Shown here: piece by piece, positions 1-64,000 of the stretch
Layout of the letters: every line of letters starts with the position of its first letter
Numbering within the stretch: the first letter of the stretch is position 1
Assembly (NCBI GenBank): GCA_014860575.1
Contig: JACZJK010000043.1
Coordinates: 62,001 to 126,000, forward strand
From: Bacteroidales bacterium
GTDB taxonomy: Bacteria; Bacteroidota; Bacteroidia; Bacteroidales; JAAYJT01
Direction of reading: 5' to 3'
Length of the DNA stretch: 64,000 nucleotides
Translations under genes and position numbers: made by a program
The notes under the pieces: model-generated
Seen by the model: only the letters and a program-made list of their open reading frames with translations
Databases searched by the model: none
What the model was told of the DNA's origin: nothing

Positions 1-358
1 TTAAGAATCTGTTTTTTAGCACTTTTGGATATTCGCAAATTCCCGGCGAAATTACTCAATAAAGTTGAATTATTTTCATCTTACACATAGCGTAAGCTTA
101 TTTGTAAGCATTATAAATTACCTCTTTTTCAGGAGTCAGCCGGGCAAGCATTCCAGAGGATTAATCCAGGCAAAATAGCTGATTGCTATTTGTGCATTAT
201 CTGCCATACACGATTATCCGTAAATACATTTTCTATGAGATTAATCAGGCCTCTTTGGATGGAAACCAAAAAATGATGAACAATTCCAGCCGAAGATTGT
301 ATATTTGTCAGCAATTAGAAACTAATAATCATCCGTCACTAACCTCAAAGCAAAAGAT
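1..358. other. Intergenic region at left edge, no gene seen
   Basis: I see no convincing coding frame in this AT-rich stretch. The only recognisable signal is a TAnnTTTG box near its right end, listed separately. The gene upstream, if any, lies outside the window. Confidence 0.6.
300..307 (+). promoter_or_regulatory. Candidate -7 box of a Bacteroidota promoter
   Basis: TATATTTG matches the Bacteroidota -7 consensus TAnnTTTG exactly and lies 51 nt before the ATG of the dihydroorotate-dehydrogenase-like gene. No TTG-type -33 element is present at the usual 19-21 nt spacing, so this is a weak call. Confidence 0.35.
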
Positions 359-1372
359 ATGACAAACCTGAATACTACTTACCTCGGACTTAATCTTAAG
401 AACCCTGTTATCGCTGGAAGTTCGAACCTCAGCACCGATCCGTCGGTACTTAAAAGGATTGAAGATAGCGGTGCAGCTGCCATTGTGTACAAATCGCTTT
501 TTGAAGAGCAAATCCAATTAGAACGATACCAGATGGAAGAAGATCTTGGCGAGTACAATGAACGCCATGCTGAAATGATCAGTATTTTCCCGAGTATTGA
601 ACATGCCGGCCCCCAAGCCCATCTCGAAAATCTCAGAAAAGCGAAAGCAAGCCTAGAGATTCCATTGATAGCCAGCTTGAATGCAGTGTACAAAGAATCA
701 TGGGTTGATTATGCACAACTCATTGAACAAACAGGTGTTGATGCCCTCGAACTGAACTTTTTTGCGATCCCAACAAAGTTCACCAATGATGGGAAATCAA
801 TAGAGGAAGAACAACTTGACATTATCAAAGCTATAAAAGGCAAACTAAAGATTCCTGTAAGCGTTAAGCTCAGCCCTTTTTACACCAATCCGCTGCATTT
901 TATTAAACAGATTGATGATTTGGGTGTAAACGGCCTGGTAGTTTTTAACAAGCTTTTTCAACCCGAAATTAATGTGGATGAAGAAAAGCATATTACTCCC
1001 TGGAACCTGAGCGATGCCAATGACAAGCGTTTGCCGTTGCGTTTTACAGGTTTGCTCTACAATAAAGTGAATGCCAATATTTGCAGTAGTACAGGAGTGT
1101 TTGAAGGAAAAGACATTGCTGCTATGATCCTTGCCGGGGCTGATGCCGTACAGGTGGTCAGCGTCTTATATCGTCATAAGCCTGAACATATTGCGAAAAT
1201 GCTCAGCGATTTACAAGCCTGGATGGAGGCAAAAGGCTACGATAGTCTGAAGGCTTTCCAGGGCAAATTGTCGGCTGCTACGCTCAATGATCCTTTTGTT
1301 TACAAACGCGCTCAGTATGTGGATGCGCTGCTGAATTCCGATGATTTACTTAAAAGGGCCCGGCTTTCATAA
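359..1372 (+). CDS. Dihydroorotate dehydrogenase-like FMN protein
   Basis: This 337-residue protein has the TIM-barrel layout of class 1 dihydroorotate dehydrogenases. The N-terminus reads LGLNLKNPVIAGSS, a VKLSPFY strand lies mid-protein, and the phosphate-binding end has STGVFEGKDIAAMILAGADA. The active-site loop is altered. Class 1A enzymes carry N-x-S-C-P-N with a catalytic Cys, but here residues 133-139 read NFFAIPT, so Ala136 replaces the Cys and Thr139 replaces a substrate-binding Asn. I therefore infer an FMN-binding paralogue that probably does not make orotate. It is monocistronic here, with a terminator directly after the stop and a convergent neighbour. Confidence 0.85.
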   Translation: MTNLNTTYLGLNLKNPVIAGSSNLSTDPSVLKRIEDSGAAAIVYKSLFEEQIQLERYQMEEDLGEYNERHAEMISIFPSIEHAGPQAHLENLRKAKASLEIPLIASLNAVYKESWVDYAQLIEQTGVDALELNFFAIPTKFTNDGKSIEEEQLDIIKAIKGKLKIPVSVKLSPFYTNPLHFIKQIDDLGVNGLVVFNKLFQPEINVDEEKHITPWNLSDANDKRLPLRFTGLLYNKVNANICSSTGVFEGKDIAAMILAGADAVQVVSVLYRHKPEHIAKMLSDLQAWMEAKGYDSLKAFQGKLSAATLNDPFVYKRAQYVDALLNSDDLLKRARLS

Positions 1373-1394
1373 GAACTTGAATCTGATACTTGTA

Positions 1395-1427
1395 AACCCG
1401 CTGGTTATATACTGGTGGGTTTTTTTA
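1395..1427 (+). terminator. Rho-independent terminator
   Basis: An AACCC...GGGTT stem with extra wobble pairs is followed by seven T residues, 23 nt after the stop of the dihydroorotate-dehydrogenase-like gene. It separates that gene from the convergent ferredoxin gene. Confidence 0.65.
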
Positions 1428-2990
1428 TTAAAATGGGAAATCATCTTCCGGTTTTGGTGCTGCAAGCTGTTCCAGAACCTCAGGTTTGTCAGCGATTTGA
1501 TGAACTTTATTTCCATCCACATAAATGGCTTTGAAGGGTTTGGTCGGACAAGCATATTCACACGCGCCACAACCAATACAAATCTCGGGCTTGACTTCTG
1601 GAATCAGCAATACCTTCCGCCAGGGAACCATAATCACAGCCTTGGTAGGGCAATGCTCCGAACAGGCACCGCAGTCGGTGAGATCGGTTCGCACGATACA
1701 ATTGCGGCGGATAAATACAACCTTCCCTATCTGCTCAACGTGTTTTTGTTCCAGTGTTAACGGCAAAATTGCACCGGTCGGACATGCTTCGCCGCATAAA
1801 GTGCAATCGAAGTTACAGAAGCTCGTATGGTAATCCATTCGTGGTTGCAGAAATCCTTTCAGCCCATATTCAAAAAGGGAGGGTTGTAGTACTTGCTTTG
1901 GACATACACTCACGCAAAGGTGGCAGGCAATACATTTTGAAACAAAGTGGTCAAGACTTTTTGATCCCGGTGGCGAAACGGGAAAGTTTTTCTCTTCAGG
2001 TATTGTTGTAGGATTCTCATGCTGTGGTTGATCTATAGTGTTTGCAAGGCCGGCAGTGGCAATCACCAGTGAAGCCGAACTGCCCAGAAATTGCCTCCTT
2101 GAAGAATTGTGCGAAGCATCTGAAGTAATTGGAAGCCCAATGCTATATAACACCCCATTTGATTTACAGGCTGTCAGGCAGTTATAACAACCTACGCAGC
2201 GGGACATGTCAACTGATTTCTCTTTGGTGTTGATGCAGCCCGCTTTACAAACCTGCTGGCACAATCCACATGAGTTGCAAAGTTGCTGATCAAGCCTGAT
2301 TTTGTAGAGCGAGAATTTTGATAATAAACCCAGAAATGTTCCTACCGGACAAACCGTATTGCAATACTGCCGGCCATAAGCGGCAGCCATCCAAACCACC
2401 AGGGTCATTAATGCAACAACTGCTCCTGCTGATGCCCAACTATACGCACGAAATTCAATCGGGTTCAGCCAATAATTATTAATGCTGAAAAGCAGGGAGG
2501 ATATACCATTGTTTATATAGATATACACTGGCCTGACTGCATGGGTCATAAAACGGCCAAAAACACTGAATGGATCAAGCCAGCCTAAAATGATTATAAA
2601 TCCTGAAAATGACGCAGCAACAACTACTATAAGAAGACTATAACGAAGTATATTCCTGGCCTTTAAAAACCTGAACCTGCGTTTCTTTTTCCGGAACAAA
2701 TTTGCGATTCTTGTTATTACATCCTGCAGGATGCCCAGTGGGCAGATGAAACTACAATAAATCCGGCCAAAAAGTAAGGTAAGAATTATCACAACCAGAA
2801 TGCCCAGTGCCATCCATCCAATGACGGTTGTAGCCTGAATAACAGAAGGAACCAATTGCAGAAACAAAAAGGATTCCCTGAACCAGACCGGGAAGGTTTC
2901 TTTGGTATCTAAAAAGATAAAGGAAAGAGAAAGCAGAAACACTATTGAAACAAAGACCCTTAATTTCTTAAGATTGTGTGGTTTGAACAT
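1428..2990 (-). CDS. Membrane polyferredoxin, NapH/NapG-like fusion
   Basis: This 520-residue protein is a NapH/NosR-type integral membrane iron-sulfur protein joined to a NapG-like polyferredoxin. The N-terminal part has about four transmembrane segments and two C-x3-C-P motifs (Cys79/Cys83 and Cys210/Cys214) typical of NapH/CcoG/RdxA proteins. Two 4Fe-4S ferredoxin motifs follow (Cys238-248 and Cys265-275). After an internal SSRRQFLGSS motif (about 297-305) and a short hydrophobic stretch, four more cysteine clusters fill the C-terminal half. It starts 3 nt after the DUF362 gene, so the two form an operon. Inferred role: quinol-linked electron transfer across the membrane. The acceptor is unknown, and no nap or nos genes are nearby. 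Confidence 0.85.
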   Translation of the reverse strand: MFKPHNLKKLRVFVSIVFLLSLSFIFLDTKETFPVWFRESFLFLQLVPSVIQATTVIGWMALGILVVIILTLLFGRIYCSFICPLGILQDVITRIANLFRKKKRRFRFLKARNILRYSLLIVVVAASFSGFIIILGWLDPFSVFGRFMTHAVRPVYIYINNGISSLLFSINNYWLNPIEFRAYSWASAGAVVALMTLVVWMAAAYGRQYCNTVCPVGTFLGLLSKFSLYKIRLDQQLCNSCGLCQQVCKAGCINTKEKSVDMSRCVGCYNCLTACKSNGVLYSIGLPITSDASHNSSRRQFLGSSASLVIATAGLANTIDQPQHENPTTIPEEKNFPVSPPGSKSLDHFVSKCIACHLCVSVCPKQVLQPSLFEYGLKGFLQPRMDYHTSFCNFDCTLCGEACPTGAILPLTLEQKHVEQIGKVVFIRRNCIVRTDLTDCGACSEHCPTKAVIMVPWRKVLLIPEVKPEICIGCGACEYACPTKPFKAIYVDGNKVHQIADKPEVLEQLAAPKPEDDFPF

Positions 2991-2993
2991 GTT

Positions 2994-3920
2994 TTACATG
3001 CTAATACGGTTGATTGAGAGTTGCTGGAGGTTCATATTCCCGATGCCCATATCATGACCAATTACAATGTGTGGAATTTCATCCGGTTCCGAACCAAAAA
3101 CACGGGTTGCGGCTGCATCAATGGCAACTATATCAGTTGAAACAAGCAGGTTGCGCGTTAATAAAACATCTGCCTCCGACACTCCACGCGGCCCATTACG
3201 GGTTAAAACCCGGTAAGCATCCACAACATTTAGCGTTGGCTTTGAATAAAGGCAAAAATCAGCAATACACTGGTGAAGGTCATTCCTGTGCCAAAACCTG
3301 CGATCCCATACTATTCCCATAAGATTTTTCATAGCAATCGTAACACGTGCTGATGCATGATGCTTGAGTATTGGGACATTAATAAAAACATCTGAATTCA
3401 AAATAGTCTCGTGAACCAGGGCCGTTTTCAGCTTCTCTCCACCAGGTATTTGCACTTCATGATACATTTTTTCAACATTTCCGGGAACCATCTTTCCGCC
3501 GGCACTTTTTACAGCAGTTTCTATTCCGCTATTATTATAACATGCCGTCCAAAGATCGCAAGTGTTATCAAAAACGAAAACATCTTTTGCTCCGGCCTGG
3601 AAACAATGTTCGATAATCCGTTTTACTAAGCCGGGGTGCGTATTTGCAGCTCTTTCGGGGCTCACATCCCAGCCGATATTTGGCTTTACAACAACACTTC
3701 GCCCAGGTTTTACAAACTTACCAATACCACCAAGTGATTCAATTGCCTTGTCGAACATAGCCTCGGGTTCGCCATTGCGCACAGCAACCAGGTCGTATGG
3801 CTTGTCATTGACAGCTGAGGCTTCCATCGCCCATAGCGAAGAAAAACTTCCAAATTTAAAGGCAGTTCCCGCGACCAGGGTAGCAGCCGCTGTTTTTTGC
3901 AAAAAATCTCGTCTTTTCAT
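2994..3920 (-). CDS. DUF362 domain protein with Tat signal
   Basis: This 308-residue protein begins with a twin-arginine signal (MKRRDFLQKTAAATLVAG, mature from about residue 36), so it should be exported folded, usually with a cofactor. The rest is DUF362-like: VVVKPNIGWD, a metal-ligand-like ILKHHASARVTIAMKNLMG segment, and DIVAIDAAATRVFG. DUF362 proteins are often paired with iron-sulfur proteins, and the gene downstream in the same operon, 3 nt away, is a membrane polyferredoxin. I infer a two-component redox module with the DUF362 protein at the outer face of the membrane. The substrate cannot be read from the sequence. Confidence 0.85.
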   Translation of the reverse strand: MKRRDFLQKTAAATLVAGTAFKFGSFSSLWAMEASAVNDKPYDLVAVRNGEPEAMFDKAIESLGGIGKFVKPGRSVVVKPNIGWDVSPERAANTHPGLVKRIIEHCFQAGAKDVFVFDNTCDLWTACYNNSGIETAVKSAGGKMVPGNVEKMYHEVQIPGGEKLKTALVHETILNSDVFINVPILKHHASARVTIAMKNLMGIVWDRRFWHRNDLHQCIADFCLYSKPTLNVVDAYRVLTRNGPRGVSEADVLLTRNLLVSTDIVAIDAAATRVFGSEPDEIPHIVIGHDMGIGNMNLQQLSINRISM

Positions 3921-4079
3921 ATTACAAGCTTCAGATGGTTCAAGCTATTACAGGAATCTGGCAATATTGCCTTGCTAAAAATTTTGCTGTAAAGATACTC
4001 AAAGTATAAAAAACATTGCCGCCATGTATGAAGAATCAGACAATAAAAAAGAAAAAAACGGCTGTAAACAGAAAAAAAT

Positions 4080-4087
4080 TAAATTTG
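4080..4087 (+). promoter_or_regulatory. Candidate -7 box for the small membrane protein gene
   Basis: TAAATTTG is an exact TAnnTTTG match, 37 nt before the ATG at 4125. No clear -33 TTG is present. Confidence 0.4.
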
Positions 4088-4124
4088 CAACTGACCGCTG
4101 CTTAATCTTAAAACTGTCAGAATA

Positions 4125-4637
4125 ATGAGCACAACTATCGTTTCCACTTCCGCACTGCGTTTACGCACCATTCTAATTGATGTAGCTGCACTGGCTTTTG
4201 TTTTCTTTCTACCGGCGCTTTCCCACATGCTTGCAGTTCCGATCTACCTGATTGAACCTATGCGCATCATGCTAATACTGGCAATTGCTCACACCACGAA
4301 GCGTAACGCATATCTGCTTGCCTTAACGCTCCCACTCTTTTCATTTGCGATCTCAGCACACCCTGTTTTCCTAAAGTCGCTTTTAATCTCGCTGGAGCTG
4401 GTTTTGAACGTCTGGCTATTTTTTGCACTGGGCAAAGTAATCCGCAATCAGTTTGCTGCAATGGCTGTTGCAATCATTGGCAGCAAAGTCTTTTATTATG
4501 CACTTAAATTTGGTATGCTAAGCTTTGCCATGATCCAGGGTGGGTTGATCTCAACACCGATTTATCTCCAACTCATTACCACAGCGATTTTCAGCGCTTA
4601 TGTTTTCCTCATACTGCGAAAACAAAAGGCTTTATAA
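4125..4637 (+). CDS. Hydrophobic membrane protein, possibly ECF S-component-like
   Basis: This 170-residue protein is almost entirely hydrophobic, with five or six predicted membrane helices and no long soluble loop. The size, helix spacing and short arginine-bearing loops resemble substrate-binding S components of ECF vitamin transporters, but I see no diagnostic motif and no ECF T or A subunits nearby, so this is a suggestion only. It is transcribed divergently from the Tat-DUF362/polyferredoxin operon across a 204-nt gap. A functional link is possible but not shown. Confidence 0.7.
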   Translation: MSTTIVSTSALRLRTILIDVAALAFVFFLPALSHMLAVPIYLIEPMRIMLILAIAHTTKRNAYLLALTLPLFSFAISAHPVFLKSLLISLELVLNVWLFFALGKVIRNQFAAMAVAIIGSKVFYYALKFGMLSFAMIQGGLISTPIYLQLITTAIFSAYVFLILRKQKAL

Positions 4638-5115
4638 AGGCTAAAGTATTGCAAAGATGCACTGAGGGCAGGCGCTTCCGGCTCAAAAAATGTTAGCAGG
4701 ATCTTTCTTAAATTAAGAGATGAAAACTCGCCTCATCTTGTGAAGCTGGACTTTAGTTCAGTGATCATGAAATCCAACCAACTACCTGGAGAGCCCGCAG
4801 GATCGGTACATTTCACCTTTTCATATCCATGTTTCGTTCCTGCGGAACCCATTCCTTAGTGGTTATTACTCGGCCTCCTACTGAAGTCTGGCGTTACAGG
4901 ATTTTCTTTTTTCCGGAACTCAGTGCGTCGAGATTTTTCGTGCCAACGAAACTCAATATTAGCATCGCAAGGAAAACAATACTCCCCTGTGATTGAGAAA
5001 CTGAATGCAGTAAAGTAAAAAAAAGTGTTCTTTAAAAAACCCCGCCGTTGTTGCCTCAACGACGGGGAAAATCAAACCAAAAATCAAACCAATTCAATCA
5101 GAATAAAATATCTTA
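4638..5115. other. 478-nt gap with no supported gene
   Basis: No frame here looks coding. The right end holds the terminator of the sigma-factor operon (5034-5067) and short ATCAAACC direct repeats near 5072-5092. The remainder has no feature I can name. Confidence 0.6.
5034..5067 (-). terminator. Rho-independent terminator of the sigma/TPR operon
   Basis: An 11-bp GC-rich stem (5040-5050 with 5057-5067, one mismatch, 6-nt loop) is followed on the minus strand by six T residues. It lies about 50 nt after the stop of the TPR membrane gene. Confidence 0.85.
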
Positions 5116-5871
5116 TTAGTTCCTCTTAGTCAGTTTAGTATAAATATCCTCAGCCTGTGCATGATAGTAATTTCCAGAATCACGCAGAATGTTATCAAAT
5201 GCACTTATTGCTTTCTCGGTTTCATTAATTCTCAGATAGGTTAAGCCCAGGAACCAACTTGCATGTTCAGTATACAGGTTGTCTTCACCTTCAAGTATTT
5301 TCTTGAATGCAACAATAGCATCGTTGTAGTATTGAGTTTCGATGTAGGCAATGCCACTGTAAAACCTGATCACAATGTTTTTTTCATCTTCGCGCAAGAT
5401 AGCCTCAAACAGCCGCGCGGCTTCTGAAAACTCTTTTTGCTGGTACTTTATAAGAGCATCAAGAAGTTGATTATCAGCCGAACGGGATACGTTGAGAACT
5501 TTTTCGGTATTGTAGTACATACTGAATAAGCGCTCATTGCTATAATCTTTTGGTATTATGAGGTAAAGCATTCCGGAAATCATTATCAGCAATGTAATAC
5601 TGGCCGCAGCGTAATACCAGCGCCTGTTAAAATCACGCAGGGAGAATATTTTAGTTGACGACGAAGATTTACGGTCATGAATTTCCCGCAATTGATTTCT
5701 GAAAGATAATATATCTTCATCTTCATTGATCATTTCATCAATTTCTAGTGAGAGGTTAAACTCTTTCGATAACTGTGTATTGAGCTTTAGTTCAAGTTCA
5801 AAACTCTGAATTTCTTCCGGCAACATTTCACCGGCCAAATAATTTTCTATTTTTCTCGAATGGTTTGTCAT
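5116..5871 (-). CDS. Single-pass membrane protein with periplasmic TPRs, anti-sigma-like position
   Basis: In this 251-residue protein, the first 85 residues are charged and cytoplasmic-looking (KIENYLAGEMLPEEIQSFE resembles the N-terminus of zinc-free anti-sigma regulators). A transmembrane helix spans about 86-106, and at least three tetratricopeptide-like helix pairs follow (about 120-245). The gene starts 11 nt after the ECF sigma gene, so co-transcription is likely, and a terminator follows. I infer a membrane anti-sigma or sensor partner. The N-terminal similarity is to the short FYxGELs/YLxGEM-type opening seen in Bacteroidota anti-sigma-like proteins; there is no ZAS zinc motif. Confidence 0.8.
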   Translation of the reverse strand: MTNHSRKIENYLAGEMLPEEIQSFELELKLNTQLSKEFNLSLEIDEMINEDEDILSFRNQLREIHDRKSSSSTKIFSLRDFNRRWYYAAASITLLIMISGMLYLIIPKDYSNERLFSMYYNTEKVLNVSRSADNQLLDALIKYQQKEFSEAARLFEAILREDEKNIVIRFYSGIAYIETQYYNDAIVAFKKILEGEDNLYTEHASWFLGLTYLRINETEKAISAFDNILRDSGNYYHAQAEDIYTKLTKRN

Positions 5872-5882
5872 GATACTAGGTC

Positions 5883-6461
5883 TTAAAATAAATTTTTATA
5901 TTCTGGATCGTTAACTATTCTACGTTTCAATTCTTCTTTACATCTGTACTTTTTAACCTTCGTGTATTCTTCTGTTTGGTATCCCAGCAAATCAGCAATT
6001 TCTCGGATTGTGGATTTTTTCAGAAACAATTTAAGTATTTGCTGGCATTCCGGATCCAGGTTAAGAAAATGTTTCTGGTAAATCCTAAATTTTTCTTCCT
6101 CATCATCAAAAATTTCAATTAATTCTTCCTCTTGCAATTCAGCTGTTATTGATACTCTCTTGAATACTGATGTGTCTTTCTTTCTTTTCTCAAGCCGCTG
6201 CAACCATAAGTGCTGACAAATACTAAATAAATAAGTCTTAAAAGTGCATTGCAGTGTTAGTCCGTTGTCTTTAACCTTTTTGAACAAGATAACCATTGCA
6301 TCCTGAAAGAGATCCTGCACATCTTCTTTTTCTCCAGAATTTTTAAGAACCAAATTTCTAATGAGTGGATAGCATTCTTCATATACGAATTCTAATACCA
6401 CAGCTTTTCGTAACTTGATCCCTTCCAGGATCTCTTCATCGGAGTATTGCATCTTGTTCAT
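5883..6461 (-). CDS. ECF-type RNA polymerase sigma factor
   Basis: This 192-residue protein is in the size range of group 4 (ECF) sigma factors. Region 2 includes EDVQDLFQDAMVILFKKV (about 47-64), the helix that recognises the -10/-7 element. Region 4 includes REIADLLGYQTEEYTKVKKY (about 154-173), a helix-turn-helix. A charged linker rich in Glu joins them. It heads a two-gene operon with a TPR membrane protein that probably controls its activity. Divergent genes at 7030 and 8452 (dockerin/cohesin-like and CHAT proteins) are plausible targets, but that is inference from position only. Confidence 0.9.
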   Translation of the reverse strand: MNKMQYSDEEILEGIKLRKAVVLEFVYEECYPLIRNLVLKNSGEKEDVQDLFQDAMVILFKKVKDNGLTLQCTFKTYLFSICQHLWLQRLEKRKKDTSVFKRVSITAELQEEELIEIFDDEEEKFRIYQKHFLNLDPECQQILKLFLKKSTIREIADLLGYQTEEYTKVKKYRCKEELKRRIVNDPEYKNLF

Positions 6462-7029
6462 TCCTTTATCCGGATTTTGTTAAAAGGTAACGCGAAATTA
6501 CAATTTTTTTTTTCCTGCCACTGCAATTTATGTTATATTTCATTGATTTAATGCAATTTACAGAGGCGTTTTTTATTAACAATTGGTTTTTGATTACATT
6601 TTAAGGCATCTGTTCAATTCTGCGTAATTCAGAAGCTCCCACGGCGCTATGAACCAATAATATATGGCTAGAATTAAATCTCTTGTTTAACATATTCTTC
6701 ACAAAACATATCAACATTTGAAACATTGGCTATATTTGCATTGGGGAAGTTGCGATGTACAGCATGTTTTTCACACGATTATTACAAGAAATACATTGTT
6801 GACAGTTTATTTCAAATAAATAAATTTATTTTCAGTGGTTATATCTTGCTCTTTATCAAATATTTGCGTCGAGGCATCTTATATTTTACATTTTTTTTAA
6901 TTTTTTTTTGTGTTTTTGTGTTACCTTTTGTCTTTTTTCTGATAAAGGTTTAAAGCTTACACTTGTTTTGCCATCACTAACAGCGTAAGTCAATCCAAAA
7001 AACAAATTGCCAATTCAACATCAGAAGCA
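6462..7029. other. 568-nt AT-rich divergent intergenic region
   Basis: This region separates the sigma operon (leftward) from the dockerin/cohesin-like gene (rightward). It is very AT-rich, with long T runs at 6890-6910. An exact TAnnTTTG box (TATATTTG) lies at 6731-6738, but 291 nt before the next ATG. A hydrophobic 75-codon frame at 6726-6953 is best explained by the T-rich composition. I see no gene here. Confidence 0.6.
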
Positions 7030-8277
7030 ATGAGAAAACTTTACACATTTAAGACCTTAGCCGTTTTGCTGATGAGCTTAATGGCCATGAATCTGTCTTC
7101 ACAGGTTTCCACCCTTTATGGAACAGTAAGCTATCATAATGATGGCATACGGGTTATACCAGATGTAACTGTGTTGCTTTATAACGAAACCGGAAACCTT
7201 GTTGCAACTACTATCACAAATGCAGATGGTTATTATGAATTTCCGGATCTTCCCTATGGTTTATATACATTAACAGGAACTTGCGATCTGCCTGCCGGTG
7301 GTGTTTCAGTTGTCAGCGCACTAAAAGTTTTGAAACACATTAACGGACAACAGTTGTTAAATCCTATCCAGCAATTGGCTGCTGACGTAAACAATGACGG
7401 TCAAATTACCGGTTTTGATTTCTCTAACATACTAGTAAGTTATTTGGTTCATGGAAACCCATTTCCCGCCGGAGAATGGATTTTTGAAGAAGTTACTGCT
7501 ATAGTAGATGGAATGAAAAGCGCTGGCAGTGAAAAAGGGATTGGCGGCACAAGTACGGGCGATACCGGCGGAGCTTTTGATCCAGGTATTTCCAATTCAC
7601 CAATAGCTTATTTCGCATCAATTGAAAACCTTGAGGCTTTGCATAATGAAGAATTAAGTATCGCAATTAAAATGGATGAACTCACTGAGTTAACTGGAAT
7701 GCATCTTTCTATCAGCTATCCGGGACATTTGATAGAAGTGCTGGGCATCGAATCTGCCATCAGTGAATTTGATTATGTAATACATCCGGACAGGATAATT
7801 TTAAGCGCTGCCAATTCCAACGTCAAATCACAAATCTTAAACAAAGGCGAAGAGATTATCACTTTGAGAGTTCGTACATCAGCTAGCTTCTTAAAACAGG
7901 ATGAAATTGCTTTTAGCATAGGCGAAGAAAGTCATTTTGCAGGTGCAACTGCTGAAATGATCTCTCCAAAAATCACTTTGCCGGTTATTAATTACAAAAA
8001 AGACAGGAGCGAGTTGATGGCCAATTATCCTAATCCTTTTTCAATCCAAACATCTGTCAATTACAGGGTTGCCAACCCATCCCTTGTGAACCTGGCGGTG
8101 TATGGCATGGATGGCAAACTCATCACTATCCTGGTAAACGAATTTCAGGCTGAAGGTATTTACCAGGTAACGTACAAAAAAGAAGCATTAGCTTCCGGAA
8201 CATATTTCCTTCGCATGTACACCGAAGGTTTTAATCCGGTTCAAGATACCCGCGTCATGATCATAACTTCTGATTAA
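7030..8277 (+). CDS. T9SS-sorted secreted protein with dockerin-like and cohesin-like modules
   Basis: This 415-residue protein has a Sec signal peptide (residues 1-25, ending MNLSSQ). A carboxypeptidase-regulatory/SdrD-like beta domain spans about 29-85 (ending in DGYYEFPDLPYGLYTL). A dockerin-like segment spans about 96-140 with one clear calcium loop, DVNNDGQITGFD (Asp119, Asn121, Asp123, Asp130). A cohesin-like beta region covers about 185-312, and the last 80 residues are a T9SS sorting domain (NYPNPF at about 336, GTYFLRM near the end). Dockerin and cohesin-like modules in one chain suggest self-association or surface assembly. A strong terminator follows, so the CHAT gene downstream is probably transcribed separately. 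Confidence 0.85.
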   Translation: MRKLYTFKTLAVLLMSLMAMNLSSQVSTLYGTVSYHNDGIRVIPDVTVLLYNETGNLVATTITNADGYYEFPDLPYGLYTLTGTCDLPAGGVSVVSALKVLKHINGQQLLNPIQQLAADVNNDGQITGFDFSNILVSYLVHGNPFPAGEWIFEEVTAIVDGMKSAGSEKGIGGTSTGDTGGAFDPGISNSPIAYFASIENLEALHNEELSIAIKMDELTELTGMHLSISYPGHLIEVLGIESAISEFDYVIHPDRIILSAANSNVKSQILNKGEEIITLRVRTSASFLKQDEIAFSIGEESHFAGATAEMISPKITLPVINYKKDRSELMANYPNPFSIQTSVNYRVANPSLVNLAVYGMDGKLITILVNEFQAEGIYQVTYKKEALASGTYFLRMYTEGFNPVQDTRVMIITSD

Positions 8278-8301
8278 TCGATCCGTTCCCCCCGACGCAG
8301 T

Positions 8302-8335
8302 AAGGGCGCCCCGACCGGCGCCCTTTATTTTTTTT
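8302..8335 (+). terminator. Rho-independent terminator
   Basis: A perfect 9-bp stem AAGGGCGCC/GGCGCCCTT with a 6-nt loop is followed by TATTTTTTTT, 25 nt after the stop of the T9SS protein. This is a very strong intrinsic terminator. Confidence 0.95.
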
Positions 8336-8451
8336 ATGCATTTTACTTTTTCATCCTGATTGCCTTGCTGCAAAGAATTTTGTATTGTTAAACTAAACAT
8401 CAAATTTTTTTTACACCTTTGCACAAATCCTGCATCTATTAATAGTTTCTG

Positions 8452-11400
8452 ATGAGACGGCATCATTTTACTATCCATTGCCTGGTGGTCATAATATTGG
8501 TTTTCATTACAATAGATGGCAATGGAACTGAGGGCAAATCGGTTGAACCTGAAACTTTGTTTCGGCTTGCAATGAAACAATTCCACGCAAATCAGCCAGA
8601 CAGCGCCTTGCTGAATTTCAGGCAATTTTTATATCAATCTGATCAGACTAGTCATAACACCGATCTGGTAAATACTTATCTTCACATGGCTGATATTAAG
8701 CGCAGCAAGCAGGAATTCGACAGTGCTTTGATTTTTTTGGGGAAATCCCGGGTGTTATTGCAAAAGGGTGATAATGCAGACGAAGAGCTATGGGCTGATT
8801 ATTATCATAAGCAAGGTGCCATTTTTTTGAACCAGGGCAACCACGACCCAGCAATTGATGCATTTAATAAATCAGTCAGCATCAGAAAAAGGATTTCAGG
8901 CGAAACCGATACCAATCTTGTATTGACCTTTAATAATCTAGGTATAACCTCGTATTATCTGGGACTTTTTGATCAGGCGATGGGCTATTATCAAAAAGCA
9001 ATCAACATCATCGAACTGGGCGAAATCAGTGAAAACAGACATGTTGGTTTGTGCTTTATGAACACTGGTATTCTTTATGCCACACTGGGTGATTATATTC
9101 TTGCTGGACATTATTTCTCAAAAGCGCAGAGCGTTTATGAGCAAATCTATGAAACTGATGATATATCCCTGGGTAGATTTTATCTTAATTTCGGAAGGAT
9201 GGTCCAACTCTCCGGAAAAATAGACCGGGCTATTGAATACTATGATCGGGCTGAAAATATTTTTCTGAAAGGGTTTGGTCCTGATAATATTTCGATCGGA
9301 ATCATCTATCTCAACAAAGCCAATATTTATAATAGCTTTACCGATTATGAGCGGGCATTTAATTATATCAACAGGGCAATGGCAATATTTCAGCAGAATC
9401 TTAGCCCTGATCATCCACATATTTCAGCAGCAAATCTGAGCATGGGCTACTACTATGAAAAAAAAGAAGATTACCCAAAAGCCATTGAATATTACCAAAA
9501 GAGCATAAATGAAGAGCGTATAACACCATCAAATATTGCAACTTACAGAAACATGGCCAACCTTTACAGCCTGTTAGCCGATTACTATCAGGCTGAACTC
9601 TTTTATATAAAAGCTATTGATCAGAGCATTGGTATTTTCGGAGCCAGACATACAGAAACGGCATTATCATACGTAACATATTCCAGATTCCTTACCAGGG
9701 AAAAGCGGTTTAATGAATCACATGAACTGCTTCAAAAAGCAAAAAATATTTACCTGGAGAAATTAGGATCGAACGATAGAGATTATTCCAATACATTATT
9801 CAGGATTGGTAGCAATTATCTTGAAAAAGGTGACTACGCAATGGCTCTTAATACTTTCCAGGAGTCAATAATATCACTGGCAATAAATTTCAGCGACAAA
9901 GATCCTTTGCAAAATCCTCACCCTGATCAACTCTTACCAGATCAATACTTAATTAATTCATTATATCTTAAAGCTAAAACATTACATGAGTTGTATAAGA
10001 GTGAAGAAAAAGACTCTCATCTTTTAACTTCCCTTGAAACTTACGAACTCAGCTCAAATCTTATCAATAAAATAAGGAGTGCTTATCTAAGCAATGAAAG
10101 TAAGCTGATAATTACCGGCATTACTTCTGAAATCCTCATTGGAGCTTTGGATTGCTCACTTGATTTATATAAGAGCACAAATGATAGAATCTACCTTGAA
10201 AAAGCCTTCGAATATTCTGAAAAAGGCAAAGCTGCAGTCCTACTTTCATCGTTGAATGATCTTGAAGCAAGGCAACTCGCCCGTGTACCTGACGAAGTTC
10301 AAAGGTTCGAAAGAGATCTGACCCTTAGCCTTGATTCTTACAACCAGTTGATTCACGAAGAGAGATTGGCCAATCAACCCGATGAAAAGAAAATTAATCT
10401 CTGGCAGTCCATTACATTTAATCTCAACCAGCGTTACGACAGCCTCATCAATGCCATTTATCAGCAATACCCTGATTATTATGCACTTCGCTTTGACCTG
10501 AGTATTACACCCCTTCCGGAACTTCAGAAGAATCTTGATGATGATCAGGCACTTATCGAATTCACGTTGAGCGAGCAGGAATTATACATCTTTGCCATTA
10601 CGAATAGTTCTTCAAACGGGTTCCGGTTTACCTTGCCAAAAGATTTTCAGGCTAACCTGGAAGGCTTACGTGAGCACCTGAGTGGTGGAAACATCGAATC
10701 ATATACTCTTAGTGATTACAACGAATTCGTAAGCTCATCTCACGAAATATATAAAGCGCTGATAAAACCGGTTGAAGAAATCATTGCTGGCCGCAAACTT
10801 ATCATCGTTCCAGACAATCAGCTCGGTTACCTGCCTTTTGAGGTACTGCTTACAAATGATAAAACCTCTGGTAGCTTAGATTTTAAACTACTCCCCTACC
10901 TTATCAAAACCACTCCTGTAAGTTATGCCTACTCAGCAACCTTGATGCAAAAGAAACAAAGGGTCAATGTCAGAACCAATGGAAAAATATTTGCAGTCGC
11001 CCCGAGCTATGGCTTCGGATCCGATTCCATTACTGTTTCTGCAGCCAGACACAATGAATTACTGACGATTCCCTGGGCCATTGACGAAGCAAAATCATTG
11101 ATCCGTTCATTCAGGGGCGTTGCTTTAACCGGAAGTAATGCATCTGAAAGCAATTTCAAGGAAAAAGCTCCGGACTACCAGGTATTGCATATGGCTATGC
11201 ATACTCTTATTGACAATGATAACCCTATGTTTTCAAAGCTGGTTTTCTCCCAGGTTCAGGATTCAATCCATGATGGATACCTGAATACCTACGAATTATT
11301 TAACCTGGAACTCAATGCTGATCTGGCAGTGTTAAGTGCCTGCCAGACGGGTGATGGTCGCTTGCAGCGAGGCGAAGGGATCATGAGTATGGCAAGAGGA

Positions 11401-11730
11401 TTCTTCTATGCAGGGGTTCCAAGTATTATTATGACATTATGGGAAGTTGACGACCATTCAAGTTCAGAATTGATAACACTATTTTACAAGCACCTGGCAA
11501 CAGGAGCTGATAAAAACATTGCATTGCAGGCTGCAAAACTTGAATACCTTGAAGCTACGGACCGTCTTAAAGCACATCCGCATTACTGGGCAGGATTTGT
11601 AAATATTGGAAATACTGAGCCAGTTCTTCTAAAATCAGCCCTCTCAGCCTGGCTTCTCGTCATTCCCCTGGTATTACTTATTTCGTTAGCTGTATATTTG
11701 TCGAGCCGAAAAAGGCGAAACAGAAAATGA
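8452..11730 (+). CDS. Exported TPR-CHAT caspase-like protease, C-terminally membrane-anchored
   Basis: This 1092-residue protein has an N-terminal signal peptide (hydrophobic core about 10-23). About ten tetratricopeptide repeats follow (about 35-480; e.g. ALLNFRQFL, NLGITSYYLGLFDQAM). Then come a helical linker and a C-terminal CHAT peptidase domain (about 690-1055). The catalytic dyad appears intact: His917 in LHMAMHT and Cys964 in LSACQTG, followed by the usual RGEG-x-x-SMARGF block. A transmembrane helix (about 1063-1083) and a positive tail end the protein, so the TPR and protease domains should lie outside the inner membrane. Its stop overlaps the mutS2 start by 4 nt. Substrate unknown. 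Confidence 0.9.
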   Translation: MRRHHFTIHCLVVIILVFITIDGNGTEGKSVEPETLFRLAMKQFHANQPDSALLNFRQFLYQSDQTSHNTDLVNTYLHMADIKRSKQEFDSALIFLGKSRVLLQKGDNADEELWADYYHKQGAIFLNQGNHDPAIDAFNKSVSIRKRISGETDTNLVLTFNNLGITSYYLGLFDQAMGYYQKAINIIELGEISENRHVGLCFMNTGILYATLGDYILAGHYFSKAQSVYEQIYETDDISLGRFYLNFGRMVQLSGKIDRAIEYYDRAENIFLKGFGPDNISIGIIYLNKANIYNSFTDYERAFNYINRAMAIFQQNLSPDHPHISAANLSMGYYYEKKEDYPKAIEYYQKSINEERITPSNIATYRNMANLYSLLADYYQAELFYIKAIDQSIGIFGARHTETALSYVTYSRFLTREKRFNESHELLQKAKNIYLEKLGSNDRDYSNTLFRIGSNYLEKGDYAMALNTFQESIISLAINFSDKDPLQNPHPDQLLPDQYLINSLYLKAKTLHELYKSEEKDSHLLTSLETYELSSNLINKIRSAYLSNESKLIITGITSEILIGALDCSLDLYKSTNDRIYLEKAFEYSEKGKAAVLLSSLNDLEARQLARVPDEVQRFERDLTLSLDSYNQLIHEERLANQPDEKKINLWQSITFNLNQRYDSLINAIYQQYPDYYALRFDLSITPLPELQKNLDDDQALIEFTLSEQELYIFAITNSSSNGFRFTLPKDFQANLEGLREHLSGGNIESYTLSDYNEFVSSSHEIYKALIKPVEEIIAGRKLIIVPDNQLGYLPFEVLLTNDKTSGSLDFKLLPYLIKTTPVSYAYSATLMQKKQRVNVRTNGKIFAVAPSYGFGSDSITVSAARHNELLTIPWAIDEAKSLIRSFRGVALTGSNASESNFKEKAPDYQVLHMAMHTLIDNDNPMFSKLVFSQVQDSIHDGYLNTYELFNLELNADLAVLSACQTGDGRLQRGEGIMSMARGFFYAGVPSIIMTLWEVDDHSSSELITLFYKHLATGADKNIALQAAKLEYLEATDRLKAHPHYWAGFVNIGNTEPVLLKSALSAWLLVIPLVLLISLAVYLSSRKRRNRK

Positions 11731-14141
11731 TCTACCCTCACAATTTCGAAGAAAAGATTGGGTTCAACTCCATAAGGATGATTCTGAGCAAACATATTCT
11801 GTGCCCGCTCGGGAAGAAAATTCTTGATGATCTGAGTTTCAATGATGATGCAGAATTGCTTCAGAAGAAGCTGAATCAGGTGAATGAACTTACCAATTTA
11901 ATGCGCGGTGGCGCTTCATTTCCAAGACAGGATTATTTCGACCCGACCACCGAACTGAAACGCATCAAAACACCGGGTACAGCAATTGAACTTGAATCGG
12001 TGGTTGATTTAAGAATTTCATCAAATACTATTTTAGAAATTCAGCATTTTATTGCGAAACAAAATCCCCAAAAGGTTGAGCATCTTTTGAGCATCAGCAA
12101 CCAGGCTTATGTTGATCCAAAAATTCTGAAAGAAATTGACCGGATCATTGATGATAAAGGATTGGTAAAAAACAGCGCTTCTGCTAATTTGAAGGACATC
12201 CGCAGCAGTATGGCGCGCAAACACAGGGAATCTGAATCCAGAATGGCACAGATTTTTTCAAAGGTTAAAAAAGAGGGTCTGACCGTTGAAGACCTGCAAA
12301 TCGCTATCCGTAACGGCAGACAGGTAATTCCGGTTCCCGCCGCGTTCAAGAGAAAGATAAAAGGGTTCGTGCATGATGAATCCGCCACAGGCCAAACTGT
12401 GTTTATTGAACCTGCTGAGATTTTTGAAATCAATAATGAAATTCGTGAGTTGGAAAATGCCGAAATCAGGGAAATCATCAAAATACTTACCGGCCTTGCC
12501 GATTTCATAAGACCGCATATTGATACCCTTCTGGCAAATTATCAAATACTTGGTGAATTTGATTTTATACGGGCAAAAGCTAAGCTTGCCATTGACATCA
12601 ATGCCCGCCTGCCGCATTTCAAATCTGAACCCATCATTGACTGGATCAATGCCACTCATCCACTATTATATCTTTCCCATCGGGCACAAAAAAAAACCAT
12701 TGTACCTCTTAATCTTACTTTGAACCATGAAAAGCGTATTTTATTGATTTCCGGACCCAATGCAGGCGGTAAGTCGGTAGCGCTAAAAACAACAGGACTA
12801 CTTCAGTACATGCTTCAATGTGGCTTGCTGATCCCGGTTGACGACAATAGTACAGCAGGGATCTTCAGGAATATTTTCATTGATATTGGCGATGAGCAAT
12901 CCCTGGAGCACGATCTGAGTACTTACACTTCTCATCTTAAAAACCTGAAGCATTTTATAGAACATGCCGAGTCCAACACCCTCATACTCATTGATGAATT
13001 CGGAACCGGCACTGAACCTCAACTTGGTGGAGCTATAGCTGAAGCGGCTCTTGAAGATCTTGCAAAAAAATTAAGTTTCGGTGTCATTACTACCCACTAT
13101 GCCAATCTTAAAGAGGCTGCCGGCCGCATTGCCGGCATTGCCAATGGAGCAATGTTATTCGACCCGAAAAGTTTATCCCCCTTATTTATTCTGAAAACAG
13201 GAAACCCCGGAAGTTCCTATGCTTTTGAAATCGCTGATAAAATTGGGTTCCCTAAAAACCTGCTCGAAATTGCCGCCGGCAAAATCAGCCAAAGTGCAAT
13301 TGATTATGATAAACTGCTTCAGGAACTGGAAGTAGAAAAAGCTGCACTGCTGGAGAAACAAACCGGTTTAAATGTCGCTGACGAATTTTTGGCAGAAATG
13401 ATTGAAAAATACAATCGTTTGAACACTGATTTAAAAACTGAAAAGGAAAAAATCATTCTACAAGCCAAAGATGAAGCCCTCCGCATTATTGAAAAATCAA
13501 ACAAACTGATTGAGAACACCATCCGTGGGATCAAAGAAAGCCAGGCGGAAAAACAAATTGTTACGAAATTACGAAACGATGTTAAGGATTATCGTCAATC
13601 ATTGGAGGCAAAAGCAGAAGCTAAATCAGATAAGCCTTCAAACCATGATGATGACCCTGCAACTTCACCTCCAGTATTGCAGGTTGGAAGCTGGGTCAGA
13701 ATTAAAAGCCAAAATATTGTAGGACAAATTATTGAAGTTCGCGATCAGGAAATAATCCTTGAAGCCGGCCAGATGATTCTGCATGTCAAAGCAGATAAAG
13801 TTGTGGCAACCAAACCTCCTGCATCAGGAAAGTCCACTTCATCCGGGGCAAGACATCACACCATATATCAAAACATACAAGACCTGTCAGCCAATTTTAA
13901 ATTGAGCATTGACCTCAGGGGAAAAAAAGCTGATGAAGCCCTTGAAATAGTCACAAAACATGTTGAGGATGCAATATTTTTAAACATCCCTGAAATTACA
14001 ATTATTCACGGCAAGGGCGATGGTGTTCTCCGGCAGGTTATCAGAGACTATCTTAAAAATATTGCAGAGGTAAAAAACCTGAGTGAAGGGCACCCTGATC
14101 GCGGAGGAGCAGGAATGACAACTGTTTCTTTTAAGATTTAA
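11727..14141 (+). CDS. mutS2: Endonuclease MutS2
   Basis: This 804-residue protein is the usual MutS2 length. The N-terminal core domain is followed by a MutS ATPase with Walker A GPNAGGKS (343-350), Walker B LILIDEFGTGTEP (about 413-425) and THYANLK. Then comes a long coiled coil (about 520-640) and a C-terminal Smr nuclease domain with the signature SIDLRGKKADEAL and IHGKGDGVLR. MutS2 suppresses recombination and, in some bacteria, rescues stalled ribosomes; it lacks mismatch-repair activity. The ATG overlaps the stop of the CHAT gene (ATGA), so the two are translationally coupled or at least co-transcribed. That is an unusual partnership. Confidence 0.95.
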   Translation: MIYPHNFEEKIGFNSIRMILSKHILCPLGKKILDDLSFNDDAELLQKKLNQVNELTNLMRGGASFPRQDYFDPTTELKRIKTPGTAIELESVVDLRISSNTILEIQHFIAKQNPQKVEHLLSISNQAYVDPKILKEIDRIIDDKGLVKNSASANLKDIRSSMARKHRESESRMAQIFSKVKKEGLTVEDLQIAIRNGRQVIPVPAAFKRKIKGFVHDESATGQTVFIEPAEIFEINNEIRELENAEIREIIKILTGLADFIRPHIDTLLANYQILGEFDFIRAKAKLAIDINARLPHFKSEPIIDWINATHPLLYLSHRAQKKTIVPLNLTLNHEKRILLISGPNAGGKSVALKTTGLLQYMLQCGLLIPVDDNSTAGIFRNIFIDIGDEQSLEHDLSTYTSHLKNLKHFIEHAESNTLILIDEFGTGTEPQLGGAIAEAALEDLAKKLSFGVITTHYANLKEAAGRIAGIANGAMLFDPKSLSPLFILKTGNPGSSYAFEIADKIGFPKNLLEIAAGKISQSAIDYDKLLQELEVEKAALLEKQTGLNVADEFLAEMIEKYNRLNTDLKTEKEKIILQAKDEALRIIEKSNKLIENTIRGIKESQAEKQIVTKLRNDVKDYRQSLEAKAEAKSDKPSNHDDDPATSPPVLQVGSWVRIKSQNIVGQIIEVRDQEIILEAGQMILHVKADKVVATKPPASGKSTSSGARHHTIYQNIQDLSANFKLSIDLRGKKADEALEIVTKHVEDAIFLNIPEITIIHGKGDGVLRQVIRDYLKNIAEVKNLSEGHPDRGGAGMTTVSFKI

Positions 14142-14200
14142 ACACCAAAACAAATACGGTAACACTAAGAACATTTAAGAAGGCAGTACGTTATTACCAC

Positions 14201-14419
14201 ATGAAAACAATTAAAAAATATTACCTCCAGTTGATTGGCCTTGCGCTTGGTATTGCAGGCGGCTACTTGTACTTCAAATTCGTAGGTTGCCAATCAGGCA
14301 CTTGTGCAATAACATCAAACCCCTATATGAGTATGCTTTGGGGCGGATTGATGGGTTACCTGCTTCTTGATATGGTGGCAAATTATCTGAAACCTGGTAA
14401 AGAAGTTAAAAACGGTTAG
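14201..14419 (+). CDS. Small membrane protein, DUF6132-like
   Basis: This 72-residue protein has two hydrophobic segments (about 9-27 and 42-60) joined by a loop, FVGCQSGTCAITSNPY, with two cysteines. The pattern K-x-Y-x2-G-x2-L-G-x2-G-G-Y-x-Y then C-x4-C-x-I-x-S-N-P matches small inner-membrane proteins annotated DUF6132 or YtxH-like in Bacteroidota. They are often found near rhodanese or thiol-related genes. Function unknown. It lies 59 nt after mutS2 on the same strand and is convergent with the yjbR-like gene. Confidence 0.8.
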   Translation: MKTIKKYYLQLIGLALGIAGGYLYFKFVGCQSGTCAITSNPYMSMLWGGLMGYLLLDMVANYLKPGKEVKNG

Positions 14420-14429
14420 CGATTCAGGT

Positions 14430-14779
14430 TCAGACTGCAAATTGTGATCTTACTTTCATTGGGAGGCTTTCAACTACCAGGTCATATGAATGGTCAATAA
14501 GTTCCAGCAATAATGAAATATCAATTGATCCATCAACTATAACGGGTTCCAATGTTTCTTATTCATGTGGTAACCAGGCATTATTGCGGGATATTGTTCC
14601 CTTAATGAGATTGCTCTCTCAGGATCGCATTTAAGATTGATTCTGAGTTCTCCTTCAAGATCGGTAAAGGCAAATATTTTCCCCACCACTTTAAATACCA
14701 GGGTAGTTTCATCGAAAGGAAAATCTTCACTCACAGCAGGTTTCGCAAGACAGTAATCCCGTAATTTCTCAATGTTCAT
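14430..14779 (-). pseudogene. MmcQ/YjbR-family gene broken by a frameshift
   Basis: The intact frame codes for 80 residues typical of the YjbR/CyaY-like DNA-binding family (MNIEKLRDYCLAKPAV, then INLKCDPERA and MNKKHWN) and then hits a stop at 14537. A different frame continues the family's normal C-terminus immediately: VIVDGSIDISLLLELIDHSY and onward to a TGA at 14430-14432. The joined product would be about 116 residues, the normal family length. The break lies at the AACCC run near 14543-14547, where one base is missing or two are extra. It could be a real pseudogene or an assembly error. Confidence 0.8.
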
Positions 14780-14799
14780 AAGGCTATTATTAGAACGTG

Positions 14800-14807
14800 C
14801 AAAAATA
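14800..14807 (-). promoter_or_regulatory. Candidate -7 box for the yjbR-like gene
   Basis: On the minus strand the sequence reads TATTTTTG, an exact TAnnTTTG match, 20 nt before the ATG at 14779. No -33 element is clear. Confidence 0.4.
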
Positions 14808-14924
14808 ATTATTTCAGCAGTATTTAGTAATATTTTACGAACTTACAGACACTGACTGACAATTACTTGCCTATTTCGATATGGCTGTTGAAATCTTTTT
14901 AAGCGAGTTTCAGGATTAAATACA

Positions 14925-14932
14925 TACTTTTG
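14925..14932 (+). promoter_or_regulatory. Candidate -7 box for the carboxyltransferase gene
   Basis: TACTTTTG is an exact TAnnTTTG match, 68 nt before the ATG at 15001. An AGGAGG-like purine stretch (TTGGAGGAAA) follows at about 14940, but it is too far from the start to act as a ribosome binding site. Confidence 0.4.
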
Positions 14933-15000
14933 TGTTCCTTTGGAGGAAAAGCAGTTTTCGCATTTAGGGACAAAACAGAATAATTACCAACATCCATACT

Positions 15001-16548
15001 ATGTCTTTACATAGAAAGACTTCCGAACTTAAGAAAAGAATGCAGGAAGCCCTGCTCGGCGGAGGCGCAAAAGCCATTGAAAAGCAAAAAGCTACCGGTA
15101 AAATGACCGCCCGTGAACGTATCATTGCTTTACTTGACCCGAAATCATTTCATGAATACGACCTGTTTGTTGAACACGCAGGCAAAGATTTTGATATGAG
15201 TGACAAATACCTTCCCGGCGACGGTGTTGTTACAGGTACAGGAACAATCAACAGCTATCCGGTATGCATCTTTGCACAGGATTTTACTGTTGCCGGCGGA
15301 TCTCTTGGCTGGATGCACGCAAAAAAAATCACGAAAATCATGGATCATGCCATGAAGCTGAAGGTTCCATTAATTGGTATCAACGATTCAGGTGGTGCCC
15401 GTATCCAGGAAGGAGTGAACTCGCTGGCCGGTTATGGCGAAATTTTCTATCGCAACACACAGGCTTCAGGAGTTATACCACAAATCTCTGTAATTCTTGG
15501 CCCTTGCGCCGGCGGTGCAGTTTATTCACCAGCCCTTACCGACTTTGTATTTGTTGTAGATAAGATTTCCAAGATGTTCATCACGGGTCCGGAAGTAATT
15601 AAAACGGTTCTCGGTGAAGAAATATCAATGGAAGAACTAGGTGGTGCCCGCATACAGGCAGAAATTACCGGAAACGCTCATTTCTTCTCCAACAGCGAAC
15701 AGGAATGCTTTGATCAGATCAAAAGATTGTTCAGTTTTATCCCCTGGAACAATATCAAAAAAGCTGATCCTTTCCCTAAAAAACCCCCTCGCAGCCGTCT
15801 TTATAAAATCGAAAACCTCTTTCCAACGAACCCAAAGCAACCTTATGATATCAGGGATATCATAAGATCGCTGGTTGATGATTCTGACTTTTTTGAAGTG
15901 CAGGAAATGTTTGCACAGAATATAGTAATAGGCTTCGCACGAATGGCAGGCCATACCGTTGGCTTCGTTGCGAACCAGCCCATGGTACTTGCCGGTGTTT
16001 TGGATGTAGACTCATCCGACAAAGCCGCTCGTTTCATTCGCTTCTGCAATGCCTTCAACATTCCGTTGGTCACATTGGTTGACCTGCCTGGTTACTTGCC
16101 TGGCATTGACCAGGAACATGCCGGCGTTATCCGTCATGGTGCAAAATTATTGTATTCCTACAGCGAAGCAACAGTCCCTAAAATTACCGTGATTTTGCGA
16201 AAAGCCTATGGTGGTGGTTATATTGCCATGTGCTCCAGTCACTTGCGGGCTGATTTCGTGTTCGCATGGCCAACTGCAGAAATTGCAGTCATGGGACCCG
16301 AAGGAGCAGCCAATATCATTTTCAAAAATGAAATAAAGAATGCTGAAAAACCTGATGAAATGCGCAAGCAGAAAATCAAGGAGTATAAGGAAAAGTTTGC
16401 AAATCCATACGTAGCAGCAGCTTATGGTTATATTGATGCTGTGATTGATCCATCAGAAACCAGAAGTTTACTGATTCACGCACTTGAAATCTCTTCTGAT
16501 AAAAGTGAAGTGCGACCCAATAAAAAGCATGGCATACCACCATTTTAG
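15001..16548 (+). CDS. Acyl-CoA carboxylase/methylmalonyl-CoA decarboxylase carboxyltransferase subunit
   Basis: This 515-residue protein is full length for the PccB/MmdA family. Two crotonase-like halves are visible. The N-terminal half carries GARIQEGVNSL and CAGGAVYSPALTD, which bind the CoA ester. The C-terminal half carries LVDLPGYLPG and RKAYGGGYIAM, which bind carboxybiotin. It transfers carboxyl between biotin and propionyl- or methylmalonyl-CoA. A biotin carrier gene follows 103 nt downstream, but no biotin carboxylase (AccC/PccA) or membrane decarboxylase beta subunit lies in the window. Either the sodium-pumping decarboxylase or the carboxylase is therefore possible. In anaerobic Bacteroidales this family is commonly the propionate-forming methylmalonyl-CoA decarboxylase. 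Confidence 0.9.
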   Translation: MSLHRKTSELKKRMQEALLGGGAKAIEKQKATGKMTARERIIALLDPKSFHEYDLFVEHAGKDFDMSDKYLPGDGVVTGTGTINSYPVCIFAQDFTVAGGSLGWMHAKKITKIMDHAMKLKVPLIGINDSGGARIQEGVNSLAGYGEIFYRNTQASGVIPQISVILGPCAGGAVYSPALTDFVFVVDKISKMFITGPEVIKTVLGEEISMEELGGARIQAEITGNAHFFSNSEQECFDQIKRLFSFIPWNNIKKADPFPKKPPRSRLYKIENLFPTNPKQPYDIRDIIRSLVDDSDFFEVQEMFAQNIVIGFARMAGHTVGFVANQPMVLAGVLDVDSSDKAARFIRFCNAFNIPLVTLVDLPGYLPGIDQEHAGVIRHGAKLLYSYSEATVPKITVILRKAYGGGYIAMCSSHLRADFVFAWPTAEIAVMGPEGAANIIFKNEIKNAEKPDEMRKQKIKEYKEKFANPYVAAAYGYIDAVIDPSETRSLLIHALEISSDKSEVRPNKKHGIPPF

Positions 16549-16651
16549 TCACTCTTAGATATTTCACTCACACTTTTCCGAATCTAATTACAATTTTTGG
16601 AAAAGGCTAATTCACCCAGGAAATATCAAAGAAATTGTTGAACCTAATAAC

Positions 16652-16984
16652 ATGAGAATGAAAGAAAGCGAAGCCCAGGATTGTTACAAAACATTGATTG
16701 TTGACGGTGATAAATACCGGACACGATTATCTAAGAAATACACGCTGAGAAAACCTTATCAACCAGTTGATCCAAAAAAAATCATGGCTTTTATACCTGG
16801 CACAATCAAAAAGATATTTGTCCGCGAAGGCGCCAAAGTAGCTAAAGGAGATCAGTTATTGGTGCTTGAAGCAATGAAAATGAATAACACGATGTTATCG
16901 CCTGTTGATGGTAAAATTGGTAAAATTCTCATAAAAGTTGGACAAACTGTATCCAAAAGCCAACTCTTGATCGAGATTGAATAA
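16652..16984 (+). CDS. Biotin carboxyl carrier protein
   Basis: This 110-residue protein has a C-terminal biotinyl domain (about 42-110) with the biotin acceptor motif EAMKMNN, the second Lys-region residue (K of AMKM) being the acceptor. FIPGTIKKIFVREGAKVAKGDQLLVL before it is the standard half-motif. The N-terminal 40 residues are a charged linker. It follows the carboxyltransferase gene on the same strand and almost certainly serves it. A second Met at residue 3 could be the start. The stop is 21 nt from the convergent engB stop. Confidence 0.9.
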   Translation: MRMKESEAQDCYKTLIVDGDKYRTRLSKKYTLRKPYQPVDPKKIMAFIPGTIKKIFVREGAKVAKGDQLLVLEAMKMNNTMLSPVDGKIGKILIKVGQTVSKSQLLIEIE

Positions 16985-17005
16985 TTGCCACTGACTAAGA
17001 TTATC

Positions 17006-17599
17006 TTACAATTTTAGTTGATCATTGATCAGACCCAAAATCTCTTCTTTACCTATTTTGGTATTTGAAGATGTAATAATGGTCGCTGGAGGAATTTCCC
17101 ATTCAGAAATAAGAAGTTCTCTGTAAGTAGTTACATTCTCATCGAGTTTTGTCTTGCCCAGTTTATCCGATTTTGTGAAGATAATTACAAAAGGGCGGCC
17201 CTGTTCTGAAATCCAATCCATCATTTCCAGATCAAGCGCCTGCGGGGCCAAGCGAGCATCAACAAGCAGAAATATGCAAAGAAGGTTCCGCCTGATCTTT
17301 AAATAATCGTTGATCATTTTCTCCCATTCCGCCCTGGCTTTCTTCGAAATACGCGCAAAACCATATCCGGGCAAGTCAACCAGATACCAGGTATCATTGA
17401 TAATGAAATGATTGAGCAGCCTAGTTTTTCCTGGTGTACCGGAAGTTTTGGCAAGGCCTTTCCTGCCTGCAAGCATATTGATCAATGAAGATTTACCTAC
17501 ATTCGACCGCCCGATGAAAGCAAACTCAGGAAGATCCGGCGTTGGGCACTGACTTACCGATGTGCTGCTCTTCAGGAAGCTCGCTGTTTTAATTATCAT
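17006..17599 (-). CDS. engB: Ribosome biogenesis GTPase EngB/YsxC
   Basis: The product is a 197-residue GTPase. G1 is GRSNVGKS, G3 is DLPGYG, G4 is TKSDK and G5 is SSNTKIG. EngB acts in late assembly of the large ribosomal subunit. The open frame extends six codons upstream to a TTG at 17617. I prefer the ATG at 17599 because the upstream codons are part of a 7-nt repeat array (17611-17666) and the family normally starts about 20 residues before the G1 loop. Confidence 0.93.
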   Translation of the reverse strand: MIIKTASFLKSSTSVSQCPTPDLPEFAFIGRSNVGKSSLINMLAGRKGLAKTSGTPGKTRLLNHFIINDTWYLVDLPGYGFARISKKARAEWEKMINDYLKIRRNLLCIFLLVDARLAPQALDLEMMDWISEQGRPFVIIFTKSDKLGKTKLDENVTTYRELLISEWEIPPATIITSSNTKIGKEEILGLINDQLKL

Positions 17600-17610
17600 G
17601 GAGGCGATTT

Positions 17611-17666
17611 GGTTCAAGGTTCAATGTTCGATGTTCAAGGTTCGGTGTTTCGGGCTCTGGGTTCAA
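17611..17666. repeat. Degenerate 7-nt tandem repeat array (GGTTCAA type)
   Basis: Eight consecutive 7-nt units run without a gap: GGTTCAA, GGTTCAA, TGTTCGA, TGTTCAA, GGTTCGG, TGTTTCG, GGCTCTG, GGTTCAA. The array lies between engB and the GNAT gene, immediately upstream of the preferred engB ATG. A related degenerate run (GCTACTGCCAACT type) continues at about 17677-17715. The same consensus recurs at 52045-52135. Confidence 0.85.
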
Positions 17667-17723
17667 GATATTAATTACTGCTACTTGCCAACTGCTACTG
17701 CCAACTGTCGCTGCCACTTTTCT

Positions 17724-18659
17724 CTAAACGTTTTCATTCTTATACGAATCCAAATGGCGCGACTTCTTCATGTTGTAAATATCGCCAATTGTAACCATGA
17801 TGCCGGTTTCTTCAACATCACCGAAGCCATAATTTACTGCAGTTCCGAAGGTTCGCATGGTGGATGAAAGATTCATATAGGCATTCACCAATGGGGGTAT
17901 ATTCTCCTTGCGCTTTCGAACCTCCTGAACCAGAATTCTGTAATTCTCTTCATAGGTATTGCCTGTGAAAAGCTCTTCAAATACACTGTCTTCTGTTTCC
18001 GCTTTCAAGGGGTGAAAAGGCCATGCAAATTTTTCCTTGTCGGGAAAGTAGCGATGAAGAAAGTACAGTATCATATCTCTGGCTTGCCTGTTATAATGCG
18101 GATACATTGTAATCTTACCAAATAAATACTGGATATCTGGGTTATCAACGATGAGAGCTCCAAGCCCATCCCAGATATTATCCAATGAATACATACCCTT
18201 TCGAATATTGTACATCGGCTGGTATTTTGGCTGAACAAAGGATCTGCCCAACTCAATGCAAAACGGCAGGTAATTCTTTAAAAAGTGTTCGGAAAATTTA
18301 AAAAGCTTACCAGTCGGCCCAATCAGGTTGCCTTCCTTGTCAATTTTCTGATCTCTTCCGTGAATATAACGATAACCCCCAATAATTTCCTTTTCGACTG
18401 GATCCCACACCAATAGCTGATCAAAACAATTATAGCATTTGTCATAATCATCCAGATCATACTCATCGCCAGTACCGCCACCGGCATCACGAAAAGAGAT
18501 TTCCCGAAGTCGTCCTATTTCAAGGAGTGTATTGGGAGAATTATGCCAACTGACAATGTAAATTTCATTGTTTCCATTATTGGTCATGCGAACAAAACGA
18601 TCAGTATTAAGTTCTGCTTCAATCAGTGAACGGGAAACAGGTGGGATTATATTTTTCAT
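17724..18659 (-). CDS. GNAT-fold N-acyltransferase, GlsB/OlsB-like
   Basis: This 311-residue protein belongs to the hemolysin-like acyltransferase group that includes ornithine N-acyltransferase OlsB and Bacteroides glycine N-acyltransferase GlsB. Visible signatures are LLEIGRLREISFRDAGGG, the acyl-CoA/ACP-binding LWDP-x-x-x-x-I-x-GGYR core and CIELGRSFV. It lies 13 nt downstream of a lysophospholipid acyltransferase gene on the same strand, matching the two-gene arrangement in which GlsB attaches a 3-hydroxy fatty acid to glycine and GlsA adds the second acyl chain. I infer glycine- or ornithine-lipid synthesis; which amino acid is used cannot be read. Confidence 0.8.
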   Translation of the reverse strand: MKNIIPPVSRSLIEAELNTDRFVRMTNNGNNEIYIVSWHNSPNTLLEIGRLREISFRDAGGGTGDEYDLDDYDKCYNCFDQLLVWDPVEKEIIGGYRYIHGRDQKIDKEGNLIGPTGKLFKFSEHFLKNYLPFCIELGRSFVQPKYQPMYNIRKGMYSLDNIWDGLGALIVDNPDIQYLFGKITMYPHYNRQARDMILYFLHRYFPDKEKFAWPFHPLKAETEDSVFEELFTGNTYEENYRILVQEVRKRKENIPPLVNAYMNLSSTMRTFGTAVNYGFGDVEETGIMVTIGDIYNMKKSRHLDSYKNENV

Positions 18660-18672
18660 AAAGTTTTAAGAT

Positions 18673-19530
18673 TCATTCGTGGTTTAGTGCTGAAGTTTCT
18701 GATAATGAATAAACATGTTCTTTCATGTAAGCAGCCCACTCATTGTCGCGTTTTGAGCCATCAAAAAACTGGTAAGGAACAGGCTTTCCAAACTTTAGCA
18801 AAATTTCTTTATCTTTTTGCTTAAACATTTCATCAACAAGGTAAAGCATCTCTATGTTCGTTTTCAAACCTAATTTTACCCGCCACCTGGCAAGGTTATA
18901 GAAAAAGTTTGAATTGCTGCCCTTAATATGGACAGGTACTATATCGCGCTTGAATTTTTTGGCTTTTGCTATAAAGGTTTTTTTCCATTCAAGGTCAATG
19001 ATATTTCCCTTTAATTTCCGGGAACATAATCCGGCTGGGAAATAAAGAATTGCAGCATCCGAAGCAAACGCCTCGTCAAACAGGCGGATATTGTCAACAT
19101 TTCTTCCATGCTTGTTAAGAGGAATAAACAGCGGTTTCAAATTCGGCAAATACATCAGTAAATCATTAACAGGGAAAAGAATGTCCTTGCGAACCGAGCC
19201 TACTACTTTCATTAAAGCCATACCATCAAGACCACCCAAGGGATGATTGGCAATAATAATATAGCGGCCATCAACAGTTAAATTTTTAAGCCCTTCAACA
19301 GTAATTTTCACTCCAAGTTCTTCAAGAATTTTTTCAATAAAATCGAGTCCCTGCAATCCCTTATAAAGTTCAAGCGCATTATTCAACTTATCCTGGTGAA
19401 TTACCCGTTTCAGATAACGGATGATAAAACCAGGCATAAGTTTGAGCAAGCGTGGGTTTTTCTCGGCAAACACTCTTTCAATATCAATCAATCTTGTCCC
19501 GGCTATGGGTGTATCAATAGTTTGATGCAT
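18673..19530 (-). CDS. 1-acylglycerol-3-phosphate-type O-acyltransferase, GlsA-like
   Basis: This 285-residue protein belongs to the PlsC-like acyltransferase superfamily. The catalytic block reads IIANHPLGGLDGMAL, an H-x5-D variant typical of the hemolysin/GlsA branch rather than the canonical H-x4-D. The second block, ILYFPAGLCSRK, corresponds to the FPEG-S substrate-binding motif. Pairing with the N-acyltransferase downstream suggests it adds the second acyl chain to an N-acyl amino acid. The gene heads a two-gene operon. Confidence 0.85.
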   Translation of the reverse strand: MHQTIDTPIAGTRLIDIERVFAEKNPRLLKLMPGFIIRYLKRVIHQDKLNNALELYKGLQGLDFIEKILEELGVKITVEGLKNLTVDGRYIIIANHPLGGLDGMALMKVVGSVRKDILFPVNDLLMYLPNLKPLFIPLNKHGRNVDNIRLFDEAFASDAAILYFPAGLCSRKLKGNIIDLEWKKTFIAKAKKFKRDIVPVHIKGSNSNFFYNLARWRVKLGLKTNIEMLYLVDEMFKQKDKEILLKFGKPVPYQFFDGSKRDNEWAAYMKEHVYSLSETSALNHE

Positions 19531-19564
19531 AAACCTCTTGTTAAAGCCTCTTGAAATAGTTTCG

Positions 19565-19572
19565 CAAAATTA
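19565..19572 (-). promoter_or_regulatory. Candidate -7 box for the acyltransferase operon
   Basis: The minus strand reads TAATTTTGC, an exact TAnnTTTG match with the favoured trailing C, 34 nt before the ATG at 19530. Confidence 0.45.
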
Positions 19573-19781
19573 GCGAATAACAAGTAGAATTCCACCTCAA
19601 GAACAAGGTGATAGCCGGAGTTTTTGAAATATTAAAAAGAAGTTCGCTTATATGTTGTAAAATTTTTATCTGATCCCAGATAACCGATCTCTTGTTGATC
19701 AAATAATAGACTGCTAATAATCAATTAATTACACTATATATTAGGCATTAAAGTAAATAAAAATGCAAAAAAGTTATCAAC

Positions 19782-19808
19782 AAAGTGGTAGAAAGTGGTA
19801 GAAAGTGG
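19782..19808 (+). promoter_or_regulatory. MraZ box array (three AAAGTGG repeats)
   Basis: AAAGTGG occurs at 19782-19788, 19792-19798 and 19802-19808, each separated by exactly 3 nt (TAG, TAG, then TAA after the last), so the period is 10 bp. This matches the AAAGTG[T/G] boxes described for MraZ in Mollicutes and the 10-bp GTGG-type spacing of the E. coli MraZ operator. The array ends 12 nt before the mraZ -7 box, where it would cover the -33 region. Autoregulation of the cluster by MraZ is the natural inference. Confidence 0.85.
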
Positions 19809-19819
19809 TAAAAACTATC

Positions 19820-19827
19820 TAAATTTG
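19820..19827 (+). promoter_or_regulatory. -7 box of the dcw cluster promoter
   Basis: TAAATTTG is an exact TAnnTTTG match, 23 nt before the mraZ ATG and directly downstream of the MraZ box array. There is no TTG at the -33 position; GTGGTA boxes occupy it instead, consistent with a regulated promoter. Confidence 0.6.
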
Positions 19828-19850
19828 ATCAATAAAATGCAAAAAACTCA

Positions 19851-20315
19851 ATGTCTTCTTTCACAGTATCTCAGGAATGTAAAGTTGATGCCAAAGGCAG
19901 GCTGATGTTTCCGGCTGCATACCGGAAGTCACTGGGTGATGCCCTGTCTGAAGGTTTTGTACTCAAACGTTCCATTTTCACCAAATCATTGGAATTACAT
20001 ACCAAAGCCAATTGGGAGAAAGAATTGCTAAAATTAAAAAAACTTAACAGATATAAAGAAAAACATCAGCAAGTAATCAGACATCTGCTTAACGGAGTGA
20101 GGGAGGTTGATCTTGATGCTTCGGGAAGATTGCTGCTGCCAAAGGATTTGCTCAATTATGCCGAGATCAGCGATGAGGTAACTTTTTCACCTTTTTTCAC
20201 CTACCTGGAAATCTGGAATACCGCAAATTACCAACAGGTGTTGGAGAATAGTGCTCCAAATCTGCCCGATTTGGTTGAAGAGGCTATGGGCGATATAGGA
20301 ATTGACGAAGATTGA
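19851..20315 (+). CDS. mraZ: Division/cell wall cluster transcriptional regulator MraZ
   Basis: This 154-residue protein is composed of two SpoVT/AbrB-like halves: VDAKGRLMFPAAYRK (about 13-27) and VDLDASGRLLLPKDLLNYA (about 85-103), each with the conserved D-x-x-GR-x-x-x-P core. MraZ forms a ring-shaped oligomer that binds tandem boxes ahead of its own gene. Three such boxes sit 43-69 nt upstream of the ATG. It heads the 13-gene dcw cluster. Confidence 0.95.
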   Translation: MSSFTVSQECKVDAKGRLMFPAAYRKSLGDALSEGFVLKRSIFTKSLELHTKANWEKELLKLKKLNRYKEKHQQVIRHLLNGVREVDLDASGRLLLPKDLLNYAEISDEVTFSPFFTYLEIWNTANYQQVLENSAPNLPDLVEEAMGDIGIDED

Positions 20316-20322
20316 ACGAACT

Positions 20323-21216
20323 ATGTATCATAAACCTGTCATGCTTACCGAAGCAATCGAAGGGCTCAATATCAGGCCCGGGGGCATTTATGCCGATCTC
20401 ACTTTTGGTGGTGGTGGGCATACTGCTGCTATGCTTGAACGCGTAAGTGATGGTATGGTGATCGCCTTTGATCAGGATGATGATGCTTTGATAAACCGCA
20501 TTGATGATAAGCGATTGATCCTCATTCATTCCAACTTCCGTTTTATGCGCAATTTCCTGAAGCTTTACAAAGCATTTCCAGTAGATGGAATTCTTGCCGA
20601 TCTGGGTATCTCATCTTACCAGATTAATGAAGGCAGCAGGGGTTTTTCTACAAGATTTGATGCACAGCTTGATTTGCGTATGAATCGTGGTTCGGAGCTT
20701 ACTGCCAGCCATATTCTGAATAATTACCCGGAACAGGAAATTAAAAAGATCATCAAAGAATATGGCGAGCTTACAAATGCTCACCAATTGGCAGCGGCGA
20801 TCTGCAGTTACCGCGACCAGCAACCCATTGAAACAACAGGGCAACTGATGGAGATTGTAAAGTCGGTTTCGCCGGCAAACCGGGAAAACAAGATTGGCGC
20901 ACAGCTATTCCAGGCATTGCGTATTGAGGTAAATGATGAATTGGGCGCATTGAAAGAGATGCTCAATCAGGCAACCGAGGCAATAAAACCAGGAGGAAGG
21001 TTGGTGGTTATTGCGTATCACTCGCTCGAAGATCGGCTGGTGAAAAACCTGTTCAAGGCTGGAAATATTGATGGTAAGCTTGAAAAAGATTTTTATGGGA
21101 ACCCTGAATTGGTTTTCCGGCAAATCAATCGCAAACCTATTGTTCCATCTGAAACAGAGATCGCAGAAAATAAGCGTGCGCGAAGTGCAAAATTAAGAAT
21201 TGGAGAACGGCTTTAA
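20323..21216 (+). CDS. rsmH: 16S rRNA (cytosine1402-N4)-methyltransferase RsmH
   Basis: The product is about 297 residues. SAM-binding motif I reads YADLTFGGGGHT, and later blocks include DLGISSYQI, GFSTRFDAQLDLRMN, RIEVNDELGALKEML and VVIAYHSLEDRLVK, all diagnostic for RsmH/MraW. I place the start at ATG 20323 (MYHKPVMLTEAI), the usual N-terminus, rather than the TTG at 20302 that would overlap mraZ. It methylates N4 of C1402 in 16S rRNA. The stop lies 1 nt before the ftsL ATG. Confidence 0.95.
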   Translation: MYHKPVMLTEAIEGLNIRPGGIYADLTFGGGGHTAAMLERVSDGMVIAFDQDDDALINRIDDKRLILIHSNFRFMRNFLKLYKAFPVDGILADLGISSYQINEGSRGFSTRFDAQLDLRMNRGSELTASHILNNYPEQEIKKIIKEYGELTNAHQLAAAICSYRDQQPIETTGQLMEIVKSVSPANRENKIGAQLFQALRIEVNDELGALKEMLNQATEAIKPGGRLVVIAYHSLEDRLVKNLFKAGNIDGKLEKDFYGNPELVFRQINRKPIVPSETEIAENKRARSAKLRIGERL

Positions 21217-21217
21217 T

Positions 21218-21595
21218 ATGAATGAATCTGCTAAAAATGCCGATAAAACCGGTGGGAAAAATCGCACTCAAAAGGTTGCTCATTCCGTAACGGAAGTGAT
21301 GGGTGGAAATTTTCTTACCAGGGAGTATGTCGTAAAACAGCTGCCATTCCTGATCTTCATAGTGCTGCTCTCACTTTTATACATTGCGAATAGCTATAGT
21401 TCAGAAAAACTGGCGATTAAAACAGAAAGGCTTAAAAAAGCAAATGAAGAACTGCGGTACGAACAAATTCTAATGAAGTCGAAGTTGATGCACTACAGCA
21501 GGCAATCTGAAGTGGCCAGAAAGCTAAAAGATACAGGGCTGAAAGAATCAACGATCCCGCCACATAAAATTATTGTAAAAACCACCCAAGATTAG
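21218..21595 (+). CDS. ftsL: FtsL-like cell division protein
   Basis: This 125-residue bitopic protein has a charged cytoplasmic tail of about 45 residues, a transmembrane helix (about 46-62), then a coiled coil rich in Lys, Glu and Leu (about 66-95). Sequence similarity is low, as usual for FtsL. The topology, size and position between rsmH and the division transpeptidase support the call. The start is ATG 21218, not the upstream TTG inside rsmH. FtsL would form the FtsQLB complex that activates FtsWI. Confidence 0.85.
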   Translation: MNESAKNADKTGGKNRTQKVAHSVTEVMGGNFLTREYVVKQLPFLIFIVLLSLLYIANSYSSEKLAIKTERLKKANEELRYEQILMKSKLMHYSRQSEVARKLKDTGLKESTIPPHKIIVKTTQD

Positions 21596-21600
21596 ATAAG

Positions 21601-23706
21601 TTGGAAGAAGGCAGGAAAACCATATTGATGAGAACCTATGTGATCTACTTCATAGTGTTGATTGCAGCTTTTGCTATTATCGGCAAAGCGGCATACATTC
21701 AATTGGTTGAAGGCGATGAATGGATAGAAAAGGCTGAAACACTTACGATGAAGTATGAAACTGTTGAGCCTATACGGGGAAATATCTATTCCTCTGATGG
21801 AAAGTTGCTTGCCGTATCGGTTCCTGATTTTGAGATCCGTATAGATGTTGCTTCTGAACACTACAGTCAGGAATTCTTCGATCAAAAGGTTGACTCATTG
21901 GCTCTGCGCCTTTCGAAACTTTTTGGTGACCGGAGCAAATCTGAATACAAAAAGGCATTGGTTCAGGCAAGAAACACCAAAAACCGTTATTACCTTTTAA
22001 AACGTAATGTTACTCATGAGCAGCTAAAGGAAATGAGAACCTTTCCAATTTTCAACCTTGGAAAATTCAGGGGAGGCCTCATAGTAATTGAACGAACTCG
22101 TCGTGAACAACCTTTTAAGAATCTGGCATCACGAACAATTGGCTGGGACAAGGAAGGAACAGAGAATGATGTGGGTCTCGAAGGAGCCTACAGCGAAATA
22201 CTTAGTGGAGTTAGCGGAAAACGTTTACTACAGCGAGTCGGAAATGGAATGTACCGCCCATTGAACGATGAATACGAAATAGAACCACAAAACGGCCAGG
22301 ACATTATAACAACCATTGATGCATTGATCCAGGATGTGGCTTACGATGCATTGCTAAAACAGATGCAGGCACATGAAGCCGAGCTTGGTTGTGTTGTACT
22401 CATGGAGGTTGAAACTGGTTATATTAAAGCTATTGTGAACCTGATGCTTACCGCACAAAAATCCTATGAAGAACGCTATAATTATGCAATTGCTCATAGC
22501 GGTGAACCCGGCTCAACATTCAAACTGGCCTCAATGCTCGCTGCTTTCGAGGACAATGTTGTTGACCTGAATGATAGCATCGCAACTGGTAAAGGCATTA
22601 CTTACTTTGCGAACCGGAAAATGGAAGATTCTCATCGCGGAGGCTATGGAACAATCACGGTACAGCATGCTTTTGAAGTGTCGTCGAATGTGGCGATCTC
22701 AAAGATCATAAATGAATATTACAAAGATAAACCGGCACAATTTATAAAACGGCTCAAAGACATGTCGTTAAACCAGCCGCTGGGGCTGGAGTTTGCCGGC
22801 GAGGGACGGCCGCTTATCAAAAACGCTGATGACAAAACCTGGTCGAAGGTTACACTGCCATGGATGTCAATTGGATATGAGTTAACCCTTACACCACTAC
22901 AAACACTCTCATTTTATAACGCCGTTGCCAACGATGGTTGTTTTATGAAGCCGCTTTTCGTAAAGGAAATCATACAAACAGGCTTCAGCGTTCAGAAATT
23001 TGACCCGGTGGTTATCAACCCCTCAATAGCTTCAGGCAGCAGCATTGCAAAAGCGCAGAAAATGCTACTTGGTGTAGTAGAAAACGGAACTGCAAAACAC
23101 CTTATGAATGATGCATATAGTGTAGCTGGAAAAACAGGTACCGCACAAATTGCATCGGGTAGTGCAGGATATAACAAATCGGATTACCAGGCTTCTTTTG
23201 TAGGCTACTTCCCTGCCAACAATCCAAAATACAGCATGATCGTAGTAATAAGTAATCCGCGCAAGGGAGTCTATTACGGAGCCCATATTGCAGCACCGGT
23301 GTTCCGTGAAATTGCGGACAAAGTCTATTCCACGAGCCTGGAAATTCAACCTGAAACTACGCTGTTGGCACTCAATGATTCAGTAGCTCCGAGGTTGATT
23401 GCAGGACGAAGAAGTGAGCTGTGCACAATATTCAACAACATGAATTATCAGGTTATTGACCAGAGCGCAAGTGACTTTGTAACTGTGAATATCAATGCCG
23501 ACACTGTAAGGATAAATGATCATGAGATACTGCCCGACCTGATGCCGGATGTTGTTGGCATGAGTGCCCGAGATGCTTCTTATATACTTGAAAGACGAGG
23601 ATTAAGGGTGAATATAAATGGTGTAGGCATTGTTACAATGCAATCGCCGGAAGCGGGAACCAGCATTGACCCAAGCCAGGAAATAATATTGCACCTAACT
23701 ATTTGA
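21601..23706 (+). CDS. ftsI: Division-specific peptidoglycan transpeptidase (PBP3/FtsI) with PASTA domain
   Basis: This 701-residue class B penicillin-binding protein has a membrane anchor near 14-32 and a pedestal domain. The transpeptidase domain has active-site Ser305 in STFK, SSN at 361-363 and KTG at 511-513. One PASTA domain ends the protein (about 640-701, MPDVVGMSARDASYIL). The likely start is a TTG at 21601: the preceding stop of ftsL is at 21593-21595, and relatives carry about ten residues before the RTY-x-x-YF segment. The ATG at 21628 is the alternative. It crosslinks septal peptidoglycan with FtsW. Confidence 0.92.
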   Translation: MEEGRKTILMRTYVIYFIVLIAAFAIIGKAAYIQLVEGDEWIEKAETLTMKYETVEPIRGNIYSSDGKLLAVSVPDFEIRIDVASEHYSQEFFDQKVDSLALRLSKLFGDRSKSEYKKALVQARNTKNRYYLLKRNVTHEQLKEMRTFPIFNLGKFRGGLIVIERTRREQPFKNLASRTIGWDKEGTENDVGLEGAYSEILSGVSGKRLLQRVGNGMYRPLNDEYEIEPQNGQDIITTIDALIQDVAYDALLKQMQAHEAELGCVVLMEVETGYIKAIVNLMLTAQKSYEERYNYAIAHSGEPGSTFKLASMLAAFEDNVVDLNDSIATGKGITYFANRKMEDSHRGGYGTITVQHAFEVSSNVAISKIINEYYKDKPAQFIKRLKDMSLNQPLGLEFAGEGRPLIKNADDKTWSKVTLPWMSIGYELTLTPLQTLSFYNAVANDGCFMKPLFVKEIIQTGFSVQKFDPVVINPSIASGSSIAKAQKMLLGVVENGTAKHLMNDAYSVAGKTGTAQIASGSAGYNKSDYQASFVGYFPANNPKYSMIVVISNPRKGVYYGAHIAAPVFREIADKVYSTSLEIQPETTLLALNDSVAPRLIAGRRSELCTIFNNMNYQVIDQSASDFVTVNINADTVRINDHEILPDLMPDVVGMSARDASYILERRGLRVNINGVGIVTMQSPEAGTSIDPSQEIILHLTI

Positions 23707-25199
23707 ACAGAACCTTGAGAGCGCTGAAAGACATATTATACAAGTCAGGCATCATTGAGGTGCAGGGAGATACTTCACAATTAGTGGATGGAATCGCCGC
23801 TGATTCAAGGAATGTTTTCCCCGGCTGCCTTTTTATCGCGGTTCGAGGTACACAAACTGACGGCCACCACTATATCAGCCAGGCAATTAATAAAGGTGCG
23901 ACTGCGATAGTGTGCGAAGAATTTCCAGACGATATGCCCATAGGAACCAGTTTTATAAAGGTGAAAAACAGCAGCAGCGCCTTGGGTCAGATAGCGGCAA
24001 ATTATCATGACAACCCATCACAATCATTGAAGGTAATTGGAGTAACCGGAACCAATGGTAAAACCACTATTACGACTTTACTCTACCAACTTTTTACTGG
24101 GTTGGGTTATCATTGTGGCTTGCTGTCAACAATAAAAAATTATATCGGGCTGCGTGAAATCCCCTCTACGCATACAACCCCCGATGCCCTGCAATTGAAT
24201 ATGCTTTTTGAAAACATGATCAATGAGGGCGTTACACATTGCTTCATGGAAGTCAGTTCTCATGCAATTGCGCAGCACCGTATAACTGGTGTAGAGTTTG
24301 CCGGTGGCATTTTTACGAACCTTACGCACGACCATCTGGATTATCACGGAACCTTTGATGAATACCGTGATGCCAAGAAAAAATTCTTCGACGATCTAAC
24401 GGCTACAGCGATTGCTCTCTTCAACGCCGATGATCGTAATGGCCGAATCATGGTTCAAAATACACGCGCCAAAAAACACAGTTTTGGCTTAAAAAATATG
24501 GCTGATTTTCGCTGCCGTATTCTTGAAAACCGCTTTGACGGCTTGCAGCTCAACATTGAAGGCATTGACACATGGTTCAGACTGATAGGTTTGTTTAACG
24601 CGTACAATCTGCTGGCAGTTTACGCAATGGCCAATTTACTTGGAGAGAACCCAGGAAAAGTCCTTACGGTGCTTTCTGCATTAAGTCCGGTTGAAGGACG
24701 GTTTGACCACTTTATCTCACCCGAAGGGGTCACAGCTATCGTTGATTACGCCCACACCCCCGATGCCCTGGAGAACGTTTTGAAAACCATCAGCGCTGTA
24801 AGAACTGGCAATGAACAAGTGATTACTGTTGTTGGTGCAGGCGGCAACCGCGACAAAACCAAACGCCCGCTCATGGCTGGCATAGCATGCGATAACAGCA
24901 CCCGGGTAATTTTAACTTCTGATAACCCAAGATTTGAAGATCCTGAAGCCATTGTGGATGAAATGAAACAAGGTGTTCCAGTGGATAAGAAGAAAAATAC
25001 ACTCGTCATTGTGAACCGCGAAGAGGCTATTCGTACTGCCTGTGCGCTGGCGAAACCCGGAGATATAATTCTTGTTGCCGGCAAAGGCCATGAAAAATAC
25101 CAGGAAATCAAGGGCGTAAAACACCCTTTTGATGATAAGAATATTCTAAGGGAGATTTTGATTACAGATAACACCGATAACAATAAAAACAAAAAGTAA
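23703..25199 (+). CDS. murE: UDP-MurNAc-L-Ala-D-Glu:meso-diaminopimelate ligase MurE
   Basis: The product is 498 residues. The ATP loop GTNGKTTI, the carbamylated-lysine region and the DNPR motif ([10 protein letters not shown]) that selects meso-diaminopimelate are present, so the wall is predicted to be DAP-type. Translation appears to start at a TTG that overlaps the ftsI stop (TTGA), because the family N-terminus LKDILYKSG begins only six residues later and no ATG is available. This implies translational coupling to ftsI. Confidence 0.95.
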
Positions 25200-25201
25200 A
25201 A

Positions 25202-26455
25202 ATGCTGTACTATTTGTTTTCATACCTCGATAAATATTTTGATCTGCCAGGATCAGGGCTGTTTCAGTACATCTCTTTCCGTGCCGGGGCAGCAGTCATT
25301 ATTTCCCTCATAATTTCGCTGATTTTTGGAAAAAAGCTTATCAATTACCTGAAAAAGAAACAGGTAAAAGAGAGTGTGCGCGACCTTGGGCTCCATGGCC
25401 AGAAAGCAAAAGAAGGAACACCTACAATGGGCGGATTAATCATTTTGGCCGCCATACTGATTCCTGTTTTACTGTTTGCCAAACTCGACAACATTTACAT
25501 TATTCTAATACTTTTTACAACCATCTGGCTTGGATTCATAGGCTTTGTAGACGATTACATAAAGGTTTTCAAACATGAGAAGAAAGGACTTGCGGCCCGA
25601 TTCAAACTGGCCGGTCAGATAATCCTGGGGATTGTGGTTGGCATAACGCTCTTCTTCAGCGATGAAGTTGTGATCAGGGAAAAGGTTCCTGCCAATCAAC
25701 TGGAAATCTCTGAAATTCAATCCACCCCGGGAGTAGAAACCGGCCCGGTTGCAAGTTTTTCGAGAGAGTCAATTAAGTCAACAAAAACGACGATCCCGTT
25801 CTTTAAAAACAATGAATTTGATTACGCATTTCTGCTCAGATTCATGGGAAGTAAGGCCAACAAATATGCTTACCTGATTTACATACCTTTTGTGATCCTC
25901 ATCATAACGGCAGTTTCAAATGGTGCGAACCTTACTGATGGGATTGATGGGCTTGCCACCGGTACTTCGGCAATCATAGGAGCAACACTTGGAATACTTG
26001 CATGGGTTTCGGGCAATATCATCTTTGCTGACTATCTGAACATCATGTACCTGCCCAACACCGGGGAACTCACTATTTATATGAGCGCTTTTGTTGGCGC
26101 ATGTATTGGGTTTTTGTGGTACAACTCTTACCCTGCCCAGGTTTTTATGGGCGACACCGGAAGCCTCGCCCTCGGAGGAGTAATTGCAGTTTTTGCCATT
26201 ATGATCCGCAAGGAATTATTGATCCCGATCCTTTGTGGAATCTTCCTGGTTGAAAACCTTTCGGTGATTATACAGGTGGCATGGTTCAAAAGAACAAAGA
26301 GAAAATACGGTGAAGGCAGGCGGATCTTTAAAATGTCGCCTTTACATCACCACTTCCAGTTAATGGGTTATGCCGAACCGAAAATAGTACTGCGGTTTTT
26401 TATCGTGGGTTTGATGCTTGCGGTTCTGACGATAATAACATTAAAGATCAGGTAA
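25202..26455 (+). CDS. mraY: Phospho-N-acetylmuramoyl-pentapeptide transferase MraY
   Basis: This 417-residue protein has about ten membrane helices. Signatures are the DDYIK aspartates (GFVDDYIKV), [12 protein letters not shown] and the [10 protein letters not shown] loop. It transfers phospho-MurNAc-pentapeptide to undecaprenyl phosphate, making lipid I. An extra segment of about 50 residues between helices four and five (roughly 160-210) is longer than in E. coli, as is common in Bacteroidota. The start is 2 nt after the murE stop. Confidence 0.95.
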
Positions 26456-26476
26456 AATGAAGAAAGGGAATTTGGG

Positions 26477-27820
26477 ATGATAAAAAAGGGTATTGCAGTG
26501 CTAGGCGCCGGTGAAAGCGGAGTGGGTGCGGCAATACTGGCAAAAACCAGGGGAATTCCGGTTTTTGTATCAGACCGCGGAAAGATAAAGACTGAATATA
26601 AGAACGTTCTTTTACAGTATGAAATTGATTTTGAAGAGGGTAAGCACTCCGATGCTGAATTGCTAAAAGCCGGCGAAGTTGTAAAAAGTCCGGGTATTCC
26701 TGACACGATCCCGTTGCTGGAAGCTTTCAGGAAAAAAGGTACGCCCATTATCTCGGAAATTGAATTTGCGAACCGTTTTACCGATGCATTTAAAATCTGC
26801 ATCACTGGAAGCAATGGCAAAACAACTACTACACTGCTAACCTGGCATATCCTTAAAAATGCCGGTTTAAATGTAGGGTTGGCCGGGAATTTGGGGAAAA
26901 GTTATGCCATGCAGGTAGCAACGGAAAAGCATGATTATTATGTGCTTGAGATCAGCAGTTTTCAGCTGGATGGAATGTTCAGCTTCAAGGCTGATATTGC
27001 TGTTCTGCTAAACATTACACCAGATCATCTTGACCGCTATGGAAATGATTTTAACAATTACGCCGAATCAAAATTCAGGATCATACAAAATCAAACAAGC
27101 TCCGATGCTTTCATCTATTGTGCTGATGATCCAGTTATCAGCAAGTTGATTGGAAACAGGAAAATCGTTGCGAAAAAGTATCCCTTCAGTTTGAAGGAAT
27201 CCATTGAGCATCACGGAGCTTGTGTAAGAAAAAATGAATTGGTTATTCAAACAAATGCAAATAAAACACGCATGACAATCGAGAAATTGGCCCTGCAAGG
27301 CCGGCACAACATTTACAACTCAATGGCGGCGGGCCTCAGCGCCAGCCTTATTGGGCTTCGCAAAGAAACCATCAAACAATGCCTTGCCGATTTCCAGAAT
27401 ATTGAACACAGGCTTGAGTTTGTGGCCAATGTGCATGGTATTGCATTTATAAACGATTCAAAGGCAACCAATGTGAATTCAACCTGGTGGGCGCTGGAAA
27501 GCACAAACAAGCCAGTGATCTGGATTGCGGGTGGAACCGACAAAGGCAACGATTATTCCATCCTTCATGAACTCGTCAAGACAAAGGTAAAAGCAATGGT
27601 GTGCCTTGGTGTTGATAATGCAAGGATCTACAGCGCTTTCGCCGGCCTGGTAGGAACCATTGTTGAAACCCGCTCAGCCGCTGAGGCCGTGACGGCAGCC
27701 TATCGCCTCGCTGAACCTGGGGACACAGTTTTGCTATCGCCTTCATGTGCAAGTTTCGATTTATTTGAAAACTTCGAAGACCGTGGCAGGCAATTTAAGC
27801 AAGCAGTAAAACAACTCTAG
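26477..27820 (+). CDS. murD: UDP-N-acetylmuramoylalanine-D-glutamate ligase MurD
   Basis: The product is 447 residues. It has an N-terminal Rossmann domain (AVLGAGESGVGAA), ATP loop GSNGKTTT, the LEISSFQLDG block, NITPDHLDRY and the C-terminal NDSKATNVNSTWWAL and LLSPSCASFDLFENFEDRG segments, all typical of MurD. It adds D-glutamate to UDP-MurNAc-L-Ala in the cytoplasm. It sits in the canonical position between mraY and ftsW. Confidence 0.96.
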   Translation: MIKKGIAVLGAGESGVGAAILAKTRGIPVFVSDRGKIKTEYKNVLLQYEIDFEEGKHSDAELLKAGEVVKSPGIPDTIPLLEAFRKKGTPIISEIEFANRFTDAFKICITGSNGKTTTTLLTWHILKNAGLNVGLAGNLGKSYAMQVATEKHDYYVLEISSFQLDGMFSFKADIAVLLNITPDHLDRYGNDFNNYAESKFRIIQNQTSSDAFIYCADDPVISKLIGNRKIVAKKYPFSLKESIEHHGACVRKNELVIQTNANKTRMTIEKLALQGRHNIYNSMAAGLSASLIGLRKETIKQCLADFQNIEHRLEFVANVHGIAFINDSKATNVNSTWWALESTNKPVIWIAGGTDKGNDYSILHELVKTKVKAMVCLGVDNARIYSAFAGLVGTIVETRSAAEAVTAAYRLAEPGDTVLLSPSCASFDLFENFEDRGRQFKQAVKQL

Positions 27821-27825
27821 TTAAC

Positions 27826-28980
27826 ATGGAAAAAAGTTCCATCTTCAGTAATATCAAAGGCGACAGGGCAATCTGGGCAGTAGTAATTCTATTGTCTTTC
27901 ATTTCTATATTAGCAGTTTACAGTTCTACTGGAACCCTTGCCTATCGGTACAAACAGGGCAATACCGAATATTATTTACTGAAGCATTTAAGCATCATGG
28001 GACTGGGATTGGTACTGATGTACCTCGCTCACAAGGTGCCTTTCTATATTTATGGTCGTTTAGCGAAGCTGGCCATTATCATTGCCATTCCTATGCTTGC
28101 ATATACCTTATTATTTGGAACCGCAATTCATGATGCCGCCAGGTGGTACACCCTGCCTATCATTAACATCAGCATACAACCCTCTGATTTTGCCAAACTT
28201 GCACTGTTTATTTACCTGGCAAGGACATTGGCCAAAAATCAGGCCTATATTGAAGATTTGAGAAGCACCATCCTTTGGATTATTCTACCGATGGTGATTG
28301 TTGTAGCTTTGATTTTACCTGCGAACCTATCCACGGCGGCAATTATTTATGCTACCAGCATGATTATCATGTTTGTGGGCCGGGTCAGAATTAAACACCT
28401 GGCTGCAATTGCCGGAAGCACTTTGCTCTTATTCGCCATTTTTATTATTATTCTGAAAGCCTATCCCGAAATGGGCAGGTTTAAAACCTGGGAAAACCGG
28501 ATCAATAGCTTTATCAGCCCTGATGAAGGAGAAAACTACCAGATTGAACAATCAAAGATAGCTATTGCAAGCGGCGGCATAATTGGTAAACAACCCGGAA
28601 ACAGTTCGCAAAAAAACTTCCTGCCCCAACCCTATTCGGATTTCATTTATGCCGTAATTATTGAAGAATATGGATTAATTGGCGGGGGGATCATCGTACT
28701 ACTATACCTTATATTATTGTTCAGAGGAATCCGGATCGCAACGAAGTCAGAAAATCTTTTCGGGGCCATACTCACTTTTGGCTTGAGTTTCAGCCTGGTG
28801 TTCCAGGCTATGATTAATATGGGTGTTACTGTTGGTCTTGTGCCAGTTACCGGACAACCCTTGCCAATGATCAGCATGGGCGGAACTTCACTTTGGTTCA
28901 CTAGTATTGCAATCGGAATTATGCTGAGCGTTAGCCGTTCGATTGAGAAAAATGAAGAAAAAAAATTAGCTGATGCCTGA
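27826..28980 (+). CDS. ftsW: Septal peptidoglycan glycosyltransferase FtsW (SEDS family)
   Basis: This 384-residue polytopic protein has ten hydrophobic segments. SEDS markers include AARWYTLPIINISIQPSDFAKLA, a QIEQSKIAIASGG stretch close to the FtsW/RodA Q-x-x-x-S-x-x-A-x-x-x-GG motif, DFIYAVIIEEYGLIGG and PLPMISMGGTS near the C-terminus. It polymerises lipid II at the septum with FtsI. The stop overlaps the murG ATG by 8 nt. Confidence 0.95.
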   Translation: MEKSSIFSNIKGDRAIWAVVILLSFISILAVYSSTGTLAYRYKQGNTEYYLLKHLSIMGLGLVLMYLAHKVPFYIYGRLAKLAIIIAIPMLAYTLLFGTAIHDAARWYTLPIINISIQPSDFAKLALFIYLARTLAKNQAYIEDLRSTILWIILPMVIVVALILPANLSTAAIIYATSMIIMFVGRVRIKHLAAIAGSTLLLFAIFIIILKAYPEMGRFKTWENRINSFISPDEGENYQIEQSKIAIASGGIIGKQPGNSSQKNFLPQPYSDFIYAVIIEEYGLIGGGIIVLLYLILLFRGIRIATKSENLFGAILTFGLSFSLVFQAMINMGVTVGLVPVTGQPLPMISMGGTSLWFTSIAIGIMLSVSRSIEKNEEKKLADA

Positions 28981-30097
28981 CAGGGAACTACATATCATCA
29001 TTAGCGGTGGCGGAACCGGAGGACATATCTTTCCGGCCATTGCCATTGCCGATGCAATCAAAAAGCAGGTGCCCAATGCTCAGATTCTTTTTGTTGGTGC
29101 CACTGGTAAAATGGAGATGGAAAAAGTTCCCGCAGCAGGTTATCAAATTGAAGGAATCCCTGTTCGCGGTTTGCAACGAAAGCTCACGCTTTCGAACCTG
29201 ATTTTCCCCTTCCGCTTACTGGTGAGTCTGGTTGAAGCGCGCAACATACTCAGGCACTTCAAACCCGATGTAGCTGTAGGTGTTGGCGGTTATGCTTCAG
29301 GCCCATTACTCCGAATGGCAGTGAGCGCTAAAATTCCGGCAATAATTCAGGAACAAAATTCATATCCGGGAATCACCAATAGGCTTCTTGCGAAACGAGT
29401 AAAGAAGATTTGCGTGGCTTACAATGGCATGGAAAAGTATTTCCCAATCGAAAAAATTGTTGTTTGTGGTAACCCGGTTCGCAATGATATCCTGAACCTA
29501 AACGGGAAAAAGCAGGAAGCCGCCGGTTTTTTTAATCTGGACGCAAACCGCAAAACGCTTTTGATTACAGGTGGAAGTCTAGGCGCCCGAACCATCAACG
29601 AGAGCGTTGCAAAGCATATTGATCTCTTTATCCAGAATGGTTTGCAGGTAATCTGGCAATGCGGCAAAAGTTATTATCCCTTAGCCTCAGTAATGATCCC
29701 GACAATTGAAAATAAAGGCATCCGGATCATGGAATTTATTTCGCGGATGGATCTGGCATATGCGATGGCCGACATTGTAATTTCCAGGGCTGGCGCTATT
29801 GCCCTTGCTGAACTTTGCATAGCAGGAAAACCTGTGATCCTCATCCCTTCGCCCAATGTAACCGAGGATCATCAAACCCATAACGCAATGGCGTTGGCCG
29901 GAAATGATGCTGCGATATTATTGAAAGATGTTGAAGCAAATGAAAAGCTTGGTGCAATGGTAATTGATCTGATCGCGGATGCAGAAAAAACACGGTCACT
30001 TTCGGAAAATATCAGGAAAATGGCTTTCAGCGATGCTGCCGGAAAGATTGCTGATGAAGTGATTGCATTGGCAAAACAATCTAAAACAAAGAATTGA
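28973..30097 (+). CDS. murG: UDP-GlcNAc transferase MurG
   Basis: This 374-residue GT28 enzyme carries the N-terminal GGGTGGHIFPAIAIA glycine loop, VGVGGYASGP, the IIQEQNSYPGITNR block and the C-terminal donor-binding GGSLGAR and RAGAIALAEL motifs. It adds GlcNAc to lipid I at the inner face of the membrane. It overlaps ftsW by 8 nt, and its stop lies 2 nt before the preferred murC ATG. Confidence 0.96.
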   Translation: MPDRELHIIISGGGTGGHIFPAIAIADAIKKQVPNAQILFVGATGKMEMEKVPAAGYQIEGIPVRGLQRKLTLSNLIFPFRLLVSLVEARNILRHFKPDVAVGVGGYASGPLLRMAVSAKIPAIIQEQNSYPGITNRLLAKRVKKICVAYNGMEKYFPIEKIVVCGNPVRNDILNLNGKKQEAAGFFNLDANRKTLLITGGSLGARTINESVAKHIDLFIQNGLQVIWQCGKSYYPLASVMIPTIENKGIRIMEFISRMDLAYAMADIVISRAGAIALAELCIAGKPVILIPSPNVTEDHQTHNAMALAGNDAAILLKDVEANEKLGAMVIDLIADAEKTRSLSENIRKMAFSDAAGKIADEVIALAKQSKTKN

Positions 30098-30099
30098 TA

Positions 30100-31485
30100 A
30101 TGAGCTTGAACCTAGAACATATCACCCCGGCTTTACCCTGGAAGAAAGTGTACTTTCTGGGGATTGGTGGTATTGGCATGAGCGCCTTGGCCAGGTATTT
30201 AAAGTCATCAGGAATTGAAGCTTCGGGTTATGACAGGACTCCATCAAAACTTACTGATGAACTGATTGCAGAAGGAATTCCTGTTCATTTCGAAGAAAAA
30301 ACGGATTTGGACATAAGCAACATTGACCTGGTGGTTTACACACCTGCCATACCAAAAGACAATAAGGAGTTTATATTGCTTTCAAATTGTGGCGTTTCGA
30401 TGATCAAGAGATCGGAACTGCTGGGTATGATAACCCGCGATAAAAAACTGATTGCCGTGGCCGGAACACATGGTAAAACAAGTGTATCGTGTCTGCTTGC
30501 CACTATCATGAACCAGTTGCCGGATCGCAGCAATGCTATATTGGGCGGCATATCAAAAAATTACAGTTCGAACCTGATATTTGCTCCGGCCATTGATCTT
30601 TTCGTCACCGAAGCAGACGAATTCGACCGCTCGTTTCTGCAGTTAAATCCCTGGATTGCAGTCATCACTTCCACCGATGCCGACCACCTTGATATTTATG
30701 GTAGTCTGGAAAACATGAAAATGGCTTTTACTGCATTTACCTCCCGAATCCGCAAGGGCGGAAAGTTATTGGTTAAAATGGGAACCGACCTGAAATCAGA
30801 ATCGCATGAAACGGTTGCAAGGTATTCCTACTCAATTTATGAACAGGCAGATTTCCAGGCTGTGAACATCAAACTGAGAAACCAATTATATCACTTCGAT
30901 CTTGTAACGCCTTTTGGTGAAATTGAGGGATTGCAACTGGGCATTCCCGGGATGATGAACCTTGAAAATGCAGTGGCAGCATCGGCGGCAGCTATTCTTG
31001 CCGGGGTCAGAAAACGCAGCATCAGCGCGGGATTAACTTCATTCAAAGGAGTGAGAAGAAGGTTCGATACCAGGATTTCAGGCAGCAATTTTGTCTACAT
31101 AGATGATTACGCACATCATCCAAAAGAAATCAGTGCCTGTATTGATTCGGTTCGGAAATTATACCCCGGCAAAAAAATAACAGGTGTATTCCAACCTCAC
31201 CTTTATACACGTACGCGTGATTTTGCAACGGAATTTACTGAAAGTCTGCAAGCACTTGATACAATTATCCTGCTTGATATTTACCCTGCCCGGGAACTTC
31301 CTATTGAAGGCATAGATTCCGGCATGTTGCTGAATTTGATCAATCATGCTGATAAAAAGCTTTGTTCAAAGACACAACTAGTTGATCATCTGCTTGCCAT
31401 TCAGCCAGAAGTATTGCTCACACTTGGCGCCGGTGATATTGACCGCCTTGTTGAACCTATTGAAAAAGCCTTTAAGAATTTATGA
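30100..31485 (+). CDS. murC: UDP-N-acetylmuramate-L-alanine ligase MurC
   Basis: The product is 461 residues from ATG 30100 (an in-frame TTG two codons upstream is less likely). It has the N-terminal GIGGIGMSALA loop, the ATP loop GTHGKTS, TEADEFDRSFL and the C-terminal DDYAHHPKEI and VFQPHLYTRTRDF motifs typical of MurC. It begins the cytoplasmic peptide series by adding L-Ala. It overlaps ftsQ by 4 nt. Confidence 0.96.
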   Translation: MSLNLEHITPALPWKKVYFLGIGGIGMSALARYLKSSGIEASGYDRTPSKLTDELIAEGIPVHFEEKTDLDISNIDLVVYTPAIPKDNKEFILLSNCGVSMIKRSELLGMITRDKKLIAVAGTHGKTSVSCLLATIMNQLPDRSNAILGGISKNYSSNLIFAPAIDLFVTEADEFDRSFLQLNPWIAVITSTDADHLDIYGSLENMKMAFTAFTSRIRKGGKLLVKMGTDLKSESHETVARYSYSIYEQADFQAVNIKLRNQLYHFDLVTPFGEIEGLQLGIPGMMNLENAVAASAAAILAGVRKRSISAGLTSFKGVRRRFDTRISGSNFVYIDDYAHHPKEISACIDSVRKLYPGKKITGVFQPHLYTRTRDFATEFTESLQALDTIILLDIYPARELPIEGIDSGMLLNLINHADKKLCSKTQLVDHLLAIQPEVLLTLGAGDIDRLVEPIEKAFKNL

Positions 31486-32273
31486 AACGCATTTTAATCA
31501 TATCGTTTACTTTACTATTGCTTGCCGGCATGTTTGTTTTGCTTGGTTTTATCAGGCAGGAACACAGCCATGCTTCTTGCAACAATATTAAAGTATTCAT
31601 AGAATATGCAAGTACTGATACCCTCGTATGCAAGGATGAGATAAGGAACCTTCTAATTTCCGAATTTGATACCCTGGAAGGAAAAGCGCTTACGGTAAGC
31701 AATTTAGCAAGGATCAGAAATTCAATTACCGGTATAGTATATATCGAAGATTGTGATGTAGATTTCCTTTTGAACGGCGATCTGCGGATCAGGGCCAATC
31801 AACGCATTCCAATACTCAGATTAAATACCGAAGGTCAAACCTGGTTCATAGACGATCAGGGAATTGTGATGCCAAGGCATTCACACTATAGTGCAATGGT
31901 GCCGGTTGCAGGCGGGCATTTGGGTCACACTGGCATGCTGAAACCAGGAAACGACCTGCGCGCACTTGCCGACACAAATAAAGTATTTGCAGTAAGCATG
32001 CTGAACCAATTGATTGAAGTGGCACACTATGTTTATCACGATGCCAATCTCAAGCGCTTGATTGAGCAAATTTATGTGAACCCTGCAGGCGAGATTGAAC
32101 TTTACACTTATGTTGGCAGCCACCGTATTTTATTTGGCAAAGCCGACAACCTTGCGCATAAATTCAATAATCTACTCCAGTTCTATCGCTCGGCGCATTC
32201 TGCCACCGGGCTAAGCCAATATAAAACCATTAACTTAAAATACAGCGGTCAGGTAGTGTGTTCAAAATCATAA
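31482..32273 (+). CDS. ftsQ: Cell division protein FtsQ
   Basis: This 263-residue bitopic protein has a membrane helix at about 5-24 and a POTRA-like then beta domain (DTLVCKDEIRNLLISEFDTLEGKAL ... RIRNSITG, then YVNPAGEIELYTYVGSHRILFGK). FtsQ is poorly conserved, so position between murC and ftsA plus topology carry the call. It bridges FtsLB to the divisome. The ATG overlaps the murC stop, and ftsA starts 5 nt after its stop. Confidence 0.9.
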   Translation: MKRILIISFTLLLLAGMFVLLGFIRQEHSHASCNNIKVFIEYASTDTLVCKDEIRNLLISEFDTLEGKALTVSNLARIRNSITGIVYIEDCDVDFLLNGDLRIRANQRIPILRLNTEGQTWFIDDQGIVMPRHSHYSAMVPVAGGHLGHTGMLKPGNDLRALADTNKVFAVSMLNQLIEVAHYVYHDANLKRLIEQIYVNPAGEIELYTYVGSHRILFGKADNLAHKFNNLLQFYRSAHSATGLSQYKTINLKYSGQVVCSKS

Positions 32274-32278
32274 AAACT

Positions 32279-33538
32279 ATGAAATCATCAGAAATAATTG
32301 TTGGACTCGATATTGGAACAACTAAGATTGCAGCCATCGTTGGTCGTAAAAATGAATTTGGTAAAATTGAAATACTTGGTTTTGGGCGAACCGAATCTTA
32401 TGGGGTTAAAAGAGGAATGGTAGCCAATATCGAGAATACGGTGCAAAGCATCCAGAAAGCGATGGAAGAAGCCAGCCAGCGCGCTGATGTTGACATCAAT
32501 ACCGTTTGTGTTGGCATTGCAGGGCAACATATCAAAAGCCTTCAGCATCATGGAAGTTTGATCCGCAGCAAGCAGGAAGATGAAATTACCATGGAAGATC
32601 TTGATCAGCTCACTGAAAACATGTTCAAGCTGGCAATGAACCCGGGAGAAGAAATCATTGAAGTTATTCCTCAGGAATATACCATTGATGGCGAACCGGG
32701 AATCAAATCCCCCAAGGGGATGCTTGGAAACAATATCGAAGCAAATTTTCACATCATCACCGGTCAAACACTGGCCGCAAAAAATATCTACAAATGCGTT
32801 AAGAAAGCAGGTTTGGAAGTTTCTGAACTTATCCTTGAACCCATTGCATCGGCTGAGGCAGTGCTAAGTGAGGAAGAGAAAGAAGCAGGCGTAGTTCTGG
32901 TTGACATCGGAGGAGGAACCACTGATATGGCTATTTTTCAGGATGGGATCATCCGCCACACGGCGGTGATCCCTTTCGGTGGTGATATTATCAGTGAGGA
33001 TATCAAGGAAGGCTGCACCATCATCAAGAGGCATGCAGAAGATCTGAAAGTGAAATTCGGATCAGCACTGGCAAGCGAAAACAAAGACGAAGAAATTGTA
33101 ACTATTCCCGGTCTTCGCGGCAGGCCGCCAAAGGAAATCACATTGCGCAACCTTGCCAGTATCATTCAGGCCCGTATGGAAGAAATCATTGAACATGTTT
33201 ACTATGAAATAAAAAATTCGAACCTCGAGAAAAAACTGATCGCCGGAATTGTGCTCACAGGTGGTGGCGCACAGCTAAAGCATTTAGCCCAGCTCACTTC
33301 TTTTATCACCGGGATGGATACCCGCATCGGATATCCGAATGAGCATCTTGCCAGCACTTCGCCCGAAGAAATCAGCAGCCCAATGTATGCCACAGGAGTA
33401 GGACTGGTAATGATTGGTTTCGACAGGCTGGAAAGGGAAAGAAGGAAAAAGCCAGATGAAGAAAATAAGATCAAACAAAAGAAAAAGAAAAGGATCAGTT
33501 TTTTTGATCAGATCAAGGGCCTTTTCGACGAAGAATAA
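32279..33538 (+). CDS. ftsA: Cell division protein FtsA (actin-like membrane anchor of FtsZ)
   Basis: The product is 420 residues from ATG 32279 (a GTG seven codons upstream lies inside ftsQ and is rejected). The actin fold shows phosphate-1 GLDIGTTKIAAIVG, phosphate-2 DIGGGTTDMAIFQDG and the adenosine motif VLTGGGAQLKHL. The C-terminus ends in a lysine-rich linker and FFDQIKGLFDEE, the amphipathic membrane-targeting helix expected for FtsA. Confidence 0.95.
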   Translation: MKSSEIIVGLDIGTTKIAAIVGRKNEFGKIEILGFGRTESYGVKRGMVANIENTVQSIQKAMEEASQRADVDINTVCVGIAGQHIKSLQHHGSLIRSKQEDEITMEDLDQLTENMFKLAMNPGEEIIEVIPQEYTIDGEPGIKSPKGMLGNNIEANFHIITGQTLAAKNIYKCVKKAGLEVSELILEPIASAEAVLSEEEKEAGVVLVDIGGGTTDMAIFQDGIIRHTAVIPFGGDIISEDIKEGCTIIKRHAEDLKVKFGSALASENKDEEIVTIPGLRGRPPKEITLRNLASIIQARMEEIIEHVYYEIKNSNLEKKLIAGIVLTGGGAQLKHLAQLTSFITGMDTRIGYPNEHLASTSPEEISSPMYATGVGLVMIGFDRLERERRKKPDEENKIKQKKKKRISFFDQIKGLFDEE

Positions 33539-33575
33539 CTTAATCACTACACAAATAAATACTTAAACCACACAC

Positions 33576-33581
33576 AAGGAG
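33576..33581 (+). promoter_or_regulatory. Strong Shine-Dalgarno ahead of ftsZ
   Basis: AAGGAG lies 8 nt before the ftsZ ATG. Most genes in this window lack such a motif, as is usual in Bacteroidota, so this site may mark unusually high translation of ftsZ. Confidence 0.55.
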
Positions 33582-33589
33582 ATTTAGCC

Positions 33590-35194
33590 ATGCCAAACTT
33601 AGAATTTATTCAACCTAAAAACCGCTCTAACCTTATAAAGGTTTTGGGCGTTGGAGGCGGTGGAAGCAATGCCGTTTCTTACATGTTTCAGCAAGGAATC
33701 AAAGATGTGGACTTCATCGTCTGCAATACCGATGCACAGGCGCTTGAGCTGAGCCCGGTTCCCACAAAAATACAACTTGGAACCAAGGGATTGGGAGCCG
33801 GTTCCATCCCGGAAGTAGGACGCGAAGCCACACGCGAAAATATCGAGAAAATAAAAGAACTGTTAAGTGTGAACACCAAAATGCTGTTCATCACTGCCGG
33901 AATGGGCGGCGGAACAGGAACCGGCGGTGCGCCTGTAATTGCCCAGGCAGCAAGGGAGCTCGATATCCTCACCGTTGGGATCGTAACAATACCCTTTAAG
34001 TTTGAAGGCCGCAAACGTACGCTTCAAGCTGAAGCCGGAATACAGGAAATGCGCAAATACGTTGACACGCTGCTGATAATCAATAACGACAAGCTGAGAG
34101 AGTTATATGGCGATCTCAAACTCAGCCAGGCTTTCCACCAGGCCGACGATGTGCTTACAACAGCCGCCAGGGGAATTGCCGAAATCATCACCGTGCCCGG
34201 TTATGTAAATGTTGATTTCGAGGATGTGAAAACCGTTATGAAAAACAGTGGTAAGGCTATCATGGGATCAGGCGTTGCAGAAGGTGAAAACCGCGCGCTC
34301 AAAGCCGTTGAAGGCGCTTTAAGCTCGCCGTTGCTCGATGACAACAATATCAAAGGAGCCGATAATATCTTGCTCTATATCGCTTCAGGCACTGAGGAAA
34401 TCAGCATGGATGAAGTAACCGAAATAACAGATTTTATTCAGAATGAAGCTGGCCAGACAGCAGAAATACTCTGGGGCAACGGAACTGATGAATCCTTAGG
34501 CTCAAAAGTATGTGTTACTTTGATCGCCACAGGGTTTGATTCAAAGAAAATTACGGACCCAAATGCTGGTAAAATTTTTGTTGGATCGCTTGACGATATT
34601 AAAAAACCAACCCCGATAGAGGAACCAAAGAAACCGGAAGTTGATGACAGTCAGGAAATGAAACTTAGTACCAAAAAGCCGGATGAACCCAAAGCCATTG
34701 CAGAAGCTCCGCGGGTTTATACATTCGAGTTTGGCCCACCACAGCCCAATGCCGAGCAAGTTCCTGTTGCAAAAGCAAGCAAGCCTGAGGAAATGAAACT
34801 GACACAGAAAGAGGAAATTAAAGCGCCACAGAAAGAGGAAGCCACGCCAATGTTTATTCCTTCTCCTGTCAGTGAACCAGAAAGACCCTTCGTATCCATG
34901 AGAAAACAAGTTGAGGAACCAACTCCCGAACCAGAAAACGGGGATACCATGGAACAGCAGCGTAAAGCCCAGGAACGCGCCATGAGGTTACGCGAACTCA
35001 GCGTAAAGCTTAAAACCCCTGGCGGTCTGGCTGAACTCGAACGCGAACCGGCCTATATTCGTAAAAAAATGGAACTTACTGATCCTCCGCCCAAAACTGG
35101 ACAGCAAACCTCGCGTTATACTTTATCAAGCGATGATGATAATAATACGGATATTCGCACAAACAATTCTTACTTGCATGATAATGTGGATTAG
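33590..35194 (+). CDS. ftsZ: Cell division GTPase FtsZ
   Basis: The product is 534 residues. It has the tubulin signature GGGTGTG at 106-112, an N-terminal GVGGGGSNAV loop and NNDKL. After the GTPase core (about 1-320) comes a long acidic, Pro/Lys/Glu-rich linker of about 150 residues. Then come a basic helical segment with EPAYIRKK (probable FtsA/membrane-partner-binding peptide) and a further polar tail. Bacteroidota FtsZ proteins are commonly this long. It is the last gene of the dcw cluster; a 7-nt repeat array starts 3 nt after the stop. Confidence 0.97.
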   Translation: MPNLEFIQPKNRSNLIKVLGVGGGGSNAVSYMFQQGIKDVDFIVCNTDAQALELSPVPTKIQLGTKGLGAGSIPEVGREATRENIEKIKELLSVNTKMLFITAGMGGGTGTGGAPVIAQAARELDILTVGIVTIPFKFEGRKRTLQAEAGIQEMRKYVDTLLIINNDKLRELYGDLKLSQAFHQADDVLTTAARGIAEIITVPGYVNVDFEDVKTVMKNSGKAIMGSGVAEGENRALKAVEGALSSPLLDDNNIKGADNILLYIASGTEEISMDEVTEITDFIQNEAGQTAEILWGNGTDESLGSKVCVTLIATGFDSKKITDPNAGKIFVGSLDDIKKPTPIEEPKKPEVDDSQEMKLSTKKPDEPKAIAEAPRVYTFEFGPPQPNAEQVPVAKASKPEEMKLTQKEEIKAPQKEEATPMFIPSPVSEPERPFVSMRKQVEEPTPEPENGDTMEQQRKAQERAMRLRELSVKLKTPGGLAELEREPAYIRKKMELTDPPPKTGQQTSRYTLSSDDDNNTDIRTNNSYLHDNVD

Positions 35195-35196
35195 AC

Positions 35197-35231
35197 AAAT
35201 TCAAAATCCAAAGCTCAAAATCCAAAATTCA
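35197..35231. repeat. Degenerate 7-nt tandem repeat (AAATTCA/AAATCCA type)
   Basis: Five in-phase units: AAATTCA, AAATCCA, AAGCTCA, AAATCCA, AAATTCA. The array begins 3 nt after the ftsZ stop codon. Confidence 0.8.
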
Positions 35232-35264
35232 AAAGAAGTCGGAAAATTGTAAATCGTTGAAATT

Positions 35265-35723
35265 ATGAACCTCGAAGAAAAAATAATGGCTGATATTAAA
35301 GCAGCCATGCTGGCAAAGGATGCCAAAAAACTGGAAGCCCTTCGGGCAGTAAAGTCCGCGATCCAGCTTGAAAAAACTAAAGGCGGCTCAGCCGGTGAAA
35401 CCCTCAGCGGGGAAGATGAAATCCGCCTTTTACAGAAACTTGTCAAACAGCGCAAAGAATCGGCTGAGATTTATCGCACACAGGGTCGCGTTGATCTGGC
35501 TGAACCCGAAGAGTTTCAATATGCCGTGATTGAGGCATTTTTACCGAAACAGCTTGATATTGAAGATGTGAAAATAATAGTTGCCGCCATCATCGAAAAA
35601 AGTGGCGCGCAGGGTATCAAGGATATGGGCCGGGTTATGGGCGAGGCTTCCAGGCAGCTTGCCGGGAAAGCCGATAACAAAACAGTGGCCGCTATTGTTA
35701 AGGAGTTACTCACAGGAAATTAA
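35265..35723 (+). CDS. GatB/YqeY domain protein
   Basis: This 152-residue all-helical protein matches the YqeY family: KLEALRAVKSAIQLEKTK near 20, RKESAEIYRTQGRVDLAEPE, FLPKQLDIEDVK and a C-terminal QGIKDMGRVMGEASRQLAGKAD typical of the tRNA-binding tail domain shared with GatB. The function of free-standing YqeY is not settled; tRNA binding is inferred from the domain. It follows ftsZ on the same strand after a repeat array. Confidence 0.92.
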   Translation: MNLEEKIMADIKAAMLAKDAKKLEALRAVKSAIQLEKTKGGSAGETLSGEDEIRLLQKLVKQRKESAEIYRTQGRVDLAEPEEFQYAVIEAFLPKQLDIEDVKIIVAAIIEKSGAQGIKDMGRVMGEASRQLAGKADNKTVAAIVKELLTGN

Positions 35724-35729
35724 ACCCAA

Positions 35730-35751
35730 GGAAATCAGGCATGGGATTTCC
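35730..35751 (+). terminator. Possible hairpin terminator after yqeY-like gene
   Basis: GGAAATC (35730-35736) and GATTTCC (35745-35751) form a 7-bp stem with an 8-nt loop just after the stop at 35723. There is no strong T tract, so it may be a weak terminator or simply a palindrome. Confidence 0.4.
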
Positions 35752-35827
35752 GAAAGTTTATAATTTCCGTTTGAACTTTTAACACAGTTTGAGTTTGATT
35801 GATAGAACCAACCAAATTATATCAGCT

Positions 35828-36661
35828 ATGAAATCAAAACGCGCTAAGTTTTTCGCATACAGTTGTTGTCTTTTCTTTTCGTTAGTGCTCATTTCCTGCT
35901 CACAAACCAAGGAAGAACCGTTACATATTGCAGTATCAAAACTCTCTGATAATTACAGTAACTGGCTGCTGCAAAGCAATCCAAGCATTGCGATCACTGA
36001 TATGTATGGGCTGGAAATTGATTCGGCAGTAAGTATGCTCGAAAAACACCATGCACTGCTTATAACAGGCGGCGAAGATGTTTTCCCCGGCTTGTATGGG
36101 CGGATCCGTGATACTGCCCGATGCGGCGAGTTTGATCGCTACAGGGACACCCTTGAAATTATGCTCATTCAGAAAGCCCTTGAAATGGGCTTGCCAATTC
36201 TTGGCATTTGTCGTGGACACCAGATACTTAATGTAGCCCTTGGAGGAACCCTTTTTATTGATATTCCTGATGATATCGGAAGGCAAGTAATACATCGTTG
36301 CGATGAAGACCCGCTTCAATGCCAGCATGAGGTGTTTGTTTTTCATCAGACTTTGTTACAGGAAATTACTGATCAAACACAGGGAACAGTCACGACCAAT
36401 CACCATCAGGCCATCAGGGGAACGGCACCGGGACTCAGAATGAGTGCAGTTGCGGAGGATGGCGTTATTGAAGCTGTTGAATGGGAAGACTATCAAAACA
36501 AGCCATTTCTGCTTGGCGTTCAATGGCATCCTGAAAGAATGGAAGAGTACCCAGAGCTATCACGGCCAATTGCTGAAAGGTTTATTGAAGAAGCCAAAGC
36601 ATTTGCTAACGCTGTTGAGACTATAAAACAGGAAACTTTCCCGTCCCTTTTCAACGAATAA
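35828..36661 (+). CDS. Lipoprotein class I glutamine amidotransferase (gamma-glutamyl-GABA hydrolase family, peptidase C26)
   Basis: The product is 277 residues from ATG 35828. A longer frame from a TTG at 35789 is rejected because the ATG form starts with a clean lipoprotein signal ending at lipobox LISC (Cys25). The catalytic Cys128 sits in GICRGHQ, and the His/Glu pair is in QWHPER. Relatives in the cytoplasm split gamma-glutamyl amides such as gamma-Glu-GABA. Export as a lipoprotein is unusual for this mostly cytoplasmic family and suggests turnover of gamma-glutamyl compounds or peptides in the periplasm. Confidence 0.85.
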   Translation: MKSKRAKFFAYSCCLFFSLVLISCSQTKEEPLHIAVSKLSDNYSNWLLQSNPSIAITDMYGLEIDSAVSMLEKHHALLITGGEDVFPGLYGRIRDTARCGEFDRYRDTLEIMLIQKALEMGLPILGICRGHQILNVALGGTLFIDIPDDIGRQVIHRCDEDPLQCQHEVFVFHQTLLQEITDQTQGTVTTNHHQAIRGTAPGLRMSAVAEDGVIEAVEWEDYQNKPFLLGVQWHPERMEEYPELSRPIAERFIEEAKAFANAVETIKQETFPSLFNE

Positions 36662-36683
36662 CGTCAGCCTGAAAATCGAAAAT

Positions 36684-37451
36684 ATGCCTTCTTCGCTTTT
36701 TGATCCAAAACTTGACCTAATATTCAAGGACATACGCACTGTGGCCACCTGGCTTTGGGATCGGGGCTGGGCTGAATGGGGTGCAGGTAATATCTCGGTA
36801 AATGTTAGCGGTCTGATCTATGAAGCCAATCTACATCAAAACCCAAATCATCAAATCTACCCAATTCCAAACCTTAGCCATCGCCTCAGCCTTAGCCTTC
36901 TAACCAGTCTTTCCGGCTCCCGCATGCGACAGATCATGAAAAATCCGGAGCAAGGATGCTGCCTCGTACATTGCAGCGAACAATCAGAATTTTCTATCAT
37001 TCCGCTTTCAGAACACAACCAATCTCCCTCCCCTACTTCAGAATTTGCGAGCCACTTGCTGATACATGAAACCCTGCAAAACCACCGGCCGGATCATAAG
37101 ACAGTGCTCCACACCCACCCGGCAGAAATCATTGCCCTTTCACAAATTAGCAAACTTAATAACCAGGAAGCACTCAACGAAGCACTTTGCAATATTCTTC
37201 CTGAATTCAGCATCTACCTTCCCGAAGGCATTGCATACATTCCCTACCTGAAATCGGGCAGCAATGAACTTGCAGAAGCAAGCGCCGAAGCCATGAAAAC
37301 GTTCAGGGTTGCTATCTGGGAAAAGCACGGCATCATTGCCACAGGCCCAACCCTCGAAGATGCCTTTGACGCCATTGACCTGGTGGCAAAGGCTGCAAGG
37401 ATCTGGTTTCTAATCAGGTCAGCCGGTTCCAAACACAAAGGTGTTAGATGA
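36684..37451 (+). CDS. Class II aldolase, rhamnulose-1-phosphate aldolase-like
   Basis: This 255-residue protein has the class II aldolase/adducin fold. It shows WAEWGAGNISVNV near the N-terminus, the metal-binding HTHPAEIIAL block, FPEGIAYIPYLKSGSNELAEAS-type continuation (here LPEGIAYIP) and AIWEKHGIIATGPTLEDAFDAID. These align by eye with E. coli RhaD, so cleavage of a 1-phosphoketose to DHAP and lactaldehyde is likely. Residues about 50-75 are low-complexity (PIPNLSHRLSLSLLTSLSG) and are encoded by a hexanucleotide repeat, listed separately. The gene ends near RhaD's last helix and lacks part of its tail. No other rhamnose genes are present. Confidence 0.85.
   Translation: MPSSLFDPKLDLIFKDIRTVATWLWDRGWAEWGAGNISVNVSGLIYEANLHQNPNHQIYPIPNLSHRLSLSLLTSLSGSRMRQIMKNPEQGCCLVHCSEQSEFSIIPLSEHNQSPSPTSEFASHLLIHETLQNHRPDHKTVLHTHPAEIIALSQISKLNNQEALNEALCNILPEFSIYLPEGIAYIPYLKSGSNELAEASAEAMKTFRVAIWEKHGIIATGPTLEDAFDAIDLVAKAARIWFLIRSAGSKHKGVR
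36872..36901 (+). repeat. In-frame 6-nt repeat (CCTTAG type) inside the aldolase gene
   Basis: Units CCTTAG, CCATCG, CCTCAG, CCTTAG, CCTTCT follow one another in phase within coding sequence and produce the Leu-Ser-rich stretch. A 7-nt-periodic CAA/ATC-rich run precedes it (about 36828-36871). The same CCTTAG/CCTCAG consensus forms an intergenic array at 49265-49306. Confidence 0.7.
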
Positions 37452-37482
37452 TTTACTTTCTGCTTATCAGAACCTGAAACCA

Positions 37483-37500
37483 ACTAACAAAGTTGTTAGT
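37483..37500. repeat. Palindrome ACTAACAA/TTGTTAGT
   Basis: An 8-bp perfect inverted repeat with a 2-nt loop lies in the gap between the convergent aldolase and pepT genes, with a further TTGTTAG copy at 37509-37515. Neither side has a T tract; it may serve as a bidirectional transcript end. Confidence 0.5.
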
Positions 37501-37553
37501 TACAATCTTGTTAGCTGGACGAGGAATAGTATTTACATAAAAGTCGAAGAGCG

Positions 37554-38792
37554 CTATTTCGCTTTCTCAGCATACAGCTTCACAATATTCAAAATCACCT
37601 CAACAGCTTTATGCATGCTTTCCAGTGGCACATATTCGTATTTGCCGTGGAAATTATGGCTGCCACCAAAAATATTCGGACAGGGCAAACCCATGTATGA
37701 TAACCTGGCGCCATCGGTTCCACCGCGAATGGGTTTGATGATTGCCTCAATTCCGGCCATTTCCATTGCCTTCTGGGCAATATCAACCACGTGCATCACC
37801 GGTTCAATTTTTTCGCGCATGTTGTAATATTGGTCTTTAAGTTCCACCACAACCCTGTCTTCGCCATGCTTTGTGTTCATGAATGCGGCAACCGATTCCA
37901 TGAATTTTTTGCGCTTTTCGAAAATCCCTTTGTTGTGGTCGCGAACGATGTATTGCAACGTAGAGTTTTCGACGCCACCTTCCATTTTAACAAGGTGATA
38001 AAACCCTTCGTAATCGTGGGTGTATTGAGGTTTCTCAAATTCCGGCAACAAACTGTTAAACTCCATGGCAAGCAGCATGGCATTGATCATTTTGTTCTTT
38101 GCATAGCCCGGATGTATATTCCTTCCCTGCAATTTTACTATAGCGCTGGCGGCGTTGAAAGTTTCGTATTCGAGCTCGCCAATGCCACCGCCATCCATGG
38201 TGTAAGCATAGTCAACGCCAAACTTCCTCACATCAAAAAAGTCCACGCCTTTGCCAATTTCCTCGTCGGGTGTGAAGGCAACTTTAATGGTTCCGTGTGG
38301 GATCTCAGGATGTTTTAGCAGGTAATCAAGTGCGGTCATGATCTCGGCGATGCCGGCTTTGTCGTCGGCGCCTAACAAGGTTGTACCGTCGGTAGTGATG
38401 AGGGTTTTGCCGATGTAATTTCCAAGTTCGGGAAAATCAAGGGGCGAGAGTATAACATTGTTTTCCTGGTTCAGGACAATGTCTCCACCCTGATAATTCT
38501 CAACTATTTGCGGGTTCACATTTTCACCAGACATTTCGGGACTGGTATCCACATGTGCCAGGAAGCCAATTACCGGAACCGTTTTGTCGAGATTGGAAGG
38601 CAAGGTTGCCATCACATAACCATATTTGTCAATGCTGACTTCCTGCATGCCCATGTCTTTAAGTTCGTCGATAAGCAAACGGGCAAGATTCCACTGTTTT
38701 TCAGTACTCGGAAAAGTACTGGAAGTATCGTCCGATCGTGTGTCAATTTTCACGTATCTCAGAAACCTTTCAAGTAATTCGTCGTTTTTCAT
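37554..38792 (-). CDS. pepT: Tripeptide aminopeptidase PepT (M20 peptidase)
   Basis: This 412-residue protein is the usual PepT length. Zinc ligands and catalytic residues are visible: His80 and Asp82 in LAHVDTS, bridging Asp143 in GADDKAG and the Glu177/Glu178 pair in PDEEIGKG. An inserted dimerisation domain spans about 205-320, and the C-terminal motif is [11 protein letters not shown]. It removes the N-terminal residue from tripeptides in the cytoplasm. The adjacent OPT family peptide transporter on the same strand suggests a shared role in peptide use, though 225 nt with repeats separates them. Confidence 0.95.
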
Positions 38793-38803
38793 GATTTTTC
38801 TTT

Positions 38804-38866
38804 AATTCAAAATTCCAAATTTAAGATTCAAATTCGGTACTCTATATTCTTCATTTAATATTCTCC
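38804..38866. repeat. Degenerate 7-nt repeat (ATTCnnn type)
   Basis: Motif ATTC (or ATTT/ACTC) recurs every 7 nt at 38805, 38812, 38819 and 38826. After one 6-nt step it recurs at 38832, 38839, 38846, 38853 and 38860. The array starts 12 nt upstream of the pepT ATG. Confidence 0.7.
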
Positions 38867-38932
38867 CTTTCAGAAAAAAGCCTTTTGGTGAAAAGTTGGC
38901 AGTTGGCAAAAGCCCCATATACCATCACTGCA

Positions 38933-38971
38933 ACTTGAGCGAAGCGAAATCCCGAGAACGAAGTGATTCGG
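38933..38971. repeat. GAGCGAAGCGAA-type repeat fragment
   Basis: The run contains TGAGCGAAGCGAAATCCCGAG followed by AACGAAGTGATTCGGGA, a pair of related half-sites partly inverted (ATCCCGA with TTCGGGA). It resembles the arms of the inverted repeat at 61319-61381, pointing to a dispersed intergenic repeat family. Confidence 0.6.
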
Positions 38972-38993
38972 GAACTGCATCACAAAAAGGCGG

Positions 38994-39021
38994 CATTCTA
39001 CATTCTAAATTCTACATTCAT
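38994..39021. repeat. 7-nt tandem repeat (CATTCTA type) overlapping the OPT stop codon
   Basis: Units CATTCTA, CATTCTA, AATTCTA, CATTCAT are in perfect 7-nt phase. The last unit contains the TGA stop (minus strand, 39018-39020) of the OPT transporter gene. Confidence 0.8.
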
Positions 39022-40979
39022 TCCACTTTAGCTTTTATAGAATTCCGGTATAAATACACACATAGCAGGGCAAACATCGCTATTGCCAGCCATTGTGAAC
39101 CGTCGGATCTGAGCCACTCTGCTGCTTGCCAATCCAGCCCGCCAAATTTCATCATAGCGCTTACCACACCCATCAAAGCGCCACCGGCAATAAATCCGCT
39201 GGCTATCAAAGTTCCGCGTTCTTTCCTGGCATTGTTAAGACCCACATCTTTGCTTCGCGACTGAACGAAATAAGCTATAATACCACCAACCAATAAAGGT
39301 GTGTTAAGTTCAAGCGGGATAAACATTCCCAATGCAAATGCAAGCGCGGGAATTCCAAGCATAGTAAGGATCAGTGAAAGGAATGCGCCTGATGCGTATA
39401 AGAGCCAGGGAGCTGCGCCGCCTGTCATCATGGGTTCTATTACGGCAGCCATAGCGTTGGCCTGGGGAGCTGCCAGCGCTCCTTCGCCTTTAAAACCGTA
39501 GGTCTGGTTCAGAATAATAATCACACCACCAACGGTTGCTGCCGAAACAACGGTTCCAAGAAATTTCCAGGTTTCCTGTTTATATGGCGATGAACCTAAC
39601 CAGTAACCAACCTTCAGGTCGGTGATAAAACCTCCGGCCATTGACAGGGCAGTGCAAACCACGCCACCGATCACCAGTGCAGCCACCATGCCGGAAGCTC
39701 CCGATAATCCAACGGATGTCATAACGAGGGAAGTCAGGATCAAAGTCATCAGAGTCATGCCCGAAACCGGATTGGTTCCTACAATGGCTATGGCATTGGC
39801 TGCTACTGTAGTAAACAAAAAAGCAATTACCATCACGATAAGCAAGCCGATCAAAGCATGCGTTAGGTTTTGAACCACTCCAAACTGAAAGAATACGAAG
39901 ATCAGTATAGCTGTTACCAGGATGCCACCCATGATCAGGCTCATGGGCAAATCGCGGCGGGTTCGCAGGTTGTTGTCGCTGTTTGCCGTTTTGCTGAAAA
40001 TCTCTTTGGCCGCAAGGCTGATTGCAGATTTAATAATGCCAGAAGAACGGACAATGCCAATCACACCTGCCATGGCTATGCCTCCGATGCCAATCATACG
40101 CACATATTCCCGGAAGATGGACTCTGCAGTCATGGCAGCAACGGCAGTGGCATCACCACCGAAAGCAGCGGCAGCATGAGCGATCATGGGAATGATAACA
40201 AACCAGCCGACAAATGAACCGGCGCAGATGATCACGGCATATTTCAGTCCTATTATATAACCAAGACCCACAATGGCTGCGCCCACATTCAGCTTGAAAA
40301 CAATTTTGGCCCTATCAGCCAGCACATCGCCGTAAGCGATCACACGGGTTGTAAATACTTCGTTCCACCAACCAAAAGTTGCGATCACAAAATCATAGAT
40401 TCCGCCAACGAGCCCGCTGAAAAGAAGCACCTTGGCCTGATCACCACCCTTCTCTCCTGAAACCAGCACTTCGGTGGTGGCCGTTGCCTCAGGGAAAGGG
40501 AACTTGCCGTGCATATCATCAACAAAATACTTGCGGAATGGGATCATAAAAAGAATTCCCAGAAACCCGCCCAATAAAGAAGAAAGGAAGACCTGGGAAA
40601 ACTCAGCATGGAGATCCAGAATATAAAGCGCCGGAAGGGTGAAAATGGCGCCTGCTACTATGACCCCGGAACTGGCCCCTATGGATTGAATAATTACGTT
40701 TTCGCCCAGCGCATTTTTACGTTTCCCGAGTGTGGAAAGTCCAACTGCAATGATGGCGATGGGAATAGCGGCTTCAAAAACCTGGCCGATTTTAAGTCCA
40801 AGATAAGCGGCTGCCGCTGAAAAAACGACTGCCATCAACAGGCCTAACAAAACCGAACGCAGGTTCACTTCGGGGTAAACCTTGTAAGGCGACATAATTG
40901 GTTCATACGTTTCACCAGGCTTGAGTTCACGATACGCATTTTCGGGCAGGCCTTTGATTTCGTTGTTCTTGTCAGTCAT
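39018..40979 (-). CDS. OPT family oligopeptide transporter
   Basis: This 653-residue protein has about 15 membrane helices. OPT-family features include the N-terminal YEPIMSPYKVYPEVNLRSVLLGLL, a GLKIGQVFEA segment, KYFVDDMHGKFPFPEATATTEV (the conserved PFP-x-A/T block) and GGFITDLKVGYWLGSSP. It should import small peptides or metal-peptide complexes by proton symport. The stop codon lies within a 7-nt repeat array, so the last residues may be repeat-derived. It sits upstream of pepT on the same strand. Confidence 0.93.
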   Translation of the reverse strand: MTDKNNEIKGLPENAYRELKPGETYEPIMSPYKVYPEVNLRSVLLGLLMAVVFSAAAAYLGLKIGQVFEAAIPIAIIAVGLSTLGKRKNALGENVIIQSIGASSGVIVAGAIFTLPALYILDLHAEFSQVFLSSLLGGFLGILFMIPFRKYFVDDMHGKFPFPEATATTEVLVSGEKGGDQAKVLLFSGLVGGIYDFVIATFGWWNEVFTTRVIAYGDVLADRAKIVFKLNVGAAIVGLGYIIGLKYAVIICAGSFVGWFVIIPMIAHAAAAFGGDATAVAAMTAESIFREYVRMIGIGGIAMAGVIGIVRSSGIIKSAISLAAKEIFSKTANSDNNLRTRRDLPMSLIMGGILVTAILIFVFFQFGVVQNLTHALIGLLIVMVIAFLFTTVAANAIAIVGTNPVSGMTLMTLILTSLVMTSVGLSGASGMVAALVIGGVVCTALSMAGGFITDLKVGYWLGSSPYKQETWKFLGTVVSAATVGGVIIILNQTYGFKGEGALAAPQANAMAAVIEPMMTGGAAPWLLYASGAFLSLILTMLGIPALAFALGMFIPLELNTPLLVGGIIAYFVQSRSKDVGLNNARKERGTLIASGFIAGGALMGVVSAMMKFGGLDWQAAEWLRSDGSQWLAIAMFALLCVYLYRNSIKAKVE

Positions 40980-41005
40980 AGCAGTAATGGTTTTGGTTTG
41001 ACGGC

Positions 41006-41013
41006 CAAAGATA
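41006..41013 (-). promoter_or_regulatory. -7 box of the OPT transporter promoter
   Basis: The minus strand reads TATCTTTG, an exact TAnnTTTG match, 26 nt before the ATG at 40979. An imperfect -33 element (TTTTC) lies 18 nt upstream. Confidence 0.5.
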
Positions 41014-41099
41014 GTATTTCAATTGATACGTGAAAATGTGGTTTAGCTGAAATCTGCATTGGAGGATTGAAGAAGGGTATTGCAAATTTCATCTGTTTA

Positions 41100-41132
41100 A
41101 CCGATAGTATCGCTCAAAGCGATGCTATCGGT
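41100..41132. repeat. 15-bp near-perfect palindrome
   Basis: ACCGATAGTATCGCT pairs with AGCGATGCTATCGGT around a 3-nt loop, with one G-T pair. It lies between the barrel-like gene's 3' end (41187, minus) and the OPT gene's start. No T tract is present; it may end the transcript of the barrel-like gene or be a dispersed repeat. Confidence 0.6.
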
Positions 41133-41186
41133 AATAAAAATCCATATGTCAATTAAATGATATTCCTTAGAACAAAGCAACCGGTA

Positions 41187-41939
41187 TCAAAACTTCAAAA
41201 CTGCCCCCACCACCCCATAATGAAACAGCGAGAAAGTATAAACCGTTTTATTATCGGCGCCGCCCTCGAGGATGCGGTAACCGGCTTTGAGGTATAATTT
41301 TTCGGTTGCCTGATAAGTGATAGCAGCCAGCACATCTTCGGCACGCCCTTGTGGAGCAGCCAGGGCATCGCCATCAAGCAGCAGTCCGAAACGTTTTGTT
41401 GGCTGCCAGTGAACAATAAAGTTGATCAAAGGCACAAAACCAAAATCAGTTTTTTCGGATTGCAAACCGCCTCCTTCAAGGCCTATCAATGCATCCCTGA
41501 TCTTAAGGGACAGACCCAGGCCTATTGTAAGATTTTCGCGGTCCGTCAGGTAATAACGGTATGTTGCTCTATAAGAATTGAACTTGTAGTTAGCGGTTAA
41601 TGCTGTGTTCGCCAAATAGTTTTCGCCCTGGAAAACCACATCCCTGTTAACCGAACCCTCGTAGGTGAACTTTAGTGGCGCCAGCAAAATCAATACTTCA
41701 CTGCGCTTGCCGAAGCGGTAGCCCGCTTTAAACCTGGCAAATGGCTTTGGGTCGGCATCCAACTCACCGGAAAAGGATATAAATGTGCCATCATTGCCAG
41801 GAATGCGGGCATGGTTCAGACCGGTAAATACGATGCCGGTTTCAAGATCAAGGCTGATCTGGGCCTGAACCTGCTTGATGAATAAAACTCCAAAAAGTGC
41901 GGTTGCAAAAAAACTGAATAACCTGATTTTAATTTTCAT
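41187..41939 (-). CDS. Hypothetical exported beta-barrel-like protein
   Basis: This 250-residue protein has a signal peptide (about 1-27, cleaved after VQAQ). The mature part consists of alternating hydrophobic and polar stretches with frequent aromatic residues at strand ends (FARFKAGYRFGKRSEVLI, YRATYRYYL, LYLKAGYRILEGG) and ends in FSLFHYGVVGAVLKF. That pattern, with Phe as last residue, suggests an outer-membrane beta-barrel with a BAM-type C-terminal signature. I recognise no specific family. It is monocistronic; a long palindrome follows the stop. Confidence 0.75.
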   Translation of the reverse strand: MKIKIRLFSFFATALFGVLFIKQVQAQISLDLETGIVFTGLNHARIPGNDGTFISFSGELDADPKPFARFKAGYRFGKRSEVLILLAPLKFTYEGSVNRDVVFQGENYLANTALTANYKFNSYRATYRYYLTDRENLTIGLGLSLKIRDALIGLEGGGLQSEKTDFGFVPLINFIVHWQPTKRFGLLLDGDALAAPQGRAEDVLAAITYQATEKLYLKAGYRILEGGADNKTVYTFSLFHYGVVGAVLKF

Positions 41940-42063
41940 TGTTTAGGATTTGAAGTGAATGTTTGTCAATCGTAAGAGACTGTATAAAAACTTTTCAAGG
42001 AAAATGCTTAATTCTGCAACTGGAAAAAAATATTTGAATTTGCCAGCCCAAAGCTAAGCAAAA

Positions 42064-43053
42064 TCAATTCATCCGCCAAAACGCAAACAACTCCATCAAT
42101 CCGGCGATACCGCCATGCACGAACACTCCGCCCCAGATATTCCGGCTGTAAAGGGCGATAATGCCAAGGATATAACCACCAAAAATTGAACTGATCGCTT
42201 CGCCCAGCGGTTTTCCAAAATGCAGCATGCAGTAAGCGGCTACCATAGGCAGCACAGCGTTCTTACCAAGTAGTTTTGCCATTCCAATGATCAGAAAACC
42301 ACGGAAAAAGAGTTCCGTAAAAAGGAAATCGCCAATATAAAAGGCCTCATACCAGGTAATGGCCCAGTTTTCTGAAATGTTGTAGTACTCTGCGAACCTG
42401 TCGCCTCCGGTTCGTTTATAGGTTGGATAGTAATCAAGGAAATCGGGAAGGTAAGTAGCCGCATAGATCAATGGAACCATAACCAGTAGCATGATCCAAT
42501 AGGGCTTCCAATCCACTTTGCTGAATGTTAAGCCATAAAGCCCCTGATGATCGCCACGGTCGAAGATTTGTTTTACAATAAGTAGAGGGAAAAACATGGT
42601 AAGCAAACCCACGCTGTTAACTACCAATTTGTTATAAAAGGTGACAGTGGCTGCCGGAGCGATTTCCCTGATTACACCGTACCAGGAAACGTATGAATTA
42701 TCAATTCCCAGAATAAGAAAGCCTAACAGGCTTTTGATCCAGAAGTTTCTCGTCAGCTTGAGCTTTTCTTTTCCAAAAACCCAGATGATAAGCAGTATTC
42801 CATAGTATGCAACACAATTGTAAAGGAAATAGCAAAACACTCGCAAATTCTTTGGCAACGTGTCAATATAGTGGTCTTCAAAATCCAGCAAATAATTGAA
42901 AGTTACCAGCAGTGCAATAAACAAGAGCGCAAGCAGATACAACTTTGCCTGGAAGTATGTTTTGTGAAAATCAACAAAATAAGTAAAGATTTTTTTCATC
43001 CCGGCAAGCTCTGATTTGGCCATGTTTTGCGCCGGTAAAAGTAGGAAAATCAT
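42064..43053 (-). CDS. CPBP-family intramembrane protein
   Basis: This protein is up to 329 residues, with eight or so membrane helices. The Rce1/CPBP (ABI) region is near the C-terminus: FTELFFRGFLI, MLHFGKPLGEA and VFVHGGIAGLMELF. The family's EE-x3-R motif is reduced here to T-E-L-F-F-R, so one glutamate is lost; His residues of motifs 2 and 4 remain. It may still be a membrane endopeptidase or a non-catalytic relative. The first 18 residues are uncertain; Met11 (43023) or Met19 (42999) are equally good starts. It is divergent from the pullulanase gene. Confidence 0.85.
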   Translation of the reverse strand: MIFLLLPAQNMAKSELAGMKKIFTYFVDFHKTYFQAKLYLLALLFIALLVTFNYLLDFEDHYIDTLPKNLRVFCYFLYNCVAYYGILLIIWVFGKEKLKLTRNFWIKSLLGFLILGIDNSYVSWYGVIREIAPAATVTFYNKLVVNSVGLLTMFFPLLIVKQIFDRGDHQGLYGLTFSKVDWKPYWIMLLVMVPLIYAATYLPDFLDYYPTYKRTGGDRFAEYYNISENWAITWYEAFYIGDFLFTELFFRGFLIIGMAKLLGKNAVLPMVAAYCMLHFGKPLGEAISSIFGGYILGIIALYSRNIWGGVFVHGGIAGLMELFAFWRMN

Positions 43054-43095
43054 GCTTGGAAGTATGAACTTGTCTTCAGAACTCCGGAAAAATCT

Positions 43096-43103
43096 TACTT
43101 TTG
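43096..43103 (+). promoter_or_regulatory. Candidate -7 box of the pullulanase promoter
   Basis: TACTTTTG is an exact TAnnTTTG match, 55 nt before the ATG. A TTG lies at 43070-43072, giving a 23-nt spacer, slightly longer than the preferred 19-21 nt. Confidence 0.45.
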
Positions 43104-43158
43104 GCTTCTTGTTTAATCACACCGAAACAATATTAATGGCATTAATAAACCATCAGCG

Positions 43159-45189
43159 ATGCAAACATTTAAAACATTAACACTTATAATGATTACTGCT
43201 ACAGTACTATTAGAAAGCGGTTGCCAGCCTGCTGAAACAAAAGAAACTTCCGACGGTTATCCGGTTTATCACGGCAATGATCTCGGAGTAATTTACTCTC
43301 CTGAAAAAACAAGTTTTCGCGTTTGGGCGCCAACTGCTGCGGAGTTGCTGGTTCGCATCTATGATCAGGGCCATGAAGGAAATCTGCTTGAGACCCATAA
43401 TATGAAATCCGATGAGGACGGCACCTGGCTGCTTAAACTCAAAGGCGATTGGAAAAATCGCTATTACACGCTACAGGCCCGGATCGGAGAAAATTGGATG
43501 GAAGAAGTTCCTGACATGTACGCCAAGGCTGTGGGTGTAAATGGGAAGAGGGGAATGATTGTGGATTTGGATTCAACCAATCCGGAAGGTTGGGAAAACG
43601 ACAACCGCCCACCACTTCAAAGCTTCGCTGACATGGTTATCTGGGAAATCCATGTGCGGGATTTCTCAATCCATCCAAGTTCAGGGGTCGTGCATAAAGG
43701 AAAGTTCCTGGCCTTCACCGAAACCGGAACGCGCAGCCCCGAAGGCGAAACAACCGGTGTTGACCACCTGAAAGAACTCGGCATCACACATGTGCATCTT
43801 CTGCCGGTTTACGATTACTTTACCGTTGACGAAACCCGTCTTGATGTACCACAGTTTAACTGGGGCTACGACCCACAAAATTACAATGTGCCCGAAGGCT
43901 CCTACTCGACCAATCCTTACGATGGCAATGTGCGCATCAATGAGTTCAAAAAAATGGTTCAGGCCCTGCACAACAATGGCATCCGGGTAATTATGGATGT
44001 TGTTTATAACCATGTTTTTGATGCCAAACTCTCATCATTCGAGCAACTGGTTCCAGGATATTATTTCCGTTTGACCGCGAATGGATTGTTTTCTAATGGC
44101 TCGGGATGCGGTAATGAAACAGCATCTGAAAAAACAATGATGCGCAAATTCATGATTGAATCCGTTAAATATTGGGCAACAGAATACCGCATTGACGGCT
44201 TCAGGTTCGACCTCATGGGTTTACACGATATTGAAACCATGAACCTTATCAGGGTTGAGTTAGATAAAATTGATACCACGATTTTTATGTATGGCGAAGG
44301 CTGGACAGCCGGTGATACCCCGCTGCATTTGGAAAACCGCGCACTGAAGGGCCAGGCCGAACAACTTAATGGAATTGCCGTTTTCAGTGATGATATCCGC
44401 GATGCGATCCGCGGTGCATGGTGGGAACAAGATGCCCCTGGATTTATGACTGGCCGCAAAGATTTGGAAGAAAGTATCAAATTTGGCGTAGTGGCATCAA
44501 CCAATCATCCGCAAATTGACTTCCCAAAGGTGAATTATTCTGATGAACCCTACGCACCCAGCCCGCTCCAGACAATTACATACGTAACCTGCCACGACAA
44601 TCCCTGCTTATGGGATAAGATTGTCAGCACATGTATCAACTGCACGAAAAAAGACAAACTCGATATTCAAAAATTTGCGAATGCCATAGTTCTCACTTCG
44701 CAGGGAGTGCCGTTGCTTCATGCCGGCGAGGAAATTGTGCGAACCAAATTCGGGGAGCATAATTCATACAACCTGCCCGATTCAATCAATCAATTGGTTT
44801 GGCATGACAAATCCATTTACAAGGATGTTTTCGATTACTACAAAGCATTGATAGAACTTCGGAAGAATCATCCCGCATTCCGCATGACCACCACAGAAAT
44901 GATTCAGAAGCATATCAGCTTCTTTGAGTTCGAAAAAACTCTGCTGGTGGGATATCAGATTTCAGAGAATGCCAACGGCGACAAGTGGAAAGATATCCTC
45001 GTTTTCTATAACGCGAACCCAAAAGTAGTTGAAGTTGAGCTCCCAGTCGGTGAATGGGTGATCGTAGCTACCAAAGATGCTGTTGTCGAAGAAGGGTTCA
45101 CAGCAAAAGGATTCGGGAAAGACCAAACCGACAAGACCATGATCCCTCCACGCTCAATCATGATACTGGTTGATAAGGAAAGTATCTGA
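43159..45189 (+). CDS. pulA: Type I pullulanase, lipoprotein
   Basis: This 676-residue protein begins with a lipoprotein signal (lipobox LESGC, Cys22). A CBM48-like beta domain (about 40-135) precedes a GH13 alpha-amylase barrel. The type I pullulanase mark is present as FNWGYDP. Catalytic residues are Asp351 (GFRFDLMG), Glu380 (YGEGW) and Asp480 (CHDN). It hydrolyses alpha-1,6 branches of pullulan, starch or glycogen. Residues after Cys22 do not show a clear surface-export signal, so periplasmic or surface location is open. It stands alone, without a Sus locus. Confidence 0.93.
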   Translation: MQTFKTLTLIMITATVLLESGCQPAETKETSDGYPVYHGNDLGVIYSPEKTSFRVWAPTAAELLVRIYDQGHEGNLLETHNMKSDEDGTWLLKLKGDWKNRYYTLQARIGENWMEEVPDMYAKAVGVNGKRGMIVDLDSTNPEGWENDNRPPLQSFADMVIWEIHVRDFSIHPSSGVVHKGKFLAFTETGTRSPEGETTGVDHLKELGITHVHLLPVYDYFTVDETRLDVPQFNWGYDPQNYNVPEGSYSTNPYDGNVRINEFKKMVQALHNNGIRVIMDVVYNHVFDAKLSSFEQLVPGYYFRLTANGLFSNGSGCGNETASEKTMMRKFMIESVKYWATEYRIDGFRFDLMGLHDIETMNLIRVELDKIDTTIFMYGEGWTAGDTPLHLENRALKGQAEQLNGIAVFSDDIRDAIRGAWWEQDAPGFMTGRKDLEESIKFGVVASTNHPQIDFPKVNYSDEPYAPSPLQTITYVTCHDNPCLWDKIVSTCINCTKKDKLDIQKFANAIVLTSQGVPLLHAGEEIVRTKFGEHNSYNLPDSINQLVWHDKSIYKDVFDYYKALIELRKNHPAFRMTTTEMIQKHISFFEFEKTLLVGYQISENANGDKWKDILVFYNANPKVVEVELPVGEWVIVATKDAVVEEGFTAKGFGKDQTDKTMIPPRSIMILVDKESI

Positions 45190-45319
45190 TCCGGGCTTAC
45201 GTTACCAGAAAAGACTTCAACTTATATCCTGAACTGAACTACAGTCAACGCGTATTGGTCAGGTTCAAAACAAAGTTGTATTATTGCCGCATTATTTACC
45301 AACTAACTCACCCCTTAGT

Positions 45320-46201
45320 ATGGAAACAAACTATCTTACTGACATTATGCTGCCTTTATCCCTGGCAATTATTATGCTGGGCATGGGTTTATCGCTTACG
45401 CCGTTTGACTTTAAACGGGTCGTGCTTTATCCGAAAGCAACCACGATCGGTATCATCAACCAGATCATTGTACTGCCTGTTGTTGGCTATTTGCTTCTAC
45501 TTGTTTTCCGGCTCGAAAGCCCTGAACTGGCAGTAGGCATCATGGTACTGGCTGCCTGTCCTGGCGGTCCAACTTCAAATCTTATCAGTCATATCTCAAA
45601 AGGTGACACAGCGCTTTCTATCACGCTCACTGCCATTTCGAGCCTGATCGCGGTGATAACAATTCCATTGATTGTCAATTTTGCGCTGTCGCATTTTATG
45701 CAACAAGGCGAGTATATCCCGTTGCCGGTTTTTGATACGATTATCAAGCTCATGCTCATCACGTTGTTGCCTGTAGCTATTGGAATGGCTATCAGGGCGA
45801 AAGCCATCAACTTCGCAAAGAAAATGGACAAACCTGTGAAATTGGTTTCGGGCATACTTCTTTTTGTAATCATCCTTGCTGCGATCGTGTCGAATAAAGA
45901 AATTTTCTTGAGCTCGTTCAGGGATGTAGGTCCAATTGCATTGGCTTTAAATGTATTGATGCTTTTTATTGGATATTATTCGGCAAGTTTACTGAAACTA
46001 AAAAGACCTCAAAGCATAACTATTTCTATTGAGTCCGGAATTCAGAACGGTACCCTAGGGATTACCATAGCCAGCACACTCTTGCATAATAATGTGATCG
46101 CTATTTCGCCAGCTATTTACAGCTTGATTATGTTCTTGACTGCCGGAGTGATTATTGCCTGGGCCAACCTGATACTCAAAAAGGTAGATGTTGCTGCTTA
46201 A
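45320..46201 (+). CDS. Bile acid:sodium symporter family (BASS) transporter
   Basis: The product is 294 residues from ATG 45320; the longer frame begins upstream without support. About nine to ten membrane helices are present. BASS markers include MLGMGLSLTPFDFKRV, the crossover-helix motif AACPGGPTSNLISHISKGDTALSI (Na+/substrate site) and ESGIQNGTLGITIA, corresponding to the second E-x-G-x-Q-N motif. Substrates of this family range from bile acids to pantothenate and pyruvate and cannot be told here. A bidirectional terminator follows. Confidence 0.92.
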   Translation: METNYLTDIMLPLSLAIIMLGMGLSLTPFDFKRVVLYPKATTIGIINQIIVLPVVGYLLLLVFRLESPELAVGIMVLAACPGGPTSNLISHISKGDTALSITLTAISSLIAVITIPLIVNFALSHFMQQGEYIPLPVFDTIIKLMLITLLPVAIGMAIRAKAINFAKKMDKPVKLVSGILLFVIILAAIVSNKEIFLSSFRDVGPIALALNVLMLFIGYYSASLLKLKRPQSITISIESGIQNGTLGITIASTLLHNNVIAISPAIYSLIMFLTAGVIIAWANLILKKVDVAA

Positions 46202-46209
46202 ACTGTAAA

Positions 46210-46245
46210 AAGACCCTAAGGGTTTTTCAGAACCCTTAGGGTCTT
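46210..46245. repeat. 15-bp perfect palindrome, likely transcript end
   Basis: AAGACCCTAAGGGTT pairs with AACCCTTAGGGTCTT across a 6-nt loop, 8 nt after the transporter stop. On the minus strand a short T5 run overlaps its end. It lies just upstream of a second, stronger hairpin. Confidence 0.75.
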
Positions 46246-46251
46246 AAGCCC

Positions 46252-46294
46252 AAAAAAAAAGCCGCTCATCAACGATGGCGGCTATTTTTTTTTT
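46252..46294. terminator. Bidirectional terminator between the BASS transporter and tsf
   Basis: A GCCGC/GCGGC stem, extended by CATC/GATG across a bulge and a 3-nt loop (46261-46282), is flanked by nine A residues on the left and ten T residues on the right. It can therefore terminate both the plus-strand transporter gene and the minus-strand tsf operon. Confidence 0.92.
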
Positions 46295-46305
46295 AGAGTC
46301 TGGAT

Positions 46306-47142
46306 TTAAGCTCCAAGCATCAATCGCTTGATCGCTGTAATCTTGAGCTCTTTATCAAAACGTGCAAGGTATTCTTTCACAGTAATATTGCTTTCCTTGA
46401 TGAAATCCTGGTTGAGCAAGGTATTATCTTTGAAAAACTTGCCGAGTTTTCCCATAGCAATTTTTTCAGCCAGTTCAGCAGGTTTGCCTTCCTGGATGGC
46501 AATGTCTTTGCCAATCTCAATTTCTTTGGCAACAACTTCCTGAGAAACGTCATCCTTATCAATTGCAATAGGGCTCATTGCTGCAATCTGCATAACAATG
46601 TCATGTCCGAACGATTCTATTTCCTTGACATCAGCCTTGCTAAAGCCAGCCATGCTTGAAAGACGGTTTCCGTGGTGGTTATATGTAAACACGATGGGTG
46701 CTGAAATAACCTCATAATGGTTCAGACCAATTTTCTCACCGGTCTTGCCAGTCATTTCCATGATTCTGTCGGCAACGGTTACACCATTCAAAGTCAGGGC
46801 ATTCAGCTCATCTATTGTATTGGGCTTTTCTTTTATAGCCAACTCCAGAATTGATTTGGCGAAATCAGTGAAATCCTGGTTTTTGCCAACGAAATCAGTT
46901 TCGCAATTAACCATGATCATGGCTCCAAAATTATTTCCATTGGCCACCTGTGCGAGCACAATACCTTCGTTGGCATCGCGATCGGCACGTTTGTTGGCAA
47001 CTTTTTGTCCTTTTTTACGCAGATATTCGATTGCTTTTTCCAAATCTCCTTCTGATTCCTTGAGGGCTTGTTTGCAGTCCATAATACCTGCACCAGTAAT
47101 TTGTCGCAGTTTGTTTACTTCTGCCGCAGTAATATTTACCAT
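46306..47142 (-). CDS. tsf: Translation elongation factor Ts
   Basis: This 278-residue protein carries the N-terminal UBA-like domain (EVNKLRQITGAGIMDCKQAL), the conserved NCETDFVGKNQDF motif that contacts EF-Tu, and two core dimerisation subdomains. It regenerates EF-Tu-GTP. It is the last gene of the rplM-rpsI-rpsB-tsf cluster, 37 nt after rpsB, and is followed by a bidirectional terminator. Confidence 0.97.
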   Translation of the reverse strand: MVNITAAEVNKLRQITGAGIMDCKQALKESEGDLEKAIEYLRKKGQKVANKRADRDANEGIVLAQVANGNNFGAMIMVNCETDFVGKNQDFTDFAKSILELAIKEKPNTIDELNALTLNGVTVADRIMEMTGKTGEKIGLNHYEVISAPIVFTYNHHGNRLSSMAGFSKADVKEIESFGHDIVMQIAAMSPIAIDKDDVSQEVVAKEIEIGKDIAIQEGKPAELAEKIAMGKLGKFFKDNTLLNQDFIKESNITVKEYLARFDKELKITAIKRLMLGA

Positions 47143-47179
47143 TTTATAGAAATTTTAGCGTTTATGCGTTGTTTAAAAA

Positions 47180-48097
47180 TTATTTTCTCGGTGGGCCTTT
47201 TCTTGGTGAAGGCTTGGCTATGGCTTTACGCGGACGGCGTGAACGATCGTCACCTTCTTCGCCCCGGGGGCGTGCTGGTGCTTTTTCGCCTTTTTCGCGG
47301 GTGCCAACAACTTTTTCTTCTTCTTCATCGTCAGCGTAAATTCTTCTGCCCTGATCGTCAACTTCGTACTCTTCGTGATCGTCTTCCTCAGCACGTTTGT
47401 CGCGGTCAAGTTTACGCTCTGTCAAACCTTCTTCCATGGCCTGGGTGAGTTTTGACAAAATCAGTTGAATTGATTTTGCTGCATCATCGTTGGCTGGAAT
47501 TGGAAAATCAACCTCGTTGGGGTTGGAATTAGTATCAACAATCGCAATCGTTGGGATATTGAGTTTGCGGGCTTCAGCCACGGCAATATGTTCCTTCAGG
47601 ATATCAACAATAAAAAGCGCTGAGGGCAGGCGGTTCAAATCGGCAATACTGCCAAGTTGTTTTTCAAGTTTTGCACGTTCACGGGCAATCTGGAGCCGTT
47701 CGCGTTTTGAAAACCTGGTAAAATTTTCGTTTACCATTAATTTATCTATGGATGACATTTTACGAACCGCCTTACGGATGGTTGCAAAATTGGTCAGCAT
47801 GCCACCTGGCCAGCGTTCGGTAACATAGGGCATTCCAACGCTGGTGGCCAGGTTGGCAACAATGTCTTTTGCTTGTTTTTTTGTTGCTACAAACAGGATT
47901 TTCTTTCCCGATTTGGCAATCTGTTTCACCGCTGCGGCAGCTTCTTCAAGCTTGGCCTGGGTCTTATAAAGATCAATGATGTGGATTCCGTTGCGCTCCA
48001 TAAAAATATAGGGCGCCATGTTGGGATTCCATTTTCTTTTTAAATGTCCGAAATGCACACCGGCATCCAGAAGTTCTTCGAAGTTTACTCTCGACAT
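47180..48097 (-). CDS. rpsB: Small ribosomal subunit protein S2, with C-terminal extension
   Basis: This 305-residue protein has S2 signatures: NFEELLDAGVHFGHLKRKWNP, VTERWPGGMLTNF and IAIVDTNSNPNEVDFPIPANDDA. Residues 1-225 are the standard S2 fold. The extra 70-80 residues form a charged tail, acidic first (RAEEDDHEEYEVDDQG) then basic and Arg/Pro-rich, ending PSPRKGPPRK. Such extended S2 tails occur in Bacteroidota. A 106-nt gap separates it from rpsI. Confidence 0.97.
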   Translation of the reverse strand: MSRVNFEELLDAGVHFGHLKRKWNPNMAPYIFMERNGIHIIDLYKTQAKLEEAAAAVKQIAKSGKKILFVATKKQAKDIVANLATSVGMPYVTERWPGGMLTNFATIRKAVRKMSSIDKLMVNENFTRFSKRERLQIARERAKLEKQLGSIADLNRLPSALFIVDILKEHIAVAEARKLNIPTIAIVDTNSNPNEVDFPIPANDDAAKSIQLILSKLTQAMEEGLTERKLDRDKRAEEDDHEEYEVDDQGRRIYADDEEEEKVVGTREKGEKAPARPRGEEGDDRSRRPRKAIAKPSPRKGPPRK

Positions 48098-48203
48098 AAT
48101 GTTTGTTTAAATTGGTTTACCTTCCTTAAAAATCAATTGCCAGGTAGTCCGTAAAAGTGGGAGTCCCGGCAATTTGGATACTAAACAGATAATTATTTTG
48201 AAA

Positions 48204-48590
48204 TTAACGTTTACTGAACTGGAATTTTTTCCTGGCTTTCTTTTGTCCCGGTTTCTTGCGTTCAACCATCCTTGGATCGCGTTTTAGCAAGCCTTTGGCC
48301 TTAAGTGGGGGACGAAATTCAGGGTTGAGTTCGCATAGTGCACGACTGATTGCCAAACGTAATGCTTCTGCTTGTCCGCTAACGCCACCACCGTCAAGAT
48401 TGGCCATAATATCGAATTTGCCACTCATCTCGGTAATCTCCAATGGTTGATTAACAACGTACTGAAGTGTGGAGATTGGAAAATATTCTTTAAAATCTCT
48501 TCCGTTTACTGTGATTGCGCCGCTGCCATCTTTCATATATACGCGTGCAACAGCGGTTTTTCTTCTGCCTAAGCTATTGATAATTTCCAT
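48204..48590 (-). CDS. rpsI: Small ribosomal subunit protein S9
   Basis: This 128-residue protein is full length: [14 protein letters not shown] at the N-terminus, [19 protein letters not shown] and the basic C-terminal tail [15 protein letters not shown] whose end reaches the decoding centre. It lies 5 nt after rplM, as in most bacteria. Confidence 0.97.
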
Positions 48591-48595
48591 GTTAG

Positions 48596-49051
48596 CTATT
48601 TGATTGAATTAAGATCTATTAACCTGGGATTTTGTGCTTCATGCGGATGCTCGGCACCGGTATATACTTTAAGGTTGCGGAACAACTCGCTGCCAAGGCG
48701 ATTTTTGGGCAGCATTCCTTTTATGGCATGCTCAACTATTGAAGTAGGCTTTGATTTCAACATCTGTTTTGCAGTGAAAGACCGCTGTCCGCCCGGATAA
48801 CCGGTGTGCCTGATGTAGAGTTTGTCATCCCATTTCTGACCAGTAAGCCTGATTTTATCAGCATTGATAATGATTACATTGTCGCCGCAATCCACGTGAG
48901 GTGTGAAGTATGGTTTGTGCTTGCCCCTGAGCATCACCGCCACCTTGGTCGCGAAGCGACCTAACACCAGATTTTCTGCATCAACGAGTAACCATTCTTT
49001 CTGAACAGTAGCCGCATTGGCAGATTTTGTTTTATAACTTGTTGTGTCCAT
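48596..49051 (-). CDS. rplM: Large ribosomal subunit protein L13
   Basis: The product is 151 residues from the ATG at 49051 ([13 protein letters not shown]). The open frame extends 26 codons further upstream, but that stretch overlaps the promoter and leader. Diagnostic blocks are [41 protein letters not shown] and [10 protein letters not shown]. It heads the ribosomal/Ts operon. Confidence 0.96.
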
Positions 49052-49084
49052 TGTTATTTTATAGTTCAGTACAACACATAATTT

Positions 49085-49098
49085 CCCTTTAAAAAGGG
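49085..49098 (-). promoter_or_regulatory. 5'-end hairpin in the rplM leader
   Basis: CCCTTT pairs with AAAGGG around a 2-nt loop, right at the predicted 5' end of the rplM mRNA. It could stabilise the transcript or be part of an autoregulatory leader; function not shown. Confidence 0.4.
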
Positions 49099-49101
49099 GT
49101 G

Positions 49102-49133
49102 CAAAGGTAGAATTTAATTTTCTTATCACAAAA
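49102..49133 (-). promoter_or_regulatory. Complete Bacteroidota housekeeping promoter of rplM operon
   Basis: On the minus strand a -33 element TTTTG is followed by exactly 19 nt and then -7 box TACCTTTG with a trailing C. This is a full match to the Bacteroidota primary sigma consensus. Transcription would start near 49096, giving a leader of about 45 nt before the rplM ATG. Confidence 0.85.
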
Positions 49134-49264
49134 CAAGGCGCAAATAATTTTTAGGAGTTTCCTATAAATAAGTTTTTTACGCTACCGGAATTAAACGCTG
49201 AGAGGTGCTTCGCACGCTGTCAGGTTTGAAAAGCAGGTTTTTGCAACATTTCATTCTGCCTACG

Positions 49265-49306
49265 CCTTCACCTTAGCCTTAGCCTTAGCCTCAGCCTTAG
49301 CCTCTC
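49265..49306. repeat. 6-nt tandem repeat (CCTTAG type)
   Basis: Seven in-phase units: CCTTCA, CCTTAG, CCTTAG, CCTTAG, CCTCAG, CCTTAG, CCTCTC. The array ends 5 nt from the last base of the chloride-channel gene's stop codon (49311, minus strand). Confidence 0.85.
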
Positions 49307-49310
49307 TTCT

Positions 49311-51086
49311 CTACTCTTCCGAAAACTCATGAATAATCTGCCTGTACGACGAAAATACATTGGCCCGTGAAACAAAGCCCCGATACTTGCCATTCTCCAG
49401 CACAGGAAGGTTATAATGCCCGCAGTTCTGGAATTTCATGGCCACCTCCTCCATGGTTTCATTGATATCAACCGGAACATCAGGCATGTATAAAAGATCT
49501 CTTACCATCGTAGTTTCGTATTTCTCAGGCTTGAAAATAATATCGCGGACATAATTCAGCCACACGACACCATAAAAATTATTATCCTCATCCACCACCG
49601 GAAAAACATTGCGTTCAGACTGTTCTATCACTTTTACCAACTCGCCGAGGTTCGCATCCAGATTGATGGTTTGGAAGTTGGTTTCTATCAGTTTGTCAAT
49701 CCTCAGCATCGCCAACGCCGATTTATCCTTATGATGGGTAACCAGTTCACCTCTTTTCGCCAGGCGTTTTGTGTAAATGGAGTGCGGTTCGAAATACATA
49801 ATCACTATATAGGAGGTTGTGGCAGTAATTATGAGTGGAATAAACAAACCGTATCCTCCGGTAATTTCAGCGATGAGGAAGATGGCAGTCAGCGGTGCGT
49901 GCATTACACCAGCCATCACACCGGCCATGCCTGCCAAAGCAAAATTACTTTCTGAGATATCAATAAAGGTGAGCCGGTTAAGTGCACGTCCGACAAAAAA
50001 TCCACTTACTCCGCCCATAAACAACGAAGGGGCAAATATACCCCCAACCCCGCCGCTACCGGTAGTAACGGCCATTGCTGCCACCTTAAATGTCAGTATT
50101 AAACCAAGAAAGCCGAGAAAAAGCCAGAAACTGTCCTTCAAAGGAAAGAAAAGGCTGTTATTGGCCAGCTCTTCACCGTTGCCGGCAAGTATGGTTTTTA
50201 GTGCTCCATAGCCTTCGCCAAAAAGTGGCGGGAACAGAAATATCATTACACTCAGCGCCACCCCGCCGACAAGGAATTTCTTGTAATCCTCTTTGATTCC
50301 TGAAAACCACGACTCAATTTTAATATTTGCCCGGGTGAAATAAAGCGAAACAAGTCCAGTAAAAACACCTAGTACAATAAACCAGGGGATTTCATTCAGC
50401 AGGAATGGTTGAACCTCGCCGAAAGAAAAGAGGACATTCTCTCCCATAAAGAAATAATCGAGAACAGCAGCAGTAACAGCAGCAATTAACAAAGGAATGA
50501 GGGCTGTCATGGTCAGATCCAGCATCAGAATTTCGAGTGCGAACAAAACACCTGCAATGGGGGCTTTAAAAATGCCGGCAACGGCACCGGCAGCGCCACA
50601 ACCAATCAGTAGGATAATGCTCCGCTGGCTCATCCTGAAAAAGCTTCCGATATTGGAACCTATAGCCGAACCTGTAAGAACAATAGGCGCTTCAAGACCC
50701 ACGGATCCGCCAAAACCAACAGTAAGTGTACTGGCAATCATGGATGAATAGGTATTATGTGGTTTTAACTTTCCACGACCTCTTGAGATAGCATATAATA
50801 TCTTGCTGACCCCATGACCTATATTATCTTTAACAAAGAACTTGACATACAAGACCGTAAGAATGATGCCAAGCATCGGGGTTGCGAGGTAAAGGAGGTT
50901 CACACGGCTAACGTCAAACTGGGTGGTAACAAATTCGTGGGTATAGTGTACGGTGTTTTTCAGGATCACAGCCGCGGCACCGCTAAGAATTCCGATCACA
51001 AAACTGAGAACGATCAACCATTGGCGCTCGCTGAAGCGATCGCGACGCCATGTAAGAATATATGTTTTACGCTTGTGCTTTTTCAT
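49311..51086 (-). CDS. CLC-type chloride channel/antiporter with CBS domains
   Basis: This 591-residue protein has about 12 to 18 membrane-embedded helices of the CLC fold. Selectivity-filter motifs are GFGGSVGLEAPIV (the family GSxGP-type and G-R/K-E-G/A-P region, here with GLEAP), GAAGAVAGIFKAPIAGVLFALE and the late GSGGVGGIFAPSLFMG. Two CBS domains occupy the C-terminus (about 455-585) and may bind adenine nucleotides. The glutamate of GLEAP is the expected gating residue. Likely Cl-/H+ antiport at the inner membrane. Confidence 0.93.
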   Translation of the reverse strand: MKKHKRKTYILTWRRDRFSERQWLIVLSFVIGILSGAAAVILKNTVHYTHEFVTTQFDVSRVNLLYLATPMLGIILTVLYVKFFVKDNIGHGVSKILYAISRGRGKLKPHNTYSSMIASTLTVGFGGSVGLEAPIVLTGSAIGSNIGSFFRMSQRSIILLIGCGAAGAVAGIFKAPIAGVLFALEILMLDLTMTALIPLLIAAVTAAVLDYFFMGENVLFSFGEVQPFLLNEIPWFIVLGVFTGLVSLYFTRANIKIESWFSGIKEDYKKFLVGGVALSVMIFLFPPLFGEGYGALKTILAGNGEELANNSLFFPLKDSFWLFLGFLGLILTFKVAAMAVTTGSGGVGGIFAPSLFMGGVSGFFVGRALNRLTFIDISESNFALAGMAGVMAGVMHAPLTAIFLIAEITGGYGLFIPLIITATTSYIVIMYFEPHSIYTKRLAKRGELVTHHKDKSALAMLRIDKLIETNFQTINLDANLGELVKVIEQSERNVFPVVDEDNNFYGVVWLNYVRDIIFKPEKYETTMVRDLLYMPDVPVDINETMEEVAMKFQNCGHYNLPVLENGKYRGFVSRANVFSSYRQIIHEFSEE

Positions 51087-51090
51087 CGGG

Positions 51091-51120
51091 CAAATTTACA
51101 AATTTGGATGGGGTGGCAAA
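51091..51120 (-). promoter_or_regulatory. Promoter of the chloride-channel gene, possibly leaderless
   Basis: The minus strand reads TTTG, 18 nt, then TAAATTTG, an exact -7 box. The box ends 4 nt before the annotated ATG at 51086, so transcription would begin at or within a base or two of the start codon. Confidence 0.5.
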
Positions 51121-51157
51121 TTTTGGAGCGCGGTTAATCAGTGTTTTATAAAAATTA

Positions 51158-51182
51158 CGCAAAATGCGTAACGCATTTTGCG
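51158..51182. promoter_or_regulatory. 11-bp perfect palindrome in a divergent promoter region
   Basis: CGCAAAATGCG and CGCATTTTGCG are separated by 3 nt, between the divergently transcribed chloride-channel and exonuclease genes. The position favours an operator or a short hairpin at the 5' end of the xth transcript rather than a terminator. Confidence 0.55.
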
Positions 51183-51247
51183 CAATTTTTAGTTCTCCCA
51201 AACTTTTCCTTTCTTTGAACCTTTATAATAAAACCAATTCACCTCGC

Positions 51248-52012
51248 ATGAAAATCATCACCTACAACGTTAACGGAATCCGCTCGGCGCTTTCAAAAGG
51301 TTTATTGGAATGGCTGCAGGCCGCCAATCCTGATGTGGTCTGCTTCCAGGAAACCAAGGCGCAGCCGGATCAAATCCCGGTTTTGGATTTTGAGGCGCTC
51401 GGCTATCAATCGTATTGGTTCTCGGCTCAGAAAAGAGGATACAGCGGGGTGGGAATGCTCACAAAGAAAACACCCGACGCGGTTGTTACCGGTATGAATA
51501 TGTCGGCATATGATTTCGAAGGCCGTTTTTTAAGAGCAGATTTTGGCGATGTAAGCATTGTAAGTGTTTATCATCCGTCCGGCTCCAGCGGCGATGTGCG
51601 CCAGGCGTTCAAAATGATATGGCTCAATGAGTTCCATAATTATATTATTGAATTGCAAAAATCCCGGCCAAAACTGATTATTTCAGGCGACTTTAATATT
51701 TGCCACAAACCCATTGACATTCACGATCCTATTCGCAATGCCACCAGTTCAGGCTTTTTACCCGAAGAGCGCGAATGGATGAGTAAATTCCTCGATAGCG
51801 GCTTTGTTGATACTTTCAGGGTTTTTAACCAGGAACCACACCAGTATACCTGGTGGAGCTTCAGGACAGCAGCACGCGCAAGAAACCTGGGCTGGAGAAT
51901 AGATTACAACATGGTGAGCGAAAACCTGCGCGAAAACCTTACCGGGGCACGAATCCTTCCACAGGCCGTGCATTCCGATCACTGCCCAGTAGTACTTGAT
52001 ATTGATATTTAG
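51248..52012 (+). CDS. xth: Exodeoxyribonuclease III
   Basis: The product is 254 residues from ATG 51248 (MKIITYNVNGIRSAL); the frame is open 28 codons upstream but that covers the palindrome and promoter region. The EEP-fold motifs are CFQETKAQ (metal-binding Glu), YSGVGMLTKK, ISGDFNICHKPIDIHDP (catalytic Asp/Asn) and DYNMVSENL, ending in the active-site HSDHCPVVLDI. It acts on abasic sites in base-excision repair. Confidence 0.95.
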   Translation: MKIITYNVNGIRSALSKGLLEWLQAANPDVVCFQETKAQPDQIPVLDFEALGYQSYWFSAQKRGYSGVGMLTKKTPDAVVTGMNMSAYDFEGRFLRADFGDVSIVSVYHPSGSSGDVRQAFKMIWLNEFHNYIIELQKSRPKLIISGDFNICHKPIDIHDPIRNATSSGFLPEEREWMSKFLDSGFVDTFRVFNQEPHQYTWWSFRTAARARNLGWRIDYNMVSENLRENLTGARILPQAVHSDHCPVVLDIDI

Positions 52013-52373
52013 CGCTAGCATCCGCCACGGAACGCTCAGCCTTCCGGGCTCAAGGTTCCGAGTTCGAAGTTTGACGTTTGGCGTTCCGGGTTCAAAGTTC
52101 AAGGTTCAAGGTTCCGGGTTCAAGGTTTAAGATTCGACTATGGTGTTCGCCTCATAACGTCTTAACGTCTTAACCAATCTACAAATTAACCAATCAACCA
52201 TCCACTACTCCATTACTCCATCTCTCCAATCCGCCCCTCGTCCCTCGCCACATTTAACAATTACACTCAACGACATCTGTCTTGCATTTTTCATGATCTC
52301 TATATCAATTCCCAGCTATCAAACGTTTTTATGTATCTTTAGCCTCAAAATTAAAAGCTTAGCCTGAAGGAAA
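52013..52373. other. 361-nt repeat-rich intergenic region
   Basis: No gene is seen. It contains the 13-unit heptamer array at 52045-52135, then AACGTCTT duplications (52157-52172) and another 7-nt-periodic run of AACCAAT/TCCATTA-like units (about 52190-52232). Just before the histidine kinase gene is a near -7 box TATCTTTA (52334-52341). Confidence 0.75.
52045..52135. repeat. 13-unit degenerate 7-nt tandem repeat (AAGGTTC/CGGGTTC type)
   Basis: Thirteen units stay in exact 7-nt register: CGGGCTC, AAGGTTC, CGAGTTC, GAAGTTT, GACGTTT, GGCGTTC, CGGGTTC, AAAGTTC, AAGGTTC, AAGGTTC, CGGGTTC, AAGGTTT, AAGATTC. It starts 33 nt after the xth stop. It shares its consensus with the array at 17611-17666. 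Confidence 0.9.
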
Positions 52374-54989
52374 ATGGCTGAAAAGAAACCTAAACCCAAA
52401 ACCTACGGAATCAGGACCAATGTGATCCTTGGCTTCACTTTTGCTATCATAGCCGTGGTGGCTGCCGGCTATTTCACTTACATAAGCACTTCCAAGCTTC
52501 TGAGCAGCGTAATTGAACTCTCCCAGCCCGATCAAAAACTTACCAAACTTCGCGAGGTACTTAGAGATCTCACTGAAGCAGAAAACAATATGCGGATTTA
52601 TGCCCTGCTGAAAGATGAAGATTACTTTGAAGCCTATCTCACGTATATCTTTAGGGCCAACCTGAACATTGATACACTGAAGACGATCACAGCCGACCAT
52701 GAAGACCAACACCGGAAAGTGAGGCAAATCTCTGTGCTGCTCAATACCAGGCTAAGAAATATTGATGAATTTATGAAGTTCAAGCGCGCTGCCGATACCG
52801 TTGATTATGCCTGGCGTGCATTGGAGGAATTGCGCACATCCCCTTATGATACTACGCGTACACGGGTTTATACACGCACTTCAACTACCACTTCTCTTAT
52901 TGACACACTGCGTTTGAGCCCCCCTCCGGTTCCGGTAACCAAAGAAGAGCAGTCGAAAGGCTTCTTCTCAAAAATCGCTGACCTTTTTTCGAGTAAAGAA
53001 GAAAAGAAGTCAGAAACTGCTGAAAATAATGATCAGGTACTGCAGGAAACTGTCATCGTACGCGATACCAATATGTTGGTGCAAACTGATACATTACTTT
53101 ATTACCGCCTTCAGAAAATACTTACTGATATCAGGGAAGAAGAAGCCCAGGTACAGCAACAGCTTTTTGATAAAGAGTTGGAATTGCTTAAAAACAACTC
53201 ACTGATCATCAGTCAGATCATGGATATAATTTCAAATCTCGAACGCGATGAAGTGTTGCTTGTGAACCACCAGACCGACGAAGCCCGTGAGGTTGCCGGC
53301 CAGTCGGTGCTGATTATCAGTGCGGTCATGCTTAGTAGCTTGTTTATCATCCTGATTTTTCTTTTCCTAATTTTACGAGCCATATCAAGGAGTAATTTCC
53401 TGCGAAACCAATTGATTGTTGCCAAACAAAAAGCCGAACAGCTTGCACGGGTAAAAGAGGAATTCCTTGCCACCATGAGCCATGAAATCAGGACGCCGCT
53501 AAATTCCATCGTAGGTTTCTCAGAGCAATTGAGCCGAACACATTTGAACCGTGACCAAACAGAACAACTTGATGCCGTGAAGCTTTCATCGGAGCATTTA
53601 CTATCGCTGGTAAACGATATCCTCGACTTCAGCAAAATAGAACAAGGAAAACTCAAGCTCGAAAAAGTCCCCTTCACCGTTAAGGATGTAATGGAAGAAA
53701 CGTATAAAACATTCAGGGTCAGATCGCGCGATAAAGGAATCCGGTTTGGTTATCATATTGAGTTTGATGGCGAAAATATCTTAATTGGCGATCCATTTCG
53801 ATTAAAGCAAGTGCTTTTTAACCTGGTAGGAAACGCAATCAAGTTTACCGATAGGGGAAAAGTATTTGTTCTCTGTCGCAAAATCACCAACCCGCTGGCA
53901 TCTGATAAGCATGTCAGGCTCAGGTTCGAAGTGCACGATACCGGCATCGGGATTCAACCTGAAAAACTTGAAGCTATTTTTGAAGGGTTCACACAAGCCG
54001 ACTCATCTTTGAGCCGCAAATTTGGTGGCACAGGCCTGGGTCTTACAATAAGCAAGCGGTTAATAGAAATGCAGGACGGTATCATCGGCGTAGCTTCTGA
54101 AGCCGGAAAAGGATCCGTTTTTCATTTTGAATTGTCTTATACGCAGGCTGTCGAAGGCGAGGTAGTTCTGACCGCAGATGCCAACCGTTTTGAACCGGCT
54201 TTGCTTAAGAACAAGTATATCCTTGTAGTTGATGATGATGCTTTCAACATCAAACTCACCAGTATGATCCTCGAACGCTGGGGCATTAAAGTTGATGTTG
54301 CACTCAGCGGCAATGCAGCGCTAACATTGATTAATAAAAATGAATACGATCTCATCCTCACTGATATTCATATGCCCGACATGAGCGGCATTGAGCTGAC
54401 GCAGAAAATCAGGGCAATGGTTGACATTAATAAGGCATCGGTTCCGATTGTAGCCATAACAGCCAATATCATGAAAGACGAACTGGATCATTATATGAAA
54501 TCCGGAATGGACGATTATGTATTGAAACCTTACCGGGAAGCCGACCTGTTCCTGAAACTTGCCGGACAGCTTGGATTAGAGAGTATCGTTTCCCCACAGC
54601 CAGATAATGGCGCTGATGAACCCGACCTGAGCGACGGTGATTTTGACCTTAATGATGTGAAACGTTTCTCGGGAGGCAATAAAAAGGCAATGGCTGTGAT
54701 CCTGCACTCATTTATTGACGAAAACAAGCGCAATCTCGAAACCCTGGAACTTTCCCTTGCCAGCAACGATTATGGCACAATTTCAGCACTTGCGCATAAA
54801 ATGCTCACTTCCTACGGACATTTGGGTGTGAAGCATGTAAGCGAGGAATTATCGAGGCTCGAAAAAATTAATTCTACGCCCGACCACGAAGAAATCAAAG
54901 AACTTGTTACCGTGGTTCAGCAAAAGAGTGAAGGGATTTTCCCATTCATAAAGAAAAAGGCAACGGAACTTGAAGAACAGGCAAACTAA
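52374..54989 (+). CDS. Hybrid sensor histidine kinase with receiver and HPt domains
   Basis: This 871-residue protein has a transmembrane helix at about 20-40, a periplasmic sensor helix region with coiled coils (about 41-308) and a second membrane helix (about 309-333). The HisKA domain has phospho-acceptor His370 (MSHEIRTPLNS), followed by HATPase (NLVGNAIKF, GTGLGLTIS). The receiver domain has Asp664 (LTDIHMPDMSG). A C-terminal HPt domain has His808 (ALAHKMLTSYG). It is an ArcB/BarA-type phosphorelay. The convergent NtrC-like regulator at 54986-56350 overlaps its stop by 4 nt and may be the final receiver, though the HPt could serve others. Confidence 0.94.
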   Translation: MAEKKPKPKTYGIRTNVILGFTFAIIAVVAAGYFTYISTSKLLSSVIELSQPDQKLTKLREVLRDLTEAENNMRIYALLKDEDYFEAYLTYIFRANLNIDTLKTITADHEDQHRKVRQISVLLNTRLRNIDEFMKFKRAADTVDYAWRALEELRTSPYDTTRTRVYTRTSTTTSLIDTLRLSPPPVPVTKEEQSKGFFSKIADLFSSKEEKKSETAENNDQVLQETVIVRDTNMLVQTDTLLYYRLQKILTDIREEEAQVQQQLFDKELELLKNNSLIISQIMDIISNLERDEVLLVNHQTDEAREVAGQSVLIISAVMLSSLFIILIFLFLILRAISRSNFLRNQLIVAKQKAEQLARVKEEFLATMSHEIRTPLNSIVGFSEQLSRTHLNRDQTEQLDAVKLSSEHLLSLVNDILDFSKIEQGKLKLEKVPFTVKDVMEETYKTFRVRSRDKGIRFGYHIEFDGENILIGDPFRLKQVLFNLVGNAIKFTDRGKVFVLCRKITNPLASDKHVRLRFEVHDTGIGIQPEKLEAIFEGFTQADSSLSRKFGGTGLGLTISKRLIEMQDGIIGVASEAGKGSVFHFELSYTQAVEGEVVLTADANRFEPALLKNKYILVVDDDAFNIKLTSMILERWGIKVDVALSGNAALTLINKNEYDLILTDIHMPDMSGIELTQKIRAMVDINKASVPIVAITANIMKDELDHYMKSGMDDYVLKPYREADLFLKLAGQLGLESIVSPQPDNGADEPDLSDGDFDLNDVKRFSGGNKKAMAVILHSFIDENKRNLETLELSLASNDYGTISALAHKMLTSYGHLGVKHVSEELSRLEKINSTPDHEEIKELVTVVQQKSEGIFPFIKKKATELEEQAN

Positions 54990-56350
54990 CCCTCAATTCC
55001 ATACAGGCGCATCTTATTATAGAGCGTTTTCCTATCAATATTGAGCATCCTAGCTGCCTTTGTTTTGTTGAAAAAGGCTTTTTCAAGCGCCTGAAGGATA
55101 ATATTTCTCTCGTTGGTTTCTGAAATCACTTTCAGATCGGTAGTTGAATAGGTTGCTGCATTGGTAATCATTTGCTCATGCATCATCTCCGAAGGTAGCA
55201 GGTCAAGTGTAATTTTTTCGTATGATGCCAGTAATACGGCGCGTTTGATAACATTCCTCATTTCACGGATATTGCCTGGCCAGGAATATTGCATGAACTT
55301 TTCAATCACAGCAGGATCAATTGTGCTGATGTTTTTCTCAAGTTCCTGATTGGCTAGTTTAAGAAAATGATTGGCAAAAATTCCGATATCTTCCGGGCGA
55401 TCCTTTAACGAAGGCACATCAATCTTAAATTCGTTCAGGCGATGATACAGGTCTTCGCGGAAAGTTCCTTTTTTGACGGCTTTATCGAGGTCCTCGTTGG
55501 AAGCAACAATGATGCGTACATCCACATCAATATCGCGGGTGCCACCAATACGGCGGATTTTCTTTTCCTGGGTTGCACGCAGCAATTTAAGTTGTATCTC
55601 ATAGGAAAGGTTTCCGATCTCATCAAGAAACAAGGTTCCACCATTGGCAATCTGAAACTGGCCTTCTTTGTCGTTCTGCGCATCGGTAAAAGATCCTTTC
55701 ATATGCCCGAACAACTCACTGGCTGCAAGTTCCTTTGAGAGCGCCCCGCAATCAACTGCCACAAAGGGTTTATTATGACGCTTGCTTTTAATATGAATGG
55801 TACGTGCAATGTATTCTTTCCCTGTTCCGCTTTCGCCATGAATGATCACCGACATATCAGTTGGTGCCACAAGGTTCGCATATTGCATGATACGCTGGGA
55901 ACGGTAATTTACGCCCTCAACGAATTGGAAATCCGATTGTTTTATATAGAAACTCCGGCTCACACCTCCCTGCTTTTCATCCAATCCGGCTTTCTTTTTT
56001 AAGGCGGTACGGATGGCAAGTAAAATTTCATCGGGGTTCACAGGCTTGGCAACATATTCAAAAGCGCCCAGTTTTATTGCGCTCACAGCTGTACGGATAT
56101 CAGCATAACGGGTCATAAGAATTACAGGCACCTGGGGCTTCAGCGCTTTGAACTCCTTCAGCAATTCAATGCCGTCTTTATCGGGCAGGCGATAATCGGT
56201 AAGCACAATATCAAAATCAGTCTCGCGGAAAGCTTTGGAGCCATTACCGGCGCTAAAAACCTCTTTCACCTCAAAATCATTCTGAGACAAAAAGGTTTTC
56301 AGCATCATGCAGAATGTAGGATCATCATCAACTATCAGAACTCGGTGCAT
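54986..56350 (-). CDS. Sigma-54-dependent response regulator (NtrC/AtoC family)
   Basis: In this 454-residue protein, the receiver domain (about 1-120) has DDDPTF and phospho-acceptor Asp in LTDYRLPDKDG. The AAA+ domain has Walker A GESGTGKE and Walker B GGTLFLDEIGN. The sigma-54 contact loop reads GSFTDA instead of GAFTGA; its essential Thr is kept. A C-terminal Fis-type helix-turn-helix ends the protein (NKTKAARMLNIDRKTLYNKM). It activates sigma-54 promoters on phosphorylation. It lies 54 nt downstream of gatD on the same strand and converges on the hybrid kinase gene. Confidence 0.94.
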   Translation of the reverse strand: MHRVLIVDDDPTFCMMLKTFLSQNDFEVKEVFSAGNGSKAFRETDFDIVLTDYRLPDKDGIELLKEFKALKPQVPVILMTRYADIRTAVSAIKLGAFEYVAKPVNPDEILLAIRTALKKKAGLDEKQGGVSRSFYIKQSDFQFVEGVNYRSQRIMQYANLVAPTDMSVIIHGESGTGKEYIARTIHIKSKRHNKPFVAVDCGALSKELAASELFGHMKGSFTDAQNDKEGQFQIANGGTLFLDEIGNLSYEIQLKLLRATQEKKIRRIGGTRDIDVDVRIIVASNEDLDKAVKKGTFREDLYHRLNEFKIDVPSLKDRPEDIGIFANHFLKLANQELEKNISTIDPAVIEKFMQYSWPGNIREMRNVIKRAVLLASYEKITLDLLPSEMMHEQMITNAATYSTTDLKVISETNERNIILQALEKAFFNKTKAARMLNIDRKTLYNKMRLYGIEG

Positions 56351-56404
56351 TCAACAGATATTTTTGACTATCAATTCGTTCAGTACAAAAGTAGGAAGAA
56401 TTCT

Positions 56405-57796
56405 CTATTTATGAACCTTGCGGATAAATTCTTCAACTTCAGGAACTCCACCCTGGTAAACGAGGTAACCGTTATACGGTTCACGCTCAGTGATATCATC
56501 GTTGATGGGTGTGAGCATGATTTTCTTTACTTCGTCAAGATCGCTGGTTTGACCCAAAGCCCATCCAAGTTTGATGTAGGCTACCTCAGGGAGCATATTC
56601 TCAGCCGGCACAACGCCTTTGGCCATCATGTCGCGACCGGTTTCATACACAAACATGTGAACATAACCCCAAAGTGTTTGCACAGTCATATAAATGGCCA
56701 CGCCCTTTTTTGTTGCCCTTTCAATGGCAGGGTACAAAGGCTTGTTAACGTGACCCAACCCGGTTCCGGCAATAATAATTCCTTTATAACCCCTGTCCAC
56801 CAGCCCGTCAATCACATCGGGTTGCATATTGGGATAATAATAAACAATGGTCACCTTCTCCTCGAAATAGGGCAATATTTCAACTTTACGATCCTTGCGC
56901 CTGAGATTGTAATTTTCTTTCTGGGGTTTTACACCCTGGCGTGTAACTGTGGCCAGCGGTATATCGCCCAGCGTCCTGAAAGTGGAGCGGTATGATGAAT
57001 GCATTTTCCTGACCCGTGTGCCACGATGCAAGAATCCATACTCATCACTTGTGGGTCCGAACATGCAAACCATAACTTCAGCAATATCGCCATGACCAGC
57101 GGCGGTTGTAGCATGCATGAGGTTAAGGGCGGCATCAGAGCTGGGGCGGTCAGATGAGCGTTGCGAACCCACCAGCACAATCGGCACGGGCGGATTTTTA
57201 ATCATAAAAGTGAGCGCTGCTGCCGTATGGTGGAGTGTATCGGTTCCGTGCCCGATTACGATCCCATCAACACCGGTTTCAATTTCTTTCCCGATGGCGA
57301 TGGCAAGTTTTTTATACTGATCCGGTCCCATATTTTCGCTAAAAACCGAAAAAATCTTTTCAGTGGTAAGGTTGCAGATAGAAGCCAATTCGGGTACCGC
57401 ACCATAAAGTTCGCCAGGAGAAAATGCCGGTATCACAGCGCCGGTACGATAATCGAGCCGTGAAGCGATGGTTCCGCCGGTGCCAAACAGCTTAACTTTT
57501 GGAAGGTTGGGCGTATAGGGAAATTCCTTTTCAGGGATTTTATAAACCGCTTTTTTGTAGCCTGTTTCCGTCATTTCAATGACGTTATCTACATTGATAC
57601 CAATATTATAGCCTGTTGGAATTTTTAGCACAATATGCCTGGAATCATCATTTTCAGCGCGCGGAAGGATAGTTCCTTTGAAAGCGCCACGGGTAGTATT
57701 TATTTGCACTTGCCCCCATACGCGGGCATGATACTTCTTCAATGTTTCGAGTGCGGCGCCTTTATAGCCCTGGAAAAAATCTTCGCTCATCGCCAA
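56405..57796 (-). CDS. gatD: Glutamyl-tRNA(Gln) amidotransferase subunit D (archaeal-type GatD)
   Basis: This 463-residue protein has an N-terminal Sm-like/GatD domain (about 20-80) preceding an L-asparaginase-type amidase. The catalytic tetrad is intact: Thr109 (GTGGTIAS), Thr185 and Asp186 (HGTDT) and Lys264 (GTRVRKMHSS). The N-terminal domain and the GatD-specific IVLVGSQRSSDRPSSDAALNL and GLGHVNK separate it from plain asparaginases. GatD supplies ammonia from glutamine for GatE. This enzyme is textbook-archaeal, yet all neighbours are Bacteroidota genes. gatE lies two genes upstream in the same operon. Either of the two initial Met codons could be the start. Confidence 0.93.
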   Translation of the reverse strand: MAMSEDFFQGYKGAALETLKKYHARVWGQVQINTTRGAFKGTILPRAENDDSRHIVLKIPTGYNIGINVDNVIEMTETGYKKAVYKIPEKEFPYTPNLPKVKLFGTGGTIASRLDYRTGAVIPAFSPGELYGAVPELASICNLTTEKIFSVFSENMGPDQYKKLAIAIGKEIETGVDGIVIGHGTDTLHHTAAALTFMIKNPPVPIVLVGSQRSSDRPSSDAALNLMHATTAAGHGDIAEVMVCMFGPTSDEYGFLHRGTRVRKMHSSYRSTFRTLGDIPLATVTRQGVKPQKENYNLRRKDRKVEILPYFEEKVTIVYYYPNMQPDVIDGLVDRGYKGIIIAGTGLGHVNKPLYPAIERATKKGVAIYMTVQTLWGYVHMFVYETGRDMMAKGVVPAENMLPEVAYIKLGWALGQTSDLDEVKKIMLTPINDDITEREPYNGYLVYQGGVPEVEEFIRKVHK

Positions 57797-57916
57797 TGCA
57801 TGGTGTTAAAAAGTGGTTAATGTAGAATCTGTTTAGTATGTATGTTCAGCGTGAATAATAGGTTCGAGGCTTAAAAACTACAAAGGAGAAATCAAATTCA
57901 AGAAAGCCGTCATTCC

Positions 57917-59164
57917 TTAATTACTTACTACCAGTTTAATGGTTGCAGTGGCTGTTTCAGTCTTCATCTGGCAGAAATAAATGCCTGCCGGTAATGTTAT
58001 GGCATTAAATGTAACCCAGTGTGATCCGGCTTCCTGCCAACCTTCGTGCAATACCGTTATCATCCTGTTTGAACCATCAAACACTTTAATGTTGACCCAT
58101 TCCGCTTCGGGAAGGGAATATTTAATCGTGGTTTTGCCCGTAAAAGGGTTCGGAAAATTAGGATGCAGTGAAGCCAGTTTTTTTAACTCCGGGCCAACAA
58201 TACCAGTGTTTAAACCGGGCCCGTTTTCATAAATCAGCATGCCCAATGAAATTTTAACAACTTCGGCAGCAAAGTCTTTGTTGGTTGACGACACCAAATC
58301 ATTTACTGTATGATAAAAAGGTGTAAACTCATCCTCAATAAAAAATATGGTGTTAAAACCGTTGGAGTAAAACGGCCAGCTATCCGACTGTTGCATATAC
58401 TGCGTGGTTTCAAAGGTGTTGAGTATCGTGAAATTTGTAGCAATGTATTGAGCAAGATTGGTGACCCACAGAGAGTTGGGATATTTAACCAAACGAATGG
58501 TCCACTGGTCCTGGGGCAAGGTGCAATAACTTATCATGTCGTTGTTGAGCATCATCTTGATGTTCATGTTTTGAGCGGCGGCATTGTCGGCAAAGTGCCA
58601 GCCACCATGCAAGCCGAGTTCTTCAGCAGCAAATGTTACAAACTTGATTGTTGATTCCGGTTGATAGCCATATTGGTTCATAATGCGTGCAACTTCAAGC
58701 GCAGCGGCAACTCCGCTTGCATTGTCATCGGCGCCGGGCGCTATTAAAAACGGATTGCTTGATGAAGGAACAATTGCATCATGGTGGCCGCCAATAATGT
58801 AAACCTCGTCAGGACGGGCATAACCAGGCAAGGTGCTCACTACATTATACTGCCAGGTTTGGTAGTAAACACCATTATAGGTTCTGTTCAGCGGGAAAGA
58901 ATCCAGTTGACTGTCGGGATAGCCTAGCTGAATAAATTTATCCCTGATCCAAACTGAAACTTCACGCCGGTTTTCAGCAAGGCAGAAGCGGGTTCCCATA
59001 TCTTCAAGCGACTGCATATAGGATTGAATACTATCGGCATTTACCATGTCAGTATACTCAATAATGATTGAATCAAGACTAGTGTTCCATGGTGGCGTGA
59101 TCTGTGCTTTTGCCTGAAAACCAAAGGCTGGAATCAGGAACAGGAGGATCAGTAGGTTTTTCAT
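57917..59164 (-). CDS. Secreted M28 family zinc peptidase with T9SS sorting domain
   Basis: This 415-residue protein has a signal peptide (about 1-21, cut after AKAQ). The M28 domain's dinuclear zinc ligands are visible: HHD in IIGGHHDAIV, Asp in GADDNASGV, the catalytic and ligand Glu pair in AAEELGLHGG, and a later His (PFYHTVND). The last 80 residues form a T9SS sorting domain (NFPNPFTGKTTIKYSL ... AGIYFCQM), so it is exported across the outer membrane. It is an aminopeptidase-type enzyme. Its place between gatE (18 nt upstream) and gatD is odd, since its compartment and function differ from theirs. Confidence 0.92.
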   Translation of the reverse strand: MKNLLILLFLIPAFGFQAKAQITPPWNTSLDSIIIEYTDMVNADSIQSYMQSLEDMGTRFCLAENRREVSVWIRDKFIQLGYPDSQLDSFPLNRTYNGVYYQTWQYNVVSTLPGYARPDEVYIIGGHHDAIVPSSSNPFLIAPGADDNASGVAAALEVARIMNQYGYQPESTIKFVTFAAEELGLHGGWHFADNAAAQNMNIKMMLNNDMISYCTLPQDQWTIRLVKYPNSLWVTNLAQYIATNFTILNTFETTQYMQQSDSWPFYSNGFNTIFFIEDEFTPFYHTVNDLVSSTNKDFAAEVVKISLGMLIYENGPGLNTGIVGPELKKLASLHPNFPNPFTGKTTIKYSLPEAEWVNIKVFDGSNRMITVLHEGWQEAGSHWVTFNAITLPAGIYFCQMKTETATATIKLVVSN

Positions 59165-59182
59165 TGTATAAGGATGTTTATG

Positions 59183-61153
59183 TTAGTCAATGTGTAAATG
59201 CTTTGATAATTCCGTGAGGGAAATGTTTCCGCTTGCAACGGGTCTCAGTTGCCCCATCATCCAGTTATGCATATCTGCAAGACCGGATGCTGCGTGCAAT
59301 TGTTTGAACTTGTTTCTCAGAAACGGAATACGGTCGATGATGTTGTTTTTATCAGTTGGTTTGTAATGTATTGTGGTCAGAACCGATTCAAATTCCATTT
59401 TGGGATATTGGTAGATCACAGGCATCATCTTTTTTGCCAGATCCAGTGCTATGCCGTTTTCTTTCAAATACCTGAACAGCCCAAAGATTATCTTATAGTT
59501 GAATGACGAAGAAGGTTTATAGTGGCCTTCAACAAATTTTAAGGTATGCCCGAAAAAGGTTCCGCAAAAAGCAGGTGGTACATTAAGTTCATTGATTATT
59601 CTTTCAATCAGCGGGAAAAGATCTTTCTTGAAAATATAAGTGTAGGTGTCTTCAGGCACATTCCATGCTTTGAGCTTGTGGTATCTGTCAATTACATCTT
59701 CAGGCAAGCGTTTTTTGAGTTCATCAATATAGCTGTCCTTCAAAGGTATTGGCGGGGAATCAGTATCCGGGTACATGCGGTCGGCGCCCGGAAGCACGCG
59801 TTCAAAAATAGTGGTGCCGTCCTCAAATGATTTTCGGGTTTCGTTTGGCACACCCTGAAAAGCCATCATACAACGCTCTTCGATGGTTTCAAGCGCCGTT
59901 GGTATATCATCAGCAGGGCCCCAGATAATGAGTTGAGCATCATCATCGGTTGCGTTCAAGGTTTTCCGTATTATTTCAAATGCTTCCGGTTCAATAACCG
60001 TCCAAAGCATTTCGGAATGAACAAGATTGGGATGTTCAATGCAGGCAATCACTTTAAGGCGTTCGCTTAGTTCGTCGGCGAAAATTTTACCGGGTTGCGT
60101 GAAATGCGATAGCATGCCTTTGAAACCCGGCAGGTTGATGGCATAAACAGGGGTTTTGCAACGCTGCGCACTGCCAAGTGGTTCGTAATTAAACTCAACA
60201 CTTTTCCGGCTGAGTTTCTCAGCCTTCATTTTCCATTGCTTCCAATCGGGAAACTTTTCCAACAGCAGTGACCTGATATTTAACAGTGCATATTGCCTGA
60301 ACGCCTCGTTATGTGTGAGTTCCGGAATCCATTTGGTATGCGCAACGCCTTTAATCTCGACCCTTGTTCCGCCACGGCAACTTACGTTTACATCTTGCCG
60401 GCCGGCACCCATTCCTGTACGAACCTTGCCAGTACTGCGGTTCAGGAAGCGGATGTAATTGCAGGCTTCCATCACCTCGTCGGGGTTAACCATATCAGGA
60501 TATGTGACAGTTTCGATCAAAGGCATTCCAAGGCGGTCGGTTCGGAAAACACGCACATGGCCGATGTCAGAAACCTCGCGGCAGCTATCTTCCTCAAGGC
60601 TGAGTTGGATGAGCCGCACTTTTTTATTCTTGAGGGGAATTTCACCTTCTACGCCAATAATAGCTGTACGCTGAAAACCGGTAGGGATGCTGCCATCAAG
60701 ATACTGTTTGCGCGTAATGTGAACCTCGCCAACGATGTTGAGCCGGCAAAGCAATGAAATTTCAATTGCTTGTTCCAGCGCTTCCTGGTTTACAAGAAAA
60801 GGTGGAGTATCGTCAATTTCATAGGTGCATGCCGTGGGGCTTTTGAGCCGGTAAATAATTGTTTTTCTCGTTTTGAACTCCATGAGCGCCGTGCCATCGT
60901 ATTCGCCAAGTTCGCTGAGTGTCGGCCTCATGTGCCTGATGATTTCGGCATCAAAATCGTCGGGTGCCTGGAAAATACCGGCCGGACAACGGCAAAACAA
61001 TTTCTTGCCGGTTTTCAGTTGCTGATGCACTTCCAGTCCTGACATGAAGCCAATCCGGTCGTAATCAGTCTGGGTGGCTTTTCGGCGTGTAACATAGCCA
61101 ATAGCTTGTTGAGTTTGCTTGTAGTTTGAGTTGGGATCGAAGGCTCCGGACAT
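59183..61153 (-). CDS. gatE: Glutamyl-tRNA(Gln) amidotransferase subunit E (archaeal-type GatE)
   Basis: This 656-residue protein is in the GatE size range and well above bacterial GatB (about 480). The cradle domain opens with GLEVHQQL (39-46) and KLFCRCP (Cys54, Cys56), with ITRKQYLDGSIPTGFQRT and EEDSCREV following. An AspRS-like GAD insertion (about 275-450), absent from GatB, is present, ending before PGADRMYPDTDSPPI (455-469). A helical YqeY-type tRNA-binding tail completes it. GatE phosphorylates and amidates Glu-tRNA(Gln) using ammonia from GatD. It heads the gatE-M28-gatD transcript. Confidence 0.94.
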   Translation of the reverse strand: MSGAFDPNSNYKQTQQAIGYVTRRKATQTDYDRIGFMSGLEVHQQLKTGKKLFCRCPAGIFQAPDDFDAEIIRHMRPTLSELGEYDGTALMEFKTRKTIIYRLKSPTACTYEIDDTPPFLVNQEALEQAIEISLLCRLNIVGEVHITRKQYLDGSIPTGFQRTAIIGVEGEIPLKNKKVRLIQLSLEEDSCREVSDIGHVRVFRTDRLGMPLIETVTYPDMVNPDEVMEACNYIRFLNRSTGKVRTGMGAGRQDVNVSCRGGTRVEIKGVAHTKWIPELTHNEAFRQYALLNIRSLLLEKFPDWKQWKMKAEKLSRKSVEFNYEPLGSAQRCKTPVYAINLPGFKGMLSHFTQPGKIFADELSERLKVIACIEHPNLVHSEMLWTVIEPEAFEIIRKTLNATDDDAQLIIWGPADDIPTALETIEERCMMAFQGVPNETRKSFEDGTTIFERVLPGADRMYPDTDSPPIPLKDSYIDELKKRLPEDVIDRYHKLKAWNVPEDTYTYIFKKDLFPLIERIINELNVPPAFCGTFFGHTLKFVEGHYKPSSSFNYKIIFGLFRYLKENGIALDLAKKMMPVIYQYPKMEFESVLTTIHYKPTDKNNIIDRIPFLRNKFKQLHAASGLADMHNWMMGQLRPVASGNISLTELSKHLHID

Positions 61154-61184
61154 AAAGTGAAGATAAGAATTTGGAACAAGGCTT

Positions 61185-61192
61185 CAAAATTA
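61185..61192 (-). promoter_or_regulatory. Candidate -7 box of the gatE operon
   Basis: The minus strand reads TAATTTTG, an exact TAnnTTTG match, 31 nt before the gatE ATG. A -33 TTG is not evident. Confidence 0.45.
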
Positions 61193-61318
61193 GTGAAATC
61201 ATTTTAACCCGAAAGATTAAACCTTGTAATTATTCGTTATCCGGTGGGAATGCCTTGGCAGGCACCCAGGTATAATTTTATTGTTATTTAATGTGGATGT
61301 GTCAAAAGGTCGAATCTT

Positions 61319-61381
61319 GTCATCCTGAACGAAGTGAAGGATCTTTTTAGAAATTAGATTCTTCGCTGCGCTCAGAATGAC
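61319..61381. repeat. 26-bp imperfect inverted repeat (GAGCGCAGCGAAGAAT type)
   Basis: The arms 61319-61344 and 61356-61381 are imperfect reverse complements around an 11-nt loop, reading GTCATCCTGA... and AGATTCTTCG.... Differences are mostly compensatory transitions that keep G-T pairing. It lies between gatE and the OstA-like gene and resembles a fragment at 38933-38971. Confidence 0.8.
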
Positions 61382-61443
61382 ACAAGCTGGAGGCTTTAGT
61401 CCGCATTACCAACTTATAGTTACTTTCAGTATTTTTGCGATCC

Positions 61444-62970
61444 ATGAAACAACTCTTGTTATCCAGCGCAATATTGGTTTCCTTTCTTCTTATGCTTGCT
61501 TCCAACCCGGCAGCAATGCAGGAAAAGCAGCAGCCCACACGTGTGAAGATCATACAGGCGGATGAACTTCGGTTTGAGAGGCGGTTTGGCAAGGATATCA
61601 GGCGTTTGCTTGGCAATGTGATCCTCGAGCATGACGAAGTACTCATGTATTGTGATAGCGCTTACATGCAGGAAGCCAGCAACAGCTTTGAAGCGTTCAG
61701 CAATGTGAAGATCAACTCGGGTGATACATTGTTTTTGTATGGAAAATATCTCAGATACAATGGAAACACCCGCCTGGCCGAGGTTTTCTATGATGTAAAA
61801 CTTGTGGATGACAACACGGTTCTCACCACTGAACAACTTAACTATAACCGCAACACCGGTATAGCCTACTACGAACGCGAAGGAAAAATTACAGATGATG
61901 AAAATGATCTCACCAGCAGGAGCGGTTATTATATGACTGAAGAAAAGCGTGCGCATTTCCGTAAGAATGTTGTACTCGTAAACCCGGAATACGTAATGCG
62001 ATCCGACACATTGGTGTATCACACCGAAACTCAGGTTTCAAGCTTTTTCGGGCCTACGACCATTGATGCTGACGATTCCTTTATTTATTGCGAAAATGGA
62101 TGGTATGATACAAAAAACGACAAAGCCCAGTTTAACAAACACGCTTACATTATCAGTGGCGAACACAATATCCGGGGCGATAGTCTGTATTACAATCGCG
62201 CCGATGAATCGGCCAAGGCATTTGAAAATGTGGTTATTGTTGATACGGTTCAGAATGTAATACTTAAAGGCAATTATTCAGAATACTATAAGCACCTGGG
62301 TTATACTTACATCACCGATATTCCGGTAGCAATCTTTATTGAAAACGGCGATTCATTGTATATGCATGCCGATACTATCCGGACCACTTTTAACCAGGAT
62401 CAGGATATCGAGCGGGTGATGGCGTATTATAAGGTTAAATTTTTCAGGGACGACTTACAGGGATCGTGCGATTCATTGGTTTATAAAATGAGTGATTCAC
62501 TGATTGTGATGTACCGCGATCCGGTGCTCTGGACCGGCGAAAGTCAGCTAAGCGCTGATTCAATTCATGTAAATACCAATGGAGAAGCGATCGAAACGCT
62601 TGAGCTTTATAATTCTGCTTTTTTAATCAACAACGACGACAGCCTGCAATTTAATCAGGTAAAAGGACGCAATATGACCGGTTATTTCGTTGATGGCAGT
62701 CTTGATAATATTGTTGTTGTTGGCAATGCTGAAACTCTTTATTACGTAAAGGAAGAAGACGGTTACCTGATTGGGATCAACAAGGCTGTAGCCAGTCGGA
62801 TGCGGATCAAACTTGAAGACAGTAAGATTAGCCGGATCTATTATTTTGAAAAACCCGATGGGACAACTTTTCCTGATAAGGATCTTCCGGCTTCGGAGCG
62901 CCAGTTACCGGATTTCAACTGGAGGGACGATAAAAGGCCCAAAGTGTGGACTGATATTTTTAACCGCTAG
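61444..62970 (+). CDS. OstA/LptA-like organic solvent tolerance domain protein
   Basis: The product is 508 residues from ATG 61444 (a TTG three codons upstream is rejected). A signal peptide spans about 1-27. The mature protein is built from repeating beta-strand pairs of the LptA/OstA jellyroll type: ADELRF, LLGNVILEHDEVLMYCDSAYM, FSNVKINSGDTLFLYGKYLRY, and a second series in the middle. It is much longer than E. coli LptA (185), as for OstA-like proteins in Bacteroidota. Probable role: LPS transport bridge or outer membrane assembly in the periplasm. Its stop lies 2 nt from the convergent MlaD-like stop. Confidence 0.88.
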   Translation: MKQLLLSSAILVSFLLMLASNPAAMQEKQQPTRVKIIQADELRFERRFGKDIRRLLGNVILEHDEVLMYCDSAYMQEASNSFEAFSNVKINSGDTLFLYGKYLRYNGNTRLAEVFYDVKLVDDNTVLTTEQLNYNRNTGIAYYEREGKITDDENDLTSRSGYYMTEEKRAHFRKNVVLVNPEYVMRSDTLVYHTETQVSSFFGPTTIDADDSFIYCENGWYDTKNDKAQFNKHAYIISGEHNIRGDSLYYNRADESAKAFENVVIVDTVQNVILKGNYSEYYKHLGYTYITDIPVAIFIENGDSLYMHADTIRTTFNQDQDIERVMAYYKVKFFRDDLQGSCDSLVYKMSDSLIVMYRDPVLWTGESQLSADSIHVNTNGEAIETLELYNSAFLINNDDSLQFNQVKGRNMTGYFVDGSLDNIVVVGNAETLYYVKEEDGYLIGINKAVASRMRIKLEDSKISRIYYFEKPDGTTFPDKDLPASERQLPDFNWRDDKRPKVWTDIFNR

Positions 62971-62972
62971 TA

Positions 62973-63962
62973 TTATTCTGCCGGTGGCGTGTAAGGCCGT
63001 TTGTCAACCTTGCTGCCGAAAACTGAGAAATGCACGTACCTTCCCGGGTTTAGTTTCATATCTTCCAGCAATTGGTTCAACTCCATTGAGGCAACTTCAA
63101 GTTCGTTGTAAAGACCTGGATCATTGATAAGCAGACCGAGCGTGCCTTCACCGCTTTCAACCTTGTCCATTACCGAACCCAGCCGGTTCAGAGAGTTCTC
63201 AATATGGGCAAAGGTTTGTTTTATATTTGTGGCTGCCAGCGAATCGGAAATTGAGCTGATATTACGAATGGTATTGGCTATTTCTTCATTGCTGTTTCTC
63301 AGGTTAGTGGAAATAGATTCAATATTTTCAAGTATAATTGCTAGTCTTCTTTTTTCTGACTGGATGAGGGTATCAAAGGTGTAGCTTGTATGTTCAAGGC
63401 TGCGGATAGTGAGCCTGATGCTTTCAAAACTCTGACCGAGATTTGAACGGGCTCTATCATCAAAAACTGCCTGAAGTGCAGTAACCAGAGTATCGAGTGA
63501 TGAGAGCAGTTCTTCGGCTTTATGTTTAATGGGCTGAACCTGTTTGTTAACTTCTTCCTGCAACGAGGCTTGCACGTCCGATAGTATGGTGTCATTTGAT
63601 TGCGCAAGAACAGGTGAATCGCCAAGCTTCAAATCAATAGCTTTAGAACCCATAATATCTGAACTATGGATGCGTGCAACGGAGTTGATTGGAATGGGTA
63701 CATCCTCGTCAATCATCAGTTTCGCTATAATCCTTGTTGATCCTTCACCCTCGAAATTAAGCTGATGCACCTGCCCGATTTTCATTCCTTTCAGGTAAAT
63801 GGGGTTCGCACTGGTTAAGCCCCCAATATCGTCATATACAGCATAAAGTATGAGCCTGTTGTAGAAAAGGTTAGTTCCTTTCAAATAATTAAAGCCCCAG
63901 ATAAAAGCTGCCAGTGCCAGAATAAATAACGCACCTATTTTAATTTCACGTCTGATTTTCAT
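62973..63962 (-). CDS. MlaD/MCE domain lipid-transport protein
   Basis: This 329-residue protein has an N-terminal membrane anchor (about 9-26). The MCE domain (about 36-115) reads LYAVYDDIGGLTSANPIYLKGMKIG with the family's GL-x-x-x-x-P-V-x-x-x-G-x-x-V-G pattern (here IYLKGMKIGQVHQL). A long helical coiled-coil region (about 135-300) follows, typical of MCE proteins that form hexameric rings or tunnels. It probably binds an MlaFE-like ABC transporter, which would lie to the right of the window or elsewhere. The ATG is near the window edge, with a -7 box 22 nt upstream. Confidence 0.9.
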   Translation of the reverse strand: MKIRREIKIGALFILALAAFIWGFNYLKGTNLFYNRLILYAVYDDIGGLTSANPIYLKGMKIGQVHQLNFEGEGSTRIIAKLMIDEDVPIPINSVARIHSSDIMGSKAIDLKLGDSPVLAQSNDTILSDVQASLQEEVNKQVQPIKHKAEELLSSLDTLVTALQAVFDDRARSNLGQSFESIRLTIRSLEHTSYTFDTLIQSEKRRLAIILENIESISTNLRNSNEEIANTIRNISSISDSLAATNIKQTFAHIENSLNRLGSVMDKVESGEGTLGLLINDPGLYNELEVASMELNQLLEDMKLNPGRYVHFSVFGSKVDKRPYTPPAE

Positions 63963-63984
63963 AAACTTTTTTGATTGAGTTTAG

Positions 63985-63992
63985 CAAAGGTA
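63985..63992 (-). promoter_or_regulatory. -7 box ahead of the MlaD-like gene
   Basis: The minus strand reads TACCTTTGC, an exact TAnnTTTG match with trailing C. The -33 region would lie beyond the window end. Confidence 0.55.
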
Positions 63993-64000
63993 ATAAAACC

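Follow-up and report, generated by a model that had tools for sequence, protein, structure and literature searches.

Bacterial GatDE in a Bacteroidales genome: intact amidotransferase genes beside GlnRS and a possible role in tRNA-dependent asparagine supply

Introduction

The closest described relatives of the locus reported here are the archaeal GatDE amidotransferases, represented by 2d6f (Methanothermobacter) and 1zq1 (Pyrococcus). According to a 2022 review (PMC9499178), present-day GatDE is confined to archaea, where it acts on Glu-tRNA(Gln), reads A1-U72 of tRNA(Gln), the archaeal discriminator of which is A73, and partly explains why GlnRS was never adopted there. The second point of reference is GatCAB. 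PMC4206432 describes bacteria that have GlnRS and AsnRS, are without asparagine synthetases and keep an amidotransferase (Bdellovibrio, Deinococcus and Thermus), their GatCAB being used for tRNA-dependent asparagine. In the literature searched, outside which most subscription journals lie, we came across no published description of bacterial GatDE.

Here, we describe gatD and gatE genes from a Bacteroidales genome, located in a window (the whole stretch of DNA that was analysed) of 64,000 nucleotides. The window's GatDE has the same two subunits, domains, catalytic residues and fold as archaeal GatDE, but GatE is only 30% identical to the archaeal proteins and GatD 45–47%, and its host, unlike the hosts of archaeal GatDE, has GlnRS and tRNA(Gln) without A1-U72. 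In keeping an amidotransferase beside GlnRS and AsnRS, and mostly without asparagine synthetases, GatDE carriers resemble Bdellovibrio, Deinococcus and Thermus. Their GatCAB differs in its subunits, whereas GatD is an asparaginase-type glutaminase and the window's genome has no GatA match; for the window's GatDE, activity on Asp-tRNA(Asn) is putative.

Gene organization and subunit architecture

The gatE gene (positions 59183–61153, minus strand) encodes a GatE-type amidotransferase subunit of 656 residues, identified from its open reading frame, profile matches, PDB sequences and a structure model, and gatD (56405–57790, minus strand) encodes a glutaminase/asparaginase-type subunit of 461 residues. 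The two genes share a strand, as a sequence-only reading of the window had described, though a gene for an M28 family peptidase with a T9SS sorting tail (57917–59164, minus strand) intervenes; a homologue of this peptidase is found at the equivalent position in two of 80 related loci (L019 and L022). The start of gatD is likely to be the ATG at 57790 rather than the TTG at 57796 that opens the ORF listing, and the length of 461 residues counted from this ATG is common to most relatives. GatE scores 391.9 bits against TIGR00134 (cut-off 319.55) and 449.3 bits against NF003107, narrowly below the cut-off of 456, and matches the PDB sequences 2d6f_C (E = 1.1e-83) and 1zq1_C (E = 7.5e-77). GatD scores 497.7 bits against TIGR02153 (cut-off 324) and 497.2 bits against NF003217 (cut-off 310).

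GatD carries a GatD_N (Sm-like) domain (PF18195, 45.5 bits; 57581–57712, minus strand). Its amidase tetrad, located by alignment and numbered from the TTG at 57796, comprises Thr109 (57470–57472), Thr185-Asp186 (57239–57244) and Lys264 (57005–57007), all on the minus strand, and is invariant in 88 bacterial GatD proteins (that of the window and 87 relatives) and in both archaeal GatD proteins aligned. The Sm-like domain and the complete tetrad proposed from the sequence are therefore both present. Type I L-asparaginases have the amidase fold and tetrad in common with the window's GatD, but the GatD_N domain belongs to the latter. A plain asparaginase was rejected as the identity of GatD, which scores 393 bits to GatD compared with 138 bits to the best asparaginase.

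GatE consists of an N-terminal extension with a GYVxR-type motif (residues 1–28; 61070–61153), a catalytic cradle defined by alignment in two parts (residues 29–303, 60245–61069, and residues 436–480, 59714–59848), an AspRS-like insertion between them seen in the structure model (residues 304–435; 59849–60244) and helical and tail domains that would correspond to the GatB/GatE tRNA-binding module (residues 481–656; 59186–59713), all on the minus strand. The model superposes on archaeal GatE (2d6f_D) with a Z score of 30.4 and an r.m.s.d. of 4.0 for 483 aligned residues; the structure alignment comprised 52 rows. Residues 304–435 of the model match AspRS chains with Z scores of 8–10, which bears out the earlier suggestion of an AspRS-like insertion. 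An identity as GatB, which lacks such an insertion, was rejected. Nine cradle positions (E41, H43, E187, E188, R252, D254, N256, E266 and K268) are identical in 105 of 105 bacterial GatE proteins, and also in three archaeal GatE and six GatB rows; C54, C56 and R192 are invariant in the 105 bacterial rows and variable among the archaeal and GatB rows. The profile scores, domains and catalytic residues agree that this is real GatDE in a Bacteroidota genome, as first proposed, and both genes are genuine and full length with intact catalytic residues.

The two ends of GatE set it apart from archaeal GatE. The N-terminal extension does not align to archaeal GatE, although the structure model is confident there; it is found in the printed rows of the window's clade and is shorter in the other bacterial clade. 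Residues 481–656 show 10–16% identity to two archaeal GatE proteins and 16–17% to L117, a member of the other bacterial clade, and the window's GatE has no match to PF02637. When the C-terminal part was used alone, the best structure matches were to GatB, GatE, YqeY and GlnRS tRNA-binding domains, at marginal Z scores of 6–9, and Foldseek found none with an E value of 0.001 or below. Judging from the alignments, the tRNA-binding part of the window's GatE clade is strongly remodelled and the catalytic cradle is conserved. Since the part that would bind tRNA is rebuilt and the catalytic part is not, the tRNA target of this clade has probably changed.

Distribution and phylogeny

Of 247 genomes sampled from the window's order, 107 carry GatE, and bacterial GatE occurs also across the phylum and in other phyla, including on one complete Clostridiaceae chromosome. 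In 64 of 80 loci gatE is followed on its own strand, no more than about 1.3 kb away, by gatD. The commonest neighbour beyond the pair is a gene taken by eye for NUDIX (23 of 81 loci), and the next-commonest are envelope-type genes. No Asp-, Asn-, Glu- or Gln-tRNA synthetase gene was seen beside gatDE in the flanks of the loci, the sole synthetase for Asp, Asn, Glu, Gln or Lys there being one LysRS (L044). In 11 of the 81 loci a ValRS-like gene, also assigned by eye, is encoded on the opposite strand some 7 kb upstream.

Two bacterial groups can be told apart. In 30 of 30 other carriers of the order, GatE is 60–77% identical to that of the window compared with 43–55% to L117, which places these carriers in the window's GatE clade. 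The other bacterial GatDE (L117–L142 and L144, with L143 as a deep single branch) come from genomes that share the window's phylum but not its class. In nearly all of these loci gatE adjoins gatD, with catalytic residues kept as in the window's clade; their GatE (L117–L144) scores 426–497 bits to the archaeal model compared with 392 for the window's GatE and has a shorter N-terminal part. Over the alignment, the window's GatE is 35–44% identical to the other bacterial clade; compared with L117, identity is 68.7% for GatD and 43.7% for GatE. Most genomes with the other bacterial GatDE have further weaker matches, which may be GatB. The single stop counted in the gatE of G468 is its natural end.

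Bacterial GatE is 30–35% identical to three euryarchaeal GatE proteins, and two archaeal GatE are 53% identical to each other. In a quick GatE tree of 49 bacterial rows (near-copies removed at 72% identity), the bacterial proteins do not nest among the three archaeal sequences; the program flags long branches, and the tree does not order L143 against the archaea. One haloarchaeal GatE came from a plasmid search and was split over frames, its first open frame alone being used; the same kind of search for archaeal GatD gave no match at E 1e-80. These comparisons indicate that bacterial GatDE is an old clade and not a recent archaeal import. The datable interdomain transfer put forward in the sequence-only reading does not agree with such low identity, the lack of nesting and the wide spread in bacteria; an ancient transfer from archaea may have occurred.

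Glutamine and asparagine routes in carrier genomes

The window's genome has a full-length GlnRS and an AsnRS, and searches with GatA and the GatB tail gave no GatA or GatB match in it. In the phylum sample, GlnRS is over the cut-off in 27 of 30 GatE-bearing genomes compared with 27 of 31 chosen GatE-negative ones. Arg358 of GluRS, which we take to be the mark of a discriminating enzyme, is present in 21 of 21 genomes (that of the window and 20 chosen carriers). Of 336 tRNA candidates from a scan of the window's genome, 150 were scored and 40 listed; among those listed are two tRNA(Gln) isoacceptors that differ in make-up and both have U1-A72 and A73, which rejects a dedicated archaeal-type tRNA(Gln) among them. 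In six of 31 loci tRNA-Gln(CTG) adjoins a class Ic synthetase gene (mostly glnS by length), an arrangement that leaves GatDE unexplained. With GlnRS in the host and a GluRS that looks discriminating, GatDE does not serve as the main path to Gln-tRNA(Gln). Transamidation instead of GlnRS, as suggested from the sequence, is thus not borne out; Gln-tRNA may be made by transamidation in addition to GlnRS. As GatDE carriers charge glutamine directly, the enzyme probably does another job.

Asparagine synthetases were compared in 65 genomes, hand-picked from the phylum and order samples with high completeness preferred: 32 with the window's GatE clade, ten with other bacterial GatE and 23 GatE-negative genomes of the order. 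AsnA was found in 3/32, 0/10 and 17/23, respectively, and classical AsnB, a class of our own (17 genomes with a protein of 533–591 residues matching in two pieces at 384–480 bits), in 0/32, 1/10 and 16/23; four GatE-negative genomes are without both, and AsnRS is over the cut-off in 64 of the 65. GatE carriers are therefore mostly without asparagine synthetases. A tree-aware test covering 52 genomes from the order, resting on one fast AspRS tree (FastTree) in which many GatE-negative genomes form one clade, gave LR 17.4 (p = 0.0016), and none of 120 simulated unlinked histories reached the observed LR (120 of 348 draws were kept, those with a similar number of positives; 5 of 25 in a shorter run). 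The outcome depends on what is counted. When all TIGR01536 proteins over the cut-off are taken as asparagine synthetases, such a synthetase or AsnA occurs in 14/32 compared with 19/23 (p = 0.07 in the tree-aware test), and the carriers without AsnA or AsnB number 18 of 32, compared with 29 of 32 when only AsnA and classical AsnB are counted. One carrier (G615) has a 502-residue two-piece AsnB-like protein of 280 bits, outside the classical class; counting it as classical AsnB gives LR 15.5 (p = 0.004). The window's genome itself has AsnA, which would make asparagine supply by GatDE redundant there.

The aspartate side was viewed in 63 of the 65 genomes (without G484 and G463). His31, presumably the mark of the Pseudomonas non-discriminating AspRS, is present in 0 of 63 AspRS, which have Leu, Met, Lys or Phe instead; nine of the ten carriers of other bacterial GatE share Leu with the discriminating AspRS of E. 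coli and Thermus. Determinants of non-discriminating AspRS vary between species. The tRNA(Asn) of the window's genome has U1-A72, which bacterial GatCAB requires.

Discussion

We favour the interpretation, at a probability of roughly 0.4, that GatDE is an accessory glutamine-dependent amidotransferase of an old bacterial clade, acting most likely on Asp-tRNA(Asn). As suggested by the intact active sites and fold, GatD would free ammonia from glutamine, and GatE would activate the side-chain acid of a tRNA-held amino acid and convert it to the amide. The choice of Asp-tRNA(Asn) as the most likely target is the step that we infer; GatDE would then supply asparagine in bacteria without asparagine synthetases, as GatCAB does in Bdellovibrio. 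The remodelled tRNA-binding module on a conserved cradle, the scarcity of asparagine synthetases among carriers and the U1-A72 of tRNA(Asn) speak for it. Against it stand the AsnA of the window's genome, the lack of His31 in all 63 AspRS, the weaker link when every AsnB-like protein is counted, the four GatE-negative genomes without either synthetase, the Glu-tRNA(Gln) substrate of archaeal GatDE and the absence of an Asp, Asn, Glu or Gln synthetase gene from the flanks. A narrower form, in which the window's clade is an Asp-tRNA(Asn) amidotransferase with a rebuilt tRNA reader and provides tRNA-dependent asparagine without GatCAB or a synthetase, is held more tentatively.

Two explanations concern the origin of the genes. 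Examined for a GatB or plain-asparaginase identity and for a chimeric contig, the locus showed neither, and the chance of an assembly chimera or a mis-binned archaeal contig is negligible. The assembly is a draft of 66 contigs, but the gatDE contig is 184,708 bases long, carries Bacteroidota-type neighbours (T9SS tail, OstA-like and MlaD) and has a GC content of 43–46% in the gatDE stretch compared with 42–46% in the second half of the window; gatE is also found in both same-genus genomes of the order sample, and gatDE on the complete Oceanirhabdus chromosome. A recent archaeal transfer that installed the indirect Gln-tRNA(Gln) route in place of GlnRS is suggested by the archaeal family names and curated models; with GlnRS over its cut-off in the window's genome and bacterial GatE distant from, and not nested among, archaeal GatE, we regard it as highly improbable.

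The main rival to the Asp-tRNA(Asn) proposal keeps the archaeal substrate. GatDE would then serve beside GlnRS as a salvage or proofreading enzyme, rescuing the little tRNA(Gln) that GluRS mischarges or supporting Gln-tRNA at low free glutamine. Activity on Glu-tRNA(Gln) is known for archaeal GatDE (PMC9499178), the window's active sites are intact and the two differing tRNA(Gln) isoacceptors listed both have A73; however, GluRS has Arg358 in all 21 genomes, both tRNA(Gln) have U1-A72 rather than the archaeal A1-U72, the tRNA-binding module is remodelled and the link to asparagine synthetases is left unexplained, and we consider this role somewhat less likely than action on Asp-tRNA(Asn). Less likely again is that another tRNA-bound acid or a substrate outside translation is amidated, or that the pair is mainly a regulated glutaminase/asparaginase. 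The greater conservation of GatD than of GatE between the bacterial clades (68.7% compared with 43.7%) and the free change of the tRNA-binding part of GatE would fit such an enzyme, but the checked cradle residues are invariant in all 105 bacterial proteins and gatD stays within about 1.3 kb of gatE in 64 of 80 loci. An invariant cradle and linked genes suggest that acid activation and amidation are what the pair is retained for.

A broad bacterial GatDE clade beside GlnRS breaks the rule that the enzyme is specific to archaea and bears on the presence of GatDE in the last common ancestor. Two questions become accessible to experiment: can GatDE switch to another tRNA substrate, and in how many apparently asparagine-auxotrophic bacteria is asparagine made on tRNA? 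If the Asp-tRNA(Asn) proposal is true, many Bacteroidales and members of several other bacterial phyla would gain a tRNA-dependent asparagine pathway.

Identity and fold of GatD and GatE

The gatE gene (59183–61153, minus strand) encodes a protein of 656 residues, and gatD (open reading frame 56405–57796, minus strand) is likely to start at the ATG at 57790, giving 461 residues. Between them lies a gene for an M28-family peptidase that ends in a T9SS sorting tail (57917–59164). A homologue occupies the same position in two of 80 related loci (L019 and L022), the peptidases being 34–36% identical. GatD widely exceeds both NCBIfam GatD equivalog cut-offs, while GatE scores above the TIGR00134 cut-off and 7 bits below that of NF003107. 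In PDB sequence searches the GatDE structures from Pyrococcus (1zq1) and Methanothermobacter (2d6f) rank far above GatB and asparaginases. The predicted GatE model (pLDDT 83.7) matches 2d6f chain D with a Z score of 30.4 over 483 residues and 1zq1 chain C with a Z score of 27.4. The sequence-only reading had assigned an amidase tetrad and an Sm-like N-terminal domain to GatD and an AspRS-like insertion to GatE, and these assignments are borne out: GatD carries the GatD_N domain, its tetrad is unchanged in all 88 aligned bacterial sequences, and GatE model residues 304–435 resemble AspRS chains (Z scores of 8–10). Twelve positions of the catalytic cradle of GatE are invariant in the alignment of 105 bacterial sequences; nine of these positions are also unchanged in the three archaeal GatE and the six GatB sequences aligned with them.

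The helical and tail domains of GatE are strongly remodelled. Compared with two full archaeal sequences, it is 40–41% identical in the cradle, 40–47% in the second cradle part, 23–24% in the insertion, 15–16% in the helical domain and 10–11% in the tail. The corresponding values are 66, 56, 33, 17 and 16% against L117, from a second bacterial clade, and 73, 71, 46, 40 and 36% against Oceanirhabdus, from the same clade. The C-terminal 189 residues modelled alone (pLDDT 89.7) best match GatB, GatE, the tRNA-binding domains of human and yeast GlnRS, and YqeY (Z scores of 6–9), with designed helical repeats in the same list (Z ∼6); Foldseek with this part alone gave no matches with E up to 0.001. 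Given these resemblances of the model, the C-terminal part is most likely the same module as in GatB and GatE, strongly rebuilt. The clade is marked, among the rows inspected, by an N-terminal extension of ∼28 residues, and its C-terminal consensus ends in MGxLRxxAxGNIxL.

Distribution and origin

A species-genome scan confirmed 95 relatives of this GatE, of which 80 were kept. Most are from Bacteroidales MAGs (57–76% identity); others are labelled Zixiibacteriota, Aminicenantes, Edwardsbacteria, Calditrichota and Planctomycetota, although some MAG labels may be mis-binned, and one is encoded on the completely sequenced chromosome of Oceanirhabdus sp. W0125-5 (Clostridiaceae). In 64 of the 80 loci gatD comes after gatE in the same orientation, no more than ∼1.3 kb away; several of the other 16 stop at a contig edge, and in L006 gatD was not found in the 10 kb after gatE. 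GatDE has intact active-site residues, the right predicted fold and a conserved pairing. In samples drawn by the tool, GatE exceeded the TIGR00134 cut-off in 107 of 247 genomes of the order and 30 of 395 of the phylum. The phylum sample contained the second, more archaeal-like clade, outside the class (L117–L142 and L144), with one deep single sequence (L143) beside it. Genome G206 (L145), also outside the class, bears the clade studied here. The other carriers of its family have the second clade, so gatDE may have been transferred between bacteria.

Archaeal GatE is 30–35% identical to the bacterial sequences (the window's protein, L117 and L143), and the Methanothermobacter and Pyrococcus proteins are 53% identical to each other. 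A quick tree with GatB rows, for which archaeal sampling was three sequences (one partial) and the program flags long branches, groups the three euryarchaeal GatE (support 99) separately from 48 bacterial rows (90), with a long branch to the present clade (1.55, support 100); the placement of L143 beside the euryarchaeal group is not settled. Interdomain transfer, as first proposed, is unlikely in a recent form; the bacterial proteins may stem from an ancient transfer or from deep shared ancestry. On Natrinema thermotolerans plasmid CP031304.1 a haloarchaeal gatE (L147) lacks annotation and is divided among frames, which probably reflects a broken gene or a sequencing error.

Synthetases and tRNAs of the host genome

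The window is part of a contig of 184,708 bases (C43) in an assembly of 4.4 Mb (95% complete, 1.2% contaminated). By its closest named relatives the genome belongs to Bacteroidales. A genome-wide profile search found no PF02637 (GatB tail) or PF01425 (amidase, GatA) match; of 14 control genomes, 12 were positive in the same search. Within the order, some genomes without GatE have matches that resemble GatB in length and pattern, and others seem to have both proteins (the genomes concerned are G458, G573, G669, G520, G622 and G596), so GatDE may have been exchanged for GatCAB there. The genome encodes GlnRS (567 residues, 776 bits to TIGR00440), GluRS, AsnRS, AspRS and LysRS. GlnRS scores over the cut-off in 27 of 30 GatE-bearing genomes of the phylum sample against 27 of 31 chosen GatE-negative ones, so GatDE is not a replacement for GlnRS, and the earlier idea that transamidation supplies Gln-tRNA(Gln) in its stead fails. 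At least two class Ic synthetases occur in 42 of 50 genomes reached via related loci. In GluRS the residue aligned with Thermus Arg358, the discriminating residue, is arginine, as it is in 20 more GatE-bearing genomes (21/21 in total).

Both tRNA(Gln) genes found (UUG and CUG) have U1–A72 and A73, and tRNA(Asn) has U1–A72. On contig C32 (locus L001), tRNA-Gln(CTG) (3155–3228 of the locus) lies ∼50 bases downstream of glnS (1402–3105) on the same strand; a tRNA-Gln(CTG) adjoins the synthetase gene in six of 31 class Ic loci of GatE-bearing genomes (mostly glnS, judged by length). A73 is present in the tRNA(Gln) genes L161 1501–1574, L173 1501–1572 and L006 3193–3264; the last, a tRNA-Gln(TTG) of a relative, is separated by ∼1.1 kb from the gatE upstream of it and is encoded on the opposite strand. 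A review gives A73 as the archaeal and G73 as the bacterial discriminator base of tRNA(Gln) (PMC9499178).

Association with asparagine synthetases

We compared 65 genomes: 32 carriers of the clade (the window's genome, 30 of the order with GatE clade checked, and G206), ten with other bacterial GatE and, again from the order, 23 that are GatE-negative. AsnA is present in 3/32, 0/10 and 17/23, respectively, and classical AsnB (defined here as 533–591 residues with a two-piece match of 384–480 bits, excluding the 502-residue, 280-bit protein of carrier G615) in 0/32, 1/10 and 16/23. AsnA or any TIGR01536 protein over the cut-off occurs in 14/32, 6/10 and 19/23, and neither in 18/32, 4/10 and 4/23. 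Every genome except carrier G589 has AsnRS (64 of 65). With kinship ignored, Fisher tests of the 32 carriers against negatives gave p = 3e-8 when AsnA or classical AsnB was scored, while the broad count gave 0.005.

Kinship was taken into account with a Pagel-type dependent model on a FastTree AspRS tree. With 63 tips the likelihood ratio was 18.1 for AsnA (p = 0.0012), 19.4 for AsnA or classical AsnB (p = 0.0007) and 8.5 for the broad count (p = 0.07); with the 52 order-only tips the values were 17.3 (p = 0.0017), 17.4 (p = 0.0016; 15.5, p = 0.004, with G615 counted as classical AsnB) and 8.7 (p = 0.07). None of 120 simulations of an unlinked synthetase trait reached 17.4, the largest value being 13.8. 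Genomes that lack GatE and have a synthetase appear at several separate places in the tree (e.g. G452, G448, G473/G451 and the large clade around G288). The link remains an association, seen with a single fast tree, and is short of proof.

Proposed function

GatD would act as a glutaminase supplying ammonia to GatE, which would activate and then amidate an acid bound to tRNA. We tentatively propose, with a probability of roughly 0.4, that this acid is aspartate on tRNA(Asn). Against this target, His31 of the Pseudomonas non-discriminating AspRS is absent from all 63 AspRS examined, AsnA is present in the window's genome and GatE is missing from some genomes that lack a synthetase. Rescue of Glu-tRNA(Gln) by GatDE is the main rival reading.

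Reviews from 2022 (PMC9499178) and 2021 (PMC8007984) confine GatDE to archaea, and no published description of bacterial GatDE was found in the open-licence literature searched. Such proteins already bear the names GatD and GatE in curated models and may therefore not be new to databases; what appears to be new is the recognition that a bacterial GatDE clade coexists with GlnRS, together with the rebuilding of its tRNA-binding part and the link to asparagine. A precedent with the same logic as the proposed asparagine route is described in bacteria with AsnRS, GlnRS and GatCAB, without asparagine synthetase, where asparagine is made on tRNA (PMC4206432). A survey there lists nine genera with AsnRS and GlnRS that have neither GatCAB nor a synthetase (PMC4206432), and GatDE could account for some genomes of this kind.
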